Shown here: piece after piece, positions 1-64,000 of the stretch | How positions within the stretch are numbered: position 1 is the first letter of the stretch | Layout: every line of letters begins with the position of its first letter | Source of the DNA: Pseudomonadota bacterium | Lineage (GTDB): Bacteria; Pseudomonadota; Gammaproteobacteria; Burkholderiales; Gallionellaceae | Direction: 5' to 3' | NCBI GenBank assembly: GCA_021782995.1 | Contig: JAJXUI010000001.1 | Coordinates: 62,001-126,000, forward strand | Length of the DNA: 64,000 bases | Made by a program: the position numbers and the translations under genes | Notes under the pieces: model-generated | The model's input: the letters and a program-made list of their open reading frames with translations, nothing else | Told to the model about the DNA's origin: nothing | The model's database searches: none

Positions 1-1482
1 GGAAAGTTTGAGGCCGCGTTCGCCGACCACAGTGTCCCAGCCTTGTGGCAGGGATTCAACGAAGTGCAGGATGTGTGCAGCACGCGCGGCACTGATCACA
101 TCATCGCGGGTGGCTGCAGGATGGCCATAGGCGATGTTGTAGTAGATGGTGTCATTGAAAAGCACGGTGTCCTGCGGTACCACGCCGATGGCGCTGCGCA
201 GGCTTTCCTGTGTGACGTGGCGCAGATCCTGCCCGTCGATGCGGATGCTTCCCGATTTCACATCGTAAAAGCGGAACAGCAGGCGTGCCAGCGTGGATTT
301 GCCGGCACCACTGGCGCCGACGGCCGCCACTGTTTTGCCTGCTGGAATCGTGAAGCTGATATTGTGCAGGATGGGACGATCTTCGTTATATGCAAAATTG
401 ACCTGCTCAAATTCAACTTTGCCTGCACTGATGTGCAATGGATGAGCATCTGTCGCATCCCGCACTTCCAGGGGACGGTGCAGCAAGGTGAACATGCGCT
501 CCACATCGGTGACCGACTGCTTGATTTCGCGGTACATCACGCCCAGGAAGCTGAGTGGCTGGAACATCTGGATCAGGAAGGCATTCACCATCACCAGGTC
601 GCCCAGCGTAAGCGTGCCATCCACCACGCCTTCTGCCGCACGGATTACCATCAGCGTGACGCCGATGGCGATGGTGCCGGCCTGTGCTGCATTGAGAAAG
701 CCCATCGAGCGCTGCGATTGCAGTGCGGCCTCTTCGTATGCGGCGAGGCTGCCGTCGTAGCGTTGCGCTTCGTATTTTTCGTTGACGAAATACTTCACGG
801 TTTCGTAATTCAGCAGGCTGTCGATCGCGCGGCCGTAGGCTTCCGAGTCAAGTGCATTGGCCTTGCGTACGAACTGTGTGCGCCATTCGGTGATGGTGAT
901 GGTCAGCGTGATATAGGTAATCAGCGTGGCCAGTGTGATCAGGCCGAATACCCAGTCAAGCTTGACGAACAGGATCACCGCCACCATCAGCACTTCCAGC
1001 ACGGTGGGGGTGATGCGGAACAGCAGGTAACCCACCAGGCTGGAAATGGCTCGGGCGCCGCGCTCGATGTCGCGCGTGATGCCGCCGGTCTGCCGTTCCA
1101 GGTGGAAGCGCAGCGAGAGCGCATGCAGATGCTGGAACAGCGCCATGCTGACACGGCGCATCGCACGCTGGGTGACCTTGCCAAACACGATGTCGCGCAG
1201 GTCGGAAAAAGTGGTGCTGGCAAAGCGCAACATTCCGTAAATGATGATCAGCGACAGCGGCAATACGAGGCTGGCATGGGACTTGTCCAGTGCATCGATA
1301 ATGTCCTTCAGCACCAGCGGTACCATGACCGAAGCCACCTTGGCGCCCACCAGCAACGCAAAGGCGAAGATCACCCGGCCGCGAAATTCCCACAGATAGG
1401 GGAACAGCTTGCCGACCGCGCGAAGATTGGCAGGGCCCGGCTCGGGTGGCGGCAGATGGGGTGAGTGCAGGGAACGGGCCAT
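1..1482 (-). CDS. ABC transporter permease/ATP-binding protein, Atm1/HMT1-like (3' end cut by window edge)
   Basis: This is a half-size ABC exporter with the membrane domain fused to the nucleotide-binding domain. 494 codons are visible. The chain runs off the window just after VGERGLKLS, where the ABC signature should follow. The N-terminal ~330 residues hold the transmembrane segments. The Walker A motif GASGAGKST lies near residue 390 and the Q-loop region VVPQDTVLFND follows. The NYETVKYF stretch and the Walker region resemble the Atm1/HMT1/ABCB7 group, which exports glutathione-linked metal or persulfide species. The start is the ATG whose complement is at 1480-1482, before MARSLHSPHL. 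A large open frame on the opposite strand is only its shadow. The family call is firm. The substrate is inferred. Confidence 0.92.
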   Translation of the reverse strand, partial: MARSLHSPHLPPPEPGPANLRAVGKLFPYLWEFRGRVIFAFALLVGAKVASVMVPLVLKDIIDALDKSHASLVLPLSLIIIYGMLRFASTTFSDLRDIVFGKVTQRAMRRVSMALFQHLHALSLRFHLERQTGGITRDIERGARAISSLVGYLLFRITPTVLEVLMVAVILFVKLDWVFGLITLATLITYITLTITITEWRTQFVRKANALDSEAYGRAIDSLLNYETVKYFVNEKYEAQRYDGSLAAYEEAALQSQRSMGFLNAAQAGTIAIGVTLMVIRAAEGVVDGTLTLGDLVMVNAFLIQMFQPLSFLGVMYREIKQSVTDVERMFTLLHRPLEVRDATDAHPLHISAGKVEFEQVNFAYNEDRPILHNISFTIPAGKTVAAVGASGAGKSTLARLLFRFYDVKSGSIRIDGQDLRHVTQESLRSAIGVVPQDTVLFNDTIYYNIAYGHPAATRDDVISAARAAHILHFVESLPQGWDTVVGERGLKLS

Positions 1483-1595
1483 GGTGCGGGTATGCGAAAG
1501 ATGACTGTCGGAAGGCTTCGATTCTAGCGCAAAATGCTTTACCACGCGGCGGCAAGGGAAGATACTGCTGCAGGGTTATCGGCAAGGAGGCAAGC

Positions 1596-1862
1596 ATGAG
1601 TCACAAACACGACAATTTGTTGAGTGCGATATTTCATGATCCGGTCAGTGGCAATATCCACTGGCGGGAAATCGAATCATTGTTGAGTCATCTCGGGGCG
1701 AAGATAGAGCCGGCGCATGGTGCCCGATTCCGAGTGTTGCTGAATGATGCGGAATGCTTTCTGCATCACCCTCACCAGGGCAATGTCTGCGACAGGAATC
1801 TCATCCGCTATTTGCGTGAATTCCTGCAGCGCGCGGGAGTCAGCCCGGTTGCAGGCAATTGA
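1596..1862 (+). CDS. HicA-like small protein without a partner antitoxin gene
   Basis: An 88-residue protein that resembles the HicA/YcfA double-stranded-RNA-binding-like fold of mRNA interferases. HWREIESLLSHLGAKIEP is followed by a strand region (GARFRVLL) and then FLHHPHQ, which matches the conserved histidine area of the family. The chosen ATG has a purine-rich site (AAGGAGG) 5 bases upstream. No HicB-like gene lies on either side; the next gene is an outer-membrane protein whose start region overlaps or abuts the stop. Solitary HicA-like genes are common in proteobacteria and need not be active toxins. The fold assignment is fairly good, the toxin function is not shown. Confidence 0.7.
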   Translation: MSHKHDNLLSAIFHDPVSGNIHWREIESLLSHLGAKIEPAHGARFRVLLNDAECFLHHPHQGNVCDRNLIRYLREFLQRAGVSPVAGN

Positions 1863-1867
1863 GATTG

Positions 1868-2749
1868 ATGTCGCGAGATGCTGGCAGGCTGGCGATCTGC
1901 TGGCTGCTGGCGCATTTTCTATCAGGGCTGGCGTTCGCGGAAGAACAGCAGGCTGACGGTAGCCAGGGTACTTACTTTCACAAATATGAAGTGACGGAAT
2001 TGCCGCTATGGGAAGCCGGCATCATCGCAGGTGGATTTACCCAGCCGGCATATCCGGGTGCGGAAGACAAGGTGAGCCTGGTGTCCGGCTTGCCTTTCGT
2101 CATTTATCGCGGGGAGTACCTGCGCATGGATCGCGGTACGGTTGGCGTGCGTGCAATCCATACGCCGCGCACTGAGCTGGATATCGGGTTTGCTGCATCG
2201 CTGGGCTCGCATGCCGACCAGGTCGAGGCAAGACGCGGCATGGCAGACCTCGGTACGCTGGTAGAATTCGGGCCGCGCCTGAAAGTCAACCTGGGTAATG
2301 TCGAACAGGACAAATCCTGGTCGCGCATCCAGATTCCGCTAAGGGGCGTGTTTGACCTGAATGATCACCTGGCATACCGGGGCATGGCTGGAGAGCTGCA
2401 GTGGGTTGCTGAATTCGGGCTGCCGGCAAACTGGGTGGTGACGGGCAATTTGGGCTTGCTGTATGGCGACCGGATGCTGGCAGAGACATGGTACCGGGTA
2501 ACTGCAGCGGAAGCGACTGCAGGACGGCCTGCGTATGATGCACGGGGCGGGATGATGGCGACCCGGCTGTCGTTGCTGGCATCGCACCGTTACAGCAACG
2601 ACATGCGATTTCTGGGATACCTGAGTGTGGATTCGGTTTCTGGCTCGGTCAATCATGACAGCCCACTCGTCCGGCAGGAAGTCGGCTGGACAATCGGACT
2701 TGCGCTGGCCTGGACAATGTCGCAATCGGACTCCCTTGCTGCAGAATGA
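1868..2749 (+). CDS. MipA/OmpV family outer membrane protein
   Basis: An outer-membrane beta-barrel of about 293 residues. The first ~25 residues form a signal peptide ending near GLAFA-EEQQ. The mature protein has LPLWEAGIIAGGFTQPAYPG near its start, typical of the MipA/OmpV family, followed by amphipathic strands, and it ends soon after a strand (GLALAWTMS). MipA in Escherichia coli is linked to murein synthesis complexes, while OmpV in Vibrio is a porin-like protein, so the role here is open. The ATG at 1868 is preferred. A TTG at 1859 in the same frame would overlap the upstream gene by four bases. No strong ribosome binding site distinguishes the two. Confidence 0.85.
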   Translation: MSRDAGRLAICWLLAHFLSGLAFAEEQQADGSQGTYFHKYEVTELPLWEAGIIAGGFTQPAYPGAEDKVSLVSGLPFVIYRGEYLRMDRGTVGVRAIHTPRTELDIGFAASLGSHADQVEARRGMADLGTLVEFGPRLKVNLGNVEQDKSWSRIQIPLRGVFDLNDHLAYRGMAGELQWVAEFGLPANWVVTGNLGLLYGDRMLAETWYRVTAAEATAGRPAYDARGGMMATRLSLLASHRYSNDMRFLGYLSVDSVSGSVNHDSPLVRQEVGWTIGLALAWTMSQSDSLAAE

Positions 2750-2811
2750 ATCAGCAAAGCAGGTTTAATTTTCAAGCGTGGATTTAATCATCAAGTTCGG
2801 AGTTTGCAGGT

Positions 2812-3468
2812 ATGGAGAAAAATTTTTGGCTGGAACGCTGGGAACGCAGCGAAATCGGATTTCATGAAGGCGTGGCGAATGCCTGGTTGCAGCAATACTG
2901 GCCTGAAATGTCTGCGCCAGAGGGGGCAGGTGTATTTGTGCCGTTATGCGGGAAAAGTGTGGATATGCAGTGGCTGCGGCTCCGTCACCATCGCGTGCTG
3001 GGCGTTGAGCTGAGCCGGCTTGCCGTCGAAGCATTTTTCAGGGAACAGTCTCTGGCATTCCAGCATGGCATGCATGGCAGGTTCGAGCAGTTTGATGCGG
3101 ATGGCATCAGGCTGTTGTGCGGTGATTTCTTCGATCTGACCAGGGAGGACCTGGGCGGAATATCCTGTGTCTATGATAGGGCATCGATGGTGGCGTTGCC
3201 GCCGGAGATGCGTGCCAGATATGCGGCGCACCTGATGCAGATTCTACCGGCAGGTGCGCGCATCCTGCTGATCACTTTTGATTATCCGCAAGTGCAGATG
3301 CCCGGGCCTCCTTTTGCGCTGGGTCGCGCGGAAATTGAGCACCTGTATGGCGGAGTGGCGGATATCCGCATGCTGGCAGATATGGATGTGTTGCCGCAAA
3401 ACCCCCGATTTGCAAGTAGGGGTATCAGCAGCCTGCGTGAAAGAATTTTTATACTGCAGAAAAAATGA
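2812..3468 (+). CDS. tpm: Thiopurine S-methyltransferase
   Basis: A 218-residue S-adenosylmethionine-dependent methyltransferase of the TPMT family. The N-terminus MEKNFWLERWERSEIGFHE and the SAM-site region VFVPLCGKSVDMQWL are family hallmarks. LGVELSRLAVEAFF and a later YDRASMVALPPEMR also match. Bacterial members methylate thiopurines and, in some species, selenium or tellurium oxyanions, acting in the cytoplasm. The length equals the usual ~218 residues, so the gene is complete. It converges tail to tail with the membrane fusion protein downstream, whose stop codon begins at the very next base. Which substrate it uses cannot be read from the sequence. Confidence 0.93.
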   Translation: MEKNFWLERWERSEIGFHEGVANAWLQQYWPEMSAPEGAGVFVPLCGKSVDMQWLRLRHHRVLGVELSRLAVEAFFREQSLAFQHGMHGRFEQFDADGIRLLCGDFFDLTREDLGGISCVYDRASMVALPPEMRARYAAHLMQILPAGARILLITFDYPQVQMPGPPFALGRAEIEHLYGGVADIRMLADMDVLPQNPRFASRGISSLRERIFILQKK

Positions 3469-5157
3469 TCAGTGCACGCGGATCAGCAGGAAATACGCTG
3501 CAGTCGCCAGCAGGAACAATGTGCTGAGCAGGTTCAGCCTGTTGTCCTTGCTTTCCGCAGACCTGTCCGGTTGCAGGCTCATGATGCCGATGGCGAGGAT
3601 GATGAAGTCATCCAGCATGTAAGCAAGGTCATAGAGTGCCAGGTAGCTGTAGCTGGCCAGTGAGCCAAGTTTCTGCATCACCAGAACCTTTGCATAAAGC
3701 AGCGGGAATATGGTCTTGAAGGAGAACTCCGTCAGCAGAACAAACATGGCCAGCCCCATTGTACCCAGCAGGGTGGCGGTGAAGGTTTCTGTCTCGATGA
3801 TCTTGCGGATATAGGTGTAGATGCCCGGCTTGTCGATTTCATGCGTGGCAATGGATAATTTCTGGCCGAAATGCAGGTATTTCCAGAAGTAAGCCAGCGT
3901 CGCTGCCAGCGAGATGGCAGCAAACGCATATTGCACCGTCAGGGTGGAACCGGTTGCAGCGACAAGATTGAACCACACAGCCATGACGACGAAATAGAAA
4001 ACTGCCTGAACTGCAAGGAATGTGCCGGCGATGGTGAACATTTTCGATCTGTCCTTCATGGGAGCCAGCAGGGCGAGTATCAGGATCAGTACCCAGGTAG
4101 AGCCGAAATTGAGGCCGTCCAGCAAGCCGGCGGCAATGGTGAATAGTGGCAGCCCGATCTGAACCAGTTCTATGCTGTGACCAAATACATTGAACGTTAT
4201 GTGTTCTGGCGGTTGCGGCGCAGGAGCCGGAATCAGGCCGCAGCCGGGGGCGGTTGAATCTGCGCATGCTTCATCGTCCTCGCCTGTAGCGTGCAGCAAT
4301 GGCAGGTTATCCAGTATGGATTGCGCGGTATTGGCTTCATCGGTAAAACCGATGATCAACTGCCCGCTGACTACAAATGCAGGATAATCCAGCGTCGCAT
4401 TTTCCTGGTTTTGCGCCATGCGTTTCAGCAATTCGAGCGCCGCAGGCTCCTTGCGTACATCGCGGATATTGATTTTCAGTTGCGGTTGCAGTGCCTGAAG
4501 TTTGTCGAGGAACTCCATGGCTTTCGCGCAGTTCAGGCATCCTTCCCTGATGAATACTTCGATATCAGCCGCCTGCTTCAGTAATGAAACGGGTTGCTCT
4601 GCGGCTTTTGCAGGGGGGGTGTCCGTCGCAGGGGACTGGGCGCCGGGGGATTGGGCGACAGGAGCCGCAACGACGGGATTCTTGGCACTGCCTTCAATTC
4701 CGGGCGCTTTGACAGGTGATTTGGCCGGAGTCTGGATTAAAGGCTTGGGCGTGGCCGGCGGGGTGGGCTTTGCCTGCACGGTCGCGGGTATGACCGGTTT
4801 GGGTTTTACTGCAGGTGCAAATGCGGGAGCGGCGGCTGGCGCAGATACCGGAACTGCGCGCCTGACACCGGAGGCTTTATTGATGGCCGGGGTCATGTTC
4901 TGAGCAGGGTTGGCGGGAGGCGTGCTGGTGGCCGCAGGTTGCAATTTTCCTGTTGTGCTGCTTGAATCTGGGCTGCTGCCGGTAGCAGCTGGTGGGGTGA
5001 CGGGATTTGCTGCTGGCTGGGTAATGGTGGCTGTTGCTGGTGTCGTGGCGGTTGGTGCAGCGGGAGGGGTAACGGTATCCTCATCAGCCGCATAAGCGGA
5101 TATTGCAAACAGGCACAGCAATGTACGGATCAGGATAGTTACCTTTTTTCTGGTCAT
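3469..5157 (-). CDS. Secreted glutaredoxin-like domain fused to a CcdA-like membrane domain lacking its cysteines
   Basis: A 562-residue envelope protein. Residues 1-24 are a signal peptide, and ~25-185 are a low-complexity proline/alanine/threonine-rich linker. Residues ~198-290 are a glutaredoxin/thioredoxin-like domain with CLNC at 207-210 and the cis-proline DYPAF. Residues ~330-560 contain about six membrane segments. The membrane part aligns by eye with the CcdA/DsbD-related family that usually carries GLxDGxNPCAxW and ELLCTAG. Here those sites read GLLDGLNFGSTW (345-355) and TEFSFKTI (476-483), so both membrane cysteines are missing. Two extra cysteines (298, 306) lie in the linker before the membrane domain. 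The family match is from memory; the electron-carrier role is therefore doubtful. Confidence 0.75.
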   Translation of the reverse strand: MTRKKVTILIRTLLCLFAISAYAADEDTVTPPAAPTATTPATATITQPAANPVTPPAATGSSPDSSSTTGKLQPAATSTPPANPAQNMTPAINKASGVRRAVPVSAPAAAPAFAPAVKPKPVIPATVQAKPTPPATPKPLIQTPAKSPVKAPGIEGSAKNPVVAAPVAQSPGAQSPATDTPPAKAAEQPVSLLKQAADIEVFIREGCLNCAKAMEFLDKLQALQPQLKINIRDVRKEPAALELLKRMAQNQENATLDYPAFVVSGQLIIGFTDEANTAQSILDNLPLLHATGEDDEACADSTAPGCGLIPAPAPQPPEHITFNVFGHSIELVQIGLPLFTIAAGLLDGLNFGSTWVLILILALLAPMKDRSKMFTIAGTFLAVQAVFYFVVMAVWFNLVAATGSTLTVQYAFAAISLAATLAYFWKYLHFGQKLSIATHEIDKPGIYTYIRKIIETETFTATLLGTMGLAMFVLLTEFSFKTIFPLLYAKVLVMQKLGSLASYSYLALYDLAYMLDDFIILAIGIMSLQPDRSAESKDNRLNLLSTLFLLATAAYFLLIRVH

Positions 5158-5330
5158 CTTCAGTTATTCTCCACTCAATTCGTCTAGTATAACTGTCATT
5201 TCCTGCCGGTGTCAGCGAGTATCTGCATTGAATTAAGTGAATGCCCGCAGGAAATCGCTATTAAAATGCATGCGGCGATTATAATGTCTTGTTATCCGTT
5301 TCTATTGTTGAAACCCAGGAAGGGGGCGTG

Positions 5331-6059
5331 ATGCGTACAATTTTTGTCCTGTTGGCGGTACTGTTTGGTCAGGCGAGTTTTGCCGGTTCCGATTTTGCGC
5401 GTGAGCAGAAGTGGGCTGATGAAGTGGTACCCGGCATTGTGGTGGGAGATCCCGTTTATCTGCAGATGAAGGACGGCCACAAGTTCCTGTCAATCTATAC
5501 CGAAACCAAAGGCGCCCCAATGGGGTTGGTCGTGGTTCATGGCATAGGCATCCATCCGGACTGGGGGATGGTGGGCACATTGCGCAGCCAGCTGGCTGAG
5601 CATGGTTACACCACGCTATCCATCCAGATGCCGATACTGGCGAATGATGCAAAACCCGAAGCATATGATGCGCTGTTTCCGGAAGCCGCTGAGCGTATTG
5701 ATCTTGCGGTTGACTACCTGCATGTCAAGGGTTACGGCAAAGTCGTGATCGTTTCGCACAGCATGGGCTCGGCCATGAGCCATTACTATGTCGTGAAACA
5801 TCAGGACAAGCTGGCCGGATGGGCAGCGCTGGGCATGGGACATGATCTGGATTATGCCGGGGTGCATATTCCTGTGCTGGACATGTATGGCCAGAACGAC
5901 CTGAAGCCGGTGATGAAGTTTGCGGCAAAACGTACGGCAACCTTGAGGAAGATTCCGCGGTCCATGCAGTTGAAGATTGCTGGCGCAGATCATTTCTATA
6001 ATGGTCATGAGCCTGAGATGGTCCAGGGTGTGCAAGCGTTTCTGGAAAGCCTGAAGTGA
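5331..6059 (+). CDS. DUF3530-like alpha/beta hydrolase, secreted
   Basis: A 242-residue protein with a signal peptide (MRTIFVLLAVLFGQASFAG). It has an alpha/beta-hydrolase core: VVVHGIGIHPDW near the oxyanion site, then VVIVSHSMGSAMSHYY, which gives the nucleophile elbow SHSMGS. DMYGQNDLKP supplies a likely acidic residue and ADHFYNGHEPEM a likely catalytic histidine. The pattern fits the DUF3530 family of proteobacteria, whose substrate is unknown. The ATG at 5331 follows GGAAGGGGGC and gives a clean signal peptide. A longer frame from 5289 would put an unlikely tail before it. A TATAAT sequence lies about 45 bases upstream. The gene precedes murJ by 34 bases. Confidence 0.75.
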   Translation: MRTIFVLLAVLFGQASFAGSDFAREQKWADEVVPGIVVGDPVYLQMKDGHKFLSIYTETKGAPMGLVVVHGIGIHPDWGMVGTLRSQLAEHGYTTLSIQMPILANDAKPEAYDALFPEAAERIDLAVDYLHVKGYGKVVIVSHSMGSAMSHYYVVKHQDKLAGWAALGMGHDLDYAGVHIPVLDMYGQNDLKPVMKFAAKRTATLRKIPRSMQLKIAGADHFYNGHEPEMVQGVQAFLESLK

Positions 6060-6093
6060 TAATCCTTAACCAGACAACCTCCTGTATCGAAAT

Positions 6094-7632
6094 ATGAGTT
6101 TACTCAGGGCGCTGGCCAGTATCAGCAGCATGACCCTGCTGTCGCGCATACTTGGCTTCATACGTGACATGCTGATGGCACGCCTGTTTGGTGCCAGCAT
6201 GGCCAATGAGGCATTTGTCATTGCCTTCCGGTTGCCCAACCTGTTGCGGCGTATGTTTGCCGAGGGCGCATTTTCCCAGGCGTTTGTGCCTATCTTCAGT
6301 GAATACAAGGCGCGCAAGGGGCATGCTGAGACACAGTTGCTGGTGGATCATGTCACGACCCTGCTGGCCATCATCCTGTTTTGTGTGACATTGCTCGGGG
6401 TGCTGGCTGCACCGATCCTGGTTTACCTCACGGCACCTGGTTTTTCCGCGTCTCCGCAAAAGTTCGACCTGACCGTGCAGCTGCTGCGCATCACTTCACC
6501 TTATATCTTTTTCATTTCGCTGGTTGCGGTTGCCGCCGGCATCCTGAATACCTACAACAAGTTCTGGGTACCGGCTTTTGCCCCGGTATTGCTGAATCTG
6601 TGCTTCATTGCCTCGATGCTGTGGATCGTGCCGCATGTCGATAAGCCCATATTCGCCATAGCGTGGGCAGTGTTTGTGGCCGGTATCATCCAGCTGGCGT
6701 TCCAGCTGCCTTTCCTGAAAAAAATCGGCATGCTGCCGCGCTGGCGATTCAGCCTGAAAGATGAGGGGGTGCGGCGTGTATTGAAGCAGATGGGACCGGC
6801 GGTATTCGGTGTTTCCATCAGCCAGATCAGCCTGGTGATCAATACCATCATTGCAACATTCCTTGCGGATGGTAGCGTGTCCTGGCTGTTTTATGCCGAC
6901 AGGCTAATGGAAATGCCTGCCGGGCTGCTGGGCGTGGCGATCAGCACCATCCTGCTCGCCTCGCTTTCCCGATACCATGCTGACAAGAATACGGCTGAAT
7001 ATTCGAGGACACTGGATTGGGGGATGCGCATGACCATCATGCTCACGCTGCCCGCTGCGTTGAGCCTGGGCTTGATAGCCGTGCCACTGTTGGCAACCTT
7101 TTTCCAGGGTGGCATATTTGGCGCTCATGACGTGATGATGACACGCAATGCGCTGGTAGGTTACAGCGTGGGGCTCATAGGCATGTTGCTGGTCAAGGTG
7201 CTGGCGCCGGCCTTTTACGCCAAACAGGATATCCGTACGCCGGTGAAAATCGGCATTTTTACACTGCTCGCCACGCAACTGATGAACCTGCTTTTCATTC
7301 CGTTTTTCCAGCATGCAGGACTGGCGCTGGCGATCGGCCTGGGATCCTGCTTCAATTCTGGGATACTGTATTACCTGCTGCGCAAGCGCGGAAGCTATCA
7401 CCCCGAGCCGGGGTGGGGGAAGTTCATGCTCAAGGTTACCTTGGCGCTGGCAGCACTGGGCATGACACTATGGTTCGGCATGGGCAGTGAACAGCACTGG
7501 ATTGCAACACATGGCTGGCCCCGGGTCTGGCATCTGTCCTGGCTGGTGGCGGCCGGTGTATTGATCTATTTTACCGTGCTCGGCCTGCTGGGATTCCGGC
7601 TCAGAGACTTTTCCCGCCGCAGCGCAAATTGA
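6094..7632 (+). CDS. murJ: Lipid II flippase MurJ (MviN)
   Basis: A 512-residue polytopic inner-membrane protein of the MurJ/MviN family, which moves lipid-linked peptidoglycan precursor across the cytoplasmic membrane. The N-terminus MSLLRALASISSMTLLSRILGFIRDMLMARLFG is diagnostic. The next segment holds the conserved NLLRRMFAEGAFSQAFVPIFSE, which includes arginines of the central cavity. About fourteen hydrophobic segments follow and the length is typical. A 7-bp hairpin (CTGCCAG/CTGGCAG, 7638-7656) follows the stop, but it has no T-run and is at best a weak terminator. The gene should be essential and constitutively expressed. Confidence 0.97.
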   Translation: MSLLRALASISSMTLLSRILGFIRDMLMARLFGASMANEAFVIAFRLPNLLRRMFAEGAFSQAFVPIFSEYKARKGHAETQLLVDHVTTLLAIILFCVTLLGVLAAPILVYLTAPGFSASPQKFDLTVQLLRITSPYIFFISLVAVAAGILNTYNKFWVPAFAPVLLNLCFIASMLWIVPHVDKPIFAIAWAVFVAGIIQLAFQLPFLKKIGMLPRWRFSLKDEGVRRVLKQMGPAVFGVSISQISLVINTIIATFLADGSVSWLFYADRLMEMPAGLLGVAISTILLASLSRYHADKNTAEYSRTLDWGMRMTIMLTLPAALSLGLIAVPLLATFFQGGIFGAHDVMMTRNALVGYSVGLIGMLLVKVLAPAFYAKQDIRTPVKIGIFTLLATQLMNLLFIPFFQHAGLALAIGLGSCFNSGILYYLLRKRGSYHPEPGWGKFMLKVTLALAALGMTLWFGMGSEQHWIATHGWPRVWHLSWLVAAGVLIYFTVLGLLGFRLRDFSRRSAN

Positions 7633-7718
7633 GCGGGCTGCCAGTAATGCTGGCAGGCAGGCCTGTCAGCGTTTAAACTGTTGGGCATCTGCATATACTT
7701 GAATTGATCCTGCTGAAA

Positions 7719-8081
7719 ATGAAATCCGCGCATATATACAATGTTGAAGAAAACTCTTTTGATGAGCTGGTCGTGGCCAAATCGCATGAGGTGCCGGTGG
7801 TGGTTGATATCAGTGCGGAGTGGTGCGGCCCATGCCGCGTTTTGGGCCCGCTGCTGCACAAGGTGGCGGATGCTTATGCGGGGAAATTCATCCTTGCGCT
7901 GGTGGATGCCGATGAAAACATGAAGATTGCCGGACGGCACAAGGTGCGTGGCTTTCCTACCGTGATTGCGTATAGCCATGGTGTCGAGGTTGATCGCTTT
8001 CATAGTGCCCAGACGGAGGGCTATTTGCGGAAATTCCTGGATGGCGTGCTGGAAAAGCATGCGGCAGCTGGCGGGAATTGA
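7719..8081 (+). CDS. Thioredoxin-domain protein
   Basis: A 120-residue single-domain thioredoxin without a signal peptide, so probably cytoplasmic. The active site WCGPC is at residues 35-39 (cysteines 36 and 39) and the cis-proline is in GFPTVIAY. The C-terminal part (YLRKFLDGVLEKH) is a helix as in TrxA-like and CnoX/YbbN-like proteins. The ATG at 7719 gives a normal N-terminus (MKSAHIYNV). A TTG at 7704 would only add five residues. It lies 32 bases upstream of the CobD-like gene and they are probably cotranscribed. Whether it is a general reductase or a chaperone-like thioredoxin is not clear. Confidence 0.85.
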   Translation: MKSAHIYNVEENSFDELVVAKSHEVPVVVDISAEWCGPCRVLGPLLHKVADAYAGKFILALVDADENMKIAGRHKVRGFPTVIAYSHGVEVDRFHSAQTEGYLRKFLDGVLEKHAAAGGN

Positions 8082-8113
8082 AGTCTGATTGAACTGATTC
8101 AGGGAATCTGCAC

Positions 8114-9061
8114 ATGAGTTTACTGTCGTTGATCTTTGCGCTCTTGCTGGAACAGCTGCAGCCGCTTGCATCCAGAAAGGGCCTGTATGCCTGGTTAAAG
8201 GGATATGTGGATTATTTCTACAGGAACTTTGATGGCGGGAACCGCAAGCATGGGCAGATTGCATGGGTTGTTGCTGTCCTGTTGCCATTTACTGGTACGG
8301 TGGCGATTTACTGGTTGTTGATGGCGCAACATCCAGTACTGGCCTGGGCATTTTGCGTACTGGTGCTGTACCTGACGATGGGATTTCGGCAGTTCAGCCA
8401 TCATTTCACGCGCATCCAGAAAGCCTTGCAGGCTAACGATCTGGAGCAGGCGCGTCGCCTGCTATCGGAGTGGCGGAAAGAGTCGTGTTCTGCGCTGAGC
8501 ACGGAAGAGGTGGTGCGCCTGACGCTTGAAGATGCCTTGCTGGCAAGCCACCGCAAGGTGTTTGGTGTTGTGGTCTGGTTTGTCATCTTCATGTTTCTTG
8601 GCCTGGGGCCAAGTGGTGCCATCCTGTATCGCATGAGTGGTTTTCTGTATGCAAGATGGCGGGAGATGGATTGGGAGGAGCAAGGGCATTTTTCCCGGTT
8701 TGCGACACAGGCATACCAGCTTGTGGAGTGGTTGCCATCCCGCATGACCGCTGCAAGTTTTGCCATCGCGGGCAACTTTGAGGATGCAGTGTATTGCTGG
8801 CGGAGCCAGGCTCGTGACTGGCCGGATCCTGTTGCCGGCATCATTCTGGCGAGTGGTGCTGGCGCCATGGGAGTCAGGCTCGGCATGCCTGTAGAACATC
8901 TCGATATGGTTGTCGACAGGCCGGAAATCGGGACAGGTGACGCGGCAGATGCAGATTTCATGCAGACTGCTGTTGGCCTGGTCTGGCGGGCACTGATTTT
9001 CTGGCTGCTGGTGTTATTGCTGTTGACGCTGGCTAGCATGACACGATGGGTCGGTATGTAG
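8114..9061 (+). CDS. CobD/CbiB-like membrane protein
   Basis: A 315-residue integral membrane protein with hydrophobic segments at about residues 50-85, 155-180 and 290-315. The N-terminus MSLLSLIFALLLEQLQPL and the middle RLTLEDALLASHRKVFGVVVWFVIF ... GPSGAILYRM resemble the CobD/CbiB and AmpE group. Betaproteobacteria often carry such a homolog outside any cobalamin operon, and none of the neighbours is a cobalamin gene. True CbiB joins aminopropanol to cobyric acid. That activity is not supported here by context. Function is left open. Confidence 0.75.
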   Translation: MSLLSLIFALLLEQLQPLASRKGLYAWLKGYVDYFYRNFDGGNRKHGQIAWVVAVLLPFTGTVAIYWLLMAQHPVLAWAFCVLVLYLTMGFRQFSHHFTRIQKALQANDLEQARRLLSEWRKESCSALSTEEVVRLTLEDALLASHRKVFGVVVWFVIFMFLGLGPSGAILYRMSGFLYARWREMDWEEQGHFSRFATQAYQLVEWLPSRMTAASFAIAGNFEDAVYCWRSQARDWPDPVAGIILASGAGAMGVRLGMPVEHLDMVVDRPEIGTGDAADADFMQTAVGLVWRALIFWLLVLLLLTLASMTRWVGM

Positions 9062-9204
9062 GAATTCCAAATACAGGAAATTTGATTCGTTTATATATTC
9101 CTTATGCGGCATGTGGAAATTAGAAGAAGAAATTTCTTATATATTTAATTTATTTTATTATGAATTTTTGATTGTTTTCGGTATCATTCCGCTGATTTGA
9201 TATT

Positions 9205-9262
9205 CCCCTGTAACCCCTGTAAACATTAGGGTTTCTGGTCGTCTGTCAAGTTCACCCCTGTA
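9205..9262 (+). repeat. Three direct copies of CCCCTGTA upstream of the redox cassette
   Basis: The octamer CCCCTGTA occurs at 9205-9212, 9214-9221 and 9255-9262, all on the plus strand. The first two start nine bases apart and the third starts 41 bases after the second. They sit 29 to 86 bases upstream of a promoter-like sequence. Clustered direct octamers in this position look like binding sites for an activator such as an OmpR- or NarL-type regulator. No regulator can be named. Confidence 0.5.
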
Positions 9263-9284
9263 GTCAGGATGCGCAGGGGGTGAA
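9251..9284 (+). promoter_or_regulatory. Imperfect inverted repeat in the 9062-9384 gap
   Basis: TTCACCCCTG (9251-9260) faces CAGGGGGTGAA (9274-9284), pairing over ten bases with one bulged G. The tail after it is TATCTTTT. It could end transcription from the CobD-like gene or be an operator, and it overlaps the third CCCCTGTA repeat. The rest of this 323-base gap is A+T-rich (9062-9200) with no gene seen. Confidence 0.4.
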
Positions 9285-9290
9285 TATCTT

Positions 9291-9319
9291 TTGCTTCATG
9301 TAAAATCTTCACATAAAAT
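9291..9319 (+). promoter_or_regulatory. Possible sigma-70 promoter of the redox cassette
   Basis: TTGCTT at 9291-9296 and TAAAAT at 9314-9319 are separated by exactly 17 bases. The -10 box matches consensus at five of six positions and the -35 box at three of six. It lies 65 bases before the cytochrome start, downstream of the octamer repeats, as expected if they act as activator sites. Confidence 0.4.
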
Positions 9320-9384
9320 CCCAAGTTGAGTTTTTTTGTTTAAAAAAAGTAATAGATGCATTTCATTTTAGAGGGGGGGGCTCA

Positions 9385-10557
9385 ATGCCAAAGCATATAG
9401 TTCGATTGTTGACAGTCATTGCTGTGATTGCAGTCGTGGCGTTAACCGCAAGATGGTTTTTCAGGGATAGTTCGTTTTATCGATATGGCCACTATCGTGG
9501 TGATGCGCCGGCAGAAATCGCATCCAAGCTACCCAAGCACCAGGGTTCGGCTTCCTGCCAGACCTGCCATAAGGCCATTTATGGCGAGTGGGCTGCAGGC
9601 ATACATCGCAAAGCTACAAAGGACAATGTCATCCAGGGTGTAGTAGTCAAGGCCGGCCCGGGTTGTGAGGTTTGTCACACTGCAGCGGGAAATCATCCAT
9701 CCAAGGAGCCGATGCCACTGTCAGTTGAAGACCAGATCACGACCATTACACATCTCAAACATCATACGCATGCCTCCAATATTCCGGGACGGAAGTTGAT
9801 GCTGACGCCAGACGAGATGCGCGGATTGTGCATGAATTGCCATGAAAAAATGCCTGGACGTCCTTCGAAGCAGCCACAGGTTGTGATTGAAACCCATGCT
9901 GGCGAAGAGTTGTGCACGACTTGCCATAATCCGCATTCGCCGAAGATTGACTACAACAAGGTGCCACGCCTTGTAGCAATGAAGAAAGCGGGCACTGCAA
10001 ATCCAGCAGCAGGTGGCTCTGTTGCCAAAAACTGTGCGACTTGCCATGGCGCGTCAGGCGTGAGCGCCAGTGGTGCCATCCCCAATCTGGCTGGGCAGAA
10101 GCAGGCCTACCTGGCAAATGCATTGCGCGCATATAAATCCAAGACGCGTGACAATGGCATCATGAGTGCGATGGCGGCAGGCCTGAGTGAATCCGACATT
10201 GATAATGTCGCTGCTTTCTATTCCAGGAACAGCTGCAAGGTAACCGGTGGTGACAAGAGCAAGATTGCTGCAGGCAAGGCCAAGTTCGAATCTGCCGGCT
10301 GTGCTGCGTGCCATGCATCGGGCGGCTTGCGCAAGCCGGGTATGGCCGGCATCAGTGCCAGCCAGGCATGGCCCAATCTTGCCGGGCAGAATGCGGAGTA
10401 TCTGAGCAGTGCGCTGAAGGCTTACCAGCAGGGTGCTGCCAAAGCGACACAGGAAGGTGGACGCTACAACCCGGTGATGACCGGCGTAGCCAAACACCTG
10501 AGTGAAACGGATATCGAGAATCTTGCTGCCTTCCTGGCCAGCACGAACTGCAAATAA
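9385..10557 (+). CDS. Hexaheme c-type cytochrome: tetraheme part plus cytochrome c4-like part
   Basis: A 390-residue cytochrome with a single N-terminal membrane segment (about residues 6-26) that may stay as an anchor facing the periplasm. Six CXXCH motifs start at cysteines 58, 94, 149, 177, 217 and 306. The first four sit in a compact region like the tetraheme modules of DmsE/c554-type cytochromes. The last two each head a class I domain with the pattern PNLAGQ...YL..AL.AY...M...LS..DI...AAF, as in diheme cytochrome c4. The ATG is preceded by a G-rich site (GAGGGGGGGG). It is followed by the iron-sulfur and NrfD genes at short spacing, which suggests one complex that passes quinone electrons to periplasmic carriers, or the reverse. 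Confidence 0.88.
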
Positions 10558-10577
10558 TTAACTGATTCAGCGAGGTT

Positions 10578-11474
10578 ATGATGATTGAACAGGAAAAAAA
10601 TGAAGTTACTGAAAACTGCGGCATCTCACGCCGCGGCTTTCTGGGTCTGCTGGGTGCAGGTGCAGCCACTGCTGCCGTTGTTGCCAGCACCGAGAGTGAT
10701 GCAAGCATGCTGGGCCACAAGTCAGACAAAAAGATGGGGTTCCAGCAATCGGAGTCGCAGTATGAGGAGGCATTGAACAACCCTCCGAAAATACCGAATT
10801 ACGACTGGAACAAGCACAGATGGTCTTATGGTGTGGATGTGGACCGCTGTATCGGCTGCCTGCGCTGCATGGAAGCCTGCAAGGCGGAAAACAGCGTGCA
10901 GGAAGATGCCAATCACCACCGTACCTGGGTAGAGCGTTATGTTTACCTTGAGGGTCAGGATGAGGCGATCGTGGATAGCTCGGCAGATCCTAAAAATATC
11001 GAGAATGTTGGCTCCGAGCTGCATTTCCGTTTTGACAACCGCTATGAGCAAGAGAAGGTCGAAAAGGCATTCTTCGTGCCCAAGCTGTGCAATCAGTGTG
11101 ATGAGCCTTCCTGTGTACAGGTATGTCCGACGGGTGCGACTTTCAAGGCCATGGATGGCGTGGTGTTGATTGACACCAAATACTGCTTCGGTTGCCAGTA
11201 TTGTGTACAGGCCTGCCCATATGGCGTTCGCAGCCTGAACGAGCAGCGCGGTACCGCAGAAAAGTGCAACTGGTGCTACCACCGCATTACCAAGGGTCTG
11301 AATCCGGCCTGTGTCGAGGTGTGCCCGACCGGTTCGCGCGTATTTGGTGACCTGAATGACGACAATAGCCCGATCAGCCAGTTCATCCGCAACAACAAGG
11401 TGACCGTGCTGAAGTCTGAAATGGGCAACAAGCCTAATCTGTATTACGTTGGTGCTGACAAGGAGGTTTCATAA
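10578..11474 (+). CDS. Tat-exported protein with four [4Fe-4S] clusters (DmsB/PsrB/HybA-like)
   Basis: A 298-residue ferredoxin-type electron-transfer subunit. SRRGFLG at residues 17-23 is a twin-arginine motif, followed by a hydrophobic stretch ending near ASTESDAS. Sixteen cysteines fall into four groups: 91/94/97/101, 171/174/179/183, 203/206/209/213 and 230/233/245/249, the standard layout of four-cluster subunits of the PsrB/DmsB class. In known complexes such a subunit relays electrons between a catalytic subunit and an NrfD/PsrC membrane protein. Its stop overlaps the NrfD start by one base, so the two are translationally coupled. The upstream cytochrome is 20 bases away. The likely partner here is that cytochrome, since no molybdopterin subunit is found. 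Confidence 0.93.
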   Translation: MMIEQEKNEVTENCGISRRGFLGLLGAGAATAAVVASTESDASMLGHKSDKKMGFQQSESQYEEALNNPPKIPNYDWNKHRWSYGVDVDRCIGCLRCMEACKAENSVQEDANHHRTWVERYVYLEGQDEAIVDSSADPKNIENVGSELHFRFDNRYEQEKVEKAFFVPKLCNQCDEPSCVQVCPTGATFKAMDGVVLIDTKYCFGCQYCVQACPYGVRSLNEQRGTAEKCNWCYHRITKGLNPACVEVCPTGSRVFGDLNDDNSPISQFIRNNKVTVLKSEMGNKPNLYYVGADKEVS

Positions 11475-12673
11475 TGGAGAGCGTTTTCGAGCATGTTTCG
11501 TCCTATGTCGGCTATGTTTATCCGAATGAAACCGAAGTGCCATGGACAGAGCTGATTGTCATCTACCCTTATATTACGGGCTTGGTTGCGGGTGCATTCG
11601 TGGTGTCCAGCCTGCACCATGTATTCGGTATTGACCGTTTCAAGACCATTTCGCGTTTTGCGTTGTTGACGGCCTTGTGCTTCATGTTCTTTGCGCCAGT
11701 TCCCCTGCTGTTCCATCTGGGTCAGCCTACTCGCGCATTTGAACCCATCATCACACCGCACTGGACGTCAGCAATGGCGGCATTCGGTTATGTGGCCAGC
11801 TTCTATGTTTGCCTGTTGTTGCTGGAGGTGTGGTTCGCATTCCGTGAAGACATTGTTCGCTACTCCAAGAGCAGTAAAGGTTTTAAACAGAAAATCTATC
11901 AGCTACTGACTCTGGGCTCGGATGATGTATCGCCTAAGGCACTGGAAATTGACCACAAGATTGCCCGTATCCTGGCGATGGTGGGTATCCCCGGCGCAAT
12001 GGGTCTGCATGGTTATGTCGGCTTCGTGTTCGGTTCGCTGAAAACCCGTGAATGGTGGTCTTCCGATCTGATGCCGCCGATCTTCCTTTTATCGGCAGTG
12101 GTTTCGGGTGTGGGCTTGCTGATCGTGTTGTACATCATCACCAGCAAACACCGGAAAGTAACGCCCAGCCATGAGGCAATGGTTGGCCTGAAGCAGGTAT
12201 TGTGGGCATCGCTCGTCATCGTGCTGGTATTCGAGGGGCTGGAGTTGCTGGAGATGGTGTACAAGGCCCGTGAAGGCATCGAGACCGTCATGGCGCTGAT
12301 CAGGGGACCAATCTGGGCTGGCATGACGATCCAGTGGGGATTGTCTTTCTTCTCGCTGGTAGTGCTGTCTGCGATGATGATCAAGAATCCCACAGGCAAG
12401 AAATTTGTCGGCTGGCTGTTTGCATGTGGCCTGGCCATGATGATTGCGGTGCTGGCGATGCGCTGGAACGTGGTAATTGGCGGTCAGGAGCTGTCCAAGA
12501 CGATGAAGGGTCTGCTGACTTATCATCCGCTGATTGTGGGCCGCGAAAGCCTGATGACAGTGTTGATGCTGTTTATTGCCCCATTCGTTACGCTGTATTT
12601 TGCAACGCAGTTCCTGCCACCCTGGGACGACAGCAAATCCAGAGCTGAAGGCAAGCATACGTCGCATCATTGA
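11474..12673 (+). CDS. NrfD/PsrC-type quinone-interacting membrane subunit
   Basis: A 399-residue polytopic membrane protein of the NrfD/PsrC family. Segments such as WTELIVIYPYITGLVAGAFVVSSLHHVFG, FHLGQPTRAFEPIITPHWTSAMAAFGYV and the HKIARILAMVGIPGAMGLHGYVGFVFG block are characteristic. Family members bind quinones and exchange electrons with an adjacent four-cluster iron-sulfur protein. The ATG at 11474 shares one base with the preceding TAA. No subunit follows; a strong hairpin lies 29 bases after the stop. The complex would thus consist of cytochrome, iron-sulfur protein and NrfD only. The direction of electron flow cannot be told from sequence. Confidence 0.93.
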   Translation: MESVFEHVSSYVGYVYPNETEVPWTELIVIYPYITGLVAGAFVVSSLHHVFGIDRFKTISRFALLTALCFMFFAPVPLLFHLGQPTRAFEPIITPHWTSAMAAFGYVASFYVCLLLLEVWFAFREDIVRYSKSSKGFKQKIYQLLTLGSDDVSPKALEIDHKIARILAMVGIPGAMGLHGYVGFVFGSLKTREWWSSDLMPPIFLLSAVVSGVGLLIVLYIITSKHRKVTPSHEAMVGLKQVLWASLVIVLVFEGLELLEMVYKAREGIETVMALIRGPIWAGMTIQWGLSFFSLVVLSAMMIKNPTGKKFVGWLFACGLAMMIAVLAMRWNVVIGGQELSKTMKGLLTYHPLIVGRESLMTVLMLFIAPFVTLYFATQFLPPWDDSKSRAEGKHTSHH

Positions 12674-12702
12674 AGCAATAGAATAAAGAAGTAAAAAATA
12701 TT

Positions 12703-12732
12703 CAGGGCCTGCATGGGAACATGCAGGCCCTG
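12703..12732. terminator. Perfect 13-bp hairpin after the NrfD gene
   Basis: CAGGGCCTGCATG (12703-12715) pairs perfectly with CATGCAGGCCCTG (12720-12732) around a GGAA loop. It is followed by ATGTTTTG, a weak T-tract. The position after the cassette and before the convergent MFS gene fits an intrinsic terminator. Confidence 0.75.
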
Positions 12733-12825
12733 ATGTTTTGATCTGCGGAATTTATTGCAACCCGGCTACGGGGACTCTGAGCTCCCTGTGATCTGACTGT
12801 GCGGAAGTGGCGGGTTTGCCTTGTA

Positions 12826-14148
12826 TCAGTCCGCAGGATTGAGTCGAGGGTGTGTTTCATCGCACCATTTCAGTACGATGAGTCCTGATACAAACATGGC
12901 AATGCTTACGAAACTGAATCCGGCTACGATGCCATTGGTGGTGCTGGCGATCCATCCCAGTGCCAGTGCACCGATGCCATAGCCCAGATCACGCCAGAAA
13001 CGGTAAATGCCGATTGCGGAGCCTCGCCATGCGGGATGTGCGATGTCGCTGACTGCTGCACTCAGGTTTGGATAGAGGAGGGCCATGCCAAAACCGGTGA
13101 TGGCTGCCGATATGCTCCACCACAGGATGCCGCTGCCCAGCAGCATCATGCCTGTGCCGGCGGCGCAGATCCACATGCCCCATACGATAGGCTTCTTGCG
13201 TCCGATATGGTCAGAAAGTTTTCCGGTCATGAGTTGCGAGCCACCCCATACAAAACCATAAATGCCGACTATCCAGCCTATGTGTGCCAGATCCAGCCCA
13301 TGCTGGAACAGGAAAACCGGATAGAACACCCATACCAGGGCATCCACGAATTTCTCGATGAGGCCTGCCTGGCTGATAGATGCCAGACGCTTGTCGCGCC
13401 AGGACATCACCAGGAAGATTTCCCGGGTGGAAGGTGTTTCTGTAATCATTGCAGGGTAGCGTGGCTTGTGTAGTGTGCCGTTCCCTGTCATGTGCTGGTG
13501 GCTTTCAGCTTTGGCCCAGGGCAGGGTGTCCTTTACCCAGATCAGCGTCAGCAGGATGGCCAGGAAAATGACGGTCAGCCCGAATATCAGCAAGCCGGTG
13601 CGGGCACCCAGTAATGTTGCAAGGTATCCGGTCACGATGCCGGCTATGGCGACACCGAAATAACCTGAGAACTCGTTGAGTCCGATGGTCAAGCCGCGCT
13701 GGTCGGCATGGGTGATGTCCAGCTTTGAGGTCTGCGTCATAGACCAGGTGAATCCCTGGTTGATGCCCAGCAGGATCGTGGCAAACACAATCCAGTTCCA
13801 GCTTGGTGCGTACATGATGAGGAAAGGAATGGGAATGGCGGTGATCCATCCAGTGAGCAGGGCCTGCTTGCGGCCTATGCGCTCGGACAGCCTGCCGGCA
13901 ACAAAATTCAGTATCCCTTTCACAAAACCGAATGCGACCACAAAGGACATCAGCAGGACAAAAGACCCTTTGGGCACACCGAACTCGCTTTCGGCCAGTG
14001 CGGGTATAACTGTTCGCATCATGCCCAGCGTCAGGCCGACCAGCAGTACCTGTACCAGCTGATGGATGAACTGCTCAAGATTGATGCGGATGCCGCGTTG
14101 ATATTGGTCTTGTGGCGATAAAATATTCTGCATGGAATCCATATGCAT
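12826..14148 (-). CDS. MFS transporter in the sulfide operon
   Basis: A 440-residue major facilitator superfamily protein with about twelve membrane segments. GRLSERIGRKQALLTGW and GKLSDHIGRKKPIVWG are the two loop 2-3 motifs, one in each half. It starts 3 bases after the stop of the persulfide-dioxygenase-like gene, so the two share a transcript. By context it may carry sulfur oxyanions or another product of sulfide breakdown; many BigR-type operons instead carry TauE/SafE or YeeE/YedE transporters. ATG at 14148 (MHMDSMQN) is used; a second ATG two codons later is equally possible. The substrate is inferred only. Confidence 0.85.
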   Translation of the reverse strand: MHMDSMQNILSPQDQYQRGIRINLEQFIHQLVQVLLVGLTLGMMRTVIPALAESEFGVPKGSFVLLMSFVVAFGFVKGILNFVAGRLSERIGRKQALLTGWITAIPIPFLIMYAPSWNWIVFATILLGINQGFTWSMTQTSKLDITHADQRGLTIGLNEFSGYFGVAIAGIVTGYLATLLGARTGLLIFGLTVIFLAILLTLIWVKDTLPWAKAESHQHMTGNGTLHKPRYPAMITETPSTREIFLVMSWRDKRLASISQAGLIEKFVDALVWVFYPVFLFQHGLDLAHIGWIVGIYGFVWGGSQLMTGKLSDHIGRKKPIVWGMWICAAGTGMMLLGSGILWWSISAAITGFGMALLYPNLSAAVSDIAHPAWRGSAIGIYRFWRDLGYGIGALALGWIASTTNGIVAGFSFVSIAMFVSGLIVLKWCDETHPRLNPAD

Positions 14149-14151
14149 CTG

Positions 14152-14886
14152 TCACGCTGCAATATTGGCTGCAACCATCGCATCCATTTCTGCAGGACGC
14201 GGCGGAATGTTCTGTGTGACCTGTTTAATGAAATCATTCCTGTCATTCATTTTCAGGGTCGGATTGAAGCGTTTTTCAAAGCCGATCGTGGAAGAGGGTT
14301 TGCCGGAGATGCCGGCACCACACACACTGCCCGCCTGATGGGCGGGGAAGATTTCCGTTTCATCAGGAAGATTGAGCAACTTGCCTTGCAGGCTGTCAAA
14401 CAGCCTGCCGGCCATCTCCTGTTCGCGACCGGCAAGATCGGGTCGTCCAACACTGCCTACGAACAGGGTATCGCCGGTAATGACAAACCAAATCTGGTCG
14501 CCGCGACGGTTGTCGGATATCGCAAGGCACACGCTGTCCAGCGTATGGCCAGGCGTATGCAGCACTTTCACAAATACGTTACCGACCTCGATGATCTCGT
14601 TGTCCTGCAGGGGGGTGAATGGAAATTTCACAATGTCACGGTTGCTTTCATGCAGGCAGTATTTGGCGCCCACCAGTTCGGCCAGCTTGCGTCCCCCGGA
14701 ATAATGATCGGCATGGATATGCGTGTCGATGACATGCGTGATGGTGACAGATGCTTTTCGTGCTTCCTCGATAAACCATTGTTCGTCGCCGGCAACGACA
14801 TCGACGGCGATAGATTTGCCCAGCGTGCCGCATCCCATGAAGTAGGAAAGGGATGAGTCCTTGGCGGGTAATTGTTTGAAAAACAT
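14152..14886 (-). CDS. Metallo-beta-lactamase fold hydrolase, persulfide dioxygenase-like (ETHE1/Blh)
   Basis: A 244-residue MBL-fold protein of the ETHE1/Blh type. DTHIHADH gives metal-site residues H56, H58, D60 and H61, H114 is in HTPGHT, and D139 is in TGDTLFVGSVGRPDL. This last stretch with PAHQAGSVCG is typical of persulfide dioxygenases, which oxidise glutathione persulfide to sulfite with one iron atom in the cytoplasm. It lies between an ArsR-rhodanese regulator (25 bases upstream) and an MFS gene (3 bases downstream). That arrangement parallels BigR/Blh operons of plant-associated bacteria. Lactonase or glyoxalase II activity cannot be excluded from sequence alone. Confidence 0.85.
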   Translation of the reverse strand: MFFKQLPAKDSSLSYFMGCGTLGKSIAVDVVAGDEQWFIEEARKASVTITHVIDTHIHADHYSGGRKLAELVGAKYCLHESNRDIVKFPFTPLQDNEIIEVGNVFVKVLHTPGHTLDSVCLAISDNRRGDQIWFVITGDTLFVGSVGRPDLAGREQEMAGRLFDSLQGKLLNLPDETEIFPAHQAGSVCGAGISGKPSSTIGFEKRFNPTLKMNDRNDFIKQVTQNIPPRPAEMDAMVAANIAA

Positions 14887-14911
14887 GGAGTCCTCCTGAG
14901 TAATTACAGTT

Positions 14912-15586
14912 TCAGTGTTCGATGTTCAATCCGTGCGCAAGCCATTCGGCAACACCATCATCCAGCCTGTGTGCATCAATGCCCTCATTTTTGAGTATCT
15001 TTACTGCTTCGGAGGCAAACAGGCAGAAGGGGCCGCGGCAATAGGCAATAACGGTTTTGTCGAACGGGATTTCAGCAATGCGTTTTTTCAGTTCGGTCAG
15101 CGGAATTGAGCGGGCGTACGGTAAATGTGCGGCCGCATATTCATTTTCGGGACGCACGTCTATGACTACGATGTCGCCGCGCTCCGCTTCACGCATCAAT
15201 GCCTCGCGGTCCAGTCTGGCGAGTTCGCCTGATCCGCTCACCATGCCGGCCAGCGCAGCCTGCAAATCCAGCAGACGCTCTTCAGCGAGTGTGCGGATGC
15301 TGACCCAGAAGCCCGCAACGTCTTCTGTCGCGAGGCGGTAATAGATATTTTTGCCTTCGCGGCGACTTGCCACCAGATTGGCTGTTTTCAGCACATTCAG
15401 GTGAGCGCTGGCCAGCTTGACGCTGATTTCTGCAGACTGTGCCAGTTGTTCTACATTCATTTCACATTGGCATAGCAGCTCCAGCAGTTCCAGCCGTTTG
15501 GGGCTGGAGACGGCTTTGCCCATAATGGAGACTTGCTCGTATAGTATATCTTTGATTTTTCTATGGTTATTTGATTCTGCTGACAT
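14912..15586 (-). CDS. ArsR-family regulator fused to a rhodanese domain
   Basis: A 224-residue fusion. Residues ~15-105 form a winged helix of the ArsR/SmtB family (SSPKRLELLELL, then VKLASAHLNVLKTANLVASRREGKNIYYRL). Residues ~125-222 form a rhodanese domain with VIDVRPENEY and the loop YCRGPFCLFAS (C183, C188). The only cysteines in the regulator part are C39 and C41 in LCQCEMN; C41 matches the first sensor cysteine position of SqrR/BigR, but the second one near residue 107 is absent. The protein probably represses its own operon and senses reactive sulfur, with the rhodanese part perhaps delivering the persulfide. A perfect operator-like repeat lies 9 bases before the start codon. Confidence 0.92.
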   Translation of the reverse strand: MSAESNNHRKIKDILYEQVSIMGKAVSSPKRLELLELLCQCEMNVEQLAQSAEISVKLASAHLNVLKTANLVASRREGKNIYYRLATEDVAGFWVSIRTLAEERLLDLQAALAGMVSGSGELARLDREALMREAERGDIVVIDVRPENEYAAAHLPYARSIPLTELKKRIAEIPFDKTVIAYCRGPFCLFASEAVKILKNEGIDAHRLDDGVAEWLAHGLNIEH

Positions 15587-15594
15587 GGGTTAGG

Positions 15595-15624
15595 ATAACA
15601 TTCCAATAGGTATTGGAATGTTAT
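15595..15624. promoter_or_regulatory. Perfect 14-bp inverted repeat, likely operator of the sulfide operon
   Basis: ATAACATTCCAATA (15595-15608) and TATTGGAATGTTAT (15611-15624) are perfect reverse complements with a GG spacer. A symmetric AT-rich site of this size is what an ArsR dimer binds. It ends 9 bases from the regulator start codon, so it overlaps the ribosome binding site or promoter and supports autorepression. Confidence 0.8.
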
Positions 15625-15685
15625 GGTGGGCAGCGGGCGATGTCAATTGTGAAAAATCCGAAATGGCAGGGGAAATCCGCTGAAA

Positions 15686-16660
15686 TCAGAATTCGACTGA
15701 CGGCCGAATCACCAGGGTCAGGCTGTCGTACTGGCCGGTACGTAGCTGTCCGCTATATTCGTTGGGGCTCGCCCAGATAAAACCGATGTTGAGGGTGGGG
15801 GTGTAACTGTGGCCTGGCAGCGGATATTTTTTGCCAAAAATCATTTCCAGCCGCACCAGTTGTGCATCCTGCTGCGCAAAGTGCAATTTGAAGTCAGCCT
15901 CGGTATTCCTGAACCAGTCGAGGAAGGAAAATCGTGAATTCAGGTTGTTGCGGTGGATGCTGAGGTAAGTGACGTTGGTGATGCCGGGATTGTCGTGGAA
16001 TTTGCCACCGATACGGAAGCTCCATACCTGCTTGTCCTGCGGGTAGTAGCGCTTGCCCTTGATCTTCCATTCCAGTTCGTACCAGTTGTCATCCAGCAGG
16101 ACATTGTCCTTGATATGTTTGGTACCTGCACTGACCAGGTAACCGGAATAGCCCCAGTTGGTTCCTTCCTGTTCGCTACCGGGTCGACTGAGTCGGGCGA
16201 TGTTGCCGAAAAATGCCGAGACTGCCCATGGCTCCTGAAAGCCGGCTGTAATTGCATCAATTACATTTGAACCGCCTTTGCCGATATCCCAGTTGCGGTA
16301 AAAATCAGGATCATTGTGTTTCAACCAGGTGCCAGCGGCAGGCATCGGGTAGACGCTGGCTTCGAGCAGCATATAGCGTGGAATGGCGGAGCCCTGGATC
16401 AGCTGGCGGTAAATCTGCAACTCGTCATCGGAAGTGATGGTGGGGATGGGATTGCGGGTCAGCGGAATGTAGAGGTCGACATCGGTGTAATAAGGGTCAA
16501 ATTCCCACACGGTTTCAACATTGCTTCCCTCTTCCAGTTCTTGTGTGGGCTGTGCGGTCTCTGCTGCGATTGCCGGGAAAGTTGCAATTACTGTACTCAG
16601 CAGCAGCCAGCTGATCAGTCGGTCAGGCCGGATTGCTTTGATTTGATAAGGTGTTTGCAT
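15686..16660 (-). CDS. Outer-membrane beta-barrel-like protein of unknown function
   Basis: A 324-residue protein I do not recognise. The N-terminus has a hydrophobic segment (LISWLLLSTVIATFPAIAA) that looks like a signal peptide with a long charged front. The rest is rich in aromatic and alternating residues, such as WYELEWKIKGKRYY and SLTLVIRPSVEF, and it ends in phenylalanine, typical of an outer-membrane barrel. It has some likeness to phospholipase A1-type barrels in layout, but I see no clear catalytic motif. The ATG at 16660 is chosen because it lies just after the rsgA stop, with 4 bases between; a start 10 codons earlier would overlap rsgA. Confidence 0.6.
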   Translation of the reverse strand: MQTPYQIKAIRPDRLISWLLLSTVIATFPAIAAETAQPTQELEEGSNVETVWEFDPYYTDVDLYIPLTRNPIPTITSDDELQIYRQLIQGSAIPRYMLLEASVYPMPAAGTWLKHNDPDFYRNWDIGKGGSNVIDAITAGFQEPWAVSAFFGNIARLSRPGSEQEGTNWGYSGYLVSAGTKHIKDNVLLDDNWYELEWKIKGKRYYPQDKQVWSFRIGGKFHDNPGITNVTYLSIHRNNLNSRFSFLDWFRNTEADFKLHFAQQDAQLVRLEMIFGKKYPLPGHSYTPTLNIGFIWASPNEYSGQLRTGQYDSLTLVIRPSVEF

Positions 16661-16664
16661 GCAT

Positions 16665-17549
16665 TCAGTATTTTTCAAACTGAAGCTCATTGCAGATCTG
16701 CTGGAACAATGCCAGCCTGCGCGGGTCGATCTTGCCGGATTCGACTGCCTGCCTTACCGCACAATCCGGCTCGTGCAGATGGCGGCAATTGTTAAACCGG
16801 CAGTGACCCAGATAAGGTGCAAATTCCCGGAAGCCCTGTTCGACTTCACTGGTGTTCAGGTGATACAGGCCAAACATCTGCAAGCCGGGGCAATCGATCA
16901 GGTGTGTATCCGAATTCAGGTGGTATAGCCGGGCATGCGTAGTGGTGTGCTTGCCAGTATTGAGCGCTGTAGAAATTTCGCGGGTGCGTACTTGTGCTTC
17001 CGGGATCAGCTTGTTGATCAGGGTGGATTTCCCCATGCCGGACTGGCCGATCAGGATGCTGGTCTTGCCTGTTAACCAGGGTAGCAGCGGGCTTGCATCA
17101 CTTGTGGCAGTCAGTTCCAGCACGGGATAGCCGATGTTGCGGAATGTGGCCAGTTGCTTGCGCGCAGTGTCCAGTTTCTCCTTCAGGTCGCACTTGTTCA
17201 GCACGATGAGGGTGTCGAGGTTCTGCTGATGGGCTGCAATTAGGCTACGGGAAAGCAGCTCGTCACTGAAGGTGGGTTCTGGTGCCACTACCAGGATGAG
17301 CTGGTTGACATTGGCTGCGATCAATTTCTGCTTATAGGCATCAGAGCGGAATAGCAGCGCGCTACGGGGTGAAATGGATTCGATCACACCCTGGTCTTCT
17401 GCGGTTAATTGCAGCTTTACCCAGTCACCGCAGGCGGCCTCGCTCTTTTTGCCGCGGGTCAGGCAGGTAAGAATGTGCCCATCGCTGGTTTCAGCCAAGT
17501 ACTGGCGCCCGAAAGCGCCGATGATTTGTGCGTCGATCTGTTTAGTCAA
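16665..17549 (-). CDS. rsgA: Small ribosomal subunit biogenesis GTPase RsgA
   Basis: A 294-residue circularly permuted GTPase that checks maturation of the 30S subunit. The motif order is permuted: NKCD (G4) at 118-121, then GQSGMGKST (G1) at 168-176, then DCPG (G3) at 219-222. The N-terminal OB fold covers ~1-75, and the C-terminal zinc site is C250, C255, H257 and C263. Length and motifs are normal. It sits in a minus-strand group after the M48 protease and a small cytochrome and before an outer-membrane protein gene. Confidence 0.96.
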   Translation of the reverse strand: MTKQIDAQIIGAFGRQYLAETSDGHILTCLTRGKKSEAACGDWVKLQLTAEDQGVIESISPRSALLFRSDAYKQKLIAANVNQLILVVAPEPTFSDELLSRSLIAAHQQNLDTLIVLNKCDLKEKLDTARKQLATFRNIGYPVLELTATSDASPLLPWLTGKTSILIGQSGMGKSTLINKLIPEAQVRTREISTALNTGKHTTTHARLYHLNSDTHLIDCPGLQMFGLYHLNTSEVEQGFREFAPYLGHCRFNNCRHLHEPDCAVRQAVESGKIDPRRLALFQQICNELQFEKY

Positions 17550-17591
17550 TTCGTTGTGAAGTCATTACTCAATATTCTGGATATATTGAAT

Positions 17592-17909
17592 TTATTGTTT
17601 GAATTTGTAGTAGTTCCGGTTCAGATATGCGCCCAGATTTTCCTCTTCATCTTCGAACAGCATCAGTCCCAGATTGGTCGAGCATTTGCGGATCTGTGTA
17701 GCCAGGGATGCAGCTGTTTTGATTTGTCGGTCTGCGCGGGTAAAGATTGTCGAACCATCGCCGCCAAATCTGTCGATATGGCACGTCGCGCATTTGTAAT
17801 GAACATAGGTTTTCTGCCCTGCTTCGGCATTTCCCTGGGAAAAAGGCTCGGCAAAAGCTGTCGTGCAGGCAAGCATGGTAATGATGAAAGCGGAAAATCT
17901 GATGTTCAT
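17592..17909 (-). CDS. Small monoheme cytochrome c
   Basis: A 105-residue periplasmic protein with a signal peptide (MNIRFSAFIITMLACTTAFA). It has one heme motif, CATCH, at residues 40-44, preceded by GQKTYVHYK. A methionine ligand is probably within LGLMLFEDEEENL. It lacks a long cytochrome c4 or c5 pattern, so it is an atypical small class I cytochrome. It lies 9 bases after the M48 protease gene and 42 bases before rsgA, all on the same strand. The electron partners are not known. Confidence 0.85.
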   Translation of the reverse strand: MNIRFSAFIITMLACTTAFAEPFSQGNAEAGQKTYVHYKCATCHIDRFGGDGSTIFTRADRQIKTAASLATQIRKCSTNLGLMLFEDEEENLGAYLNRNYYKFKQ

Positions 17910-17918
17910 AATTCCTCC

Positions 17919-19163
17919 TTACATGGTTTGAAGCCTCGCAATACGTATCATGGCCGGCGGGTGGCTGCTGTAAAAAGCAGAGTACACCGGGTCTGGGGTT
18001 AAGGTGGCGGCATTGTCCTGGTAAAGCTTGACCAGCGCGTTGACCAGATCTGCGGAAGCCGTTTGTTGTGCAGCATAGGCGTCAGCCTCGAATTCATGCT
18101 TGCGTGAATAGGCTGAACCAATCGGCTGCAATAGGAATGTGAATACCGGCACCACCATGAAGAACAGCTGTAATGCCATCGCGGTAGACTGGTTCTGCAC
18201 GCCGAGGCCGGCATAGAACCATTCGGCATGCATCAGTTGTGATAGCACCCAGAGGAACAGCAGGGTGATGGCAAAAGTCAGCACGATGCGTTTCAGCACA
18301 TGGCGGCGCTTGAAGTGTCCGAGTTCGTGAGCCAGCACCGCATCTATTTCCGCTGGATTTAGGCGAGAGATGAGTGTGTCGAAAAAAACAATGCGCTTGG
18401 TTTTGCCGAAACCGGTGAAATAGGCGTTGCCATGCGAACTGCGTTTCGAGCCATCCATGACGAATAGCCCCTTGGCATGGAAGCCGCATCTGTGCAGCAG
18501 TGCTTCGATGCGTGCTTTCAGTGACTCATCCTGCAGTGGCTGGAATTTGTTGAACAACGGGGCAATGAAACTCGGGTAGATGAACAGGATCAGCAGGCTG
18601 AAGCTGACCCAGACCAGCCATACATACATCCACCAGTTGTCGCCCATACGCGCCATCAGCCACAGCACGGCATACAACAGAGGCAGGCCAAGCAGGCCGC
18701 CGATGAAAAGTCCCTTGAGCATGTCGATCACGTATAGCTTCAGGCTCATCTTGTTGAAGCCGAATTTTTCTTCAAGCACGAACGTGCTGTACAGGCCGAA
18801 CGGCATTTCCAGCAGTCCGGAAATCAGCAGCACGGAAACAATCAGTGCCATGCCTTGCACTATCTGGTTTTCGGATATGCCAGAAGACCAGCCGGCAAGA
18901 GATTGCAGACCGCCACCCAGCGTGAAGGCCAGTAATAAGCCGGCTTCGAACAGGGTAGTGATCATGCCCAGGCGCGTTTTGGCCAGGGTATAGTCAGCGG
19001 CTTTCTGGTGATCGGCAAGGTTGATCTTTTCCTTGAATGCATCTGGCACCTGGCTGCGGTGGATGGAGACATGGTTCAACTGACGTCGGGCCAGCCAGAG
19101 TTTGGACAGCGTGGCAACAAGGAGTGCGGCAAGAAAGAGTTGGCTAAACAGGGCTGCAGTCAT
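17919..19163 (-). CDS. M48 family zinc metalloprotease, Ste24-like
   Basis: A 414-residue integral membrane protease of the Ste24/CAAX type. The zinc motif HELGH is at residues 279-283, with the third ligand in HEFEADAYA near residue 357. Long hydrophobic segments precede and flank the active site. An N-terminal cytoplasmic part has ...DAFKEKINLADHQKAADYTLAKTR, a typical Ste24 feature. Bacterial homologs act in membrane protein quality control; prenylated substrates are not expected. The gene starts the minus-strand group that includes a cytochrome and rsgA, and it is divergent from orn. Confidence 0.93.
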   Translation of the reverse strand: MTAALFSQLFLAALLVATLSKLWLARRQLNHVSIHRSQVPDAFKEKINLADHQKAADYTLAKTRLGMITTLFEAGLLLAFTLGGGLQSLAGWSSGISENQIVQGMALIVSVLLISGLLEMPFGLYSTFVLEEKFGFNKMSLKLYVIDMLKGLFIGGLLGLPLLYAVLWLMARMGDNWWMYVWLVWVSFSLLILFIYPSFIAPLFNKFQPLQDESLKARIEALLHRCGFHAKGLFVMDGSKRSSHGNAYFTGFGKTKRIVFFDTLISRLNPAEIDAVLAHELGHFKRRHVLKRIVLTFAITLLFLWVLSQLMHAEWFYAGLGVQNQSTAMALQLFFMVVPVFTFLLQPIGSAYSRKHEFEADAYAAQQTASADLVNALVKLYQDNAATLTPDPVYSAFYSSHPPAMIRIARLQTM

Positions 19164-19252
19164 GATTTATGTCTATGAGATGGATGAATGGCAAGCAAGG
19201 GTCACGATGTGACACAATACGGCTTTGAAATTGATTGAAAGTCTGGCGAATT

Positions 19253-19798
19253 ATGGCACAAAACCAAAATAATCTGATCTGGGTAGACATGGAAATGACG
19301 GGGCTGGTTCCGGAAACTGACCATATCATCGAGGTGGCGATCGTGATTACCGACGCGGACCTGAATACCGTGGCGGAATCGCCGGTTCTGGTGGTGCATC
19401 AGCCTGAAAGTGTACTCGATGGCATGGATGCCTGGAACAAGTCCACCCATGGCAAGTCAGGGCTGATCGAGAAGGTTCTGGCATCCACGATGACTGATGC
19501 CGAGGTGGAGGCGAAGATGCTTGAATTCCTTAAGGAATATGTACCGATTCGCACCTCTCCCATGTGTGGCAATTCGATTTGCCAGGACCGCCGTTTCATG
19601 GCGCGCTGGATGCCTGAACTGGAAGCCTATTTCCATTATCGCAATCTCGACGTCAGCACCCTGAAGGAACTGGCGAAACGCTGGAAGCCGGATATGGCAA
19701 AAGGCGTGAAAAAACATGGCAAGCATGAAGCGCTGGCCGATATTTATGAATCCATCGAGGAAATGAAGTTCTACCGCGACAACTTCATTCGCCTGTAA
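19253..19798 (+). CDS. orn: Oligoribonuclease
   Basis: A 181-residue DEDDh exonuclease that degrades two- to five-nucleotide RNAs, including pGpG from cyclic-di-GMP turnover. The first motif WVDMEMTGL, the [12 protein letters not shown] motif and the C-terminal [19 protein letters not shown] (with the catalytic histidine and aspartate) are all present. The start [10 protein letters not shown] at 19253 matches the usual family N-terminus. An in-frame ATG 18 bases upstream would add six residues without support. The gene is divergent from the M48 protease gene. Confidence 0.97.
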
Positions 19799-19814
19799 AT
19801 ATTAACACTGGCTT

Positions 19815-20888
19815 ATGTTCCATTTGCTGGCTGACATCACGCCTCATGGTTTTGGCCATGTCAGCCAGACCACTGCGGTCCTCAATGCGCTTGCAGGGCT
19901 GATGCCCGATCTGCGTATTACCGTACGTACCTCTGTACCATTCAACATTTTATCCAGCCGTCTGCAGTGCAAATTTGATCATGTCGCCGAAGCATTCGAT
20001 TTCGGCATGAAAATGCATAATGCGGTTGCAGTGGATGTGCCGTCCAGCATGGCGGCCTATCGCGAATTTCACCACAACTGGCGGGCAAGGATTCATCGCG
20101 AGGCCGGGATAATACGTGAGCTCAAGCCTGATTTGCTGCTTGGCAATGTGCCTTACCTTTCACTTGCTGCAGCGAGACAGGCCGGGGTGCAGTCGGTAGG
20201 GATGTGTTGCCTGAACTGGGCGGATATTTACCGGCATTATTGTGAGGATACGATCGAATGCCGCAGCATTCATCAGCAAATTCTGGAAGCTTATCTGGCG
20301 GCGAGCAGTTTTCTCAAGGTTGAACCGGCCATGCCGATGGAGAAATTCAATCATGCCATCAGCATAGAGCCTATTGTGCGTATGGGGAGCTCCTGCCGTC
20401 AGGAAATATTGCAACAACATGCATTACCGGCAGACATCAGGCTGGTACTGGTGGCAATGGGCGGCATTCATTATCCGATGGATGTGCAGGATTGGCCGGT
20501 GATGCCGGGCGTATGCTGGATCCTGCCAAAGGAGTGGCATCTGAACCGCCCGGACATGCTGTCTTTTGAGTCGCTACATCGTCAATTCACTGATGTACTC
20601 ACCGCATGTGATGCAGTCATCACCAAGCCGGGATATGGCACATTCACCGAGGCTGCCTATGCCGGGGTGCCGGTACTGTATGTGTCGCGTGTCGACTGGC
20701 CGGAAGAGCCTTATCTCTTGGAATGGCTGCGCCGCAATGTGCGCTGCCTTGAAATTGGCAAGGAGCAGCTGCAACAGGGAGCGCTGGCCGGCAGCCTTGA
20801 GCAGGTTTGGGCCATGCCTGAGCTGCCGGTGCCGGTGGGAGACGGGGCACTGCAGGCTGCACATTATTTACGCGCATTCGCAGGCTGA
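19815..20888 (+). CDS. Glycosyltransferase-like protein (GT-B fold)
   Basis: A 357-residue protein that looks like a UDP-sugar glycosyltransferase of the GT28/MGT type. The N-terminus HLLADITPHGFGHVSQTTAVLNAL has the glycine-rich loop of this fold and resembles the N-terminal half of L-arabinokinase-type proteins. The C-terminal part CDAVITKPGYGTFTEAAYAGVPVLYVSR is a nucleotide-sugar binding motif, as in MurG or MGT enzymes. No signal peptide or membrane segment is seen. It follows orn by 16 bases. The acceptor and donor cannot be named. Confidence 0.7.
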   Translation: MFHLLADITPHGFGHVSQTTAVLNALAGLMPDLRITVRTSVPFNILSSRLQCKFDHVAEAFDFGMKMHNAVAVDVPSSMAAYREFHHNWRARIHREAGIIRELKPDLLLGNVPYLSLAAARQAGVQSVGMCCLNWADIYRHYCEDTIECRSIHQQILEAYLAASSFLKVEPAMPMEKFNHAISIEPIVRMGSSCRQEILQQHALPADIRLVLVAMGGIHYPMDVQDWPVMPGVCWILPKEWHLNRPDMLSFESLHRQFTDVLTACDAVITKPGYGTFTEAAYAGVPVLYVSRVDWPEEPYLLEWLRRNVRCLEIGKEQLQQGALAGSLEQVWAMPELPVPVGDGALQAAHYLRAFAG

Positions 20889-20985
20889 CGCTTTGTTGTC
20901 ACAATCCGTTTGACTGCATGGTTGCAGGCGAGTCTGGATTACGCTATGTTCCCGACTGTCGTTTTTCAACTCCGAACTGCATTAC

Positions 20986-21372
20986 ATGGAAACCCTGAAA
21001 AAAGAAACTTTTGTTGTCGTGGACGATGACAGCATGATGCGCGATATGCTTAAGCTGATCTTGCGCGGGGAGGGCTATTCAGTCGTTGGCGAGGCGGGTA
21101 ATGGTGCAGATGCCATCACCAAATGCGAAAGGTTCCAGCCCGATGTGGTCTTGCTCGACATCAATATGCCTCTGATGGATGGAATCCATGCGATCGACGA
21201 AATCCGCAGGGTCAGTATAAAAACCATGATAGTGATGGTAAGTGCGGATGCAACGATGGATAAGGTCAGTGGTGCAATCAAGAGAGGGGCATCCGGTTTC
21301 ATTGTGAAGCCACTGAATGCGGCAAGCGTGCTGGACAGGATTACATCACTCTTGCGCACACGCAAGGTTTGA
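20986..21372 (+). CDS. Single-domain response regulator (CheY-like)
   Basis: A 128-residue receiver domain with no output domain. Acidic residues D13-D15, phosphoacceptor D58 in VVLLDINMPLMDG, and K108 in FIVKPL form the standard active site. There is no kinase next to it; the nearest is the hybrid kinase at 38104. Such proteins act as phosphorelay intermediates or bind a target directly. A bidirectional terminator follows. Confidence 0.93.
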   Translation: METLKKETFVVVDDDSMMRDMLKLILRGEGYSVVGEAGNGADAITKCERFQPDVVLLDINMPLMDGIHAIDEIRRVSIKTMIVMVSADATMDKVSGAIKRGASGFIVKPLNAASVLDRITSLLRTRKV

Positions 21373-21400
21373 ATTTAATTATATGAATTAATTAATAAAG

Positions 21401-21425
21401 AAGGCAGGGAGCTCCCTGCCTTTTT
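21401..21425. terminator. Bidirectional intrinsic terminator
   Basis: AAGGCAGGGA (21401-21410) pairs with TCCCTGCCTT (21413-21422) across GC, followed by a T-rich stretch. The upstream side is A-rich, so it can also act on the convergent minus-strand gene at 21443. Confidence 0.9.
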
Positions 21426-21442
21426 TCTTTGCTGCTTAACGC

Positions 21443-22255
21443 TTACAGTTTGATGGTTTCGCCGATGTTCATGGTTTTGACCTTGGCTTTGGAGCCTTCG
21501 GACTTCAATGCCTTTTCCAGTTCTGCCGGAGTGCCATTGAGTATGGGGAAGGTACCATAGTGCATCGGGATGATAGTCCTGGCGCCAACAAGCTTTACGG
21601 CATCTGCAGCGCGATCCGGCCCCATGGTGAAATGGCCGCCAATGCATGCCAGCATGTAGTCTACTTTGTGGAAATGCTTGATCAGCGACATGTCGGTAAA
21701 TTCATCGGTATCGCCCGTGTGATAAATGGTCGGGCCATTTTTCACGGTAATCAGGAAGCCACCGGGATTTCCGCCGTCATGACTTTTCTTTTCGATATCT
21801 GCCACGGCCGAGCTATGTACGGCAGGAATGAAAGCAACTTTCACCTCGCCATCCAGCAGTGTTAGTTCGCCGCCAAAGTTGCCGCCTGTCATCATCGAAA
21901 ACTGATTGGCAGGGAAACCGGCATTCTGCACCAGCGAATTACCAAGATCGAAGGTGGCAACCAGTTGTGCGCCGGTTGCCTTGGCAATGGCTACACTGTC
22001 ACCGATATGGTCGAAGTGGCCATGGGTGACCAGGATCAGGTCAGCCTTGGTGATCTTGGCCAGGTCTTCCTTGCCGTTCTTGTTGGCCGGGTTGGTCACC
22101 CAGGGATCAATCATCAGCACCTTGCCGGAAGGCGTGACCAGCTTGAAGGCAGCATGGCCGTACCAGGTCAGCTCGGTATCGGCGGCAAAGGCCGCCAGAG
22201 GCGCTGCAATCAGTATTGCCGCAAACAGCTTCATGAATATTTTCTTGATGCTCAT
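21443..22255 (-). CDS. Exported MBL-fold metal-dependent hydrolase (UlaG/UPF0173-like)
   Basis: A 270-residue protein with a signal peptide (about residues 1-24, ending AAPLAAFA). It is a UPF0173/UlaG-type metallo-beta-lactamase fold. TWYGHAAFKL is the first strand, LVTHGHFDHIGD gives HxHxDH, and IYHTGDTDEF and MHYGTFP supply later metal ligands. Most UPF0173 relatives are cytoplasmic; the signal peptide puts this one in the periplasm. The substrate is unknown. It converges on the receiver-domain gene across a shared terminator. Confidence 0.87.
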   Translation of the reverse strand: MSIKKIFMKLFAAILIAAPLAAFAADTELTWYGHAAFKLVTPSGKVLMIDPWVTNPANKNGKEDLAKITKADLILVTHGHFDHIGDSVAIAKATGAQLVATFDLGNSLVQNAGFPANQFSMMTGGNFGGELTLLDGEVKVAFIPAVHSSAVADIEKKSHDGGNPGGFLITVKNGPTIYHTGDTDEFTDMSLIKHFHKVDYMLACIGGHFTMGPDRAADAVKLVGARTIIPMHYGTFPILNGTPAELEKALKSEGSKAKVKTMNIGETIKL

Positions 22256-22300
22256 GCTTACTCCTTTCGTTGAGTGTTACGTTGATGTATGGGGTGAAAC

Positions 22301-23392
22301 CTATTTCACTGCGCCTTTTTCCAGCGCACGCAAGCGGCTTTGCTCCAGCTGTATGGTGTCCGGTTGCTTGAGCCAGCCGTGCAGGTTGTCGCGTGCAATC
22401 TGGCCGAGTGCGGAGATCCATTCCGGCCGCTCGTTCAGGCAGGGGATGTAGTGGTATTCGCCGCCACCTGCATGCAGGAATTCATCACGCCCTTCCTGTG
22501 CGATTTCTTCCAGGGTTTCGAGACAATCGGCAACAAAGCCGGGGCATACTACATCCACACGGCGGGTTTTCTGCTTGCCCAGTTGTATCAGGGTGGCGCT
22601 GGTATAGGGCTTGATCCATTCCGCACGGCCAAAGCGCGACTGGAACGTGATCTCATACTGATCCTTCGGCAGTGCCAGTTCCTCGGCAATCAGTCTTCCG
22701 GTTTTCAGGCATTCGCAATGATAGGGATCACCCTTGTCCAGCGTGAATTTCGGCACGCCGTGAAAGCTCATCACCAGTTTGTCCGGAATGCCATGCAGCG
22801 TCCAGTAGTCGCGTATCCCCTGCGCCACGGCCTTGATGTAACCGGGATCATCATGGAAGCTGCGAAGTGCGCGTATCGCCGGCATGTTGCGTGTTTGCAG
22901 CAGGGTGGCATAAGCCGCATCCAGCGCGGATGCACCGGCGCTGCCGGCATATTGCGGGTACATCGGTAACAGCAAGATGCGTGTGCAGTTCTGCGCCTTC
23001 AGCTTGTCCAGCATGCTGGCGACAGACGGGTTGCCGTAGCGCATCGCATATTCCACCACCAGTTCATTATTGCCGGTCTGTGCGCGCAATTGCTGCTGCA
23101 GCAGGGAGGCTTGTTTCGCCGTGTGCACTTTCAGCGGCGAACCTTCCGCAGTCCATATCGAGGCATATTTGGCGGCAGATTTTTTGGGGCGGGTGTTGAG
23201 GATGATGCCGTTCAGGATCAGCCACCAGATGGCCCGGGGAATTTCCACCACGCGTGTGTCGCTCAGGAATTCCTTCAGGTAGGGCTTAACCGCTTTGGCG
23301 GTTGGGGCATCCGGTGTGCCGAGGTTGATCAGCAGCACCGCGGTTTTTTCTGCGGTGCCATGGGGAAATGAAGGTTCTGTGCGATAGCGCAT
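22301..23392 (-). CDS. hemH: Ferrochelatase
   Basis: A 363-residue enzyme that inserts ferrous iron into protoporphyrin IX, the last step of heme synthesis. [13 protein letters not shown] starts the domain; SFHGVP (with the catalytic histidine) and the glutamate in CLETLEEI follow. Length is typical for beta- and gammaproteobacteria. It starts 25 bases downstream of hrcA on the same strand. The supply of heme fits the many cytochromes in the window, but hemH is universal here. Confidence 0.97.
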
Positions 23393-23417
23393 GGTTGTAG
23401 TTTAGCGGGTGTAAGTA

Positions 23418-24437
23418 TCAGAAATGTGTCAGCGCATTGCTGAGCAGTCTGGCGGTGACATCGACGATGGGCACGACTCTTTCGTAATCCATGCGCTTGG
23501 GGCCGACCACCGCGAGGGTGCCGAGGATCTTGCCTTCATTGCCGTACGATGCGCTGATCACGCTGCACTCATCCAGCTCGTCGAGGCCTGATTCCTTGCC
23601 GACAAAGATATGCACGCCGGGTGCATTGCGGCCGGCTTCCAGCAGGTGCAGCAACTCGGTTTTCTGCTCGAACACGTTGAACAGGCCGCGCAGCTTGTTC
23701 ATGTTGGCGGCAAGGTCGTCGATATGCAGCAGTTTGCGTTCGCCGCTGATTACGTAGTCCTGTGCCTTGCGTGAAATGGCTTCGTCGCTGGCGCTGATCG
23801 CCGCGCTCATCAGTGCATGCAGCTCATGCTGCAGCTGGTGCAATTCGGCCTGCATGCGCTGGTGGATGTCCTGGAAGGCGCAATCCGCATAGTGCTGGCT
23901 CAGGAAATTGCCGGCCTCGGTCAATTGCGCCTGTGTGTAATCCTTGTGTGTGAGCAATACGCGATTCTCCACTTCGCCATCCGGCATCACGATGATCAGC
24001 AGCACGCGCTTTTCGCCGAGGCGCAGAAACTCGATTTGCCGCACGGTGATCGCGGCGCGCTTGGGCGTGACCACCACGCCGGCAAACTGGGTCAGTTCGG
24101 AGAGCAGGGTGGAGGTTTGCGTGATCAGGCGCGAAATGTTGTCGGGTTGCAGCTTGCTTTCGAGTTTCTGCACGCGGGCGGTATCCAGCGGCTGCACAAC
24201 CATCAGCTTGTCGATGAACAGGCGGAAACCCAGCGCAGTGGGAACTCGTCCGGCTGAGGTGTGCGGGCTGGCAACCAGGCCCATCTCTTCGAGGTCAGAC
24301 ATCACATTGCGGATTGTTGCGGGGCTGACTTCCAGTCCGGAATATTGCTGCAGCGCGCGTGAACCCACCGGCTGACCGTCGCTGATATAGCGGTCGACCA
24401 GGGTTTTCAGCAGGATTTGAGCGCGGTCATTAAGCAT
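23418..24437 (-). CDS. hrcA: Heat-inducible transcription repressor HrcA
   Basis: A 339-residue repressor that binds CIRCE elements ahead of groE or dnaK operons. The N-terminal winged helix has LNDRAQILLKTLVDRYISDGQPVGSRALQQYSGLEVSPATIRNVMSDLEEMGL. The rest is the GAF-like dimerisation part. The start MLNDRAQ at 24437 is the conserved one; a longer frame exists but is not supported. No CIRCE element was found next to it, so its targets lie elsewhere. Confidence 0.96.
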   Translation of the reverse strand: MLNDRAQILLKTLVDRYISDGQPVGSRALQQYSGLEVSPATIRNVMSDLEEMGLVASPHTSAGRVPTALGFRLFIDKLMVVQPLDTARVQKLESKLQPDNISRLITQTSTLLSELTQFAGVVVTPKRAAITVRQIEFLRLGEKRVLLIIVMPDGEVENRVLLTHKDYTQAQLTEAGNFLSQHYADCAFQDIHQRMQAELHQLQHELHALMSAAISASDEAISRKAQDYVISGERKLLHIDDLAANMNKLRGLFNVFEQKTELLHLLEAGRNAPGVHIFVGKESGLDELDECSVISASYGNEGKILGTLAVVGPKRMDYERVVPIVDVTARLLSNALTHF

Positions 24438-24697
24438 GAAGTGGATTTTAGCATTAGTTCTTGCAGGTATCAGGATGGCTGATCTCAACCGTGAGACAGA
24501 TAGCGCTTCTCGAGGTGCCGGTGTTTTTTGCTGAAGATTCGGGATGGCAGGCTATTGATTTTATAACGCCATGAATAAATTGAATATACTTTGCATGCAA
24601 GGCGGCAGTAAACGGCAGGGGAGGTGATCAAGAGCAAGTTCTGGAGAGCACTATCCGCTATAATTCGCCTCTTTCATAATTTTCCGGTTTATTGGGC

Positions 24698-25480
24698 ATG
24701 AGCGTATTCGCCTGGACTATTTCGGCCAGCATCTGTGGCGGCGTGTTGAGCATATTTGCGGCAGCGCTGCTGGCGCTTAACCGGCGCGCCACGCAATACG
24801 TCGGCATGATGGTGAGCTACGCGATAGGCGCATTGCTCGGGGCGGTATTCCTGGAAATCCTGCCTGAAGCAATGCGACGTTCACATAATGTGGCACTGCT
24901 CAGCGGCACGTTACTGGGCGGTATATTGCTGTTCTTCATCCTGGAGAAGCTGGTGCTATGGCGGCATTGCCACCACGACCACTGCGAGGCACATGAACCA
25001 AGGCTTGTGCAGGATCACAACCATGACCACGGCCGCAGCGGGCTGATGATCATGGTGGGGGATACCTTTCACAACCTGGTGGATGGCATCATCATTGCGG
25101 CAGCCTTTCTGACTGATATCCAGTTGGGCGTGGTGACGGCGGTCGCGATCATTGCGCACGAGATTCCACAGGAGGTGGGTGATTTTGCCATCCTGTTGCA
25201 TTCAGGTTACAGCAAATTGCAGGCGCTGAAGTTGAACCTGATCTCGAGTTTCGCTTCGGTAATCGGTGCCGTGCTGGGTTATTTCATGCTGCAAACCACG
25301 CAGGCGTGGATACCTTCGCTGTTGGCACTGGCTGCCGCCAGCATGATCTATGTGGCGGTGGCAGACTTGATCCCGGGCTTGCACAAGCGTGCCGAACTGA
25401 AAGACACGGTACAACAGGTTGCATTGATTCTGCTGGGTATAGGTTCGGTAGGGCTGATGGGCTGGCTGCTGTCTGAGTAA
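24698..25480 (+). CDS. ZIP family divalent metal transporter
   Basis: A 260-residue membrane protein of the ZIP family, which imports zinc, iron or other divalent ions. About eight hydrophobic segments are seen. The histidine-rich loop HCHHDHC...DHNHDH lies at about residues 88-113. The metal path motifs HNLVDGIIIA and HEIPQEVGD are in the usual central helices. ATG at 24698 is used; a TTG two codons earlier is possible. A TATAAT sequence lies at 24659-24664. rimO starts 27 bases after the stop. Confidence 0.92.
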   Translation: MSVFAWTISASICGGVLSIFAAALLALNRRATQYVGMMVSYAIGALLGAVFLEILPEAMRRSHNVALLSGTLLGGILLFFILEKLVLWRHCHHDHCEAHEPRLVQDHNHDHGRSGLMIMVGDTFHNLVDGIIIAAAFLTDIQLGVVTAVAIIAHEIPQEVGDFAILLHSGYSKLQALKLNLISSFASVIGAVLGYFMLQTTQAWIPSLLALAAASMIYVAVADLIPGLHKRAELKDTVQQVALILLGIGSVGLMGWLLSE

Positions 25481-25507
25481 AATATTTAATTTAATCAAGG
25501 TATTATT

Positions 25508-26848
25508 ATGACATCCAAACAGCAGGCGCCGCGCGTGGGTTTTGTGTCGCTGGGTTGTCCCAAGGCGACGGTGGATTCCGAGCGCATCCTCACCAATTTG
25601 CGCGCAGAAGGCTATCTGATCTCCGACAGCTATACCGATTCCGATCTGGTGGTGGTGAATACCTGCGGTTTTATCGACAGCGCCGTGGCCGAATCGTTGG
25701 AGGCGATCGGTGAGGCATTGCAGGAAAACGGCAAGGTGATTGTCACCGGTTGTCTCGGCGCCAAAGGCGATGTGGTACGCGAAACCCATCCCAAAGTGCT
25801 GGCGGTGACCGGCCCGCATGCTACGGAAGAAGTAATGGGACATGTGCACCAGCACCTGCCGAAGCCGCATGATCCCTATATCGACCTGGTGCCGGAGCAG
25901 GGCATCCGCCTGACGCCGGAACATTTTGCCTACCTGAAAATTTCCGAAGGCTGTAACCATCGTTGCACCTTCTGCATCATTCCTTCATTGCGTGGCGACC
26001 TGGTGAGCCGGCCGGTGGGCGACGTGATGCAGGAGGCGGAAAATCTGGTGCGTGCGGGCGTGAAGGAATTACTGGTGATTTCGCAGGACACCAGCGCCTA
26101 TGGCGTGGATGTGAAGTACCGTACCGGTTTCTGGGGCGGGCGTCCGCTGAAAACGCGCATGACCGAGCTTGCCAATGCGCTGGGTGAACTGCGTGACGAG
26201 AATGGCGAGAAGATCTGGGTGCGCCTGCATTATGTATATCCCTATCCGCATGTGGACGAGGTGATCCCGCTGATGGCGGAAGGCAAGATCCTGCCGTATC
26301 TGGATATTCCGTTCCAGCATGCGAACAAGCGTATCCTGAAGCTGATGAAGCGCCCCGGCGATGCGGAAAATGTGCTGGAACGCATACGCAAATGGCGCGA
26401 GATCTGCCCGGACATCACTTTGCGCAGCACATTCATCGTTGGCTTCCCCGGCGAGACCGAGGAAGAGTTTGAAGAGTTGCTGGATTTCCTCGAAGAGGCG
26501 AAGCTCGATCGCGTAGGCGCCTTCATGTATTCACCGGTGGAAGGTGCCAAAGCCAACGAGCTGCCGGACCATGTGCCGCCTGAAGTGCAGGCGGAGCGTC
26601 TGGGACGGTTGATGCTGCTGCAGGAAGAGATCAGCACCGAAAAGCTCAAGCTGAAAATCGGCAAGATCATGCGAGTGCTGGTGGATGAGGTGGACGAGGA
26701 AGGCGCGATTGCGCGTAGTGCCGCCGATGCACCGGAAATTGACGGCATGGTATTCATCAATGAAGGACAGTCATTGCAGACCGGCCAGTTTGTCGAAGTG
26801 CGCATTACGCATTCGGATGAACACGATCTGTGGGGTGAAGTCGTCTGA
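25508..26848 (+). CDS. rimO: Ribosomal protein S12 methylthiotransferase RimO
   Basis: A 446-residue radical-SAM enzyme that methylthiolates an aspartate of ribosomal protein S12. The N-terminal UPF0004 domain has [14 protein letters not shown] and NTCGFID with cluster cysteines. The radical-SAM motif CNHRCTFC is followed by IIPSLRG, and the C-terminal TRAM domain closes at EHDLWGEVV. The length is normal. It is close behind the ZIP gene and probably shares its transcript. Confidence 0.98.
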
Positions 26849-26862
26849 CGATTGCCGTCAAA

Positions 26863-26932
26863 CCTCCCGATCAGCCTAAAGTTTTCCTGCCTGTTGCCGT
26901 AACAGGACTTAATGCAAGGCAACTCGGGAGGG
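26863..26932 (+). promoter_or_regulatory. Nested hairpin that covers the ribosome binding site of a small ORF
   Basis: CCTCCCGA (26863-26870) pairs with TCGGGAGG (26924-26931), which contains the ribosome binding site GGAGGG. Inside are GCCT/AGGC (26874-26877 with 26917-26920), AAGT/ACTT (26879-26882 with 26907-26910) and CCTGTT/AACAGG (26890-26895 with 26901-26906). The stems are nested, so all can form at once. No T-run follows, so a terminator is unlikely. Confidence 0.55.
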
Positions 26933-26936
26933 ACAA

Positions 26937-27098
26937 ATGAAATTCCTGATGATATTCATGTTTGCATCCGCATTGATGGTGCTATTCGTGCTTACCTTGT
27001 TCACCCGTGCCATCCTGGTTGAGTTTGCTGCAGCCAGGCAGGTCGGCAGTGAAAGGCTGACTCGCCATCGAAATTCGGCAGGCAAGAGGGTTTTATAA
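26937..27098 (+). CDS. Small single-pass membrane protein, 53 residues
   Basis: A short gene beginning MKFLMIFMFASALMVLFVLT, with one membrane segment at about residues 3-24 and a basic tail. It has an excellent ribosome binding site (GGAGGG, 5 bases before the ATG), which supports it as a real gene. That site can be paired with an upstream sequence, so translation may be controlled. The last 6 bases overlap the end of the convergent gene at 27093. I do not recognise the family. Confidence 0.55.
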   Translation: MKFLMIFMFASALMVLFVLTLFTRAILVEFAAARQVGSERLTRHRNSAGKRVL

Positions 27099-27488
27099 GT
27101 TCTTTTTCTTCAACTCTGCCAGCTGGTTGCTGCACAATGATTTTGCATGAGCTGCAAGTGTTGCAGCTTCATCCTGTAAGGCCTGTGGCACGGGAAGCTG
27201 GACTTTGCGTTTGAGGGGCATCAGCTTCTGCATCAGCTCAAGATAGTCGGCATGAGCCTTGTCTGCTGCTGCATTGCAATTGGATAGATAGCCATCGAAT
27301 ACGGCTTCGATATTCGCTTGCATCCGGTTTCGGCTTTTTGCTTCCAGCTGGGCCTGCATCAAACCCGTCTGCAAGGATTTTGCTTGCAGCTGTTCCTGCC
27401 GGTTCATGTAATCCAGCGCCATCCAGGCGCCACCGGCGAGGAGTATCAGCAAAACTGCTACGGCAATTTTAAGCAAGTTGGTCTGCAA
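27093..27488 (-). CDS. Membrane-anchored coiled-coil-like protein, unknown function
   Basis: A 131-residue protein with an N-terminal hydrophobic segment (residues ~6-26) and a helical, glutamine- and alanine-rich remainder. Cysteines at about 71 and 119 could form a disulfide in the periplasm. KRKVQLPVPQALQDEAATLAAH is a notable motif-like stretch. A purine-rich ribosome binding site (GGGAGGAG) lies before the start. I cannot assign a family. Its 3' end overlaps that of the small membrane-protein gene by 6 bases. Confidence 0.65.
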   Translation of the reverse strand: MQTNLLKIAVAVLLILLAGGAWMALDYMNRQEQLQAKSLQTGLMQAQLEAKSRNRMQANIEAVFDGYLSNCNAAADKAHADYLELMQKLMPLKRKVQLPVPQALQDEAATLAAHAKSLCSNQLAELKKKNL

Positions 27489-27617
27489 TTGAATCTCCTC
27501 CCTTGATTAACTTAATGTAATCAATATGTTACTTTGATTGTATTTGCGCCAATTTTGCCATGAGCAGAGACTGAGCGCATTGTCTATTGGTCTGATGGCC
27601 TGAGTGTATCAGCTGTT

Positions 27618-28922
27618 TCAGGCGGGATTTTTCTGTTTTTGCTGCGTCAGCAGCTTTTTATTGGTCGCATCCAGCCGGTTTACCATCAGATTCAGGAAGG
27701 CTTTGGCAAATCGGGATTGCAACCGGTCGCTTGCCTCAACCAGCGATTCTCCCTGAATTTCGATCAGATGCAGCGTACTGGTGGCTGTCACTGTTGCGAG
27801 CCGTGAGTGCCTGGCCTCATCCAGATATGCGATTTCACCAAAACAATCTCCCCGTCCGAGTTTGCTCAATTCCACGCCGGTCTGCGTTACCACTGCGTCT
27901 CCCCCCGCAATGAAGTAAAAACTTTTGCTGACATCGCCTTCCTTGACGACATTTTCATTTGGATTGTGATATTTCCAGTTGCATATACCTACTGTCTCCC
28001 AGATTTCCACATCGGAAAATTTTGTGAAAAACGGCAGTGTTCGCATAAAGCCGAATAGTGTCGTTTCAAAGCGGTTGTTGTCCGGTCGGTTGATATGAGG
28101 TATGGCGGCGGAGATGTCTTCGCAGAGCTCCTGCCAGGTTTTATACCGGCGGTCCATATCTGGATGGATTGCGCGGTGTACTGCGAAACGCAGGGCCTGG
28201 GGCAATTCCTGGCGGCGCATTTCAAGCGGGATATATTCACCATGTAGTTTCTGGTAGATCAGCGCATCCTTGGTGGTGGCATTGAAAGGGTAGGTGCCGG
28301 TCAGGAGCTGGTATGCCATGACGCCTACCGCATATATGTCGGACTGTATTGTGGGGCGAGCCTGGCGGAACAGCTCGGGTGCCATGAAAGGTAAGGTGCC
28401 TACCGTGTCCACCTGCGTCAATTCCGAATTGAGCAGGAAAGCTGACCCGAAATCGGAAATTTTTACCAGGTTATTGTTGCCCAGCAGGATATTGGAAGGC
28501 TTGATGTCGCGGTGCAGCACCCCCATCTTGTTGGCGTAATCCATGGCATTGCTGACCTTGTACAGGATATCTACCAGGCGATCCAGTGGCATCAGCTTGT
28601 CGGGGCTGGTGAACTCCTTCAGGGTGCCGCCGGGCAGGTACTCCATCACCAGATAATCAAATTCGTCCGAACTGCCATATTCGATCACTTCAACGACAAA
28701 CGGATGATGCAGTTTTCCGGCCAGCCTGGTTTCGTTATGCCACATCCTGCGGTTGCGCAGGCCATCTTCGTCATCTTCGAACAGGCTGAGCTGGGTAAGC
28801 TTGAGCGCCACGTCCCTTTTCAGGAAGTTGTCATAAGCCAGATACACCACGCCGGTTGCACCTTTTCCCAGCTGTTGTTTCATTGTGAAACGATCGCGAA
28901 AATTATCTTTTTCTATGGCCAT
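27618..28922 (-). CDS. Serine/threonine protein kinase with a C-terminal cyclic-nucleotide-binding domain
   Basis: A 434-residue fusion. Residues ~12-275 form a eukaryotic-type kinase: glycine-rich loop GKGATG (19-24), lysine K41, HRDIKPSN (137-144) and DFG (157-159), with an APE-like APELFRQ after it. Residues ~295-415 form a cNMP-binding domain; CFGEIAYLDEARHSRLATV matches the phosphate-binding cassette, in which an arginine and a glutamate contact cyclic nucleotide. No membrane segment is seen, so it is cytoplasmic. The kinase may respond to cAMP or cGMP, but the ligand and targets are inferred. The ATG at 28922 replaces an upstream TTG in frame. Confidence 0.92.
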   Translation of the reverse strand: MAIEKDNFRDRFTMKQQLGKGATGVVYLAYDNFLKRDVALKLTQLSLFEDDEDGLRNRRMWHNETRLAGKLHHPFVVEVIEYGSSDEFDYLVMEYLPGGTLKEFTSPDKLMPLDRLVDILYKVSNAMDYANKMGVLHRDIKPSNILLGNNNLVKISDFGSAFLLNSELTQVDTVGTLPFMAPELFRQARPTIQSDIYAVGVMAYQLLTGTYPFNATTKDALIYQKLHGEYIPLEMRRQELPQALRFAVHRAIHPDMDRRYKTWQELCEDISAAIPHINRPDNNRFETTLFGFMRTLPFFTKFSDVEIWETVGICNWKYHNPNENVVKEGDVSKSFYFIAGGDAVVTQTGVELSKLGRGDCFGEIAYLDEARHSRLATVTATSTLHLIEIQGESLVEASDRLQSRFAKAFLNLMVNRLDATNKKLLTQQKQKNPA

Positions 28923-29093
28923 GAGCAATCACTTCTGAAGCGGATTGAAGAAGTTGCCAGTGCGCCCCGTGGACGGACGAGCAAGCGTAATGGGCATTCT
29001 AAACATTCGGAGTGCGGGCTGGCAATCCGTCAGCAGCCGGAATACTCAAATTGACGTATGGGTGGTCTGGAAGAAGGCTGTTAGAATCGCGAC

Positions 29094-29474
29094 ATGACCA
29101 TTTATGCATTCATATCGGTGGGTCTTGGTGCGGCGCTCGGAGCGTGGCTGCGCTGGATATTGGGATTGTGGCTGAATCCTGTCATTCCGGTGCTGCCGCT
29201 AGGTACGCTGGTAGCGAATCTGGGGGGCGGATACCTGATTGGCATTGCAGTGGCGTTCTTCCTGCAACATCCAGGCCTGTCCCCGGAGTGGCGGCTATTT
29301 GCAGTCACCGGATTTCTCGGCGGATTCACGACATTCTCGACCTTTTCGGTGGAAACTGTCACCTTGTTGACCCGAGGGCAGCTGGGCTGGGGGATGGCGA
29401 TCATCGTTGCCCACTTGGGTGGGTCCCTGCTGATGACGGTATTGGGTTTGCAAACCTATAAGTGGATGCAATAA
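29094..29474 (+). CDS. crcB: Fluoride ion channel CrcB (Fluc)
   Basis: A 126-residue protein with four membrane segments. GAALGAWLRWIL, the LGTLVANLGGGYLIG region and the GFLGGFTTFSTFSVE motif, with its phenylalanine box and sodium-site residues, are hallmarks of Fluc channels that export fluoride as a dimer. A fluoride riboswitch was looked for in the 90 bases upstream and not found. A DUF190 gene starts 46 bases after the stop, a pairing seen in many bacteria. Confidence 0.96.
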   Translation: MTIYAFISVGLGAALGAWLRWILGLWLNPVIPVLPLGTLVANLGGGYLIGIAVAFFLQHPGLSPEWRLFAVTGFLGGFTTFSTFSVETVTLLTRGQLGWGMAIIVAHLGGSLLMTVLGLQTYKWMQ

Positions 29475-29520
29475 TCAGATTGCGAATCACGGCGGGTAAT
29501 TGCTGCAAGGAGGTAATGGC

Positions 29521-29832
29521 GTGAAATATGTTGCGTTGAAGTTCTATGTGAATGAAAAACAGCGGCTGCATGGCAGGCTGGTTTACGAATGGCTGCTTGA
29601 AGAGGCGCAGAAACTGGGCGTGCAGGGTGGCTCAGCTTATCGTGCAGTCGCAGGCTTTGGGCGGCATGGCAAAATGCATGAAGAGACGTTCTTCGAGCTG
29701 GCAGGTGAAATGCCGGTACAGGTGGAATTTGTTGTCGAGCCGGCACTGGCAGACAAAATCAGCGATGTTGTGCGGCAGCACAATCCCGGACTCTTCTACG
29801 TCAGACATGATGTGGAAGCGGGCGTCATATAA
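29521..29832 (+). CDS. DUF190 (PII-like) protein
   Basis: A 103-residue protein of the DUF190/UPF0166 family, with a ferredoxin-like fold like PII proteins. KYVALKFYVNEKQRLHGRLVYEWLLEEAQKLGVQGGSAYRAVAGFG is diagnostic. The start is a GTG, chosen because a near-perfect ribosome binding site (AAGGAGG) lies 9 bases upstream. It directly follows crcB and may be cotranscribed. Family members may tune the channel or bind nucleotides, but no function is proven. Confidence 0.85.
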   Translation: MKYVALKFYVNEKQRLHGRLVYEWLLEEAQKLGVQGGSAYRAVAGFGRHGKMHEETFFELAGEMPVQVEFVVEPALADKISDVVRQHNPGLFYVRHDVEAGVI

Positions 29833-29856
29833 GGCGCCACCTCCCAGCACCAAGCT

Positions 29857-30063
29857 TCAGCCGTACATCTTTCTCAGAAACTGCTCGATATCCATTTCTG
29901 CCAGCTCTGCTGGAAACGACTTGTGCCCGTCTTCCGGCTTCAGGTGCTGCAAACCAATCGCCGGATTCCATCCGGAAGACATGATCTCGTCGTCATATTC
30001 AACAGTTTCCGGCTTGTCCTGCTCTACCTTGCCGCTGCTCATATTCATCGTCATGACGCTCAT
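29857..30063 (-). CDS. Small acidic protein, unknown function
   Basis: A 68-residue protein. It starts MSVMTMNMSSGKVEQDKPETVEYDDEIMSSGWNPAIG in sense, with the start supported by a strong GGAGG 5-6 bases before the ATG. It has no membrane segment or signal peptide. The C-terminal half (FPAELAEMDIEQFLRKMYG) is likely helical and could be a docking motif. It could be a conserved small protein, but I do not recognise its family. Confidence 0.55.
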   Translation of the reverse strand: MSVMTMNMSSGKVEQDKPETVEYDDEIMSSGWNPAIGLQHLKPEDGHKSFPAELAEMDIEQFLRKMYG

Positions 30064-30201
30064 GGCACACCTCCACTCGATTCAGGCTTTGTATCAGCCT
30101 TGTAGACATAATAACGACATTTCAGAAAAAAGGTTTACCCTGAAGTACAGATTTTCTGCATTGTGATGTCCGGTCACATACCGGGGATGGAAGGAGTGGC
30201 G

Positions 30202-30960
30202 TCAGAGTGTCAGGATGCCGTTGGGGCAGGTTTGTGCTTGTTCCAGGCGAGAAATGGCAGGATGCAGGTTGAGGCCGGTATTTTCCTTGAGCTGGCTGGC
30301 TGCCGCTTTGAGATCTGCCAGTGAGGTGCTGATGTGGTTTGCCCCGGCCGCAAAGGCAATGGTATTGCCACTGTCGCATGACGGGAATGACAGTGCGCGT
30401 CCATCATATGCAGTACGTATGCGATCGACACTTTCCTGAAACATGCGCTTGGTGTATCCGATCAGGTTAACGGAAAGGATGCCATCCGCTGTCAGGTGCG
30501 CGCGGGTAGAACTGTAAAATCGGGTACTATCCAGTTCGCCAGCCTTGCCATCAGGATCAAACCCGTCAACCAGAATCATGTCCCAGGTGCGGGTGGTCTT
30601 CAGCAGGTATTCGACGCCGTCATCAATGATGATTTCAAGGCGTTCGGGATCATCAGGAAGCTTGAAAAAGTGCCGTGCTGCGGTGACAACCCTGGGTTCG
30701 ATTTCCACAACGGTCAAATGTGTATCTGGAAAATGGCGATACAGAAATTTTGTGAGGGAGGCAGAACCCAGTCCGATCAGCAATGCATTGCGCGGATAAG
30801 GGTTGCCGTCCCGCAAGAGCAGGCCGGCCATCATTTCGCGTGTGTATTCCAGCTCCAGATCCCAGGGGCGCGCAATGCGCATCGCCCCCTGTATCCAGTC
30901 TGAACCAAAATGCAGGGTGCGCACTCCGGCCTCTTCCTGTATGTCTATGGAAAAATTCAT
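30202..30960 (-). CDS. Spermidine synthase-like methyltransferase-fold protein
   Basis: A 252-residue Rossmann-fold protein of the spermidine/spermine synthase group. [16 protein letters not shown] is the SAM-binding loop, VVEIEPRVV ends the second strand, and [37 protein letters not shown] resembles the aminopropyltransferase core. The acidic position that binds putrescine is present in the D-G-F-D run. Many such proteins in betaproteobacteria are not polyamine synthases, and no speD or speA is adjacent. It is 31 bases downstream of nnrD. Confidence 0.8.
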
Positions 30961-30991
30961 AGTCGTAGCGGTAAAAATTGACGGTCAGCGC

Positions 30992-31861
30992 TCAGGCAAC
31001 TCGCAGCAGCCACTGGTTCAACAGCCAGCGGGACCACTCGGTGACTTCAGTTGCGGTCATGCCGATCAAGGCCTGCTGTTCGGCCAGTGCGTCTGCGGCA
31101 GCGCCATGCAGATGAACTGCCAGCAGCATGGCATCATCGACGGACATGCCTTGTGCGATGAAACCGGCAATCATGCCGCACAGTACATCGCCCATGCCCG
31201 GGCTGCTCATGCCGGGATTCCCGGTACGGTTGATGCGGAGTGCGCCATCGCTTGTCACGCACAGGCTGCCTGCCCCCTTCAGTACAACACAGCACTTGAG
31301 GCGGGATGCCAGTGCCACGGCAGCTGCCGGACGGTCCGACTGGACGGCTTCATTGCTGATGCCGAGCAGGCAAGCGGCTTCGCCCGGGTGTGGCGTGATT
31401 ACAGTTGGCCTGTTGCGCATGGCAAGCATGCTGCGCAGGTCGGGACGTATGGCGAGCAGGTTCAACGCGTCGGCATCCACTACCAGCGGGCTATCCAGTT
31501 TCAGCACATCGTGCAGGACTTTCTGGGCGGCCTTGTCGAGTCCCAGCCCGCAACCGATGGCGATGACATCATGCTTGATAGTGTCAGGGTGGGTGTTTGC
31601 AGGGTGCAGCATCAGTTCCGGTTGCATCAGGTCAATTGCGGGGGCATTATCTGCCAGCATCAGGGTGTGGACACTTCCGGCCCCGATCTTGAGGGCAGCC
31701 CGCGCAGCCAGCAAGGCGGCACCAGTCATGCCGATATTGCCGCCAATGACGAGTGCACTGCCGAACAGGCCCTTGTGGCTGTCTGGAGGGCGTGGTTTCA
31801 GCGCAGAAATTGCCTGTTTTTGCGAAATGGCGGGTATGCGATTTTGAGCCATGCTGGTCAT
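30992..31861 (-). CDS. ADP/ATP-dependent NAD(P)H-hydrate dehydratase (NnrD-type, stand-alone)
   Basis: A protein of about 289 residues related to the C-terminal half of YjeF/Nnr. It repairs hydrated NAD(P)H. Motifs [25 protein letters not shown] and [24 protein letters not shown] (phosphate-binding and catalytic aspartate region) are clear. There is no NnrE-type epimerase domain in the frame, so it is a single-domain version. Starts at 31861, 31852, 31882 and a GTG at 31918 are all in frame; 31861 is chosen as a compromise and none has a strong ribosome binding site. It is divergent from purL. Confidence 0.85.
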
Positions 31862-31882
31862 CCCGAGTGTGTGAGGCTGCAT

Positions 31883-31888
31883 TATAAT
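31883..31888 (+). promoter_or_regulatory. Possible -10 box of purL
   Basis: TATAAT occurs 36 bases before the purL ATG, within GCATTATAATTGC. A clear -35 box at the right distance is not seen. The sequence also sits in the divergent nnrD 5' region, so both genes could be affected. Confidence 0.35.
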
Positions 31889-31924
31889 TGCATCCTGTTC
31901 CACATGCTTGAAAGGCACCCTTCC

Positions 31925-34900
31925 ATGTTCCTCAATATCGCCGGCAAACCTGCTTTATCCAGATTCCGTCTTGATAAATTGCGCGCTGCGGTCAAGGCTG
32001 TTGCGCCTGATCTCACGCTGGAGACGACCCGTCACAGGTATTTTGCCGAAATGAAATCAGCACTGTCCGCAACGGATATGCAGTTGCTGTTGCGTTTGTT
32101 GAGCGTGGACAAAGCGGATGAAAAAGGTTTTGCGAAATTGCACGGTTTGCTGGTCATCCCGCGTCTTGGCACCATTTCTCCCTGGTCGTCCAAGGCGACT
32201 GACATTGCCCATCACTGCGCTTTGCCGGCAATTACGCGGCTTGAGCGAGGCGTGGAGTATTACTTCAAGTCGCGTGGCGGGCATGCGATCAGCAGAAGCG
32301 ACCTGAAATCCATCATGTCCTTGCTGCATGACCGTATGACTGAAACGGTGGTAACTGAGATGCAGGGGATTGAGACGAGGATATTTGCACAGGGCGAGCC
32401 CAAGCCATTGTCTACCGTAGATATCCTGCAAGGCGGCAGCAATGCGCTGACCGTGGCGAACTATGAGATGGGTCTGGCGCTGTCGAATGATGAAATCGAT
32501 TATCTGGTGGAGAATTTCCGCAAGCTGCAGCGAAATCCGACCGATGTCGAGCTGATGATGTTTGCCCAGGCAAATTCCGAACATTGCAGGCACAAGATTT
32601 TCAATGCCGACTGGGTTATTGATGACGAAAAGCAGGCGATGTCACTGTTTGCGATGATACGCAATACGCATAACCGGCATCCGCAGGGCACGATCGTGGC
32701 TTACTCGGATAACTCTTCGGTCATTGAGGGGGCTGAGATCGACCGTTTCTATCCCGGGCTTGAGCAGGATTACGGCTACAGCAAGGAACTGACGCATATC
32801 CTGATGAAGGTGGAAACGCATAACCATCCCACGGCCATCTCCCCGTTTGCAGGCGCGGCCACTGGTTCGGGCGGTGAAATTCGCGATGAAGGCGCGACCG
32901 GCACCGGCTCCAAGCCCAAGGCTGGACTGGCCGGATTTTCCGTGTCCAACCTGAACATTCCCGGCTTTGAGCAGCCTTGGGAAAACAATCCCTACGGCAA
33001 ACCTTCGCGTATTGCTTCGGCCTTGCAGATCATGCTGGAAGGCCCGATCGGCAGTGCAGCTTTCAATAATGAATTTGGACGACCGAATCTTGCCGGTTAT
33101 TTCCGCACGTTTGAAGAAAGCGTGAATGGCGAAATGCGCGGTTATCACAAACCCATCATGCTGGCAGGCGGTGTGGGCAATATTTCTGCAGGGCATACCG
33201 AGAAGCAGGGATTGCCGGTCGGCGCATTGCTGATCCAGCTGGGCGGCCCAGGCATGCTGATTGGCCTGGGGGGGGGCGCGGCATCCAGCATGGATACCGG
33301 CGCCAATGCCGAAAACCTGGACTTTGACTCGGTACAGCGTGGCAACCCTGAAATGCAGCGCAGGGCGCAGGAGGTAATCGATCGTTGCTGGCAGATGGGC
33401 AAGAACAATCCTATCCTCTCCATCCATGATGTTGGCGCGGGTGGCATATCCAATGCCTTGCCCGAGCTGGTGCATGGCGGTGGCCGAGGTGCCAAATTCG
33501 AATTGCGCAAGGTTACGCTGGAAGAGAAGGGCATGTCTCCGATGCAGATATGGAGCAATGAGGCGCAGGAGCGCTATGTGCTCGCGATTGCACCCGAGCG
33601 CCTTGCCGAATTCCAGGCGATGTGTGCTCGTGAGCGCTGCCCGTTTGCAGTATTGGGTCATGCAATCGAGGCGGACCGGCTGACGGTGCATGATGAGCTG
33701 TACGGAAATGATGCTGTAGACATGCCTTTATCAGTTTTGCTCGGCAAACCACCGAAGATGACGCGCAATGTCAAGCGCGAGAAGGTGAAGCTGCCAGGTC
33801 TGGATGACGGCAAAATCAGGTTGAAGGAGGCAATTTCCCGTGTGCTGAGCTTGCCCTCTGTCGCCGACAAGACCTTCCTGATCTCCATCGGGGATCGCAC
33901 TGTCGGTGGCATGACGGCACGTGACCAGATGGTGGGTCCCTGGCAGGTGCCAGTGGCGGATGTCGCAGTGACCATGATGGGTTTTGCGACCCGGATGGGG
34001 GAGGCTTTTGCGATGGGTGAGCGCACTCCGCTGGCCTTGATAGACGCACCGGCCTCTGGCCGCATGGCGATCGGCGAAGCCATCACCAATATTGCCGCAG
34101 CGAAAATTGCATCCATCGGTGACATCAAGCTGTCCGCAAACTGGATGGCGGCGGCAGGTCATCATGGCGAGGATGCCGCATTGTTTGATACCGTGAAAGC
34201 GGTCGGCATGGAATTGTGCCCGGAACTTGGCATCAGCATTCCGGTGGGAAAAGACTCCATGTCCATGCGCACGGCCTGGCAGGAGGGAGATGATAGGAAA
34301 TCCGTTACCGCCCCGTTGTCGCTGATCATCAGTGCATTTGCGCCAACGCAGGATGTCGGCAAGACGCTGACCCCGCAATTGCTTGCAGATACGGACACCG
34401 TATTGTTGCTGCTTGATCTTGGAAATGGCAAAAACCGCATGGGGGGGTCTGCGCTGGCACAGGTCTATCGCCAGGTCGGTAACACTGCACCGGATGTGGA
34501 TGATGCGGGCAACCTCAAGGCATTTTTCAATGCCATCCAGACACTGAATGGTGAAGGCAAACTGCTGGCTTATCATGACCGTTCCGATGGCGGCCTGTTG
34601 GCGACACTGTGTGAGATGTCATTTGCTTCGCATATCGGGCTGGATGTGAGTCTTGATGCTTTGAAGGGTGATGTACTTGAGGTATTGTTCAATGAAGAAC
34701 TGGGTGCGGTCATCCAGGTGCGCAAACGGGAGCTTGCATCTGTGTTGCAGGTATGCAACCAGGCAGGACTGAAACAAGTACATGAGGTGGCAACATTGAA
34801 CAGGCGAGGCATGTTCAATATTTCTGCCGGGGGCAAGAAACTTTATGCCGAAAATGCGATCGTGTTGCAACGCATCTGGTCTGCGACAACTTTTGAATTG

Positions 34901-35803
34901 CAGAAACTGCGCGACAATCCGCTATGCGCACAACAGGAATACGATGCCAAGCTGGATGCCGCAGATCCGGGATTGCACGCCAGGCTGGGTTACGATCCCG
35001 AGGCAAGCCCGGTAGCGCCTGCCATTCTTGTGACGCGACCAGCGATGGCCATACTGCGTGAGCAGGGTGTGAACGGGCATGTGGAGATGGCTGCTGCGTT
35101 TGACCGTGCAGGTTTCAAAGCGGTGGATGTGCATATGAGTGACATCATGACCGGCCGCATCAGCCTGCAGGAATTCAAGGGGCTGGTGGCCTGTGGCGGA
35201 TTCTCTTATGGTGATGTACTGGGGGCAGGTGAAGGCTGGGCCAAATCCATCCTGTTCAATCCGCGTGCACGCGATGAATTTTCTGCCTTCTTCAGCCGCA
35301 AGGACACGTTTGCGCTTGGGGTATGCAACGGCTGCCAGATGATGAGCAACCTGCAGGAAATCATTCCCGGGGCGGAGAACTGGGCGCACTTCTCCCGTAA
35401 CCAGTCTGAACAGTTCGAAGCGCGTTTTGTCATGGTTGAGGTGCCGAAAAATCCGTCCATCCTGTTTGAAGGCATGGCGGGCAGCCGCATGCCGGTCGTG
35501 GTGTCGCATGGCGAAGGCTATGCCGATTTTGGCAGCGCCAAACGCCAGAAAGAGGCGCTGATTGCTTTGCGCTATGTCGACAACTATGGCAAAGCCACTG
35601 AAACCTATCCATTCAATCCGAATGGCTCGCCACAGGGGATTACCGGGTTGACCACGGCAGATGGCCGTTTCACCATCATGATGCCGCATCCGGAGCGGGT
35701 GTTCAGGGCATTGCAGAACTCCTGGAGGCCTGCGGACTGGAATGAAAGTGGTGCCTGGATGCGCATGTTCCAGAATGCGAGAAACTGGGTGGGCAAGGTT
35801 TGA
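31925..35803 (+). CDS. purL: Phosphoribosylformylglycinamidine synthase, single-chain form
   Basis: A 1292-residue enzyme of purine synthesis that makes FGAM from FGAR, ATP and glutamine. The N-terminal PurS-like domain ([14 protein letters not shown]) is followed by a linker and two AIRS-like halves ([31 protein letters not shown] ...). The C-terminal glutamine amidotransferase has the nucleophile C1134 in GVCNGCQM and a His-Glu pair in MPHPERVFR. The single-chain form is typical of gamma- and betaproteobacteria. The ATG at 31925 is the family start; the frame is open upstream for another 370 codons but that is not coding. A terminator follows. Confidence 0.97.
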
Positions 35804-35821
35804 TTGCTTTGCTGCAAAAAT

Positions 35822-35851
35822 AAAAAAGGCGGCCATCAGGTCGCCTTTTTT
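35822..35851. terminator. Bidirectional terminator after purL
   Basis: Thirteen base pairs, including one G-T, join 35822-35834 (A-rich then GGCGGCC) with 35839-35851 (GGTCGCC then Ts) around an ATCA loop. T-runs on both strands suit the convergent genes on each side. Confidence 0.9.
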
Positions 35852-35875
35852 ATTGAGGGTAATACAGCCAGAAAA

Positions 35876-36673
35876 TTACTTGATGGTCGCTTTTTCGCGC
35901 AACTCCATGATGGCTTTCTGCACCAGCTGTTGTTGCATATGCTGTGTCAGCTGTGGTTTTACCTCATCAAAAGAGGGCACTTTCAGGTCGCGAGTGTCAT
36001 CCAGGCGGATAACATGCCAGCCAAACTGTGATTGCACAGGTGCGCTGATCTGCCCCTTGTTCAGTGCAACCATGGCATCTGCAAAAGGCTTTACAAAATT
36101 GCCGGGAACAGCCCATCCCAGGTCGCCACCTTTTACGCTGGAGCCCGGGTCCTGGGATTTGTCCATGGCCACATCTTCAAATTTCTTGCTCTTCAGCTGA
36201 TCTTCAACGGCTTTGGCTTCTTCTTCGGTTTTTACCAGGATATGGGAGACCTTGTATTCCTTGTTGCCGCGCAGTTTGTTCACGCGATCAAATTCTTTCT
36301 TCAGCTCGTCATCGCTCAGGGGGTGGCTTTTCACATAGTCTTGAATGTATGCGCTGGCGAGGATGGTCTGCTTGGACAGATCGATCTGCTGCATCACTTC
36401 CGGCTTTTTCGCCAATCCCTTCTTGTTGGCAGCCTGTGACAGCAATTCGATATTGATCAGTTCTTCACGCACTGCGTTCTGCAGTTCTGGCGAGTTAGGC
36501 TGGCCTTGGGCTGTTGCTGCCTTGAGACGCGCATCAATGCGAGATTGCGGGATCGTGATGCCATTGACAGTAATGGTCTTGGCACTTTCATCGCCCTTGG
36601 CCTGCGCCTGGAGACTGACAGCGGCAAATGCACTGACCAGCGCGACAACTGCAAAATTCGTGTATTTCAACAT
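35876..36673 (-). CDS. Periplasmic parvulin-type peptidyl-prolyl isomerase
   Basis: A 265-residue protein with a signal peptide (about 1-25, ending SLQAQA). The N-terminal helical region (RIDARLKAATAQGQPNSPELQNAVREELINIELL) is a SurA/PrsA-like chaperone domain. The parvulin domain runs from YKVSHILVKTEEEA to FGWHVIRLDD, with KGGDLGWAVPGNFVKPFADA. It helps fold exported proteins. The length and single parvulin domain are as in PpiC/Cbf2-type proteins of betaproteobacteria. It is probably transcribed alone, or with the bolA group upstream, from which it is 61 bases away. Confidence 0.93.
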   Translation of the reverse strand: MLKYTNFAVVALVSAFAAVSLQAQAKGDESAKTITVNGITIPQSRIDARLKAATAQGQPNSPELQNAVREELINIELLSQAANKKGLAKKPEVMQQIDLSKQTILASAYIQDYVKSHPLSDDELKKEFDRVNKLRGNKEYKVSHILVKTEEEAKAVEDQLKSKKFEDVAMDKSQDPGSSVKGGDLGWAVPGNFVKPFADAMVALNKGQISAPVQSQFGWHVIRLDDTRDLKVPSFDEVKPQLTQHMQQQLVQKAIMELREKATIK

Positions 36674-36734
36674 GGTCTGGGTTCTTTCAAAAAATTAAAT
36701 ATAATCAAGATATTGAAACTTTACCGCAAAAATC

Positions 36735-36998
36735 TTAGAGTTCGTCAGGTGCATAGGCCTTGATATTCAAGGCATGAATGTCCTGTTTCATCATGGTAAC
36801 CAGCGCTGAATATATCATACGGTGTCTGGCCAGCGTGTTGTTGCCGGCAAATTGACCTGACACGATATGCAGGGTGTAGTGCCCGCCGCCAGAGCGGGCA
36901 CCTTCATGGCCCGCATGCAGGTGGCTGTCATCAATGATTTCAAGATGCGATGGCTGCAAAACCGCTAGCAGTTCACGCATACGTTCAATGCGGTTCAT
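36735..36998 (-). CDS. BolA family protein
   Basis: An 87-residue BolA-type protein. [29 protein letters not shown] carries the conserved histidine region used in iron-sulfur cluster handling with monothiol glutaredoxins, and RHRMIYSAL is the C-terminal motif of the family. Its start overlaps the end of the yciI-like gene by four bases (ATGA), so they are translationally coupled. It could be BolA or IbaG. Confidence 0.93.
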
Positions 36999-37297
36999 GC
37001 AGGAAAGACTTTCCGGAAAGGTTTGACTTCAACTTTTGCGTATACACCGGCCGCAACATAGGGGTCGGCTTGTGCCCATTCCTTGGCTGAAGCCAGGGTG
37101 GGAAATTCCGCTACGATCAGGCTGCCGGTGAAGCCGGCAGCACCGGGGTCATTGCTGTCGACCGCGGGGAATGGACCTGCCAGGATCAGCCTGCCTTCGT
37201 CCTGCAGGGTTTGCAGGCGGGATAGGTGGCTGGGGCGAACAGACAGTCGTTTATCCAGACTGTCTGGCGTATCAAGTCCGGTAATTGCATACAACAT
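36995..37297 (-). CDS. YciI-like protein
   Basis: A 100-residue YciI/YCII-family protein. The start [31 protein letters not shown] is typical, with the conserved histidine (HLSRLQ) and aspartate region, then the [37 protein letters not shown] tail. The fold is ferredoxin-like and the biochemical role is not established. It lies between yciB and bolA, as in many betaproteobacteria. An in-frame upstream extension overlaps yciB and was dropped. Confidence 0.93.
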
Positions 37298-37299
37298 TT

Positions 37300-37911
37300 T
37301 CAGCTTCCTTCCTTGTCTGTCTCGATATGTTTGGCCAGCATGGCGGCTTGTGCAATCAGAAAGACGAACATGATGCCACTGGTACCAAACAGTTTGAAGT
37401 TGACCCATGTGTCAGTGGAGAAGTTCCATGCAACATAGAGGTTCGCGAGACCCAGTCCGATGAATAGCCCGCTCCACGCCAGGTTGAGTTGCCCCCAGAC
37501 CTTGTCGGGCAGGCTGAGTTTGGTTTCCATCAGGCTGCGGATGAGGTTTTTGCCGAAGAAGATTCTGGAAAACAGCAGGGCGGCAGCAAACAGCCAGTAT
37601 AGTGCGGTGGGCTTGATCTTGATAAAAGCCTCATCGTGCAATGCCAGGGTGGCACCGCCGAAGACCACGATGATGGCGAAGCTGACCCATAGCATGGTAT
37701 CGACTTTGCCGTGCCTGTACTTGACCCAGATGATCTGTGCCAGTGTTGCGACCATCGCCATCGCGGTTGCAAACAACACGGGAAGATGTGCTGCATCTGC
37801 CTGGTAATTCAGGGAAGTTGCCAGCGCCTGTGCCTGATCAGGAAATATGCCTGCCAGCTTGAAAACTGCAAAAAACAGGATGACGGGGAAAAGATCAAAA
37901 AGGAGTTTCAT
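37300..37911 (-). CDS. yciB: Inner membrane-spanning protein YciB
   Basis: A 203-residue membrane protein of the YciB/IspZ family (intracellular septation protein A). The start [23 protein letters not shown] is the conserved N-terminus, followed by five hydrophobic segments and the conserved [10 protein letters not shown] and [21 protein letters not shown] regions. It influences envelope and septation processes. It is 2 bases upstream of yciI, so yciB-yciI-bolA is one operon. A longer frame from 37950 adds 13 residues. Confidence 0.94.
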
Positions 37912-38103
37912 AAGGTTCGCGATTATCCCGGCGATGGCAGCTTCTGTCAAAGTTGCGGTTGGCAGAAGGCCGTGGAGGAGATGAGTAAAGCTGGTTCAGG
38001 GGGTTACGCTATCAGCTTCAAAGTGGGGCGTGTGTTTTGGAGTATGCTTTCATGCGAAAGTTTTCTGTATCCAGATGGTGAATGTTTATATTAATATAAC
38101 CAC

Positions 38104-39591
38104 ATGAATATTAAATTATATTTAAGCTCTCCCTGGGCGCGTGCGGGTATGCTGGCAGTGCTGATCGCACTGGTGGAAACCTTCATTATGGTGATGGCAC
38201 ATGATTGGCTTGTACCTGACATTTTTTCCGAGCGTGCATGGAATTACATAGACCCTGCACTGCTGGTGCTGGTCATCATGCCGGCCCTGTATTTCCTCGT
38301 ATTGCGCAAACTGCAGGAGGAATTGAACTTGCGCAGGAAGGCCATTGAGGCACTGGAAAGTTACCGCAGTCATCTGGAAGAAGAAGTCAGGCAGCGTACA
38401 GTTGAACTGGAAACAGCCAAGGAGGCAGCAGAAGTCGCATACAAGGCAAAAGCGCGTTTCATCAGTGATATCAGTCATGAAATCCGCACGCCGATGAATG
38501 CAATCATAGGCTGGAATTACCTGTTGCAGAAGGAAATCAGCGAGCCACGCTGGAATGCACAGCTGGTCAAGGTGGGTGAGGTTTCCAATCACTTGCTGAA
38601 AGTCATCAATCACATGCTGGACCTGTCAAAGATCGAGTCTGGTCAGTATGTGCTGGAAGAAACGGATTTCATGTTGACCGACCTGATAGACGAAATTGTT
38701 GCCAGGCTGGACGAGGCTGCCCTGGACAAGGGGCTTACCCTGAGGGTGGAGATTGATCCGATGATTCCAGCCCTGCTGCATGCGGATCCGCTGAGACTGG
38801 GGCAGATCCTGGTCAACTTCATTAGCAATGCGATCAGGTTTTCCGAGCATGGGGAAATTGTGGTGCGCGCATTCATGCTGGAGGAGCGTGCACAACGCGT
38901 GACTTTGAAAATGGAAGTGCAGGATCAGGGTGTCGGGCTGACAGAAGCGCAGCAGGAACAGCTTTTTCAGCGTTATACCCAGCCTGTCGGTGGTGGCAGC
39001 GGAAAGATGGGGAGTACCGGTTTGGGCCTGGTGATTACCCGTGAGCTGGTGGCGATGATGGGAGGGGAAGTTGGCGTGCGCAGCAGGCTGGGTGAGGGCA
39101 GTACCTTCTGGATGACTGCGGGCATGAAAAAAGTTGAGCATAAATCCGGATCGCCGGAAAACACTGGAGCCTTGCTGCTGGATGATCCTGGCTTGATATT
39201 GTCATCAAAATATCGCGACAGCCTGGTCTTGCTGGTTGAAGATGAGCCGTTCAATCAGGAAATGACTCGGGAAGTTTTGCAGGCAGCAGGGATGGTGGTT
39301 GATGTGGCAGCCAATGGGCTGCAAGCTGTCGAGAAGGTGCAAGGCAGGCACTATGCCCTGGTGATCATGGATGTGCAGCTGCCAGTCATGGATGGGCTGG
39401 AAGCCACGCGCAGGATCCGCCAGCTGCCGGGGCGGCGGAATTTGCCTGTACTGGCCATGACAGCGAATGTTTCGGTAGAAGATCGTGCTTTGTGCGTTGC
39501 CTCCGGCATGAATGACTACATCGGCAAACCGGTCGATCCGGATGCGTTGTATGCCATGATGCTGTTCTGGATGAAAAAGGCAGGCGAGTGA
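38104..39591 (+). CDS. Hybrid histidine kinase with two membrane segments and a receiver domain
   Basis: A 495-residue sensor kinase. Membrane segments lie at about residues 13-33 and 50-67, with about 16 residues between them, so there is no real periplasmic sensor domain. A coiled-coil region (~70-115) leads to the phosphoacceptor H125 in ISHEIRTP. The ATP-binding domain has the N box [12 protein letters not shown] and GLGLVI. A receiver domain follows, with D423 in [12 protein letters not shown] and a KP pair in YIGKPVD. It has no HPt domain; a partner phosphotransfer protein and an output regulator must lie elsewhere. It starts 192 bases downstream of the divergent yciB start. Confidence 0.94.
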
Positions 39592-39599
39592 CTACAGAC

Positions 39600-39824
39600 T
39601 CATTTGCCGGGTTTGATGTTGCGTAAGAGTTGGCGCACGGCAAGCGCCATCAGGATGGCGCCGGCGGCAATGGAGGGTGGAGCATAATTTCCAAGACTGG
39701 CAAGCTGCGGGAAAAAGTCAAAGTCAGCAAACTGCTTTGCCAGACCGATCCCGAGCAGGAACATGCCCACCAGATCAAGTATGACGAAAGTTGGGGAAAT
39801 CGGGGATTTGACGGATTCTGTCAT
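39600..39824 (-). CDS. Small two-segment membrane protein, unknown function
   Basis: A 74-residue protein with two hydrophobic segments (about residues 12-30 and 46-64) and a basic C-terminus (RNIKPGK). An AGGA ribosome binding site precedes the ATG. It converges on the hybrid kinase gene with only 8 bases between the stops. I see no motif that gives a function. Confidence 0.6.
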   Translation of the reverse strand: MTESVKSPISPTFVILDLVGMFLLGIGLAKQFADFDFFPQLASLGNYAPPSIAAGAILMALAVRQLLRNIKPGK

Positions 39825-40161
39825 GATATTCCTGTGTCGTTATGGTAAATGCCGCGAGTACATGGCGCCAAGGGTAAATGTATGCCGGTTACAGCCTGAG
39901 TGAATGAATGGGACATATTACCGGCAGTATGCCTGAAAATTCCGCAAGCCAGATTGCATTGTCGCGCAAAACCGGCGAATGATAACTTTCATGGCTTGCC
40001 GATTCATGCTGCGCTGGAGCAATACGGGGCTGGTATTGTGCAAGCAGCAGTGGATGCGGACTGTCATATAAAAATCTGGATCATAGGATAGTTGTTGTGA
40101 TCTTCCCGGAATGGGGGCGTAATATGCAAATTTCAGCATTCCTTGCACACTGGGGGTGGCG
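39825..40161. other. Intergenic gap of 337 bases with no recognised feature
   Basis: I see no gene, strong hairpin or clear promoter here. Short open frames on both strands lack a ribosome binding site and look like chance. The gap must hold the promoters of the divergent 39600 and 40162 genes. Confidence 0.6.
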
Positions 40162-41073
40162 ATGAGGCTCAGACTAATGCATCCTGTTTCCTGTTTCAGG
40201 CAGTCACTATTGCTGACCGGCATGCTGCTTGCAGCAGGCTTGGCAAGGGCAGAGTACACAGTGTTTTCCCGGGAGGTCGACCTGAGTGCAAATCTTGGCC
40301 TGCAATACGATGATAATGTCACTCGAGCCAATCGTGCTGTCGATAAACTTGGAGACCACGCATATAGTGCAGAACTTGGCGCGCGGATGCACTTGCCGTT
40401 TGCCAGTCATGTGCGCGGGGTGCTGGGGGCTGGCCTGAATGGGGAAAGTCATGATCTTTATGGCGGCTTGAACCACGCCACTGGCAGTCTGCAAGGCGAA
40501 TTGCAGTATCGCAACTCTGCAGAGTTCGGTTCTCCCTTGTATGCCCTGTTCCTGAGGGGTTACGTCGATCAGTATGAATCCTCCCTGCGTACCGGCAGCA
40601 GATATACGGCGGGAATTTCGATGCGCCAGTCACTGACCGACCGCATAGGCTACTTTGTTGCGATAGCCCATGACAGGCGAGTAACAAACAGTGAGGTATT
40701 CTGCATTTCAGAAGATTCGCTGCGGCTGAATGTCGACTATGCCACCGGTCGTCGCGGAACACTCTATCTGGGTGGCGAGCTGCGCAAGGGTGATGTGGTT
40801 TCCACTGGCCAGTCATCGCTGGAAAATATCGATATGGCTGAGGTGTTCACACAGGATGGTGCTTTCCCCGGCGCACAGCTGTATGCCTACCGTTTCAAGG
40901 GCGAATCGACACTGTATACACTGGGCTACAACCTGGGATTTGGTGCACATCATGCGCTGGATTTTTCCTGGCGCACCATTGAGTCCAGGTCGAGTGTGCG
41001 CCCAGCATACGCAATCAATCCATCCATATACCAGGTGAACCAGTATTCCGTTGTTTACCTGTATGCATTCTGA
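40162..41073 (+). CDS. Outer-membrane beta-barrel-like protein next to a heme lipoprotein
   Basis: A 303-residue exported protein. The signal peptide (about residues 12-31) ends at GLARA-EYTVFSRE. The mature chain is a series of alternating strands (LSANLGLQYDDNVTRANR, YSAELGARMHL, GVLGAGLNGESHDLYG) and ends in phenylalanine, which points to an outer-membrane barrel. Starts at ATG 40162 and GTG 40156 are both possible; the ATG has GGGGGTGG upstream. It lies 10 bases before a large heme-bearing lipoprotein, so they are cotranscribed. It resembles porin-like or OmpW-like barrels loosely; I cannot name a family. Confidence 0.7.
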   Translation: MRLRLMHPVSCFRQSLLLTGMLLAAGLARAEYTVFSREVDLSANLGLQYDDNVTRANRAVDKLGDHAYSAELGARMHLPFASHVRGVLGAGLNGESHDLYGGLNHATGSLQGELQYRNSAEFGSPLYALFLRGYVDQYESSLRTGSRYTAGISMRQSLTDRIGYFVAIAHDRRVTNSEVFCISEDSLRLNVDYATGRRGTLYLGGELRKGDVVSTGQSSLENIDMAEVFTQDGAFPGAQLYAYRFKGESTLYTLGYNLGFGAHHALDFSWRTIESRSSVRPAYAINPSIYQVNQYSVVYLYAF

Positions 41074-41083
41074 GGAGGTCGCC

Positions 41084-43171
41084 ATGCATCGAAGCTTGCA
41101 TCAGGTCTGTTTCCCGTTGCTGCTGCTCATCCTGCTGCTGGGCGGATGCGGCCGTGGCAAGAATGCAAATGATGTATTTCCCGGCAGCAGCGCCAGTGTG
41201 GCGAGTGTCAGCGGTCCCGACAGCTTCCTGCTATTCCCAAATCCGCAAAAGCAGGATGACAATACCCTGCAAACAAACACCACGGCTTATGCCACGGCTT
41301 ATTACGAAGCGATTGATCCATCGAACGACAGGGACACGCTGGACAAATGGAAAGCCGCCAACGGTTTTGGTGGTAGCACCGGCTCGGAAGTAAATGTCGT
41401 GTTTGGGGATGTCAATGATCTGGGGTATGGCAGGCGACTGACTGGCCGGAAGAATGCAGATGGCACGATGGCCTTCATGGTGGAGAATTACCTGGTATCG
41501 GCAGTGGCGAATTACGAATACAACGATTTTAATGTGGAAGCGGCCATCTTGCAGGACCAGCGCTGGCATGTCGGTACCAACGGTATCGAATTCAGTCCAG
41601 CGCTTGGTGACAGCGTGACGGCGAATTGCGGGAATTGCTTCGTCAAGTTCTATACCTTCAATCCGTCAACGGGTACCCGCTTGCTGCAAGCGCAACTGGA
41701 TGGCCGGGGAGACAAGGCAATGCCAGGCATATGCGCAAATTGCCATGGCGGGCGTGATGATGCACTCACTCCGGCGACCGACTCTCCTACGGGCAAGCAG
41801 CTATTTCCTATTGTATGGAATTCCGTAGTCAAGAAGCGTGGCGACCTGACCGCCAAACTGCAACCATTTAATGTCGGCACGTTTGGCTATTCAACCAGGC
41901 CGGGTTATGCCCGCACGGATTTGGAGGCAAACCTGAAAATCCTTAACCAGTGGGTATTGTGCAGCTATCCCTTGCGCAACCTCACGGTCACTCCTACAGG
42001 CAATGCAGAGGATGTCTGCAGGCGGGTAGCGGCTTCGAATGAATGGCAGGGCACTGCTGCTGAAATGGTGAAATCCTGGTATGGAGGCAATGGCATGCCG
42101 AATGCGGCGTTCTCGGATACCTATGTGCCGGCCTACTGGCAAACTGCAAACGCCTCAGCTTCGGCAGAAAATCTTTACAAGACAGTGATCGCGCCTACAT
42201 GCAGGGTATGTCATATCCTGCGTGGTACCAAGGCCCAGGCAGGATGGACTGCAAACTATACATATGATGCGGGCATCAGCTTTATGATGTACAAGGATCC
42301 TGCCCTGTCAGGGCAGGATTTTTACAACTTTGCTGGGCAAATCAAGTCGCACATTATCGACCGTGGCAATATGCCGCTGTCGAAAATCATCTACAACCGC
42401 TTCTGGAACAGCAGCCAGCCTGAAACGATGGCAGATTTTCTGGCTTCAGCGCAGTCCGCAGCAGTCCGCGACAGTAATAATGCGGTGCTGAAACCAGGTC
42501 GGCCTGTCGCCAAGCCGGGCCCGAACCGTACGACGACTTCGCCTGTCACACTGAGTGGTGCGGACAGCCTGTTTGCAAGCAGTTATAGCTGGTCTCTGGT
42601 TTCTGGCCCCGGCACTTTAACCAATACCACAAGCGTATCTCCGACACTGACTTCTTCGCCCGGCGTCAATATCGTACGCCTGGTGGTAAGCAATGGCACA
42701 ACCAGCAGCGCCCCTGTAGATGTGCAGATCACGGTCAGCACCTCCCTGAGCCCCTTCCCGGCGCCGGCTGCGGTGCGTTTTTCCGATATCAAGGCGATCC
42801 TGCAAAGTACTTCAGCAGGATGCAGCGGCTGTCACATTGACCCGATACTCAATGCAACCATCAGCCAGCCAATTTCCTATGCCAATTATGATCGAAATGG
42901 AGATTCGGTCACGGATGCCAAGGATGATCGCTGGTTCTATACCGAGCTGCGCGCGCGTATCAACTTTACCGATATCGAAGCCAGTCCGTTATTGCGCAGG
43001 CCTGCAGGACTTCAGCATGGCGCCGGGTATATCGTGCTGGATGCGTCTTTGACCACGAACTGTTCAGGAGTTTATCCGGAGTGCCCGACCGGAATGACCT
43101 CTGGCCAATATAACGCGGCTGTTTACAACATGTTCGTGAACTGGATACTTAACGGAGCGCCTTACCAATAG
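41084..43171 (+). CDS. Large triheme c-type lipoprotein with a central Ig-like region
   Basis: A 695-residue protein with a signal peptide and lipobox LLGGC (lipid-modified C22), preceded by a GAGGAGG ribosome binding site. Three CXXCH motifs start at cysteines 217, 373 and 580. Another CXXC (182-185, CGNC) lacks a histidine. Residues ~470-555 look like a PKD/Ig-type module (KPGPNRTTTSPVTLSGADSLFASSYSWSLVSGPG). The third heme lies in a C-terminal part like those of DUF1588-type or bacterial lipoprotein cytochromes. With the preceding barrel it might form a surface electron-transfer or binding system. Side chosen in the envelope is not known. This is inference from layout, not from a known complex. 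Confidence 0.78.
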   Translation: MHRSLHQVCFPLLLLILLLGGCGRGKNANDVFPGSSASVASVSGPDSFLLFPNPQKQDDNTLQTNTTAYATAYYEAIDPSNDRDTLDKWKAANGFGGSTGSEVNVVFGDVNDLGYGRRLTGRKNADGTMAFMVENYLVSAVANYEYNDFNVEAAILQDQRWHVGTNGIEFSPALGDSVTANCGNCFVKFYTFNPSTGTRLLQAQLDGRGDKAMPGICANCHGGRDDALTPATDSPTGKQLFPIVWNSVVKKRGDLTAKLQPFNVGTFGYSTRPGYARTDLEANLKILNQWVLCSYPLRNLTVTPTGNAEDVCRRVAASNEWQGTAAEMVKSWYGGNGMPNAAFSDTYVPAYWQTANASASAENLYKTVIAPTCRVCHILRGTKAQAGWTANYTYDAGISFMMYKDPALSGQDFYNFAGQIKSHIIDRGNMPLSKIIYNRFWNSSQPETMADFLASAQSAAVRDSNNAVLKPGRPVAKPGPNRTTTSPVTLSGADSLFASSYSWSLVSGPGTLTNTTSVSPTLTSSPGVNIVRLVVSNGTTSSAPVDVQITVSTSLSPFPAPAAVRFSDIKAILQSTSAGCSGCHIDPILNATISQPISYANYDRNGDSVTDAKDDRWFYTELRARINFTDIEASPLLRRPAGLQHGAGYIVLDASLTTNCSGVYPECPTGMTSGQYNAAVYNMFVNWILNGAPYQ

Positions 43172-43183
43172 GCGGAGCTGTTG

Positions 43184-43210
43184 CAGGCTGCGGGAAAGCA
43201 GGGCAGCCTG
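43184..43210. terminator. Possible hairpin between convergent genes
   Basis: CAGGCTGC (43184-43191) pairs with GCAGCCTG (43203-43210) around an 11-base loop. There is no T-run, so terminator activity is uncertain. It lies between the heme lipoprotein and the convergent FecR-domain gene. Confidence 0.35.
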
Positions 43211-43226
43211 TTGCGATGATTGTTGT

Positions 43227-44015
43227 TCAGTAATCTCGGCGTGGTGAGGTATAGCGATCGTTGGCAAATACAAAGGGCGTGGTGCGGCCGACCAGCGCCT
43301 CGACCAGGGCCAGTTCCTGGTCGGTATGGTCGATGAAGGGGGCATTGCGCACGTCCTTGCCGTTTGGATCATTTACGATATACACCGGCCTGTCATGATG
43401 TTCCGATTTGATGGTTTCATGGATGTCCGGGTTGTTGTTTGACATGACCTCAGTCATACCGTAACAAGTGCAGAAATAGGTTTGCTCTGGATCCGACGAC
43501 ACATAAAATCCGGTGCCGCGTATACCCAGTGTGGCGGTACTGGTCTTGACCTGCATCGGGCTGTTGCGTGAAACCGAGAGCAGCTTCCCTGCCAGCAGTT
43601 TCATGCTTGCGATCATGGAGGTTTCAGCTTCCCTGGGTTCAGGCGCTACGACCGTGGTATGTCTTTTGGCAGGGGGTTGGGTGGGTGGCTTGCGGGCTTC
43701 CATGACAAGGTTGCTGTTGTCGCGCAGTATCATTGAGTTGTTGCCGTTCACGACAAAGATGATTTCACTCCCCTTGCCGGTCTGTATGGTGTCTCCCGCA
43801 TTGATCGGCGTGCTGAGGGTTGCGAGCTTGCCATTGACCGTCACTTCACCATTGAGGCGATAAATGGACTGGTTGGGCGGCAACTTGGCAGGTCTGCTGC
43901 CAAACAGGCTATCTGCAAAAGCGCCTGCAGAGGTCAGTCCTGAGCCAAAGAATCCTGCTGAAAGCGCCTGGATTAGTATCCGGCGCAGCGGGTCATCCGG
44001 TTCATCGTGTCTCAT
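43227..44015 (-). CDS. FecR-domain protein
   Basis: A 262-residue protein. Residues ~15-35 are a hydrophobic stretch that can act as a membrane anchor or signal. The FecR domain covers ~45-175 with GEVTVNGKLATLSTPINAGDTIQTGKGSEIIFVVNGNNSMILRDNS and TATLGIRGTGFYV. A short tail contains FCTCYGM (CXC) and a run of charged residues. FecR proteins often carry signals from the envelope or bind surface structures. No sigma factor is adjacent, so signalling to an ECF sigma is not supported. It is convergent with the heme lipoprotein gene. Confidence 0.8.
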   Translation of the reverse strand: MRHDEPDDPLRRILIQALSAGFFGSGLTSAGAFADSLFGSRPAKLPPNQSIYRLNGEVTVNGKLATLSTPINAGDTIQTGKGSEIIFVVNGNNSMILRDNSNLVMEARKPPTQPPAKRHTTVVAPEPREAETSMIASMKLLAGKLLSVSRNSPMQVKTSTATLGIRGTGFYVSSDPEQTYFCTCYGMTEVMSNNNPDIHETIKSEHHDRPVYIVNDPNGKDVRNAPFIDHTDQELALVEALVGRTTPFVFANDRYTSPRRDY

Positions 44016-44032
44016 GTTGCCTCCCTTGAAAG

Positions 44033-44428
44033 TTAAGCGGGGTCAAATGTCAAAGATGCAGAGTTGATACAATACCTCAAGCCGGTAGGCGGGGGGCCGT
44101 CTTCAAATACATGCCCCAAGTGCGCATCGCAGCGAGCACATAATACCTCCGTGCGAACCATGCCATATTTGTGATCGGTTCGCGTTGCAATCACTTCAGG
44201 GCTGACAGGTTGCCAGTAGCTGGGCCAGCCACTGCCGGAATCATATTTCTGCTGTGAACTGAATAAGGGTGTGTTGCAGCAGGCACACAGGTAAATTCCC
44301 TTGGCATGATTATCCCAGTATTTCCCCGTGAAAGCAGGCTCTGTGCCGCATTGGCGGCAAATGTGGAATTGTTCCGGTGTCAGTTCCTGCTGCCATTCTG
44401 CATCGGATTTCGCGATTTTGTCATCCAT
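44033..44428 (-). CDS. msrB: Peptide-methionine (R)-S-oxide reductase
   Basis: A 131-residue MsrB that reduces methionine-R-sulfoxide in proteins. Zinc-site cysteines are C48, C51, C97 and C100. The catalytic C120 is in [18 protein letters not shown] and [10 protein letters not shown] are family motifs. No signal peptide is present, so it is cytoplasmic. An extra CXXC lies at residues 24-27. The upstream gap of 131 bases to phoH is A+T-rich and likely holds its promoter. Confidence 0.96.
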
Positions 44429-44559
44429 GTGTTCCTCCAGTGACCGGGGTGAAGAATGGTAATGGTTTATCCACCCGTCTTGATTGATCAGGTGGATTGC
44501 GCATATAACATAACAAATTGATTATATTATATAAAATATACTGAATGGGAGTTTGCCTA

Positions 44560-45981
44560 TTAAAGCATTTCCCCGGCATGATCTGCAAGTCTGGAGCGTT
44601 CGCCACGCTGTAATGTGACGTGTCCGCTGTGTGCCCAGCCCTTGAAGCGATCCACCACATAGGTCAGCCCCGAGCTGCCTTCAGACAGGTAAGGGGTGTC
44701 AATCTGCGCGATGTTACCCATGCAAACCACCTTGGTCCCCGGGCCGGCGCGGGTGATCAGCGCTTTCATCTGTTTCGGTGTCAGGTTCTGCGCCTCGTCG
44801 ATGATCAGGTATTTGTTGAGGAAGGTGCGACCGCGCATGAAGTTCAGCGATTTCACCTTGATGCGTGAACGGATCAGGTCGCGCGTGGCTGCACGGCCCC
44901 AGTCACCGCTTTCATCGTCGGATTTGTTCAGTACATCCAGGTTGTCGTCCAGCGCGCCCATCCACGGGTTCATCTTCTCTTCCTCTGTACCGGGCAGGAA
45001 GCCGATGTCCTCGCCCAGCGGCACCGTGACACGGGTGATGATGATTTCGGAATAGCGTTTGCTTTCCAGTGTCTGGGCCAGACCCGCTGCCAGTGTCAGC
45101 AGTGTCTTGCCTGTGCCGGCCTGGCCGAGCAGGGTGACAAAGTCGATTTCAGGGTTCATCAGCAGGTTCAGCACGAAGCTCTGTTCACGATTGCGCGCAG
45201 TGATACCCCAGATGGCATGCTTCTGGTGTGTATAGTCAGTCAGTGTGCGCAGTGTGGCCGTGTCGTCCTGCTGTTCGGTCACCACGGCAAGGAACGGGGT
45301 ATCGTCACCGTTTTCCATGAAGACAAATTCGTTCACCATCATGTCCCGGCACAATGGACCCTTGATCTGGTAGAAGGTAAAACCGTTATAGGTACCTGAC
45401 TTCATGTCCTTGCCATGGGTTTCCCAGAAATCTGCAGGAAGTTGCTTGATGCCGGAATAAAGCAGGTCCGAGTCTTCCAATACCTTGTCATTGAAATAAT
45501 CCTGTGCTTCCAGGCCGAGCGCACGCGCCTTGATGCGCATGTTGATGTCCTTGCTGACGAGGATGACTTCGCGCTCGGTAACTGCCTTGCTCAGGTGCAT
45601 CACCACGGCAAGGATGGCGTTATCGGATTTGCCGTGTGCCAGCGTGCTGGGCAGGTCCTGCGTGATGAACTGCGTCTGCAGGAACATGCGTCCGGTTGAG
45701 GCCTTGTTGCCCAGGCCGTCCAGCGGTATGCCATTTTCTATCTTGTCCTCTATCGTGCTTACCAGTGAATCGAGGAAGCGGCTGGCCTGACGCGCATTGC
45801 GTGCAACTTCAGTCATGCCTTTCTTGTTGTTGTCCAGCTCTTCCAGCACATACATCGGCAGATAGATGTCGTGTTCCTCGAAGCGGAACAGGCTGGTGGG
45901 GTCGTGCATCAGCACATTGGTATCAAGAACGAACAGCTTGGTGGTACTACTGGAAAGGGCCGGTCTGGGAGGGATGGGCAT
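44560..45981 (-). CDS. PhoH-family ATPase with N-terminal PIN domain
   Basis: A 473-residue protein with a PIN nuclease domain (FVLDTNVLMHDPTSLFRFEEHDIYLPMYVLEELDN, ~16-150) joined to a PhoH ATPase domain with Walker A GQAGTGKT at 286-293 and a Walker B-like LIIDEAQNLT. PhoH2-type proteins unwind and cleave RNA. The acidic PIN residues D20 and E47-48 are in place. It begins a minus-strand group in which bcp lies 9 bases away. It is complete and of usual length. Confidence 0.93.
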   Translation of the reverse strand: MPIPPRPALSSSTTKLFVLDTNVLMHDPTSLFRFEEHDIYLPMYVLEELDNNKKGMTEVARNARQASRFLDSLVSTIEDKIENGIPLDGLGNKASTGRMFLQTQFITQDLPSTLAHGKSDNAILAVVMHLSKAVTEREVILVSKDINMRIKARALGLEAQDYFNDKVLEDSDLLYSGIKQLPADFWETHGKDMKSGTYNGFTFYQIKGPLCRDMMVNEFVFMENGDDTPFLAVVTEQQDDTATLRTLTDYTHQKHAIWGITARNREQSFVLNLLMNPEIDFVTLLGQAGTGKTLLTLAAGLAQTLESKRYSEIIITRVTVPLGEDIGFLPGTEEEKMNPWMGALDDNLDVLNKSDDESGDWGRAATRDLIRSRIKVKSLNFMRGRTFLNKYLIIDEAQNLTPKQMKALITRAGPGTKVVCMGNIAQIDTPYLSEGSSGLTYVVDRFKGWAHSGHVTLQRGERSRLADHAGEML

Positions 45982-45990
45982 GAGCTTCCT

Positions 45991-46449
45991 TTACTTGATA
46001 GATCGCACGAATTCGAGCACTTCCTGGGCATGGCCATCGGCCTTGAGGCCGCGCCATTCCCTGATGATATGGCCGGCGGCATCCAGCACAAAGGTGCTGC
46101 GTTCAATGCCGCGTACCTGTTTGCCATACATGTTCTTCAGCTTCATGACGCCAAACATTTCGCAAACGGTTTCTTCTGCGTCCGAAAGCAGGGGGAACGG
46201 CAACTCCTGTTTGGTTTTGAAGTTTTCATGTGTTCTGATGCTGTCGCGTGATACGCCCACAACTTCACAGCCGGCCTTTTTGAATTGTCCGTAGAGGTCG
46301 CGGAACTGCTGGTTTTCGGTGGTGCAGCCGGGCGTATTGTCCTTGGGGTAGAAGAAGATCACCAGAGGTTTGCCGAAATGGGCGTGAAGCTGGAATGTAG
46401 TGTTACCTGTTGCGGGTAGGGAAAAATCTGCGACTGCCTTGTTCGTCAT
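45991..46449 (-). CDS. bcp: Thiol peroxidase Bcp/PrxQ (thioredoxin-dependent)
   Basis: A 152-residue peroxiredoxin of the BCP/PrxQ class, which reduces hydroperoxides. The peroxidatic cysteine is in PKDNTPGCTTE. Bcp-type enzymes usually have a second cysteine five residues later (as in TTEACNFRD); here the stretch is TTENQQFRDLY, so the resolving cysteine is absent from that helix. The start MTNKAVADFSL is the best; frames with an upstream extension overlap mnmH. It lies on the same strand as mnmH. Confidence 0.95.
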   Translation of the reverse strand: MTNKAVADFSLPATGNTTFQLHAHFGKPLVIFFYPKDNTPGCTTENQQFRDLYGQFKKAGCEVVGVSRDSIRTHENFKTKQELPFPLLSDAEETVCEMFGVMKLKNMYGKQVRGIERSTFVLDAAGHIIREWRGLKADGHAQEVLEFVRSIK

Positions 46450-46468
46450 CTGGTGCTGTTCCGCTGGT

Positions 46469-48643
<2,175 letters not shown>

Positions 48644-48672
48644 TATTAGTAATATAATCAAGGAGTTGCTTT

Positions 48673-49842
48673 ATGTCTCAGGCTGGTCCGCGTGAAATTG
48701 TTACCCCGTTTCGTCCCATCCCCCTGGAAGTGCCTGAAGGCATGAAGCCAAATGAATTCTTCAACAGCGCAGAAAACCTGAACGACCTGGTCAACAACAA
48801 CGGCCTGCTGCTGAACGACGAACACCTGCTGCTGTATCGCAAGGCGCTGGGCCACAGCACCGAATTCGACTGTTCCATCATCTACAACACTTCGCAAACC
48901 ATTCTCAATCCGCTGGGGCGACCGGTGCGGCGCTCGCAGGTTTCCGACACGGTGAAGCATGTGTGGAACCGCATGAACCAGATCATCATTGATTACATGC
49001 TGGAGCAATACCCCGATCCCGCGCAGCATCTGATACTGGCGGGCGAAGCCAGCCTGGATGCCACCTGGCCGCTCACTTCACCCGGCGTGCCCAGCATCCG
49101 CATGCTGCACAACCATTTCATCGTGTTCCCGATGGAGCAGTTGAAGAATGCCAAGCTGGCCGATGTGAACAACCCCAACCTCACCGATGGCGGGCAACAT
49201 AGTTTGTTCCAGGCCTATATGCGCGATGTGTACCAGGAATTTTTTGACAAGGCGCTGCAACTGAAAATATTGAAACCGGCCAGCGAAGACGATGCGCGCA
49301 TCGGGCTTACCGGCTACCCGCAGGGTTTGCCGAGCTGGGAAATCAGCGGCGGGGCAGCAGCGCTGCGCGATGTGCAGTTCTGGAAGGAATATGACGAGGT
49401 GCTGAAAGGCTTTATCGATTTTTACCGCACCTTCTTCTCGCAGGTCTCCTCGCGCAATTCGCCCATCCTGCCGGATGTGTATTACCCGAAGGAAGTGGAA
49501 AGCGTGCTGCTGTTCAACAACGATTTCCTGAAGACGGCCAAGAAAGTGCGCGATCGCTGCATCGTCGATGCGAAATATGCCAACGCCATCCGCTGGCAGC
49601 CCGCCTTCAAGCAATTGATCTATCGCAATGACAGCGGCAAGCTGATTGTTACAATCAGCCAGAACTCGATCGGCAATGCGATTACCGAACTGCTGGGCGT
49701 GGTGGTCAACCGCACGCCGGATGCTGATGCCTACAGCAAACTTCAGCCGAAATTGATCGCGCGCCTGCTGGAAGTGCGCAGGCGGCTGGTCGAGGCGGAT
49801 CTGGGCGACGGCATCGCCACGGAATTCTGGGACAAGGAATAA
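48673..49842 (+). CDS. Conserved-looking protein of unknown function with an HxH motif
   Basis: A 389-residue soluble protein with a strong AAGGAG ribosome binding site. I do not recognise the family. RMLHNHFIVFP at ~143-153 resembles the HIT/GalT-type histidine motif followed by a strand, but no full triad is clear. FDCSIIYNTSQTILNPLGRPVRRSQVSDTVKHVWNRMNQ and a C-terminal LLGVVVNRTPDAD are other notable parts. Its G+C content appears higher than that of the nearby genes. It lies ahead of a small gene and opposite a thioredoxin-HEAT gene. Confidence 0.6.
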   Translation: MSQAGPREIVTPFRPIPLEVPEGMKPNEFFNSAENLNDLVNNNGLLLNDEHLLLYRKALGHSTEFDCSIIYNTSQTILNPLGRPVRRSQVSDTVKHVWNRMNQIIIDYMLEQYPDPAQHLILAGEASLDATWPLTSPGVPSIRMLHNHFIVFPMEQLKNAKLADVNNPNLTDGGQHSLFQAYMRDVYQEFFDKALQLKILKPASEDDARIGLTGYPQGLPSWEISGGAAALRDVQFWKEYDEVLKGFIDFYRTFFSQVSSRNSPILPDVYYPKEVESVLLFNNDFLKTAKKVRDRCIVDAKYANAIRWQPAFKQLIYRNDSGKLIVTISQNSIGNAITELLGVVVNRTPDADAYSKLQPKLIARLLEVRRRLVEADLGDGIATEFWDKE

Positions 49843-49889
49843 CATGAAGCTCAAAACAACAAACCGCATCAACACAGGGAGGTGTTGCC

Positions 49890-50252
49890 ATGAGAGACCG
49901 GAAGGAGCTGGTGGTTGAACTGATCCGCAGCCCGCAATCAGTTCAGCAATTGTTGCTGGATCTTGCAGAGCATGGCTGGTATTGCGAAAAGCAGCTGGCA
50001 ACTGTCACCAAGAAAGATGTGCTGGCAGTGCTGAAGCAATTCCAGAATGCCATGGTCACTGCCGCCGAAGTGAGCGGCTGGGCCAATTCGATAGGCGGGC
50101 GCCCGGATATTGCCTTTGAATTCGGGCCTGATGGCGTGGTGGAGGAGTCCCTGTTCTGGCTGGCCCATCCTGAACTCGAAGGGGCGCTCTGCCCTGAGTT
50201 GTGTCAGCGCATCGTGACCTTGTACGAGCGGCGCAAAGTGCCAAGGAGCTGA
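49890..50252 (+). CDS. Small protein of unknown function
   Basis: A 120-residue protein with no membrane segment. MRDRKELVVELIRSPQSVQQLLLDLAEHGWYCEKQLATVTKKDVLAVLKQF suggests a helical N-terminal half, with a glycine-aspartate turn (IGGRPDIAFEFGPDG) in the middle. A ribosome binding site GGGAGGTG precedes the ATG by 5 bases. It follows the 389-residue gene by 47 bases and is likely cotranscribed. I cannot assign a family. Confidence 0.65.
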   Translation: MRDRKELVVELIRSPQSVQQLLLDLAEHGWYCEKQLATVTKKDVLAVLKQFQNAMVTAAEVSGWANSIGGRPDIAFEFGPDGVVEESLFWLAHPELEGALCPELCQRIVTLYERRKVPRS

Positions 50253-50255
50253 ATG

Positions 50256-50906
50256 TCAGCTTGTTGCCAGTAGTTGTAGCGACTCACTCGCAATTTCCCG
50301 CACCTCTGCATCACTGTCGTTCAGGCACTGCTGCAGATAAGGTTTCGCTTCTTTCATTCCGCTCATTCCCAGAAGATGGCAGGCATCGGCGCGTACACGG
50401 TGATCGGAATTTTCTGACAGCTTGGCCAGTTGTGTCAGCAGGTTCTGCAGCGGGCCCTTGTTCTGGTATGACTCGAGTATCGCGCTGGCGCCGGCGCGGA
50501 TGATGAGGCTTTTTTCCGGATCGGCAATGAATGTCAGCAGGTACTGCAGGCGCTCGGGAGCTTCGCTGACAAACTCTCCGGCGGCCTTGATGCTGCCATC
50601 TTCCAGTAGTTGTTCAAAGTATTTGGCATAGCCTGTTTCGCTGCTGCACCATTCCACCCAGTGTTTCAGCTCGGCTGGTGTCTGCGCGCCGGTGAGCGTG
50701 AATGGGCCAAGTTTCAGCCAGGGCGCAGCGCGCACGCCGTATTTTTCCGCTTCTTCCGGATGGGCTGCGACATTGATCACGGTGAGCTTGCCGATCAGGG
50801 TCTGTTTCAGCAGATCGCTCAGTCCCTGCAGCACGGCCGGGCAGTGCACACAGCCGGGCGTGATGAAAAGCAGCGCGTCAGGCGGAGAGGTGGTTTGAGT
50901 AGTCAC
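50256..50906 (-). CDS. Thioredoxin-like domain fused to HEAT-type repeats
   Basis: A 216-residue fusion. Residues ~8-75 are thioredoxin-like with FITPGCVHCPAV (C18-C21 by position) and a proline in RAAPWLKLG. Residues ~95-216 are helical repeats with the pattern HRVRADACHLLGMSG and VREIASESLQLLA, typical of HEAT/PBS-lyase repeats. No signal peptide is seen. The combination suggests a redox protein with a protein-binding tail. The stop lies 3 bases from the end of the convergent gene, and the 95-residue gene is just upstream. Confidence 0.8.
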   Translation of the reverse strand: MTTQTTSPPDALLFITPGCVHCPAVLQGLSDLLKQTLIGKLTVINVAAHPEEAEKYGVRAAPWLKLGPFTLTGAQTPAELKHWVEWCSSETGYAKYFEQLLEDGSIKAAGEFVSEAPERLQYLLTFIADPEKSLIIRAGASAILESYQNKGPLQNLLTQLAKLSENSDHRVRADACHLLGMSGMKEAKPYLQQCLNDSDAEVREIASESLQLLATS

Positions 50907-50917
50907 TTGACTGGTGG

Positions 50918-51205
50918 TTAGTCTTCGGCAGGTTTTTTCGGGGAAACCGGCATGTTGATCACATTGCTTGGTTTCTTGTCGCCGGGATAAAAGGGTCGCT
51001 CATTGCGATCCGGGTTGCTGATGTCGGCCAGCTCCTTTTCACGCTCGGCGATCAACGCAAACAGGTCGCGGATGTCTTCGCGCGTTTGCTGGGAGAGCGG
51101 GTGCAGCATGCCGGGCGGCGGGGTGGCGTCCTTGACGATGTTGCCAAGAACTTTTCGAAGCACGCGCAAAATGCGCTGTTCTTTGGATAGGTTTTCTTCA
51201 TTCAC
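50918..51205 (-). CDS. Small charged protein, unknown function
   Basis: A 95-residue protein beginning MNEENLSKEQRILRVLRKVLGNIVKDATPPPGMLHPLSQQTREDIRDLFALIAEREKE. The first half is likely helical with a proline break, and the C-terminus is charged and proline-rich. It sits 11 bases upstream of the thioredoxin-HEAT gene and is likely part of the same operon. No motif gives its function. Confidence 0.65.
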   Translation of the reverse strand: MNEENLSKEQRILRVLRKVLGNIVKDATPPPGMLHPLSQQTREDIRDLFALIAEREKELADISNPDRNERPFYPGDKKPSNVINMPVSPKKPAED

Positions 51206-51397
51206 AGCAGGCTTCTCCGGTTAAAATGTAACTATATGATTATATTAATGTAAATACTGGATGTATTTGGCGGAACAGGAATTGTCAGCGCAGTACCCGG
51301 GTGTGTCAAGAAACTGGCTGCAAGGTAAGGGTAATGGTGGTGTTGCAATTGCTGGAGCTTCAGTCCCGAATTTCAGGGGTGCGGGGTTAGAGTCAGT

Positions 51398-51426
51398 TTG
51401 AGTTAGTCGCTGCCTTCATATATAAT
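51398..51426 (+). promoter_or_regulatory. Strong sigma-70 promoter of rpsB-tsf
   Basis: TTGAGT (51398-51403) and a perfect TATAAT (51421-51426) are 17 bases apart. This is the best promoter match in the window. Transcription would start near 51433, giving a leader of about 160 bases before rpsB. Confidence 0.8.
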
Positions 51427-51465
51427 GCGCGGTCTGTGTGTACGGCATGGTGCCGGAGGCAGAAA

Positions 51466-51481
51466 TTCACAATTTTGTGAA
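51466..51481 (+). promoter_or_regulatory. Hairpin in the rpsB leader
   Basis: TTCACA (51466-51471) pairs with TGTGAA (51476-51481) around ATTT. It is part of a long leader. Ribosomal protein S2 represses its own message through the 5' leader in gammaproteobacteria, so a similar control is plausible here, but the known motif was not matched. Confidence 0.4.
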
Positions 51482-51591
51482 AATTCACACACCTGTTTAT
51501 GTTGGGGTGCCTGTACGGAGCGAGCCGGGTGCGGAGCGTTTTGGCGGGTCAGCTGACGGGTGGAGGATATAACCCTGATAGGAGTTTAGCA

Positions 51592-52314
51592 ATGTCTACT
51601 ATGCGTGAAATGCTGGAAGCGGGTGTTCATTTCGGACACCAGACCCGTTTCTGGAACCCAAAGATGGCCCCTTTCATTTTCGGTCATCGCAACAAGATTC
51701 ACATCATCAATCTGGAAAAAACAGTTCCGCTGTACAACGAAGCGCTGGCTTTTGTGCGCAAGGTGGCTGCCCAGAAAGGTAACAACATCCTGTTCGTTGC
51801 GACCAAGCGCCAGGCGCGCGAAATCATCAAGGAAGAGGCAACCCGTGCAGGCTGCCCATTTGTAGATTATCGCTGGCTGGGCGGCCTGCTCACCAACTTC
51901 AAGACCGTGCAGACTTCCATTGCGCGCCTGAAGGAGCTGGCAACAATGGAGAGCGATGGTACGCTGGACAAGTATCCCAAGAAAGAGGCGCTGATGCTGC
52001 GCCGTGAGCTGGAGAAGCTGGAGCGCAGCCTTGGTGGTATCAAGGATATGACAGCCCTGCCATCTGCAATTTTCGTGATTGACGTTGGCTACCAGAAGAT
52101 TGCCGTTACCGAAGCCCAGAAGCTGGGCATCCCGTTGATCGGTATTGTGGATACCAATCACTCTCCGGAAGGCATCGATTACCCTGTGCCGGGAAATGAT
52201 GACTCCACGCAGGCGATCAAGCTGTATGCCCGAGGCGTAGCTGATGCGGTGCTGGAAGGCCGCCAGCAGGCCCTGACGGACCTCGCAGCGCAAGTCGAGG
52301 AAAGGGCAGCGTAA
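51592..52314 (+). CDS. rpsB: 30S ribosomal protein S2
   Basis: A 240-residue ribosomal protein. [44 protein letters not shown] and the C-terminal [16 protein letters not shown] are family hallmarks. The ATG at 51592 (MSTMREML) follows GGAG 8 bases upstream. An in-frame extension upstream is part of the leader and not coding. It heads the long translation and envelope cluster. Confidence 0.98.
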
Positions 52315-52331
52315 GCAGCCTCATCGACAGG

Positions 52332-52354
52332 AAGGGGCGTAAGCCCCTTTTTTT
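52332..52354 (+). terminator. Attenuating terminator between rpsB and tsf
   Basis: AAGGGGC (52332-52338) pairs with GCCCCTT (52343-52349) around GTAA, with seven Ts from 52348. It lies 17 bases after rpsB and 30 before tsf, so it can lower tsf transcription relative to rpsB, as in enteric bacteria. Confidence 0.85.
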
Positions 52355-52384
52355 ATAGACAGATTTTGTAATAAGGAGTTTTAG

Positions 52385-53281
52385 ATGGCAGAGATTTCAG
52401 CAAGCATGGTCAAGGAACTGCGCGAGGCAACTGGCCTCGGCATGATGGAGTGCAAAAAGGCGCTCACTGAAACCAATGGTGATTTCAAGGCGGCTGAAGA
52501 GTTGTTGCGTATTCGCAGTGGTGCAAAAGCCAGTAAGGCGGCAACCCGTGTGACAGCTGAAGGTGTGGTTGGTGTTTTCATCAGTGCCGATGGCAAGACT
52601 GGCGCAATGGCAGAAGTGAATTGCGAAACTGATTTTGTGGCAAGAAATGAAGACCTGATGGCATTCGCAAAGAGTGTTGCTGAAACCATTGCCAACAGCA
52701 ATCCTGCGGATAACGATGCGCTGCTGGCAGCCAAGTTGTCTTCCGGCGAGGTGGTTGAGGAAGCCCGTAAGGCGCTGGTGATGAAGCTGGGTGAGAACAT
52801 CAATGTACGCCGTTTCGAGCGTTTTGCTGCGACAGGCAAGCTGACCAATTATCTGCATGGAACAAAGATTGGTGTGGTGCTGGATCTGGTTGGTGGTGAA
52901 GAGTCTCTGGGCAAGGATCTTGCCATGCACATTGCGGCGAGCAAACCCAAGTCTGTTGATGCTACTGGTGTGAATGCCGAGGATATCGATACCGAGCGTC
53001 GCATTGCGATCGAAAAGGCACGTGAAGCCGGCAAGCCGGAAAACATGCTGGAGAAAATTGCCGAAGGTACCGTGCAGAAATTCCTGAAGGAAGTCACCTT
53101 GCTGGGCCAGGTGTTCGTGAAGGCAGAAGACGGCAAGCAGACTGTTGAGCAGTTGCTGAAGAGCAAGAATGCTTCAGTGAAGACATTCAAGATGTTTGTT
53201 GTGGGCGAAGGTATCGAGAAAAAAGTGGTGGATTACGCTGCTGAAGTTGCTGCTGCTTCCGCTGCTGCTACGAAAGGCTGA
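52385..53281 (+). CDS. tsf: Elongation factor Ts
   Basis: A 298-residue guanine nucleotide exchange factor for EF-Tu. The N-terminal helical domain [35 protein letters not shown] is conserved, and [16 protein letters not shown] is the core contact motif. Length is typical for betaproteobacteria. It lies between an attenuator and pyrH (3-base gap). Confidence 0.98.
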
Positions 53282-53284
53282 TCT

Positions 53285-54004
53285 ATGGGAACAACACCTG
53301 TATACAAACGTGTATTGCTGAAACTTTCCGGTGAAGCCCTGATGGGCAATGACAACTACGGCATCAACCGTGGTGTGATTGAGCGTGTTGTGGCAGAGGT
53401 GGGTGAAGTGGCGTCCATGGGGGTACAGGTTGCTGTTGTCATCGGTGGCGGAAATATCTTCCGCGGTGTTGCACCTGCCGCGGCCGGCATGGATCGTGTG
53501 ACGGCCGATTACATGGGCATGCTTGCCACCGTGATGAATGCGATGGCGTTGCAGGATGAAATGCGCCGGCAAGGGATTGAATGCCGGGTGCAGTCAGCCC
53601 TGAATCTGGAACAGGTTGCTGAGCCCTATATCCGTGGCAAGGCACTGCGCTATCTGGAAGAGGGGATGGTGGTGATATTCGGCGCCGGTACAGGCAATCC
53701 GTTCTTTACTACCGATACTGCCGCCGCGTTGCGTGGTGTGGAAATGAATGCCGAGGTGGTGATCAAGGCCACCAAGGTTGATGGAATCTATACTGCGGAC
53801 CCGAAAAAGGATCCGTCGGCAACACGATACAATAATCTGACATTTGATGAGGCAATTTCCCGGAACCTGCAGGTAATGGACTCGACGGCGTTGACGCTGT
53901 GCAGGGACCAGAAAATGTCCATCATTGTTTTCAATATTTTCAAGGATGGCGCGCTGAAGCGCGTCATCATGGGGCAGGAAGAGGGTACGCTGGTCAAATG
54001 CTGA
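53285..54004 (+). CDS. pyrH: UMP kinase
   Basis: A 239-residue UMP kinase of the amino acid kinase fold, which makes [18 protein letters not shown] binds phosphate, [11 protein letters not shown] is the UMP loop region, and [18 protein letters not shown] and [16 protein letters not shown] are further hallmarks. It starts 3 bases after tsf, so translation may be coupled. The start [11 protein letters not shown] is normal. Confidence 0.98.
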
Positions 54005-54041
54005 TGCGCTTAAGGGCTGTCAGGTCTGCCAGGAGGTAATC

Positions 54042-54602
54042 ATGACAATTGCAGATATCAAGAAAACCGTAGAACAGAAAATGACAAAATCGCTGGAAGC
54101 GCTGAAGGCGGATTTTGGCAAGGTCAGAACTGGCCGGGCGCATACCGGCATACTGGATCACGTGATGGTGCCGTATTACGGTAACCCGACCCTGGTCAAT
54201 CAGGTGGCAAACATCACGCTGATCGATAACCGCACGATTGGTGTACAGCCCTGGGAAAAAAACATGGTTTCTGCTGTGGAGAAGGCGATCCGCGATGCAG
54301 ATCTGGGATTGAATCCATCCACCAATGGCGACATGATCCGTGTGCCGATGCCAATGTTGACCGAGGAGCGCCGCCGCGACCTGATCAAGGTGGTGCGAGG
54401 CGAAGCGGAAAATGCCAAGGTGGCCGTACGCAATGTGCGTCGTGAAGCAAATGAACAATTGAAGAAACTGCTCAAGGACAAGGCGGTCAGCGAGGATGAT
54501 GAGCGCCGTGCACAGGATGATGTGCAGAAATCTACAGACCGTTTTGTTGCCGAAATCGACAAAGCCTTGCAAGCAAAAGAAGCAGACCTGATGGCTGTTT
54601 GA
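54042..54602 (+). CDS. frr: Ribosome recycling factor
   Basis: A 186-residue factor that splits post-termination ribosomes with [42 protein letters not shown] is the conserved start, and the long helices and [29 protein letters not shown] follow. An AGGAGG ribosome binding site lies before the ATG. Gene order and length are standard. Confidence 0.98.
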
Positions 54603-54628
54603 AGCAGGCCTGATGTGCCGGTCAGCAT

Positions 54629-54647
54629 GCTGGCTGGCGAAGCCAGC
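54629..54647 (+). other. Small hairpin between frr and uppS
   Basis: GCTGGCT (54629-54635) pairs with AGCCAGC (54641-54647) around GGCGA. No T-run follows, so it is probably not a terminator. It may affect message stability. Confidence 0.35.
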
Positions 54648-54701
54648 TCATCATGCCATTCGGGTTGATGGTTTTCTTACAGATATCCCAGGTTGACTCC
54701 A

Positions 54702-55463
54702 GTGGCCCTATTTCAAAGTTCTACACGTACCATTCCAAAGGCGCCTGAGGTGCCCAGGCACATTGCCATCATCATGGATGGTAATGGCCGTTGGGCCAAG
54801 AAACGTTTCTTGCCAAGGGTTGCAGGGCATCAGCGCGGAGTGGAATGCCTGCGCGATACCGTGAAGGCTTGCGCGGAAATGGGAGTGGGTTACCTGACTG
54901 TGTTTGCGTTCAGTAGTGAAAACTGGCGACGCCCGCCGGATGAAGTTTCATTCCTGATGCAGCTGTTCCTGAAAATGCTTCAACGCGAAGTCAGCAAGCT
55001 GCATGAGAACAATATCCGGCTTAAGGTGATAGGTGATCTTTCACGTTTTGATACAGAGCTGAATCGTTATATTTCTGAGGCAGAAGCACTTACTTCAAGC
55101 AACTCGGGGCTGACGCTGACCGTGGCAGCAAATTATGGCGGTCGCTGGGATATCCTGAATGCTACACGCGCCATGCTGCAGAGCAGGCCGGAGCTGGTGG
55201 CGGAGTTTTCCGAGGAAGATATTGAGCCTTATCTTTCGATGCACTATGCACCGGAGCCCGATTTGTTTATCCGTACCGGTGGCGAGAAGCGCATTTCAAA
55301 TTTCCTGTTGTGGCAGCTTGCCTATACCGAGCTGTTTTTCACGGACACTTTGTGGCCGGCATTTGATCGTGCCGCATTGCAGGAAGCGATTCAATCCTAC
55401 CAGTCGCGTGAGAGGCGTTTCGGCCGGACCAGCGATCAGCTGCAGGAGGAACAGAATAAATGA
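54702..55463 (+). CDS. uppS: Isoprenyl transferase (undecaprenyl diphosphate synthase)
   Basis: A 253-residue cis-prenyltransferase that builds the C55 carrier for peptidoglycan. [15 protein letters not shown] gives the catalytic aspartate D26, and [19 protein letters not shown] and [15 protein letters not shown] are family motifs. The GTG at 54702 matches the usual N-terminus (family members read MALF...). An in-frame TTG at 54693 would add three residues. The gene leads into cdsA. Confidence 0.95.
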
Positions 55464-55487
55464 TGTCAGCAGGAAAAGGGAGGGCGC

Positions 55488-56306
55488 ATGCTTAAACAGC
55501 GTGTGATGACCGCCATTGTCATGGTGATTGTTTTTATGGCGGCCGTATTCTGGCTGCCCGAAGATGGCTGGGCTGCGCTTGCGGGCTTGATGGTCTGGCA
55601 GGGTGCAAGAGAGTGGCGTGAACTGGCTGGCATGGGCAAGGCGAGTGGCCGGGCATATAGTGCTGCAGTGATTGTCTCCTATGTATTGTTGTGGTGGCTG
55701 CAAAGTCACAGCGAGACATTGCAGCGCCATCAATTGCAGCTTGCTGTCTATGGTGCGGCGGCAGCGTTCTGGGTATTGCTGGTGCCCCTGTGGCTTGCTG
55801 ATGTTTGGCGTACAAAAAGCAAATATTTGCTTGGATTGATAGGCATGCTGTTACTGCTGCCTACTGCATTGGCCATGCTTGATCTGCGGGCTGTCATGCC
55901 TGCGCCGTGGTGGCTGCTGGGGGTAATGGCGCTGGTGTGGGTGGCGGATATCACGGCCTATTTTTCGGGGCGTAAATTCGGCAGGCACAAGTTGGCCCCG
56001 AGCATCAGCCCGGGTAAAACCTGGGAGGGTGTGGCAGGGGCAGTTGCGGGAGTGGCCGTATACCTGTGGGTGGTGTTATGGCTGAGCGGCATGATGCAAC
56101 ATTACGAATTGATTGCATTCGCGATGCTGGGTGTGGCCTTGTCCATCATAGGCGACCTGTTTGAATCGGCGATAAAGCGCCAGGCAGGAATGAAAGACAG
56201 TGGAACATTGTTGCCGGGACATGGTGGCCTGCTGGATCGTATCGATGCGCTGACCTCCACGATGCCTGTGGCGGTGCTGATCTTGATATTGCTTGGATAT
56301 ATGTAA
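55488..56306 (+). CDS. cdsA: Phosphatidate cytidylyltransferase
   Basis: A 272-residue membrane enzyme that makes CDP-diacylglycerol. About eight hydrophobic segments are seen. The C-terminal signature [21 protein letters not shown], followed by LLDRIDAL, is the CDS family pattern. The last base of its stop is the first base of the dxr ATG, so translation is coupled. Confidence 0.97.
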
Positions 56307-57496
56307 TGCAGCATCAACACGGAATGACAGGACTGACCGTACTGGGCTCTACCGGCAGCATAGGTACCAGCACGCTCGATGTGGTGGCGCGGCATCCAGA
56401 CAGATATCGAGTCATTGCTTTGACGGCTTGCCGGCAGGACGAAGTGCTGTTTGGGCAATGTGTGCGATTCAAACCGAAATTTGCGGTCATGGTGGAGAGC
56501 GATGCGGCTGCCAGGTTGAAGCAGCGCATTGCGGATGCCGGCCTGGAAACTGCGGTCTTGTGCGGGGTCGCAGCACTGGAACAGGTGGCATCATTGCCGG
56601 AGGTCGATGCCGTGATGGCGGCCATCGTCGGTGCGGCTGGTTTGCGCGCCAGCCTGGCTGCGGCAAATTCCGGCAAGCGCATCCTGCTGGCAAACAAGGA
56701 AGCGCTGGTAATGGCTGGGCGCATCTTCATGGATGCTGTGCGGCAAAATCATGCCACCTTGCTGCCGATAGACAGTGAACATAATGCCATTTTCCAGGCA
56801 TTGCCAGCAGGTTACGCTGGCAGTATGTCCGACAGTGGGGTCAGCAGGATTTTGCTGACAGCATCTGGTGGACCGTTCCGTAGTACGTCAATGGAAGACC
56901 TGAAAAATGTGACACCTGAGCAGGCCTGTGCGCACCCGAACTGGGTGATGGGGCGCAAGATTTCTGTAGATTCTGCCACCATGATGAACAAGGGGCTGGA
57001 AGTGATCGAAGCGCACTGGCTGTTCAATGCCTCGGCGGACGATATCCAGGTGGTGGTACACCCGCAAAGCGTGATTCACTCTATGGTGCAGTATGTGGAT
57101 GGCTCGGTACTGGCGCAGCTTGGCAATCCCGACATGCGTACACCTATCGCACATGCGATGGCCTATCCTGAACGTATAGATGCCGGCGTTGCCCCGCTGG
57201 ATCTTTTCAAGATTGCGACACTCGATTTTGTCGAGCCGGATTTCCAGCGATTCCCCTGCCTGGCCCTTGCATATCAGGCGCTGCGTGCCGGCGGGACCGC
57301 GCCTGCGATTCTGAATGCCGCGAATGAGGTGGCTGTCGAAGCCTTCCTGAACCGGGAAATTGCATTCCTGGAAGTTCCGCAGTTGATTGCGGATGTGCTG
57401 GATAAACAGCCCCAGGATATTGTCGATACGCTGGAGGATGTACTAGCGGCAGATGCAGAAGCACGCCGGCTTGCCGGAGAATGGATCAGACAATGA
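56306..57496 (+). CDS. dxr: 1-deoxy-D-xylulose 5-phosphate reductoisomerase
   Basis: A 396-residue enzyme of the MEP isoprenoid pathway, which converts DXP to MEP with NADPH. The nucleotide-binding [15 protein letters not shown], the catalytic loop [10 protein letters not shown] and the metal-site area [12 protein letters not shown] are present. The ATG overlaps the cdsA stop by one base. The 3' end overlaps the rseP start by four bases (ATGA). Confidence 0.97.
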
Positions 57497-58848
57497 CAAC
57501 CTTGCTTGCTTTCATCGTTGCGATCGTGGTGCTGGTTGCCTTTCATGAATATGGCCATTACTGGGTTGCGCGACGTTGTGGTGTGAAAGTGCTGCGCTTT
57601 TCCATCGGTTTCGGGAAAGTGCTGTATTCCAGAAAGTTTTCCGGCAGCGAGACTGAATGGGTAATCTCGGCCATCCCGCTGGGCGGTTATGTGAAGATGC
57701 TGGATGAGCGCGAAGGCGAGGTGCAGCCGGAGGAGTTGCATTTGGCTTTCAACCGTCAGCCAGTGCTCAAGCGCATGGCGATCGTGGTGGCTGGCCCACT
57801 GGCCAATCTGTTGCTGGCAATCGTCTTGTATTGGGGATTGTTTGTAAACGGAGTGCCCGGCCTCAAGCCCATATTGGGCAATGTAGCCCCTGATACACCT
57901 GCAGCGCAAGCGCAACTGCGTGCTGGACAAACGATCATCAGTATCAATGGAGTGCAGACTCCTTCCTGGCAGGAGGTGCGCTGGGTACTGCTGGATGCAG
58001 TGTTGCAGGGAGATAAAGCTGAGTTGGCAGTGCTTGGAGAGAGTGGGGCTACACGGATGCAGGATCTGGTTGTAACCAGCCTGACTGCTGCAGATCTGGA
58101 TGGGGATTTCCTGTCAAAATTGGGCTTGCAACCATATCGCCCGGTAGTCAAGCCGGTGATCGGCAAGATCATCGATGGGGGGGAGGCACAGAAGGCGGGG
58201 ATGCTTGAAGGTGACCGGGTGATCAGTGCAAATGGCAAGCCGGTTGGAGATTGGGCGGAGTGGGTGGATATTGTGCGATCGCACCCTGATCAATCCCTGC
58301 ACCTGGAAATTGAACGGCAAGGGCATGTACAGGAACTTGGCCTGATACCAGAGTCAGTTAAGGAGGGATCGCAACTGATAGGCAGGATTGGTGCTGCACC
58401 ACAAATAGAGCAAAAAGAGTTTGATGCGCTGATGACGGTCGTGCGTTATTCACCTGGAAAAGCCCTGTTTGAGTCATTGAGCAAGACCTGGGAAACGGCT
58501 GCGGTCAGTCTGAAGATGATGGGCAAGATGATCATCGGTCAGGCATCACTGAAAAACCTGAGTGGTCCGGTTACGATTGCGGATTATGCTGGCCAGTCTG
58601 CGCAGATGGGACTGGGTGCCTACATTTCTTTCCTGGCACTGATCAGTATCAGTCTGGGGGTGCTTAACCTGCTGCCCGTACCATTATTGGATGGCGGGCA
58701 TTTATTGTATTATACGGTGGAGCTGATCAAGGGCAGCCCGGTGCCGGAAGCGTTATGGGAGTTCGGCCAGAAAGCCGGCATGGCACTGTTGCTTACTCTG
58801 ATGGCACTCGCATTGTTCAACGACTTTAGCCGCTTGTTTTTAAATTGA
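57493..58848 (+). CDS. rseP: Site-2 protease RseP
   Basis: A 451-residue intramembrane zinc protease that cleaves the anti-sigma factor RseA and clears signal peptides. The active-site HEYGH is at residues 18-22 in the first membrane segment. Two PDZ-like regions follow (around ~105-200 and ~210-290), and the third ligand lies in [16 protein letters not shown] near the C-terminus. The ATG at 57493 overlaps the dxr stop; a start 12 bases upstream is less likely. Confidence 0.97.
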
Positions 58849-58852
58849 AATA

Positions 58853-61132
58853 ATGAAATTCCTGAAACTGGCGGCATTGCTTCCGCTGTTGTACATCTCG
58901 TCTGTGTGTGCGATCGAACCCTTTGTGGTGAAAGATATCCGTGTGGATGGCATCCAGCGTACCGAGGCGGGTACCGTTTTCAGTTACCTGCCGGTCAAGG
59001 TCGGGGACACGCTGGACGATGACAAGGCTGCAGCTGCGATGCATGCGTTATTTGCCACCGGATTCTTTACTGATGTCAGCCTTAAGGCTGAAAGCGGTAT
59101 CCTGGTTGTTGTCGTAAAGGAGAGGCCTTCGATTGCCAGCGTGGAAATTAATGGCGTGAAGGATATACCAAAAGACCAGCTACGCGACAACCTGAAGTTC
59201 GTCGGTCTTGCAGAAGGCCGGGTTTTTGACAAGGCTGCGCTGGACAAATCGGTCAATGAATTGAAGCGATTGTATGTGGCGCGGGGCAAATATGGCGTGT
59301 CGGTCAAAACGACAGTGACCGAGCTGGAGCGTAACAGGGTTGCTGTGGTACTGGATGTGGTGGAGGGTTCCACTTCCAAGATCAGGCAGATCAACTTCAC
59401 GGGTAACCACGTCTACAGCGAAGACGATTTGCGTGACTTGATGAAGCTGACCACACCCACCATGTGGACCTGGGCGACCAGTAACGACCAGTACTCCAAG
59501 CAGAAGCTGTCTGCCGATCTTGAAACGATCCGTTCTTTCTATCTCGATTCGGGTTACCTTGAGTTCAATATAGATTCCACGCAAGTTTCCATCTCCGCGG
59601 ACCGCAAGGATATCTTCATCACCATCAATCTGAATGAAGGTGCAAGATACAAGGTATCCGATATCAAGGTGGTCACGCAGGAAAGTGTTCTTTCTGCTGA
59701 TGAAATGCGCAAACTGATACCGATCAAGGTGGGTGACGTCTTTGCGCGGAATAAGCTGACCGAGGCACAAAAGCAGATTTCAGACCGACTGGGGGATAGA
59801 GGATATGCGTTTGCGAATGTAAACGCGGTACCCGAGCTGGACAAGGTAAAACATGAGGTAACGTTCACCTTCCTGGCCGATCCGGGACAACGGGTATATG
59901 TCAGAAGAATCAATGTACAAGGAAACACCAAGACACAGGATGAGGTCATCCGCCGTGAATTCCGGCAGATGGAAGGCGCCTGGTTTGCCACCAAGAAGAT
60001 ACAGAAATCCAAGCAGCGTGTGGACAAGCTCGATTTTTTCAGTGAAGTGAATCTGGAAACGCCACCGGTACAGGGAACCCGGGATCAGGTTGATCTCAAT
60101 GTGACAGTGAAGGAAAAGCCGACCGGCAGTTTCAACGTGGGTGCAGGCATTTCAAGTTCGCAGGGTGTAGTGCTGACGGCAGGCATAACACAGAGCAACC
60201 TGTTTGGCACAGGCAAGCAATTGTCTACCCAGATCAATACCAGCCAGTCCAACCAGGTTTATTCCATTTCCTATACCAATCCCTATTACACGGATGATGG
60301 CATCAGTCGTGGCTTTGACCTGTATCAGCGCTATCTGGATACCACGACGACATCCATCAGCCCGTACAAGTCAACGACGACTGGCGCAGGTGTTCGATTC
60401 GGTGTGCCGATCGCGGAAGATGAAACCATGCATTACGGCGTGTCGGCTGAGGAATCGATTTATGAGCTGACCAGCGGCAGTCCGCTGCAATTCCAGAATT
60501 ACGTGAATACTTTCGGTTCGACTACCGATAACCTGCTGGGTACCATAGGCTGGTCCAGGGACTCCAGGGACAGTGCAATTTATCCGATGGACGGCAAGGT
60601 GCAGCGCGCATTTCTCGAGATGGCATTACCTGTTTCCGACCAGCGTTACATGAAATTTACCATGCAGCAGCAGACCTGGTTCCCGCTAAGCAAGAGTGTT
60701 GCCCTGCTGATCAATGGCGAAGCAGGAATTGCAGGGGGCTATGATGACAAGCCGGTGCCGTTCTTCAAGAATTTCTATGCAGGCGGTGTAGGTTCAGTTC
60801 GTGGATATGAGCCCAACTCATTGGGACCGCGCGACATCAACGGTTTGTACCTGGGCGGGGATCGCCGCCTGGTGGCAAATGCAGAGTTGCTGATGCCGAT
60901 GCCAGGCAGCAAGGAAAAATCGGTGCGCTTAAGCGCATTTGTGGATGGGGGTATAATTTACGGCGTACCCAGCAATATTCCGGATACAGACGGGGCGCGA
61001 TATTCAACCGGTATTGCACTGACCTGGATTTCTCCGGTCGGACCGCTGAAAATCAGCTATGCCTGGCCGCTCGCAGAGCAGCCAAATGACAGGCTGCAGC
61101 GATTCCAGTTTACGCTTGGGCAGATATTCTGA
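58853..61132 (+). CDS. bamA: Outer membrane assembly factor BamA
   Basis: A 759-residue Omp85 protein that inserts beta-barrels into the outer membrane. A signal peptide (about 1-20) is followed by five POTRA domains (to ~420), starting EPFVVKDIRVDGIQRTEAGTVFSYLPVKVGD. The C-terminal barrel carries GGVGSVRGYEPNSLGPRD, with the conserved VRGY loop, and ends in ...TLGQIF. It begins 4 bases after rseP. The gene is complete and of normal length. Confidence 0.98.
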   Translation: MKFLKLAALLPLLYISSVCAIEPFVVKDIRVDGIQRTEAGTVFSYLPVKVGDTLDDDKAAAAMHALFATGFFTDVSLKAESGILVVVVKERPSIASVEINGVKDIPKDQLRDNLKFVGLAEGRVFDKAALDKSVNELKRLYVARGKYGVSVKTTVTELERNRVAVVLDVVEGSTSKIRQINFTGNHVYSEDDLRDLMKLTTPTMWTWATSNDQYSKQKLSADLETIRSFYLDSGYLEFNIDSTQVSISADRKDIFITINLNEGARYKVSDIKVVTQESVLSADEMRKLIPIKVGDVFARNKLTEAQKQISDRLGDRGYAFANVNAVPELDKVKHEVTFTFLADPGQRVYVRRINVQGNTKTQDEVIRREFRQMEGAWFATKKIQKSKQRVDKLDFFSEVNLETPPVQGTRDQVDLNVTVKEKPTGSFNVGAGISSSQGVVLTAGITQSNLFGTGKQLSTQINTSQSNQVYSISYTNPYYTDDGISRGFDLYQRYLDTTTTSISPYKSTTTGAGVRFGVPIAEDETMHYGVSAEESIYELTSGSPLQFQNYVNTFGSTTDNLLGTIGWSRDSRDSAIYPMDGKVQRAFLEMALPVSDQRYMKFTMQQQTWFPLSKSVALLINGEAGIAGGYDDKPVPFFKNFYAGGVGSVRGYEPNSLGPRDINGLYLGGDRRLVANAELLMPMPGSKEKSVRLSAFVDGGIIYGVPSNIPDTDGARYSTGIALTWISPVGPLKISYAWPLAEQPNDRLQRFQFTLGQIF

Positions 61133-61178
61133 TGCAGTTGAAGAAGCCAACATTTAGCAGCAAGACAGGGGGCGAGCA

Positions 61179-61688
61179 ATGGTGAAACTCTTTAGTGCCA
61201 TCACGACAGTTTTTTTATTGACGGCGACGACGTGCGCACATGCCGGCGATTTGCGCATAGGTGTGGTGGATACCGAGCGGATTTTGCGCGAGTCCGCGCC
61301 TGCGATCCAGGCCGAGAAGAAAATCGAGAAGGAATTCGAGTCACGCGACCAGGAAATGAAAAAGGTTTCGAAACAGGTCAAGGAAATACAGAACTATTTC
61401 GAGAAGGAAGGCATGACACTGGTGGATGCCGAGCACCGCAGCAAGGAGCGCGAACTTTCCAACCTGAACAGTACATTGCAACGCATGCAGCGCGAGTTCC
61501 GTGAAGACCTGAATCTGCGCAAGAACGAGGAGCTGGCGCAAGTGCTGGCGCGGGCCAACAAGGCCATCAAGGCCATTGCGGAATCCGAAAAATTTGACCT
61601 GGTCCTGCAAGAGGCGGTGTACCGCAATCCTAAAATCGACATTACCGACAAGGTGCTGCAGTACCTTGCGGATGACAAACAGCAATAA
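61179..61688 (+). CDS. skp: Periplasmic chaperone Skp (OmpH)
   Basis: A 169-residue chaperone for outer-membrane proteins. A signal peptide ends at [49 protein letters not shown] starts the typical Skp fold, and the long middle is coiled coil (NYFEKEGM...[20 protein letters not shown]). It lies between bamA and lpxD as in other proteobacteria. Confidence 0.95.
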
Positions 61689-61698
61689 GCTGAATCTT

Positions 61699-62733
61699 AT
61701 GCAAACCGTCAATTACCGGCTGGAAGAGATTGTTGCCCGTTTCGGAGGGAAAATTCTGGGTGATGCCGAAGTGCTGGTCAGTCAGGTGGCGACGCTGGAT
61801 AGTGCCCAGCGCGACCAGATAGCCTTTCTTGCCAACAGCAAATATCGCTCGCAACTCGAACAGACCGGGGCAGGTGCAGTCATTGTGTCAGCGGCGGATG
61901 CAGATGCGACATCAATTCCACGTATTGTATGTGAAAATCCCTATGCCTATTTTGCACGGGTTTCCGCCTTCCTGAACCCACCGCAATCACCTGTATCCGG
62001 TGTACATCCGAGTGTGGTCATGGGACAGCATGTCAAAGTGGGCAATGGAACCCAGATAGATGCCAATGTGGTGATCGCTGACGGCGCAAGTATCGGTGCC
62101 AATTGCATCATCATGTCCGGCTGTACTATTGGTGAGCGGGTGGTGATCGGTGACAATGCCAGAATCTATCCCCGGGTGGTGATCTATCATGATTGCCTGA
62201 TCGGCGACAATTTCATCGCGCATGCGGGAGTGGTGATCGGCTCGGATGGTTTTGGCCTGGCGATGGAAGCCGGGCGCTGGTTGAAGATTCCGCAGATAGG
62301 CCGGGTCATCATCGGTAATGATGTCGAAGTTGGCGCAAACACCACTATAGACCGTGGCGCTTTGGATGATACGGTGATCGAGGATGATGTGAAGCTGGAT
62401 AACCAGATCCAGATTGCGCATAACGTCAGGATAGGTGCGCATACCGCGATTGCCGGCTGCGTGGGTATTGCAGGCAGTGCCACGATAGGCAAATATTGTC
62501 GTATCGGGGGTAGTGCCGGCATACTTGGGCATCTGGAAATTGCTGATTATGTTGAAGTTTCCTCGTTTACGCTGGTGAATAAGTCGATCAAGGAGCGGGG
62601 AAGTTATTGTGGCATTTTTCCGTTCACTTCCACCCAGAACTGGCGCAGGAATGCCGCTCAATTGCGGCATCTGGATGAGCTGGCAGACCGTCTCAAGGCA
62701 CTGGAACAGAAAACAGAATCCAAAGATATATAA
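61699..62733 (+). CDS. lpxD: UDP-3-O-(3-hydroxyacyl)glucosamine N-acyltransferase
   Basis: A 344-residue acyltransferase of lipid A synthesis (third step). Residues 1-100 are the uridine-binding N-terminal domain ([30 protein letters not shown]), and ~105-320 are left-handed beta-helix hexapeptide repeats with the catalytic histidine in the IAHNVRIG area. The ATG at 61699 is supported by position after skp; frames starting earlier lie within skp. Confidence 0.96.
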
Positions 62734-62746
62734 GCAAGGGGAAAAA

Positions 62747-63193
62747 ATGAGCAGTCAGATGGACATACACGAAATTCTGGAGCATTTGCCACATCGCTAT
62801 CCGTTCCTGTTGATAGATCGCGTGCTGGAAGTTGTACCTGAAAAAAATATCGTGGCATTGAAGAACGTCACGATCAATGAACCTTTCTTTCCCGGTCACT
62901 ACCCGCATCACCCGGTGATGCCTGGGGTGCTGATCATTGAGGCAATGGCGCAGGCTGCGGCCATCCTGTCCTTCAAGACCATGGGTACCAAGCCGACCAA
63001 TGATTCGGTCTACTATTTCGTCGGGATTGATGAAGCCCGTTTCAAGCGCCCGGTAGGACCTGGCGACCAGGTAATCTTCAAGGTGGCGATTGAAAGCAGC
63101 CGGCGCGGCATCTGGAAGTATGTCGCTACCGCTGAAGTGGATGGCAAGGTGGTCGCCGAGGCCAAATTGATGGCTACCCTGAGGGACAAGTAA
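62747..63193 (+). CDS. fabZ: 3-hydroxyacyl-[acyl-carrier-protein] dehydratase FabZ
   Basis: A 148-residue hot-dog-fold dehydratase of fatty-acid synthesis. [14 protein letters not shown] and the catalytic H51 in [12 protein letters not shown] with E65 in IIEAMAQAA are diagnostic. The ATG has AAGGGG about 7 bases upstream. Its last base is the first base of the lpxA ATG. Confidence 0.97.
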
Positions 63194-63978
63194 TGCGCCA
63201 TCCAACCGCGATCATTCATCCTGGCGCGCGCCTCGCTGAAGATGTCGAGGTGGGTGCCTATTCCATCATCGGCGAACATGTCGAGATCGGTGCTGGTACT
63301 AGAATCGGCCCGCATGTGGTGATCGACGGCTATACCACGATCGGCCGCAACAACGAGATTTTTCAGTTCAGCTCGCTCGGCGAGATTCCGCAGGACAAGA
63401 AGTTCAAAAGGGGCGATGTGACGCGGCTGGTGATTGGCGACAACAACACGATACGCGAATGTTGCACTTTCAATCTGGGGACTGTGCAGGATCGCGGCGA
63501 AACAACCATCGGCAGCCACAACTGGATCATGGCTTATGTGCATGTGGCGCATGATTGCGTGATCGGTGACCACAATACGATCGCCAATTCGGTGCAGTTC
63601 GCCGGGCATGTCGAGGTCGGTAACCGTACGCTGATCGGTGGAATCAGCGGCATCCACCAGTTCGTGCGTATTGGCGATTTCGCGATGGTCGGTTTCCAGA
63701 CACGGTTGTCCCAGGATCTGCCACCCTTTGTTACCGCGGTGGGCAATCCGGCCGAAGCCAAGGGTCCGCATCAGGAAGGCCCGCGCCGTGCAGGCTATTC
63801 CGATGTCCGTCTCGACATGATCAAAAAGATGTACAAGACGCTGTATCGAACCGGCAGCAGTTTCGAAACGGCAAAGCAGGAGTTGACCGCATTGCGCGGT
63901 CAGTCTGCGGAGGCAGACGAAGACCTCAACAACATGCTTGGCTTCCTGGCTAAGGCCAGTCGCGGTATCGTTCGATAA
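63193..63978 (+). CDS. lpxA: UDP-N-acetylglucosamine acyltransferase LpxA
   Basis: A 261-residue acyltransferase that starts lipid A synthesis. It is a left-handed beta-helix of hexapeptide repeats from residue ~5 to ~185, with a helical C-terminus. H117 and H120 are in HVAHDC; H120 matches the catalytic base H125 of Escherichia coli. The start overlaps the fabZ stop. Length is normal. Confidence 0.97.
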   Translation: MRHPTAIIHPGARLAEDVEVGAYSIIGEHVEIGAGTRIGPHVVIDGYTTIGRNNEIFQFSSLGEIPQDKKFKRGDVTRLVIGDNNTIRECCTFNLGTVQDRGETTIGSHNWIMAYVHVAHDCVIGDHNTIANSVQFAGHVEVGNRTLIGGISGIHQFVRIGDFAMVGFQTRLSQDLPPFVTAVGNPAEAKGPHQEGPRRAGYSDVRLDMIKKMYKTLYRTGSSFETAKQELTALRGQSAEADEDLNNMLGFLAKASRGIVR

Positions 63979-63986
63979 TTTCTGAC

Positions 63987-64000
63987 ATGACACAACGTAT
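63987..64000 (+). CDS. lpxB: Start of lpxB (cut by window edge)
   Basis: An ATG begins MTQR 8 bases after lpxA and runs off the window. By gene order this is lipid-A-disaccharide synthase. Only four complete codons are visible, so the name rests on position, not on sequence. Confidence 0.5.

Follow-up and report, generated by a model that had tools for sequence, protein, structure and literature searches.

In neutrophilic iron oxidisers, the link between periplasmic cytochromes and the quinone pool is usually ascribed to the bc1 complex or to alternative complex III (ACIII), the latter in a role that the accessible portions of the literature call speculative (PMC4643136, PMC8788666). More compact arrangements have been described in other systems. 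Geobacter Cbc4 (CbcSTU) is a menaquinol:ferricytochrome c oxidoreductase composed of a cytochrome, an Fe-S protein and a membrane subunit, with no molybdoenzyme, according to the available part of PMC11434368. In NrfABCD, MccACD and SirCD an NrfC- plus NrfD-type quinol module goes with a multiheme cytochrome and no molybdenum, and in QrcABCD an Fe-S and NrfD-type pair trades electrons with periplasmic cytochromes (excerpts of PMC13059093). In PCC4 subgroup II, known from iron oxidisers (He et al. 2017), one cluster holds a tetraheme cytochrome, a Pfam 13247 Fe-S gene and an inner-membrane protein (PMC5566968, in the part available). According to the original prediction for the locus described here, known complexes of this kind are as a rule completed by a molybdopterin protein or by further cytochromes; in that form the generalisation is not supported, given Cbc4 (PMC11434368) and the listing of Nrf, Mcc and Nhc without molybdenum (PMC8076601), as far as the excerpts of both papers go.

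The Gallionellaceae locus is likewise a three-gene unit of a c-type cytochrome, an Fe-S protein and a membrane subunit without a molybdoenzyme, a likeness to CbcSTU that is one of composition alone and extends to what the accessible text of PMC11434368 describes. It lies in the window (the whole 64-kb stretch of DNA that was analysed), where all three ORFs sit at the places originally predicted and the content claimed for 9385-12673 proved real on ORFs, Pfam and PDB sequence matches:

9385 to 10557, + strand: hexaheme c-type cytochrome, 390 aa (ORF; six CxxCH; Pfam and PDB sequence matches)
9544 to 9954, + strand: tetraheme module (motifs at residues 58-62, 94-98, 149-153 and 177-181; alignment A4, 27 sequences)
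9997 to 10236, + strand: first c4-like domain (motif 217-221, invariant Met260; cytochrome c4 match)
10255 to 10554, + strand: second c4-like domain (motif 306-310, invariant Met365; Pfam, cytochrome c4 match, alignment)
10578 to 11474, + strand: Tat-type four-cluster [4Fe-4S] protein of the NrfC/TtrB/PsrB type, 298 aa (ORF, Pfam, profile matches)
11474 to 12673, + strand: NrfD-family integral membrane subunit with an ActC-like fold, 399 aa (Pfam NrfD; structure match to ActC)
11714 to 11716, + strand: codon of His81, predicted quinone-site residue (aligned with the His of E. coli NrfD and ActC)
11768 to 11770, + strand: codon of Ser99, predicted quinone-pocket serine (aligned with ActC and E. 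coli NrfD)
12702 to 12733, both strands: terminator-like hairpin of 14 pairs, common to the cassette end and the convergent MFS gene (12826-14148)

The cytochrome and Fe-S genes are separated by 20 bp, and the Fe-S gene and nrfD overlap by one base (TAATG). Since a promoter scan gave no sigma-70 consensus in 9050-12850, we infer co-transcription of the three genes only from spacing, overlap and conserved order. The hairpin region has a folding energy of -33.7 kcal/mol over a 70-nt stretch (z -7.8), and the same hairpin could also serve the MFS gene on the opposite strand.

The membrane subunit matches Pfam NrfD at 4.3e-35 (122 bits against a cut-off of 25.8). A PDB sequence search with it gave no match at E 0.1, but a fold search with its structure model did: ActC chains take ranks 1-4 (Z 32.5-35.1, rmsd 2.7-3.6, 354-367 residues aligned), with lower Z values for ActF (26.0), bd oxidase (22.7) and PsrC (19.3). 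Pfam match and predicted fold thus both place the protein in the NrfD/PsrC family. The quinone site of this family is recognised by an acidic or His residue in helix 2 and a pocket serine (PMC8076601, available part), and the alignment provides both in His81 and Ser99, which are invariant in 26 sequences (alignment A5, which omits L033, L048 and L053). This supports the proposed reading as a quinone-redox cassette. The likeness to ACIII (ActABCDEF) extends from the ActC fold and the quinone-site His and Ser to the presence of a multiheme cytochrome and an Fe-S subunit. Nevertheless, identity to four ActC proteins of the same bacterial family is only 17-20 %, and in an NrfD tree, whose deep joins are unreliable owing to long branches and of which only this clade is used, the cassette proteins stand on their own; three rows of that tree for a 418/419-aa class were selected on their composition, so they may represent unrelated membrane proteins, and no result depends on them. 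With about nine helices and no such His pair, the subunit also differs from the PCC4 membrane protein, which has five helices and two HX13H motifs and is accompanied by a porin (accessible part of PMC5566968). Geobacter CbcU is called b-type in a legend of PMC11434368, the part of that paper available on this point.

The Fe-S protein matches Fer4_11 and other 4Fe-4S families of Pfam. Its 16 cluster cysteines are invariant (6 sequences), and the cysteine pattern for four [4Fe-4S] clusters recurs in all 28 named loci. A twin-arginine motif, read as a motif, is present in 27 of the 28 proteins, in a weaker form in L049, L050, L052 and L053; the remaining one (L035) is cut. Sixteen cysteines and a Tat signal characterise an NrfC-type Fe-S subunit, and the protein shows both, the latter in the form of this motif.

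The cytochrome would be anchored in the membrane through an N-terminal helix, residues 2-25 of the predicted structure. Its Pfam families are c7-type multiheme and cytochrome c domains, and residues 206-384 match cytochrome c4 structures in a PDB sequence search. The six heme motifs, four additional histidines (74, 104, 171 and 184) and two methionines are invariant in 27/27 sequences of A4, an alignment that omits L033 and L035, in which the cytochrome is interrupted by N or cut. Apart from His4, these are the only four invariant histidines outside the motifs, and every one falls within the tetraheme part, while each c4-like domain holds one invariant methionine. This ligand set implies four low-potential and two high-potential hemes, as judged from sequence. 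In the structure model 157 residues have a pLDDT below 50, and the tetraheme part is of low confidence. Among relatives the cytochrome forms a size series (tetraheme-only, three-plus-one and four-plus-two hemes), and since the c4 tail is wholly or half absent in some distant relatives it can be regarded as an add-on. The earlier idea that a tetraheme entry and a c4-like exit are joined in one chain is supported by the invariant ligands and by these relatives, and the series illustrates a way in which an exit domain can be added to a known quinone module. The two extra His/Met domains set the cassette apart from CbcSTU, and the His/Met tail also from NrfABCD, MccACD and SirCD; ACIII has a pentaheme cytochrome in place of a hexaheme one, and the cytochrome of QrcABCD is different as well.

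A search for the same gene order elsewhere had been suggested, and the order proved conserved. NrfD relatives (52-84 % identity) recur in 28 named loci, preceded by the Fe-S gene in all 28 and by the six-heme gene before both in 26, the other two being cut or interrupted, while the genes flanking the trio differ between loci. With such recurrence the trio is not a chance assembly. The surroundings were covered by 47 cassette loci of 3,966 to 20,000 bases, reduced by 11 second copies of the same contigs to 36 distinct stretches, among which L027 and L033 have an identical piece of nrfD.

That no molybdopterin protein is near holds in the window, where tblastn with DmsA, NapA, a Psr-like protein and ActB1 found no match, and in the 36 stretches, where the only molybdenum subunit is that of a nitrate reductase, encoded in one stretch at a distance of about 6 kb. 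The consistent molybdopterin neighbour that the original prediction had named as counter-evidence did not appear. Tblastn likewise detected in the operon none of the molybdopterin-family catalytic subunits that characterise CISM enzymes (Psr, Ttr, Dms, Qrc), and an ordinary Psr/CISM enzyme with an adjacent catalytic gene was rejected. Could such a subunit act in trans from another locus, so that the whole would be a normal Psr/Ttr-like enzyme to which a cytochrome has been added? The Fe-S and NrfD proteins are of the sort these enzymes use, and among the outside proteins compared those of a Psr-like operon with the same gene order come closest, at 24.5 % identity for NrfD and 42 % for the Fe-S protein. 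However, with the 36 stretches as they are and the cytochrome instead as the constant member of the operon, this explanation is very improbable.

Partners of the other known modules were not found either. The ActB1 query, a relative of QrcB, matches no cassette locus, so that neither ActB1 nor an adjoining QrcB-like subunit was found; its strong matches are L117 (itself), L119, L120 and L121. Read against ACIII loci, the gene lists of the cassette loci contain no ActD, ActE or ActF. Neither NrfA nor MccA was detected adjacent to the cassette, and in the gene lists of the 28 loci no NrfA-like five-heme ORF adjoins it; at the edge of L053, on the opposite strand and 3.4 kb distant, there is a cut ORF with five heme motifs. 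The cassette could still oxidise quinol as one half of a reductase system, periplasmic or extracellular, in the style of Nrf, Mcc or Cbc, with the terminal reductase encoded elsewhere. For the Fe-S subunit the highest scores, none of them reaching the cut-off, are with TtrB, DsrO, ArrB and NrfC, Geobacter CbcSTU is tied to extracellular reduction in the accessible part of PMC11434368, and the relatives L050 and L111 encode, within a few genes, a nonaheme-b561 protein along with tetra-c4 proteins. However, the gene lists reveal no reductase consistently adjoining the Gallionellaceae cassettes, and a pair of His/Met hemes would be a better match for an acceptor of high potential than for a reductase of low potential. 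We consider this reading unlikely.

The cassette appears as a variant of the NrfCD-plus-cytochrome modules such as CbcSTU, built from parts of known families in a combination, with six hemes per chain, that appears undescribed. No description of this hexaheme, Fe-S and NrfD set in Gallionellaceae was found in the openly accessible literature, part of the whole, and an earlier mention is possible. We favour, with a probability of about 0.62, the interpretation that the trio forms one minimal inner-membrane quinone:cytochrome c oxidoreductase in the place of complex III. NrfD would bind quinone close to the periplasmic side of the membrane, and the Fe-S protein, exported by the Tat route, would pass electrons along its four [4Fe-4S] clusters. 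The anchored cytochrome would accept them on four bis-His hemes, and the two His/Met c4-type hemes would deliver them either to soluble cytochromes of the periplasm or to the cbb3 oxidase, which in other bacteria receives electrons from cytochrome c4. The same set of carriers could also run from cytochrome to quinone, a reverse flow for NADH driven by the membrane potential. The data show the genes, their domains and order, the conserved ligands, the lack of an adjoining catalytic subunit and the predicted NrfD fold; from these we infer that a complex forms, which path the electrons take and in which direction, the potentials of the hemes, the partners and the proton coupling.

An overlapping explanation, differing in direction only, makes the reverse route the main one: Fe(II) electrons would pass via Cyc2 or Mto and periplasmic cytochromes into the c4-like end, and at the expense of the proton motive force they would reduce quinone to support NADH production and CO2 fixation. 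Described family members are mostly iron oxidisers (PMC10734462), ACIII of Sideroxydans ES-1 rises strongly with Fe(II) and has been proposed for reverse flow (PMC8788666), and a protein pair of this kind, QrcCD, takes electrons from a cytochrome to reduce menaquinone (PMC13059093), all according to the portions of these papers available. The window genome also encodes an MtoA-type decaheme protein over the cut-off. However, such proteins exceed the cut-off in just 6 of the 14 cassette genomes described below, and the dsr cluster of the window genome, whose DsrK exceeds its cut-off, points to sulfur oxidation, a process that may supply electrons to the quinone pool and would require downhill flow. 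A predominantly reverse direction is a real possibility to which we give distinctly less than even odds.

The distribution of the cassette also bears on the oxidoreductase reading. The cassette occurs in 14 of 100 sampled Gallionellaceae genomes, counting the NrfD matches listed (the weakest at 6.4e-12, weaker relatives being outside the count) and with NrfD classes assigned by length and profile range. Neighbours were inspected in all 14 cassette genomes, in 5 of the 53 ActC genomes (among the matches listed), and for DsrP in three genomes plus the window's own. The Fe-S gene adjoins in 14/14 cassette genomes and the six-heme gene in 13/14, G106 being cut by a contig end. Among the matches listed, and with cytochrome c1 matches of 24-26 positions discounted in G011, G020, G033 and G070, both ActC and c1 are absent from 6 genomes, and the cassette is found in 3 of these 6 against 11 of the 94 others (Fisher p 0.034, kinship ignored). 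Strict replacement of ACIII was rejected, ActC being present in 6/14 cassette and 47/86 other genomes (p 0.57; among the matches listed), as was, on the MtoA-type count given above, a general link between cassette and Mto. Because c1 occurs in 11 of the 14 cassette genomes, with ActC as well in 6 of those 11 (among the matches listed), the cassette is usually not the sole complex of its sort; nor does a lack of ActC and c1 require it, since G014, G102 and G114 have none of the three among the matches listed.

The three cassette genomes devoid of ActC and c1 are G000, G002 and G113. They also lack the cytochrome b C-terminal domain, and all have ccoN over the cut-off. A NapC/CymA-type protein is present in G113 but gave no match in the sister species G000 (85 % complete) and G002 (99 %), in which a cbb3 oxidase thus occurs with bc1, ACIII and NapC/CymA not detected. 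G000 and G002 additionally hold a monoheme membrane protein found near some cassettes and DsrP-type NrfD proteins, either of which could be another quinone link. DsrP and ActC proteins score far below the NCBIfam DsrP cut-off, and DsrK of G000 exceeds its own. It is a tentative and rather doubtful proposal that some Gallionellaceae (G000, G002, perhaps G113) have in this cassette their sole respiratory complex III, a third type beside bc1 and ACIII with three subunits and with cluster-facing and high-potential, oxidase-feeding hemes in one polypeptide. For neutrophilic iron oxidisers the cassette is a further candidate for the link between periplasmic cytochromes and quinone, and in some species it may replace the usual respiratory complex III.

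The original prediction placed a three-gene cassette at 9385-12673, and this position agrees exactly with the open reading frames found:

9385-10557, plus: hexaheme cytochrome gene (390 residues), with an N-terminal membrane helix, a tetraheme part and two c4-like domains
10578-11474, plus: Fe-S protein gene, whose product has a twin-arginine leader and the 16 cysteines that four [4Fe-4S] clusters need
11474-12673, plus: nrfD, a match to the NrfD family

The cytochrome and Fe-S genes are 20 bp apart, the Fe-S gene and nrfD share one base, and a hairpin of 14 pairs lies 3' of nrfD. In the predicted model of the cytochrome the membrane helix comprises residues 2-25, while sequence matches assign residues 206-384 to the two domains resembling cytochrome c4. 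The closest curated families of the Fe-S protein are TtrB, DsrO, ArrB and NrfC, each scoring under its family cut-off. On the minus strand at 14152-15586, a metallo-beta-lactamase-fold protein sits beside an ArsR-rhodanese fusion, a pair that might conceivably be sulfur-responsive.

The window's genome (G000; 2.75 Mb in 73 contigs), probably that of a Gallionellaceae species, is 85 % complete. Scanning one genome per species for NrfD relatives yielded 28 loci (identity 52-84 %), all with the Fe-S gene 5' of nrfD. The gene order that was to be sought in other genomes is complete in 26 of them, with a six-heme cytochrome gene 5' of this pair; in the other two the contig begins within the Fe-S gene (L035) or the cytochrome gene is broken by N (L033). 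The nrfD reading frame is intact in 27/28 loci. In the exception, L048 (G001:C13:398422-399536), it is split over two frames in a near-complete genome, by sequencing error or decay. The genes around the cassette vary from genus to genus. An order-wide sample of 399 genomes gave 8 matches at E 1e-60, 6 of them outside the family, and a phylum-wide sample of 398 gave 3 at 1e-30, counting the window's own. A cassette also sits on one contig labelled Alphaproteobacteria (L049, JAGWON010000011.1), by mis-binning or transfer; its NrfD and the window's share 57 % identity.

That no catalytic molybdopterin subunit adjoins the cassette, as had also been proposed, holds for the neighbouring genes. When 47 cassette loci, of which 36 are distinct (564 kb including duplicates), were searched by tblastn with DmsA, NapA, a Psr-like protein and ActB1, 7/7 control loci were recovered and none of the cassette loci matched except L016, where a weak DmsA match (8.9e-5) falls in a gene resembling nitrate reductase, some 6 kb 5' of the cytochrome gene. 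The same four queries found no molybdoenzyme in the 64 kb of the window.

The predicted model of NrfD (mean pLDDT 76, pTM 0.80) best matches the fold of ActC from four structures of alternative complex III (ACIII; Z 32.5-35.1), followed by ActF, bd oxidase and PsrC. Calisto and Pereira place a His and a Ser at the site where ActC and NrfD bind quinone (PMC8076601); His81 and Ser99 of the window protein align with these residues and are invariant in 26 NrfD sequences. Identity to ActC, DsrP-type, E. coli NrfD and Psr-type proteins is 17-25 %, and 13 cassette proteins form one clade (support 99/98). Judged by sequence, the cassette NrfD is not closely related to any of these outside proteins.

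In an alignment of 27 cytochromes (the window's and those of 26 loci), all six CxxCH motifs are invariant. Besides His4 at the N-terminus, the only invariant non-motif histidines are 74, 104, 171 and 184, all within the tetraheme part. Invariant methionines, the start aside, are limited to 260 and 365, with one in each c4-like domain. With eight further cytochromes included, His74, His171 and His184 are found in 35/35 and His104 in 34/35, the exception (L112) also lacking the first motif. Since four extra histidines and two methionines are invariant, the simplest reading would be four bis-His and two His/Met hemes, so that a single chain would have its entry at low and its exit at high potential. 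Cys389 (invariant) and Cys284 (>90 % of the 27 sequences) close the c4-like domains, where a disulfide or other link is possible.

Such three-gene units also occur outside the family. There L108, L109 and L111 have a cytochrome with six motifs, L112 (9950-10693; unaligned at His104, with a single c-type domain) has one with three plus one, and that of L110 has only four and stops directly after the tetraheme. Since these tails differ, the tetraheme/Fe-S/NrfD unit is the core, and the c4-like domains are an add-on. The L113 contig begins within the Fe-S gene. In L114 a four-motif gene has the contig edge at its start, and downstream of nrfD come genes for one membrane protein and two small cytochromes, all three monoheme. 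Near their cassettes, L050 (at 7223-9346) and L111 (at 5211-7265) each encode a protein that joins nine CxxCH motifs to a membrane part, which in L050 weakly matches b561, along with proteins of four c4-like domains.

Small monoheme cytochromes also lie 3' of nrfD in L029, L042, L043, L051 and L091 (PSCyt1 type in L029 and L043); the window has none between nrfD and the convergent MFS gene. Near or after several cassettes lies a membrane protein that has a single CxxCH and, invariant in nine aligned sequences, an RVSHIHLFG stretch:

G000:C23:12066-12749 (L135): one-CxxCH membrane protein
L031 2345-3079: the same; no Pfam family match
L046 5455-6189: the same
L093 8483-9217: the same
L050, L052, L053, L114, L115: further loci with it

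In the window's genome the order is hemE-priA-membrane protein, and in G085 priA-cassette-membrane protein (G085:C5:256562-257272). Because G085 has the cassette between priA and the monoheme gene and the window's genome has none there, the cassette looks as if it had moved away from this site.

In 100 family genomes, NrfD relatives were sorted into cassette class, ActC and others, and cytochrome c1 was searched. The cassette class occurs in 14 and ActC in 53. Five genomes combine the cassette with c1, six with ActC and c1, and three (G000, G002, G113) have it without either; three more (G014, G102, G114) have none of these, and the other 83 have ActC or c1. Both ActC and c1 are thus missing in 3/14 genomes with the cassette versus 3/86 without (Fisher p 0.034, weaker than it looks because G000 and G002 are close relatives). 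The cytochrome b C-terminal domain was likewise not found in G000, G002 and G113, whereas ccoN, of cbb3 oxidase, is over cut-off in all three and in 10/14 cassette genomes overall. NapC/CymA has no match in G000 and G002 (completeness of the latter 99 %) and one in G113. Therefore, in G000 and G002 the cassette is the only quinone-to-cytochrome c link found among the families searched, besides DsrP-type NrfD proteins. Against a replacement of complex III, bc1 is also present in most cassette genomes, and G000 and G002 have the monoheme membrane protein, which could be another quinone link.

The cassette probably (at roughly 0.6) acts as a quinone:cytochrome c oxidoreductase. Quinone would react at NrfD, the Fe-S protein would relay electrons to the tetraheme part, and the c4-like hemes would pass them on to cbb3 or soluble cytochromes; under membrane potential the flow could run from cytochrome to quinone. 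Suggestive parallels for such reverse flow are seen in ACIII of Sideroxydans ES-1, reported to rise strongly with Fe(II) (PMC8788666), and in data on Qrc (PMC13059093). Since G000 has an MtoA-type protein and, inside a dsr cluster, DsrK, both over cut-off, substrates for either direction are plausible.

The cassette is not the first of its type, because modules of a cytochrome with NrfCD are already described without molybdenum: CbcSTU of Geobacter and its Shewanella look-alikes (PMC11434368), as well as NrfABCD, MccACD and NhcABCD (PMC8076601). Within the literature searched, three things are new: the four-plus-two hexaheme cytochrome, that iron oxidisers carry it, and that it occurs where bc1 and ACIII are missing.
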